Of a DNA stretch of 10,327 nt, positions 1 through 10,327 are shown in pieces. A program made the position numbers and the translations under genes. Where the stretch lies: assembly GCA_902772625.1 (NCBI GenBank), contig CACYBP010000237.1:1-10327 (forward strand). The letters run 5' to 3'. Numbering within the stretch: the first letter of the stretch is position 1; the number at the start of each line of letters is the position of its first letter. The stretch comes from Oscillospiraceae bacterium. Its GTDB lineage: Bacteria; Bacillota; Clostridia; Oscillospirales; QAMX01. The notes under the pieces were generated by a model. That model was given only the letters and a program-made list of their open reading frames with translations. It ran no database searches and was not told the origin of the DNA.

Positions 1-605
1 TCCTCGAATTTCGATTTGGTGAACCAGAGGACGAAGTCGATCTTGTTTCTCTTGTTTTCGTCCTCCTCCACGCCCTCGCGCACGCCGGTCTCGAGATCCT
101 CCGCGTCGTGCCGGTTGAAGACGTAGTATTCCGGAAGCTTCGAGGTGTCGAAATACACGTTGCCTCCGGCGATATAGGCGTATCCTTTTTCCAGGAGGCC
201 CTCCACCAGCTTAATGTATTCCGGGATCTGGCTGGTGGCCGGGACGGTCAGGCGGGGGATGCGGATATTCAGTCTCCGGCAGTCCTCGAAGAAGGCGTCG
301 GTGTAGTATTTCGCGATCTCCATCACGGTCTTGTGCTCGCGCTTCGCGCCCTTGAGCATCTTGTCCTCGCCGGTGTCGGCGTCGCTGGTCAGATGGCCGA
401 CGTCGGTGATGTTCATGCACCGGGTCACCTCGTAGCCCTCGTATGCCAGGGCCTTTTCCAGCACGTCCTCCATGATGTAGGTGCGCAGATTGCCCACGTG
501 GGCGAAATGATACACCGTGGGGCCGCAGGTGTACATTTTCACCTTGCCCTCCTCGTGGGTGACGAAATCGTCTTTGGTGCGGGTCAAACTGTTATAAAGC
601 TTCAT
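1..605 (-). CDS. cysS: Cysteinyl-tRNA synthetase, N-terminal part (3' end cut by window edge)
   Basis: Attaches cysteine to tRNA-Cys in the cytoplasm. The minus frame from 605 stays open to the window edge and gives 201 codons, so under half of a normal CysRS of about 460-480 residues. Visible class I landmarks are TCGPTVY at residues 26-32 with zinc-ligand Cys27, and HVGN at 36-39 as the HIGH-type ATP motif. Also visible are ITDVGHLT at 66-73 and KIDFVLWFTKSKF at 188-200, close to the family DFVLWK block. KMSKS and the anticodon domain lie outside. ATG 605 is preferred because GGAAGG sits 9 nt upstream; an in-frame ATG at 614 would touch that site directly. It is the last visible gene of the minus-strand operon, 29 nt after cysE, with no terminator between. 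Family assignment is secure. Confidence 0.96.
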   Translation of the reverse strand, partial: MKLYNSLTRTKDDFVTHEEGKVKMYTCGPTVYHFAHVGNLRTYIMEDVLEKALAYEGYEVTRCMNITDVGHLTSDADTGEDKMLKGAKREHKTVMEIAKYYTDAFFEDCRRLNIRIPRLTVPATSQIPEYIKLVEGLLEKGYAYIAGGNVYFDTSKLPEYYVFNRHDAEDLETGVREGVEEDENKRNKIDFVLWFTKSKFE

Positions 606-634
606 ATTCCTCATCCTTCCCGATCCCGGGGATC

Positions 635-1405
635 TTACTCTTCGGCGGGAGAGCCCGCGAAGGCTTTTCTTTGGGAGATTTCTTCCGCGCCGGGGTCTCC
701 GGCGGCGTCTTTTGCTTTGCTTCCGGCGGTCTTTTCCAGAAGGGCGATCCGCGCCTCAAGCCGCGCGATCTCGGCGGCCACCGGGTCGGGGATGTGAATC
801 TGGTCGAGATCCGGGACCCGCTTGCCCCTGTGCCGGACCACCCGGGCGGGCACGCCCGCCGCGGTGGCGTTGGCGGGCACGTCGCGGAGCACCACGGCGC
901 CCGCAGCCACTTTCGCGCCCGAGCCGATCTTTACCGGCCCCAGGACCTTCGCGCCCGAGCCGATCATCACGTCGTTTCCCACGGTGGGATGGCGCTTGCC
1001 GCTTTCCTTGCCGGTGCCGCCCAGGGTCACCCCCTGGTAGATCGTGCAGTCGTCGCCGATCTCGGTGGTCTCGCCGATGACCACCGACATGCCGTGGTCG
1101 ATCAGAAGCCCCCGGCCGATCTTCGCGCCGGGATGGATCTCGATCCCGGTGATGAACCGGGAGGCCTGGGAGACGAGACGCGCGGTGAAAAAGCGCTCTT
1201 TTTCATAAAGGGCGTGGGAAAGCCGGTGGAGCGCCACGGCGTGAAGCCCGGGATACAAAAGCAGCACCTGGGCGTAGGAGACCGCCGCGGGGTCGCGCTC
1301 CATGATCTTTTTGACGTCGTAGTCAAGCTCCGAAAGCCCCTTTTCCAGGGCCCTTTTCCCGCGGATGCGGAGCTCGTTTGCGCTTTCCAGAAGCTTTTCG
1401 GTCAT
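635..1405 (-). CDS. cysE: Serine O-acetyltransferase
   Basis: Transfers acetyl from acetyl-CoA to L-serine, giving O-acetylserine for cysteine synthesis. The protein has 256 residues. An N-terminal helical part (about 1-85, with ERDPAA at 36-41) is followed by left-handed beta-helix hexapeptide repeats at about 88-188. Family active-site histidines are visible in IDHG (His104) and GKRHPTVG (His139); VTLGGTGK at 126-133 is the usual acetyl-CoA-side loop. The length fits the shorter Gram-positive type. AAGGAG lies 6 nt before ATG 1405. The same frame is open up to 2218, but that part is a shadow of cinA. The C-terminal 30 residues or so (SKAKDAAGD onward) are polar, low in complexity and end in PAEE rather than the terminal Ile that docks into CysK in many species. 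It lies 35 nt after cinA and 29 nt before cysS, as in the common Bacillota cysE-cysS pair. Confidence 0.96.
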   Translation of the reverse strand: MTEKLLESANELRIRGKRALEKGLSELDYDVKKIMERDPAAVSYAQVLLLYPGLHAVALHRLSHALYEKERFFTARLVSQASRFITGIEIHPGAKIGRGLLIDHGMSVVIGETTEIGDDCTIYQGVTLGGTGKESGKRHPTVGNDVMIGSGAKVLGPVKIGSGAKVAAGAVVLRDVPANATAAGVPARVVRHRGKRVPDLDQIHIPDPVAAEIARLEARIALLEKTAGSKAKDAAGDPGAEEISQRKAFAGSPAEE

Positions 1406-1440
1406 AGGAGACTCCTTGAATAGAATGCAGGATAGAAGGA

Positions 1441-2688
1441 TTATCCGAGCAAGCGCCGCCGCGTCATATCCAGGGCGGTGTTCGCGGCGTCGGCGCGGAT
1501 GCGCTCCCGGGAGCGGCGAAGCGTGCCGAATTCGCATTTTTTCACCTCGGTCCGCTTCCCGTCGGAAAGGGCGATATACACCAGGCCCACCGGCTTTTCG
1601 GGCGTGCCGCCGCCGGGGCCGGCGATGCCGGTGACGCCGATGCCGAGGTCGGTGGAGAAGCGGAGCCTGACCCGTTCGGCCATTTCCCGCGCCACCTCTT
1701 CGCTCACGGCGCCTTTTTCCCGGATCAGGGCGGGATCGATGCCGAGAAGGGCCGATTTCGCCTGATTGGAATAGGTGCACACCCCGCCCATGAAGACCTC
1801 CGAGACGCCGGGAAGATCGGTCATCATCTTGGAGATCAGTCCGCCGGTGCAGGATTCGGCGGCGGAAAGGGTCATGCCCCGCTTTTTGAGAAGCGAGAAG
1901 ACGAAGCCGGGAAGACCGTCGCCGTTCTCCTCGTAGGCGTTGTCGCCGAAGATCCCGAGGATCTTTTCCACCAGAGGCCCGCACAGGGCGTACCCCTCCT
2001 CCCGGGTGGGAGCCTTGGCAGCCACGCGGAGCTGGACGCTTCCGTATTTCGCGTAGGGAGCCAGGGTGGGGTTCACGCTTTCGATCATCAGATCGTGAAG
2101 TCTTGCCTCCACGGCGCTTTCGCCCACGTCCCAGACCCGGATGAACCGGGAGGTGAGCACGCCGTCCTCCGGCCGCGTGAGATAGGGGATCACGTAGGTA
2201 TCGGTCATGGGTTCGCACTCGGCCGGCGGGCCCGGCAGCATGATCACGGTGTTTTTCCCGCTTTCAAAGGCGCAGCCCGGGGCGGTGCCCCAGAGATTTT
2301 TGAAGATGACGGCCCCCTCGGGGAGGTCGGCCTGCTTTTCGTTGTTGGGGGTCATTTCCCGGCCGCGTTTCCGGAAGAATTCCCGGATATGGGCAAGGGA
2401 AGCCTCGTCCCGCACCAGCTTTTTTCCGAACACCCGGGCGATGACCTCTTTTGTCAGGTCGTCGTAGGTGGGGCCGAGGCCGCCGGTGGTGACGATCACG
2501 TCGGACCTTCCGGCCGCCTCCCGGAGGGCGGACGCAAGCCTTTCGGGGTTGTCGCCCACCACGGTCTGGTGGTAGACCTCCACGCCGACGTCCTTCAGGC
2601 GGGAGGCGATATAGGCGCCGTCGGTATTCACGATCTCGCCGAGCAGAAGCTCGGTGCCCACGGCGATCAGCTCACTCTTTCGTGCCAC
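1441..2688 (-). CDS. cinA: CinA family protein: MoCF-like domain plus NMN amidohydrolase (PncC) domain
   Basis: This is the full-length two-domain CinA, 415 residues. The N-terminal MoaB/MogA-like domain (about 4-170) carries TTGGLGPTYDD at 67-77 and LPGPP at 151-155; in characterised CinA proteins it has nucleotide pyrophosphatase activity. The C-terminal PncC domain (about 258-412) carries SAAESCTGG at 275-283, with the expected catalytic Ser279, and VTGIAGPGGGTPEKPVG at 352-368. It is expected to deamidate nicotinamide mononucleotide for NAD recycling. CinA is also linked to competence and DNA damage in some bacteria, but nothing here points that way. The start is GTG 2688, with AAGGAG 6 nt upstream. 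The first 17 nt overlap the end of thiI, which suggests translational coupling. Its place among sulfur and cysteine genes has no obvious metabolic reason. Confidence 0.96.
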   Translation of the reverse strand: MARKSELIAVGTELLLGEIVNTDGAYIASRLKDVGVEVYHQTVVGDNPERLASALREAAGRSDVIVTTGGLGPTYDDLTKEVIARVFGKKLVRDEASLAHIREFFRKRGREMTPNNEKQADLPEGAVIFKNLWGTAPGCAFESGKNTVIMLPGPPAECEPMTDTYVIPYLTRPEDGVLTSRFIRVWDVGESAVEARLHDLMIESVNPTLAPYAKYGSVQLRVAAKAPTREEGYALCGPLVEKILGIFGDNAYEENGDGLPGFVFSLLKKRGMTLSAAESCTGGLISKMMTDLPGVSEVFMGGVCTYSNQAKSALLGIDPALIREKGAVSEEVAREMAERVRLRFSTDLGIGVTGIAGPGGGTPEKPVGLVYIALSDGKRTEVKKCEFGTLRRSRERIRADAANTALDMTRRRLLG

Positions 2689-3874
2689 GGTCTTCTCCTT
2701 CCTCCTCCGCGCCGTAGAGCTTCGCGCCGCGGAAGGCCGCCTCCGCGAGCTTTTCGGCGCCGAGCTTTTCCTCCCATTCCAGCACTTCCGAAAGCCGGGG
2801 CTTCAGGCGGGGATGGCGGGGGGTGAAGACGGTGCAGCAGTCCTCGTAGGGGAGGATGGAAAGCTCGTAGGTGTCGATCTTGCGGGAGATCTGAACGATC
2901 TCCTCTTTATCCATGCCGATCAGGGGCCGGAAGACCGGCCGGTCGGCGCATTCCTCGGTGACGGCGATGGCGCCGAGGGTCTGGCTGGCCACCTGGCCGA
3001 GGCTTTCGCCGGTGACCAGAGCGCCGAGCTTTTTCTCTCCGGCGAGCATAGAGGAGACCCGGACCATCAGGCGGCGCATGATGATGGTGAAATATTCCTC
3101 GGGACAGGTGTCCCGGATGGCCAGCTGGGCCTCGGTGAAGGGGATCACATAGACCGGAAGCCTTCCGGTGAAGCGCTCAAGCTTTTTCGCGAGATCCAGG
3201 ACCTTTTCCCGCGCCCGCTCGGAGGTGTAGGGCGGGCTTTCAAAATGGATCGCGGTGAGCGAAAGGCCGCGCTTGGCCATCATGTAGGCGGCCACGGGGC
3301 TGTCGATGCCGCCGGAGAGAAGCAGGAGAGCTTCTCCCGCGCTGCCCACCGGCATGCCTCCCGCGCCGGGAAGCTGCTCGCCGTGGACGTAGGCCGCGTG
3401 ATCCCGGACCTCCACCATACAGATAAGCTCGGGATGATGCACGTCGACCCGGAGAGCGGGGTATTTTTCCAGGATGTCCCCGCCCAGGGTCTCCATGATC
3501 TCGGGGGTGGTCATGGGAAAGCGCTTGTCGCTTCGCCGGGCGTCCACCTTGAAGGACTTGACCTCTGAAAAGCGTTCGCCGAGAAAGGCCAGGGCGGTGT
3601 CGCGGATGGCCTCGTAATTTTTGTCGCATTCGGCCGCCATCGACCGCGCCACGACGCCGAACACGTCGCCCGCGGCCTCGAAGGCCTGATCCACGGCCTC
3701 CTCCGGCCCCCGGAGCTTGCGCACGTAGAGGGTGGACTGGGCGCTGCGGATCTCGAATTTGCCGAAACGGGAGATCCGTCTTTTCAGATTTCCCATCAGG
3801 CGGTTTTCAAAGGTCTGGCGGTTCAGGCCCTTCAGGGCGATCTCGCCGAGCTTTAACAGAATGACTCTTTCCAT
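2672..3874 (-). CDS. thiI: tRNA 4-thiouridine synthase ThiI, short form without rhodanese domain
   Basis: Adenylates U8 of tRNA and inserts sulfur to give 4-thiouridine; the family also feeds sulfur to thiamine thiazole formation. The 400 residues match the short form, not the roughly 480-residue enterobacterial form with a C-terminal rhodanese. An N-terminal ferredoxin-like region and THUMP domain (about 1-165) precede the PP-loop pyrophosphatase core. SGGIDS at 187-192 is the PP-loop ATP site, and EDCC at 344-347 supplies the conserved cysteine (Cys346 or Cys347) near the E. coli Cys344 position. The protein stops soon after (about residue 400). In B. subtilis this short ThiI takes persulfide directly from the adjacent desulfurase NifZ, and here a desulfurase lies just 8 nt upstream. 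ATG 3874 has only a distant AAGGTGAG, so initiation probably relies on coupling to the preceding stop. Confidence 0.96.
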   Translation of the reverse strand: MERVILLKLGEIALKGLNRQTFENRLMGNLKRRISRFGKFEIRSAQSTLYVRKLRGPEEAVDQAFEAAGDVFGVVARSMAAECDKNYEAIRDTALAFLGERFSEVKSFKVDARRSDKRFPMTTPEIMETLGGDILEKYPALRVDVHHPELICMVEVRDHAAYVHGEQLPGAGGMPVGSAGEALLLLSGGIDSPVAAYMMAKRGLSLTAIHFESPPYTSERAREKVLDLAKKLERFTGRLPVYVIPFTEAQLAIRDTCPEEYFTIIMRRLMVRVSSMLAGEKKLGALVTGESLGQVASQTLGAIAVTEECADRPVFRPLIGMDKEEIVQISRKIDTYELSILPYEDCCTVFTPRHPRLKPRLSEVLEWEEKLGAEKLAEAAFRGAKLYGAEEEGEDRGTKE

Positions 3875-3882
3875 ACTATGCT

Positions 3883-5004
3883 TTATCTCACCTTTCTGAG
3901 CGTCGGCAGAAGCTCGGAAAGGGCCTCTGCCAGTGCCGAAAGCTCGTGTTTTTCATTTTCGTGGGAAAGGCTGATCCGAAGGAAGCCTTCGGCCGTCGGC
4001 CGGTCGATCCCCATGGCGGAGAGCACGTGGCTGATCCGCCCCTTGGAGCAGGCCGCGCCGGAGGAGACGAGGATTCCCTTATCCGAAAGGGCGTGGAGAA
4101 GCACCTCGCTTTTATATCCCGGCGCCGAGACCGTCAGGATCCAGGGCGACTGGGTGGGGAAGGAAAGAACCTCAAGCCCCGGGACGCGTCCAAGCTCCTC
4201 TTTCCCGAAGGCGTGGAGGGCTTTCGCCTTTTCGATGCGGGCGGAAAGCGCCTCTCTTCCCTCCCGGCAGGCTTCTCCCATGGAAAGGATCGCCGGCACC
4301 GGCTCGGTGCCCGAACGAAGGCCTCTTTCCTGTCCGCCGCCGGGAAGAAGGGGACGGATATGAAGTCCCTTTCGGATCCACAGAGCGCCCGCGCCCTTGA
4401 TCCCGTGGATCTTGTGGGCGCTGACCGTCACCAGATCGGCTCCGAGCTTTGCCGGGGCCTCCGGGATCTTCAGAAAGGCCTGCACGGCGTCGGTGTGGAA
4501 AAGCGCCGCGCTCTTTGTGCGCTTCAGCATCCGGGCGATGGCGGAGACGGGCTGCACCGCGCCGGTTTCGTTGTTCACCGTCATCACCGAGACCAGGGCG
4601 GTCTCGGGGGTCAGAAGAGCCTCCACGGCCTCGGGCGTGACGATCCCGTCGGGTCCGGCGGGGGCGTAATCCACCCTGACGCCCAGGGAAGAAAGCCTTT
4701 TCGCGGAGGCAAGCACCGCGTCGTGCTCGATCGCGGAGACGACGACGTGCCTTGCGGAGCGGGGATTCAGCGAAAGCAGGGCGAGATCGTCGCCCTCGGT
4801 GCCGCCGGAGGTGAAGACGACTTCTTCGGGAAGACCGCCGAGAGCCAGGGCGGTCTCCTCCCGGGCCTTTCTCAGAAGCCCTTCGGCCTCGGTGCCGCCC
4901 TTATGGAGAGAGGAGGGGTTATAAAAGCATTCCGCCGCGCGCGAAAGGGCGCGCATGGCCCCTTCCGAGGGCCGGGTGGTGGCGGCGTTGTCCAGATAGA
5001 TCAA
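3883..5004 (-). CDS. nifS: Cysteine desulfurase, NifS/IscS family (probable sulfur donor to ThiI)
   Basis: A PLP enzyme that removes sulfur from cysteine, giving alanine and an enzyme-bound persulfide. The 373 residues start IYLDNAATT. Cofactor and active-site marks are SGGTEGDDLAL at 66-76, NNETGAVQP at 144-152, HTDAVQ at 170-175, SAHKIHG at 195-201 with PLP lysine Lys198, and SSGAACS at 314-320 with persulfide Cys319. The start is TTG at 5004: GGAGGG lies 7 nt upstream, and the codon sits exactly at the family N-terminus. The longer open frame to 5283 crosses the promoter and is not credible. As first gene of the operon and thiI's immediate neighbour, it resembles B. subtilis NifZ (YrvO), dedicated to tRNA thiolation. 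A general Fe-S role cannot be excluded, but no iscU-like gene is in view. The symbol is at family level. Confidence 0.95.
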   Translation of the reverse strand: MIYLDNAATTRPSEGAMRALSRAAECFYNPSSLHKGGTEAEGLLRKAREETALALGGLPEEVVFTSGGTEGDDLALLSLNPRSARHVVVSAIEHDAVLASAKRLSSLGVRVDYAPAGPDGIVTPEAVEALLTPETALVSVMTVNNETGAVQPVSAIARMLKRTKSAALFHTDAVQAFLKIPEAPAKLGADLVTVSAHKIHGIKGAGALWIRKGLHIRPLLPGGGQERGLRSGTEPVPAILSMGEACREGREALSARIEKAKALHAFGKEELGRVPGLEVLSFPTQSPWILTVSAPGYKSEVLLHALSDKGILVSSGAACSKGRISHVLSAMGIDRPTAEGFLRISLSHENEKHELSALAEALSELLPTLRKVR

Positions 5005-5109
5005 AGAAAGTCCCTCCGTATCCCCGCGTCTTTGCCCTCCGGAAAAAACCTCCGGGGACGCGCGGAGCGCATGCCGATCCCCGCCTTCCGGCCGATGGGA
5101 TCGGGCGTA
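5005..5109 (-). promoter_or_regulatory. Structured 5' leader of the desulfurase-thiI-cinA-cysE-cysS operon
   Basis: From the predicted transcription start near 5109 to the TTG at 5004 the RNA is about 105 nt and rich in inverted repeats. An 8-bp stem pairs 5104-5097 with 5081-5074 (CCGATCCC/GGGATCGG). Within its loop is a 3-bp GCC/GGC stem closed by GGAA. Next, CTCCG (5067-5063) can pair with CGGAG (5054-5050), followed by one base and six U's (5048-5043), which looks like a weak intrinsic terminator. An alternative 6-bp stem, CGCGTC (5062-5057) with GACGCG (5030-5025), would enclose it. No T-box specifier or AGGGTGG-type T-box sequence is present. The structures are seen in sequence; any regulatory role is inference. 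Confidence 0.4.
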
Positions 5110-5115
5110 CTCTAC

Positions 5116-5144
5116 ATTATACACAACTCGCCTCTTTTTGTAAA
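5116..5144 (-). promoter_or_regulatory. Sigma-A promoter of the minus-strand operon
   Basis: On the minus strand, TTTACA (5144-5139) is followed by a 17-nt spacer and a perfect TATAAT (5121-5116). The expected transcription start is near 5109, about 105 nt before the TTG start. It lies in the only AT-rich stretch of the divergent intergenic region and is close to consensus, so constitutive strength should be high unless the leader limits it. Confidence 0.85.
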
Positions 5145-5151
5145 GGAAAAC

Positions 5152-5181
5152 TTCCCCCGGAAAGCCGCTCCGGAAGGGGAA
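5152..5181. repeat. Imperfect palindrome between the two divergent promoters
   Basis: CCGGA (5157-5161) and TCCGG (5169-5173) form a 5-bp inverted repeat around a 7-base centre. It is extended outward by TTCCC (5152-5156) against GGGGAA (5176-5181), with a two-base bulge. The element lies 7 bp outside the minus-strand -35 and 6 bp before the plus-strand -35. It is upstream of both transcripts, so it is not a terminator. An operator shared by both promoters is possible, but chance is not excluded in such GC-rich sequence. Confidence 0.3.
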
Positions 5182-5187
5182 AAGCTC

Positions 5188-5217
5188 TTGACGGAAGGGC
5201 GGGGATCCGGATATAAT
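5188..5217 (+). promoter_or_regulatory. Sigma-A promoter of the deacetylase gene
   Basis: TTGACG (5188-5193), an 18-nt spacer, then a perfect TATAAT (5212-5217). The predicted start near 5224 leaves a short leader of about 45 nt before the GTG at 5270. The promoter faces away from the minus-strand operon promoter, about 45 bp distant. Confidence 0.8.
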
Positions 5218-5230
5218 AAAGAAAGCTTTT

Positions 5231-5248
5231 CCGGGCGCGTCCGCCCGG
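5231..5248 (+). promoter_or_regulatory. GC-rich 5' UTR hairpin before the deacetylase ribosome binding site
   Basis: CCGGGCG (5231-5237) and CGCCCGG (5242-5248) form a perfect 7-bp all-GC stem with a four-base loop (CGTC). It starts within about 10 nt of the predicted transcription start and ends 6 nt before AAAGGAG. No U-tract follows, so it is not a terminator. It may protect the 5' end or tune ribosome access. Confidence 0.5.
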
Positions 5249-5269
5249 GGACGAAAGGAGCGAAAACGC

Positions 5270-5992
5270 GTGAAGAAATACAAAAAAGCCCTGACCTTCA
5301 GCTACGACGACGGCGTCCGGCAGGACGAAAGGCTGATCGGTCTTTTCAACGCCTACGGCATGAAGGCGACCTTCAATCTCAATTCCGCCCTGCTCGGGAA
5401 GGAGGGGAGCCTGGTCCGCAACGGCGTGGAGATCCGCCACGACAAGGTCGATCCGGGAAGGGTCCGCTCGCTTTACCGGGGGCACGAGATCGCGGGGCAC
5501 ACCCTGACCCACCCCATGCTTCCCTCGCTTCCCGACGAAGAGGTGCGGCGGCAGGTGGAGGAGGACCGGCTCGCCCTTTCGGAGCTCGCGGGGTACGAGG
5601 TGCGGGGCATGGCCTATCCCGGCGGCGGACAGAACCACGACGACCGGGTGGCCGGGATCGTCCGGGAAAAGACCGGCGCGGAATACGCCCGGACCATCGT
5701 GTCTTCTTACTCCTTCAGGCCCGAGACCGATCTTTATAAGCTCCGCCCCACGGTTTATCACCTGGAATTTGAAAAGGTCGAAAGCCTGATCGACGCCTTT
5801 CTCGCCTCTGAACCCGAGACCCCGGAGATCTTTTATATCTGGGGGCACAGCTACGAATTCGACGCCTGGGATTTCTGGGACAGATTCGAGGGGTGGCTCA
5901 AAAAGCTTTCGGGAAAGGACGATATCTTTTACGGCACCAACCGGGAGGTTTTGCTTTCCGACGCGTGGCACGGGGGCAAAAACGATTTGTGA
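5270..5992 (+). CDS. NodB-homology (CE4-type) polysaccharide deacetylase, apparently cytoplasmic
   Basis: A predicted metal-dependent hydrolase removing acetyl groups from a sugar or related substrate; the actual substrate is unknown. The protein is 240 residues. CE4 motifs are in order: SYDDG at 11-15 (catalytic base Asp13, metal ligand Asp14), HTLTH at 77-81 (metal ligands His77 and His81), RGMAYPGG at 112-119 as the third motif, and WGHSYEF at 191-197 with a late His193. It begins MKKYKKALTF with no signal peptide or membrane anchor, so it should stay inside the cell, unlike peptidoglycan and chitin deacetylases. I recall similar proteins grouped with a gellan-lyase-like NodB subfamily, but this was not checked. 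The start is GTG 5270, with AAAGGAG 9 nt upstream. It is a single-gene unit between two promoters, so neighbours give no clue to substrate. Confidence 0.85.
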   Translation: MKKYKKALTFSYDDGVRQDERLIGLFNAYGMKATFNLNSALLGKEGSLVRNGVEIRHDKVDPGRVRSLYRGHEIAGHTLTHPMLPSLPDEEVRRQVEEDRLALSELAGYEVRGMAYPGGGQNHDDRVAGIVREKTGAEYARTIVSSYSFRPETDLYKLRPTVYHLEFEKVESLIDAFLASEPETPEIFYIWGHSYEFDAWDFWDRFEGWLKKLSGKDDIFYGTNREVLLSDAWHGGKNDL

Positions 5993-6023
5993 ACAAAGGG
6001 CAAACTCCCGAAAAAAACGCGGC

Positions 6024-6048
6024 AAAGCCCCTTGACAAGCGGCTTTTT
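6024..6048 (+). terminator. Possible terminator of the deacetylase gene, overlapping the next -35 box
   Basis: AAAGCC (6024-6029) pairs with GGCTTT (6041-6046). Inside it, CTT (6031-6033) can pair with AAG (6037-6039) across a C/C mismatch. A five-T tract (6044-6048) partly forms the stem. It is modest as a terminator but is the only candidate after the stop at 5992. The TTGACA of the next promoter lies within its loop, so the same dyad could instead be an operator. Confidence 0.4.
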
Positions 6049-6060
6049 CTGTGGTAGCCT
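6032..6060 (+). promoter_or_regulatory. Promoter of the ABC exporter leader and operon
   Basis: A consensus TTGACA (6032-6037) is followed by 17 nt and TAGCCT (6055-6060). The -10 is poor (three of six), but it is preceded by TGG in the extended -10 position. The expected start is near 6067, about 45 nt before the small ORF and about 290 nt before the first ABC gene. Confidence 0.65.
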
Positions 6061-6111
6061 ATCAGCGTCGGGCTTTCCGGCCCGAAAAATCGTGAGAAAG
6101 GAGCGGGGAAA

Positions 6112-6207
6112 ATGAGAAATCGCGGCGGAAACGAGAAAAAAGACGAGAGAGAAGCGCGCGCGGCAAAGCGTCTTTCTCTGCATTTTCCCGGCCTTTTCCC
6201 GGACTGA
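6112..6207 (+). CDS. Small ORF, candidate leader peptide of the ABC exporter operon
   Basis: ATG 6112 to TGA 6205-6207 encodes 31 residues. AAAGGAG (6097-6103 region) sits about 8 nt upstream, as good as any site in the window. The peptide starts MRNRGGNEKK, is strongly charged in the middle (eight Lys or Arg in the first 20 residues) and ends FPGLFPD. It has no membrane segment or signal peptide and matches no family I recognise. Its stop codon lies inside hairpin 1 of the leader, so a ribosome finishing or stalling here would cover the following structures. It sits where B. subtilis bmrB sits relative to bmrCD, but I see no sequence similarity to claim. A purely structural RNA with a chance ORF remains possible. 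Confidence 0.5.
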   Translation: MRNRGGNEKKDEREARAAKRLSLHFPGLFPD

Positions 6208-6273
6208 AAAGCCAGTCCCTGCGGAAGGCAAAGGGGGATAACGACCTGCCTTCCGGACGAAAAACGCAGTTTT

Positions 6274-6305
6274 GTCCCCGGCAGGAGATGCCGGGGACTT
6301 TTTTT
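6274..6305 (+). terminator. Strong intrinsic terminator inside the exporter leader
   Basis: GTCCCCGGCA (6274-6283) and TGCCGGGGAC (6289-6298) form a perfect 10-bp stem with a five-base GGAGA loop, followed directly by seven T's (6299-6305). It lies between the promoter at 6032-6060 and the first ABC start at 6360. No promoter-like sequence stands out between 6306 and 6345, so it must be read through for exporter expression. Confidence 0.9.
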
Positions 6306-6359
6306 GCTGATAAAGATCGAAAAAGACGATCCCGGTTTCCAAAGAAAGGAGAGTTCGCT

Positions 6360-8189
6360 ATGAACCGTTCAAAAGGCAGCCTCAGGCGCATATGGTTCTT
6401 CATGAAAGGACAGAGGCTTGCTTATATCGGCGCCATCATTCTGGTGATCGTGAACGTGGGGCTTCAGTACGTGGGCCCGCTGATCACCTCCTGGACCATC
6501 GACCGGATCATCACCGGGGGCGACATGGCGGTACCGGGATTCGTGGAAAGCTTCGTAAAGAGCATCGGCGGGCGGGAGACCGTGGCCTCCAACCTGTGGA
6601 TCTGCGCGCTGGCCCTGGTGCTGATCACCGCCCTGCGCGGCGTGGGAAGCTTTCTGCAGTCCAAGCTTCTCACCACCGCCTCGGAGCACACGGTGAGAAG
6701 GATCAAGGATTCGCTCTATTCCCACATCCAGGATCTGCCCTTTGATTATCACGTCAAGGCCGAGACCGGCGACCTGATCCAGAGATGTACGACAGACGTG
6801 GAGACCGTGCGCCGGTTCATCTCGGGACAGCTGGTGGAGCTATGCCGCGGGATCTTCATGCTTCTGGTGGCGCTTTTTATTCTGGGAAGAGTCAGCATGA
6901 CCCTGACCCTTCTCTCGCTGGTCCTGATGCCCTTCGCGATCCTCTTCTCCTGGGGCTTCCACAAGAGCGTGTCCAAGCAGTTCAAGATCGTGGACGAGGC
7001 CGACGGCGCCATGTCCACGGTGCTGCAGGAAAACCTCACCGGCGTGCGCGTGGTGCGCGCCTTCGGAAGACAGGAGTTTGAACGGACGAAGTTCTTTTCG
7101 GCCATCGAAAAGCTTTTCACCTCGGCCCACAGGCTCAACAACATGTTCGCCTTCTTCTGGAGTTTTTCGGACTTCACCGCCGTGGCCCAGCAGGGCGTGA
7201 CCCTGTTCGGCGCCATGTACTACGTGATCGAAAAGGGCATGTCCTACGGCAACTTCCTGCTCTTCAACTCCTACGTGGGCATGCTGATCTGGCCGCTGCG
7301 CCAGCTGGGGCGCGTGCTTTCGGACGCGGCGAAGATGTCCATCGCCATGGGGCGGATCGACGAGGTGCTCTATGAAAAGAGCGAATTCGCCGACGAGACC
7401 CCGGAAAACACGAAAAAGCCCCCGATCCGCCGGGATATCGATTTTTCCCACGTTTCCTTCTCCTACGACAGCCTCGAGGTGCTCAAGGACGTCTCCTTCC
7501 ACGTGAAGGCGGGGGACACCGTGGCGATCCTCGGCCCCACCGGCAGCGGGAAATCCACCCTGGTGCACCTCCTGCAGCGGCTTTACGACGTGCGGGAGGG
7601 AAAAATCACCATCGGCGGCGTGGATATCCGCTCGATCGACCGGCACTATCTCAGAAGCCGCGTGGGCATCGTCCTGCAGGAGCCCTTCCTTTATTCCCGC
7701 TCCATTGAGGAAAACATCGCCATCACCGGGGATTCCCCCGATCCCGAAAAGGTGCGGGAGGTCGCCCGCGCCGCCGCGGTCCACGACGTGATCGAGTCCT
7801 TCGAAGAGGGTTACGACACGGTGGTGGGCGAACGCGGCGTGACCCTGTCGGGCGGACAGAAGCAGCGGGTGGCCATCGCCCGCACCCTGATGAAGGACAA
7901 CGATATCCTGATCTTCGACGATTCGCTCTCGGCGGTGGACACCGAGACCGACGCGAAGATCCGCAAGGAGCTTGAGGAGCGCTCGTCCGACGTCACCACG
8001 TTTATCATTTCCCACCGGATCAGCACCCTTTCCTCGGCCGACCAGATCCTGGTCCTGGAGGACGGGCGGATCACCGAAAACGGCACCCACGAGGAGCTGA
8101 TCGCCCGGGAAGGCATGTACAAGCGCATCTACGAGATCCAGAACGCGGTGGAGACCGCCGAAAGAGAGGAGGGAACCATCGATGCCTAA
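6360..8189 (+). CDS. ABC exporter half-transporter, degenerate-site subunit (BmrC/TM287-like)
   Basis: Predicted half of a heterodimeric multidrug or lipid exporter in the cytoplasmic membrane. The 609 residues comprise an N-terminal six-helix ABC exporter membrane domain (about 15-335) and an NBD (about 358-590). The NBD has Walker A GPTGSGKST 392-400, Q-loop Gln440, canonical signature LSGGQ 496-500, Walker B ILIFD 516-520 and H-loop His552. Asp521 stands where the catalytic Glu is expected, so this Walker site should hydrolyse ATP poorly; its intact signature completes the partner's active site. ATG 6360 has AAAGGAG 8 nt upstream. The in-frame ATG 6288 is rejected because it lies in the leader terminator. 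The 3' end overlaps the next gene by 8 nt. Regulation is probably through the attenuator upstream. The substrate cannot be read from sequence; drug export is inferred from the family. Confidence 0.93.
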   Translation: MNRSKGSLRRIWFFMKGQRLAYIGAIILVIVNVGLQYVGPLITSWTIDRIITGGDMAVPGFVESFVKSIGGRETVASNLWICALALVLITALRGVGSFLQSKLLTTASEHTVRRIKDSLYSHIQDLPFDYHVKAETGDLIQRCTTDVETVRRFISGQLVELCRGIFMLLVALFILGRVSMTLTLLSLVLMPFAILFSWGFHKSVSKQFKIVDEADGAMSTVLQENLTGVRVVRAFGRQEFERTKFFSAIEKLFTSAHRLNNMFAFFWSFSDFTAVAQQGVTLFGAMYYVIEKGMSYGNFLLFNSYVGMLIWPLRQLGRVLSDAAKMSIAMGRIDEVLYEKSEFADETPENTKKPPIRRDIDFSHVSFSYDSLEVLKDVSFHVKAGDTVAILGPTGSGKSTLVHLLQRLYDVREGKITIGGVDIRSIDRHYLRSRVGIVLQEPFLYSRSIEENIAITGDSPDPEKVREVARAAAVHDVIESFEEGYDTVVGERGVTLSGGQKQRVAIARTLMKDNDILIFDDSLSAVDTETDAKIRKELEERSSDVTTFIISHRISTLSSADQILVLEDGRITENGTHEELIAREGMYKRIYEIQNAVETAEREEGTIDA

Positions 8190-10080
8190 GATCAAGGAAG
8201 AGGAATTTACCGACAAGAAAGTAGATATCCGGATGTGGGGCAAGATCCTCCGCTACGCCCGTCCCTTCTACAAGTACATCGCGGCGGTGTTCCTGTTTAT
8301 GAGCCTTTCCTCCTTATGCGACGTGGTGAACCCCCTGATCATGTCGCATCTGATCGACCACAATCTGGTCCCCCGGTCCTGGGAGGGCGCGCCGCTCTAT
8401 ATCGGGCTTTACGCCTTCGTGACGATCTTCCAGATCGGCACCACCTACGGCTTCATCCGCTCGGCCAACGCGGTGGAGCTGAACCTGACCACCCGGATCC
8501 GGAAGCTGGCCTTTGAAAAGCTCCAGACCCTGTCTTTCTCCTATTACGACAAGACCCCGGTGGGCTATATCATGTCCCGGCTCACCAGCGACGCGCAGAG
8601 GCTTTCGGACACCATCGCCTGGTCCTGCGTGGATATCTTCTGGAGCGTGGTGTTCATGCTGATCGCGGCGGGAGTGATGCTGGTCTCCAACTGGCAGCTC
8701 GCCCTGCTCCTGATCGCCACCACCCCCTTCATCGCGGTGATCAGCTATTTCTTCCAGAAGGTGATCCTGAAAAACCACCGTCTGGTCAGAAGCGCCAACT
8801 CCCAGATCACCGGCGCCTTCAACGAGGGCGTCATGGGCGCGAAGACCACCAAGACCCTGGTCCGGGAGGAGGCCAACAACAAGGAGTTTTACGGCCTGAC
8901 CCGGAACATGCAGACCTACAGCGTCCGCGCTGCGGTGTTCTCCGCGGTCTACTGGCCCATCATCATGACCATCGGCAGCATCGGTACCGGCATGATCCTG
9001 TGGGTGGGCGGCACCGGCGTGATCGGGAACCTGATCACGCTGGGCGAATTCAGTTTCTTCATGACCCTGGGCGGATATTTCTTCGAGCCCATCAACAACC
9101 TCGCCCGGATCTTCGCCGAGGTGCAGTCGGCCCAGGCCGCGGTGGAACGGGTCATCACCCTGATGGACACGAAGCCGGACATCGTCGATCCCCCCGCGGT
9201 GACCGAGGTCTACGGCGACGAATTCCGGGGGAAGACCGAAAACTGGCCGGCCCTTTCGGGCGACGTGGCCTTCCGTGACGTGACCTTCCGGTATAAGGAC
9301 GGGCAGACGGTGCTGCGCCACTTCAACCTTGAGGTGAAGCGGGGCGAAAAGATCGCCCTGGTGGGCGAGACCGGCAGCGGAAAGTCCACCATCGTCAACC
9401 TGATCTGCCGCTTCTACGAGCCCACCGAGGGAAGGATCGAGATCGACGGGGTCGATTACCGGGAGAGAAGCCAGCTCTGGCTCCACTCCAATCTGGGCTA
9501 CGTGCTCCAGTCGCCGCAGCTTTTCTCGGGCACCATCCGGGAAAACATCCGCTACGGCCGCCTCGACGCCACCGACGAAGAGGTGGAGGAGGTGGCGCGC
9601 ATGGTGGACGCCGACGGGTTTATCTCGAAGCTGGAAAAGGGCTACGACACCCAGGTGGGCGAGGGCGGCGGACGCCTTTCCACCGGGGAAAAGCAGCTGA
9701 TCTCCTTCGCCCGGGCGATCCTGGCGGATCCCGCGATCTTCGTCCTGGACGAGGCGACCTCCTCGATCGACACCGAGACCGAGGCCATGATCCAGCGCGC
9801 CATCGAAAAGGTCCTGGCCGGGCGCACCAGCTTCATCATCGCCCACCGCCTTTCCACCATCCGGTTCTGCGACCGGATCCTGGTGATCGACAAGGGCGAG
9901 GTGGTGGAGGAGGGAAGCCACAGAGAGCTGATGGAAAAGCGAGGCCGCTACTATTCGCTTTACACCACCCAGTTCAGAAACGAGCGCGAGGCCGAGGGCC
10001 TTTCGGCCCTGGGCATCCTTGAAAAGACCGAAGAGGAAGAGGAGACCGGCAAAGAGTCCTACGCCGAGCCTGAGGAATAA
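8182..10080 (+). CDS. ABC exporter half-transporter, catalytic-site subunit (BmrD/TM288-like)
   Basis: The second half of the heterodimeric exporter, 632 residues. A membrane domain (about 20-325) is followed by an NBD (about 358-600). The NBD has Walker A GETGSGKST 395-403, Q-loop Gln443, Walker B IFVLD 519-523 with normal catalytic Glu524, and H-loop His555. Its signature is LSTGE (499-503) instead of LSGGQ. That signature faces the first subunit's Asp521 site, so both defects fall in one ATP site, as in TM287/288. An N-terminal extension of about 20 residues (KIKEEEFTDKK) and an acidic C-terminal tail after about 600 (EKTEEEEETGKE) are typical low-conservation ends. ATG 8182 has GAGGAGGG 8 nt upstream and overlaps the previous stop, giving coupled, equal synthesis. 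The operon ends at the terminator 14 nt downstream. Confidence 0.93.
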   Translation: MPKIKEEEFTDKKVDIRMWGKILRYARPFYKYIAAVFLFMSLSSLCDVVNPLIMSHLIDHNLVPRSWEGAPLYIGLYAFVTIFQIGTTYGFIRSANAVELNLTTRIRKLAFEKLQTLSFSYYDKTPVGYIMSRLTSDAQRLSDTIAWSCVDIFWSVVFMLIAAGVMLVSNWQLALLLIATTPFIAVISYFFQKVILKNHRLVRSANSQITGAFNEGVMGAKTTKTLVREEANNKEFYGLTRNMQTYSVRAAVFSAVYWPIIMTIGSIGTGMILWVGGTGVIGNLITLGEFSFFMTLGGYFFEPINNLARIFAEVQSAQAAVERVITLMDTKPDIVDPPAVTEVYGDEFRGKTENWPALSGDVAFRDVTFRYKDGQTVLRHFNLEVKRGEKIALVGETGSGKSTIVNLICRFYEPTEGRIEIDGVDYRERSQLWLHSNLGYVLQSPQLFSGTIRENIRYGRLDATDEEVEEVARMVDADGFISKLEKGYDTQVGEGGGRLSTGEKQLISFARAILADPAIFVLDEATSSIDTETEAMIQRAIEKVLAGRTSFIIAHRLSTIRFCDRILVIDKGEVVEEGSHRELMEKRGRYYSLYTTQFRNEREAEGLSALGILEKTEEEEETGKESYAEPEE

Positions 10081-10093
10081 CGCCTTTTCCCGT

Positions 10094-10138
10094 CCGGAGA
10101 GCCGCCCCCCCTGGGGGAAGACGGCTCTCCGGCTTTTT
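10094..10138 (+). terminator. Intrinsic terminator of the ABC exporter operon
   Basis: CCGGAGAGCCG (10094-10104) and CGGCTCTCCGG (10122-10132) form a perfect 11-bp stem. The loop contains a run of seven C's and five G's that can pair with each other and lengthen the hairpin. A five-T tract follows (10134-10138). It starts 14 nt after the stop of the second ABC gene. Confidence 0.92.
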
Positions 10139-10198
10139 ATACCCGAAAAATGAGGGCGGGAAGAGGGAAATTTCGTCTGGTTTTTTCGTGAAAGCATC

Positions 10199-10237
10199 TC
10201 GACAAAAGGACTTGGATTTGCTAATATAATATATAAT
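10199..10237 (+). promoter_or_regulatory. AT-rich promoter region for the gene at the right edge
   Basis: TCGACA (10199-10204), 17 nt, then TAATAT (10222-10227) is the best-spaced pair. Perfect TATAAT hexamers at 10225-10230 and 10232-10237 overlap it, but with poor spacing to any -35. The stretch 10219-10244 is almost pure A/T, unlike the surrounding GC-rich sequence. The rest of the 173 nt from 10139 to 10311 holds no other clear signal. Confidence 0.6.
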
Positions 10238-10311
10238 AATAAGTTATGCGAATCCCGCGCCGCCGCCGCGTTCCGGTTCCGGCCGCCCGATAGAGAAAGG
10301 AACCTTTTCCC

Positions 10312-10327
10312 ATGGCTGAAAGAAGAA
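10312..10327 (+). CDS. Start of an unidentified gene, cut by window edge
   Basis: ATG 10312 begins MAERR and runs off the window after five codons. AAAGGAA (10296-10302) lies about 9 nt upstream, and a promoter region and an upstream terminator separate it from the ABC operon. Five residues are too few to name a product. Confidence 0.55.

Follow-up and report, generated by a model that had tools for sequence, protein, structure and literature searches.

In Bacillus subtilis, the leader ORF bmrB precedes the bmrCD genes, which are induced by translation inhibitors; blocked translation of the leader lowers expression, and three alternative structures lie within nucleotides 60–162 of the 162-bp leader ORF (PMC4191407; this and the other accounts of known systems given here draw on parts of the cited papers). 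The vmlR gene of the same species encodes an ABC-F factor. Stalling on its upstream ORF (uORF) blocks an anti-antiterminator and thereby allows the antiterminator, and the SD and start codon of the uORF are needed for induction. The uORF has three codons and lies inside the anti-antiterminator hairpin, its SD is single-stranded before that hairpin, and the SD of vmlR itself is sequestered by another hairpin (PMC9226507). The mef(E)/mel efflux genes of Streptococcus pneumoniae are preceded by a leader ORF with AGGAGG and a stem round it. Upon ribosome stalling a distal repeat pairs with the terminator, and the stall is set by the MRLR of a conserved macrolide stall peptide, MTASMRLR (PMC4335068). 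In Clostridioides difficile, the ABC-F gene cplR follows a three-codon uORF (MRI) and is controlled mainly by translational attenuation, together with transcriptional attenuation (PMC10201436). Finally, Naville and Gautheret predicted 205 attenuator candidates ahead of ABC transporter genes, termed ABC-leaders, one of them before a multidrug export operon of lactobacilli; the section on these leaders gives no leader ORF or ribosome model and leaves the mechanism open (PMC2965389).

The window analysed here is the whole stretch of 10,327 nucleotides, which is an entire contig from a draft genome of 2.08 Mb, 86% complete, of an uncultured gut Clostridia bacterium. Its nearest named relatives are draft genomes labelled "Clostridia bacterium" (from goat omasum, horse faeces, and water buffalo caecum) and "Oscillospiraceae bacterium", whose exporters are 81–91% identical to its own. 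A leader region follows a polysaccharide deacetylase gene and precedes a pair of ABC exporter genes that overlap, and we consider it probable that this leader is a ribosome-sensing transcription attenuator. The features of the locus are as follows.

5270–5992: polysaccharide deacetylase gene, preceding the leader (domain search)
6032–6060, plus strand: predicted promoter, TTGACA at 6032–6037, a 17-nt spacer, and TAGCCT at 6055–6060 after TGG (extended −10) (sequence; genus conservation)
6068–6085, plus strand: hairpin by the expected 5′ end of the transcript (fold; the other genus leaders fold a hairpin there from other letters)
6096–6114, plus strand: strand A, the SD region and start codon of the leader ORF, partner of B (duplex test)
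6112–6207, plus strand: predicted leader ORF of 31 codons, MRNRGGNEKKDEREARAAKRLSLHFPGLFPD, with ATG at 6112, TGA at 6205–6207, and the SD AAAGGAG
6181–6199, plus strand: strand B, the 3′ part of the leader ORF (about codons 24–30), partner of A or C (folds, duplex test)
6201–6218, plus strand: hairpin spanning the leader stop codon, nested in the B:C helix (folds; 4 of 5 genus leaders)
6222–6238, plus strand: strand C, the 5′ arm of the predicted anti-antiterminator hairpin, partner of B or D (C:D from pair changes, B:C from folds only)
6245–6262, plus strand: strand D, the 3′ arm of the anti-antiterminator hairpin (6248–6255) and the 5′ side of the predicted antiterminator, partner of C or E
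6270–6285, plus strand: strand E, the 3′ side of the antiterminator, overlapping the 5′ arm of the terminator (6274–6283) (D:E from pair changes)
6274–6305, plus strand: intrinsic terminator E:F, a 10-bp stem and seven T (sequence scan; genus alignment)
6360–8189, plus strand: ABC exporter half-transporter 1, degenerate ATP site (Pfam PF00664, ABC_membrane, and PF00005, ABC_tran)
8182–10080, plus strand: ABC exporter half-transporter 2, canonical ATP site, its start overlapping the end of gene 1 (Pfam PF00664 and PF00005)

The initial annotation of this DNA had named a promoter, a small ORF preceded by a strong SD, hairpins, and an intrinsic terminator that has a perfect 10-bp stem and a run of seven T, and all of these were confirmed in the sequence and its folds. 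The −10 element TAGCCT agrees with TATAAT at just three of six bases, and was therefore missing from a simple promoter scan. A further hairpin (6222–6255) folds between the leader ORF and the terminator, which begins 66 nt past the end of the ORF. The terminator stem (6274–6298) pairs at all ten positions round a loop of 5 and is followed by T at 6299–6305. Of 22 terminator-like sites that the scan listed for the window, this one has the longest stem; the site count by itself means little because shuffles yield 12.7 such sites. The leader (6067–6305) folds at −101.9 kcal/mol compared with −82.9 (sd 4.75) in 200 shuffles, none of which was as good (z −4.0), and the part from 6200 to 6305 at −49.7 compared with −32.9, with no shuffle equal (z −4.9). 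The distance from the T run to the exporter ATG at 6360 is 54 nt, and the simple scan listed no promoter between them, in agreement with the spacing of about 55 nt and the absence of an evident second promoter noted at first.

The layout is the same in all five sampled genomes of the window's genus (exporters 81–100% identical to the window's): promoter, SD with short ORF, terminator, and exporter follow in this order, so that the leader is conserved upstream of orthologous exporters, as the initial reading requires. These five leaders represent about three independent lineages. TTGACA and the 17-nt spacing were kept in all five, with TAGCCT, TAGCCT, TAATCT, TATGCT, and TATGCT as the −10 elements. 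The leader ORFs have 31, 31, 23, 24, and 24 codons, and their letters and peptides differ widely.

The exporter was called heterodimeric from the outset, and the protein sequences agree with this: both halves carry ABC_membrane and ABC_tran, and the first has FDDSLSAVD where the second has LDEATSSID, which we take to mean one degenerate and one canonical ATP site. The pair thus looks heterodimeric. Neither half reached the NCBIfam cut-off of any family among the best 25 listed (of 186 and 187). In a comparison with PDB, the best matches overall were to eukaryotic ABCB1 (464 bits), followed by Sav1866, TmrAB, BmrCD, and TM287/288 with similar scores (Sav1866 300 bits, TmrB 299, BmrC (YheI) 292, and TM288 289). 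The exporter is generally of the multidrug type, and only in that sense; its substrate assignment is putative. In one draft genome, the exporter ORF next to genus leader L006 (G017:C323) holds one in-frame TAG inside the matched exporter frame. Elsewhere in the window, two strong promoter-like sites with 11 of 12 matches each (5116–5144 on the minus strand and 5188–5217 on the plus strand) point apart between the deacetylase gene and a minus-strand gene, which from its translation is presumably cysteine-desulfurase-like.

The model that we propose for the leader runs as follows. Transcription would start near 6067, and a ribosome would load on the leader ORF. With no ribosome, A would pair with B, C:D would form, and E would be left free; the terminator E:F would then form and transcription would stop. 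A ribosome running normally to the end of the ORF would cover B, and C:D and then E:F would form, again stopping transcription. A ribosome held on A by an early stall would free B to pair with C, releasing D; D would pair with E, the terminator would be blocked, and the exporter genes would be read. The model presumes that transcription and translation are coupled, and we infer that translation inhibitors would be the signal and would be removed by the exporter. Most relatives outside the genus probably use a shorter chain, in which A pairs with B and B acts straight on the 5′ arm of the terminator. The sign of the response would be unchanged in the window's genus, since the two added strands, C and D, are an even number.

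The first pairing, A with B, is found across the leaders. In the window, the A:B duplex reaches −24.1 kcal/mol compared with −15.6 in shuffles (p=0.005), and A pairs better with its own B than with the ORF end of any of the 76 unlike leaders used for comparison. When the interiors were shuffled, the real A:B outdid 95% of the shuffles (p≤0.05) in 46 of the 61 leaders and, among the held-out ones, in 16 of 22; p was above 0.05 in the other 15 of the 61, and 0.095 in L006. When real ORF ends of leaders with unlike SD stretches were offered instead, the leader's own partner was within the best 5% in 48 of 83. In relatives whose exporters are about 50% identical, the SD stretch A (for example AGGAGGCCGCAAA, AGGAGGCUUCGGA, AGGAGGCUGCGC, AGGAGGUCGUGA) matches B, a complementary stretch in the 3′ part of the ORF; B in turn is complementary to the 5′ arm and loop of the terminator as well. 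Duplex, shuffle, and cross-leader tests were used for A:B and B:C because alignments misplaced strands A or B: in the genus alignment, strand A of L006–L008 is out of register, and a MAFFT alignment of 23 leaders misplaced strand B in L041, L044, L046, and L067. No pair counts were taken from the latter, and those from the genus alignment were restricted to C:D, D:E, and E:F.

Two later helices of the chain, C:D and D:E, covary in the genus. Covariation of the leader across relatives had been suggested as a check at the start. In the alignment of the five sequences, C:D was kept through two-sided changes at 3 of 8 pairs, with 79.5% of cells paired and at most 56.4% when slid; sliding by +1 also gave three two-sided changed pairs, but in fewer cells (4 compared with 6) and with pairing of 53.8%. 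D:E was kept through two-sided changes at 4 of 14 pairs, with 82.9% of cells paired and at most 47.8% when slid. The antiterminator D:E overlaps the terminator E:F, and the two helices are exclusive; the terminator stem hardly varies and is paired in 92% of cells. B:C, on the other hand, was not above shuffles in any of the five genus leaders (p 0.15–0.63) and is the weakest link of the chain. When the start was masked, four of the five, including the window, folded B onto C round the stop-codon hairpin and left D free for E.

The alternative that survives best is that only the short chain operates, with B or another upstream stretch acting directly on the terminator arm of the window and C:D serving as a pause site or spacer instead of a switching part. 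We regard this as possible, though distinctly less likely than the longer chain. Relatives outside the genus mostly use this form: pairing of B with the terminator arm was better than shuffles in 33 of 56 of those leaders, and pairing of B with the stretch between stop codon and terminator in 5 of 56. Within the genus, L006 with its start masked folds B straight onto the terminator arm and not onto C, and two of the five leaders show a significant match of B to that arm. Against it, C:D and D:E covary, B goes onto C in the masked folds of the other four, and the window's own B shows no such preference for the terminator arm (p=0.40). Compared with the arms of other leaders, the match of B to its own terminator arm was within the best 5% in 21 of 83 (median 0.15), which is weak overall, and in the genus it was no better than the match to the arms of others. 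The gap from stop codon to terminator is 62–67 nt in the window's genus, compared with 13–40 nt in 48 of the 56 other leaders. In L012 (G147:C154), a leader from another family of the window's order, B folds onto the 5′ arm of a hairpin past the stop codon when the start is masked; this fold suggests that the longer chain may be older than the genus.

The effect of ribosome position was computed for transcripts cut at the terminator loop, as the free-energy cost of keeping the 5′ arm of the terminator unpaired. For each leader, we chose as terminator whichever hairpin was strongest among those that have a T-rich tail and lie at most 135 nt from the ORF stop, and four states were modelled: no ribosome, a ribosome at the start, slightly further (P site near codon 5), and at the stop. 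The model treats the ribosome as a mask that makes RNA unavailable and ignores RNA polymerase and NusA/NusG. Over 61 leaders, the median cost was 5.4 kcal/mol with no ribosome, 10.6 at the start, 10.9 slightly further, and 3.8 at the stop. The cost at the start exceeded that with no ribosome by more than 1 kcal/mol in 55 of the 61 and fell below it by more than 1 in one. This difference averaged +5.29 kcal/mol compared with −0.20 in shuffles, and in 37 of the 61 it was larger than in every one of the leader's own 20 shuffles. In the 22 held-out leaders it was +4.96 compared with −0.13, and positive in all 22. The contrast between start and stop is partly trivial, as more free RNA can pair; that between start and no ribosome is not, because shuffles do not show it.

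Over successive tenths of the ORF (83 leaders), the excess over no ribosome was 5.2, 5.7, 5.9, 6.0, 5.2, 2.4, 0.1, −1.1, −1.5, and −1.9 kcal/mol. Since sequestration is thus up by 5–6 kcal/mol in the first half of the ORF and then falls, an early stall is predicted to give read-through, and a stall close to the stop codon, like a finished or absent ribosome, to give termination. For the window alone the contrast is small: 7.7 kcal/mol with no ribosome, 8.4 at the start, 10.8 slightly further, and 6.4 at the stop, and the profile climbs again at codons 25–31. The window's contrast was not beyond its own shuffles (11 of 20 beaten at the start, 18 of 20 further on). Its genus mates beat 19, 18, 19, and 20 of 20 shuffles at the start. 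What we propose for the window thus depends largely on its relatives, whose contrast is clearer.

The layout was also sought more widely, by scanning 400 nt upstream for an SD-preceded ORF of 12–80 codons followed by a terminator. After removal of duplicates and of upstream regions under 300 nt, 129 exporter regions remained. The layout was found in 50 of 66 regions of close exporter relatives (tblastn score at least 540, a cut picked after seeing the data) and in 11 of 63 lower-scoring ones; the SD strings and the number of shuffles were likewise chosen by us. A held-out set of upstream regions fetched later (36 loci, 33 regions) gave 22 of 33. The scan did not detect the layout in 16 of the 66 close relatives and 11 of the 33 held-out regions. 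Among other ORFs of the same loci, which are mechanical ORFs with an SD and of putative gene status, it was found ahead of 5 of 132, or 2 of 129 once three regions holding the exporter's own leader were set aside (L038 and L068 start at the exporter itself, and L058 is another frame just inside it). Genomes with the layout span 14 family labels of the search tool (f1, f7, f29, f32, f46, f47, f64, f66, f71, f74, f103, f114, f120, and f126). Searches for relatives by order gave few new genomes, and a second search by class drew nearly the same sample.

It is very improbable that the exporter is read from elsewhere and that the terminator is the ordinary end of the upstream gene, or the leader a small RNA in its own right. 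Intergenic terminators are common, and the leader has a weak similarity to Spot_42 (E 0.011, under the gathering score); yet a conserved promoter of its own precedes the leader, none is listed by the scan past the terminator, and the layout is rare ahead of other ORFs. In addition, the gene before the leader is a polysaccharide deacetylase in the window but, in L006 and L007, the end of a gene with an HCHFEV motif, which we take to be of a peptidase type. Leader and exporter thus stay together though the neighbour changes. In eight leaders (L101, L102, L103, L105, L113, L121, L126, and L127), two tandem terminators lie between leader and exporter, often with a common core CCAUAGG ... CCUAUGG or CCUGUGG. 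The second might be a second gate.

A ligand-binding riboswitch or a protein-bound leader that merely carries a short ORF would equally show strong alternative structures and a terminator ahead of a transporter, and the ABC-leaders were left open as possible riboswitches in the relevant part of the earlier report (PMC2965389). We consider this explanation highly unlikely as well. Searches with Rfam covariance models gave no match at the gathering score in the window and 27 related loci; relaxed matches, all below that score, went to terminator-bearing RNAs (Spot_42 as the best, and anti-hemB) and were discarded. There is no conserved unpaired core: the letters vary freely while SD, ORF, and pairing persist, and the first strand of the chain is the SD of the leader ORF.

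The leader peptide does not appear to be what is kept. One DNA stretch serving as B, TTTTGCGGCCGCC, is read as CAFLRPP in some leaders and as CGRL in others, in different frames; in the leader ORFs of L042–L060 and L068, the stretch TTTTGCGGCC(GCC) is read in two frames, as CAFLRPP or CGRL, by species. Reading of B in different frames in different leaders points to a constraint on the RNA and not on the peptide. An R/K-X-R/K pattern, the spacing of known macrolide arrest peptides, occurred within leader residues 2–13 in 24 of the 61 discovery leaders against 12.4 (sd 2.5) expected, with other spacings at expectation. It is present in the window (MRNR) and L005 and absent in L006–L008. The held-out leaders did not reproduce this enrichment (6 of 22, with 4.4, sd 1.7, expected), and no claim is made for the motif. 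Attenuation by amino-acid supply, as for trp or his, has the same general layout, and a His_leader match lies at chance level (E 4.8); it is the least probable explanation of all, because the leader peptides listed hold, by eye, no run of one regulatory codon, the peptides are not conserved, and the downstream genes are exporters.

We give an even chance to the wider proposal that these leaders form an undescribed, widespread class of exporter attenuators in Clostridia. In such a class, the sensor strand would be the SD of the leader, and the position of the ribosome, not the peptide, would set the switch, telling a held ribosome from an absent or finished one. The chain would grow by two strands, from A-B-C-D to A-B-C-D-E-F, keeping its sign while its letters change. 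In the open-access papers searched, no title or abstract was found that describes such a leader, and the parts of PMC11109978 and PMC8632094 used here name no exporter uORF of such kind. If the proposal is true, exporter genes of many gut Clostridia would be kept ready behind a switch that senses ribosomes arrested early, and the switch would have no Rfam match and be hard to see by similarity since only pairing and layout are kept. A rule for finding it would be to look for a short ORF whose SD is complementary to the ORF's own 3′ part, with that part in turn complementary to a stretch downstream. It would also mean that a regulatory RNA can gain strands in pairs with the direction of its response unchanged.

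Compared with the known systems, the predicted arrangement resembles bmrB in its plan, with a short leader ORF, a terminator, an antiterminator, and an anti-antiterminator before a heterodimeric ABC exporter (PMC4191407, in the part cited). The bmrB-like attenuation first proposed for this DNA is well supported by computation as a kind of mechanism, by the layout in 5 of 5 genus genomes and the sign of the energy difference in 55 of 61 and 22 of 22 leaders, but a likeness to bmrB in detail is not supported: here the terminator (6274–6298) lies outside the ORF, which ends at 6207, and the SD of the leader serves as a strand of the chain. BmrC is not a closer relative of the exporter than Sav1866, TmrAB, or TM288 are. 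The predicted logic, in which a stall on the uORF leads to the antiterminator, is that of vmlR; in the present leader, unlike in vmlR, the SD is paired, with strand B as its partner, and the gene is an exporter and not an ABC-F factor. In contrast to mef(E)/mel, the leader peptides vary. The ABC-leaders share with it a predicted attenuator ahead of ABC transporter genes. Like cplR, it would be a clostridial uORF-dependent attenuator; premature termination and antibiotic induction are reported for cplR (PMC10201436, in the part cited); here termination is predicted from sequence, and antibiotics may be the inducers. The leader would thus work like bmrB and vmlR but without the defining anatomy of either, and the use of its own SD as a strand of the anti-antiterminator arrangement seems to set it apart from both.
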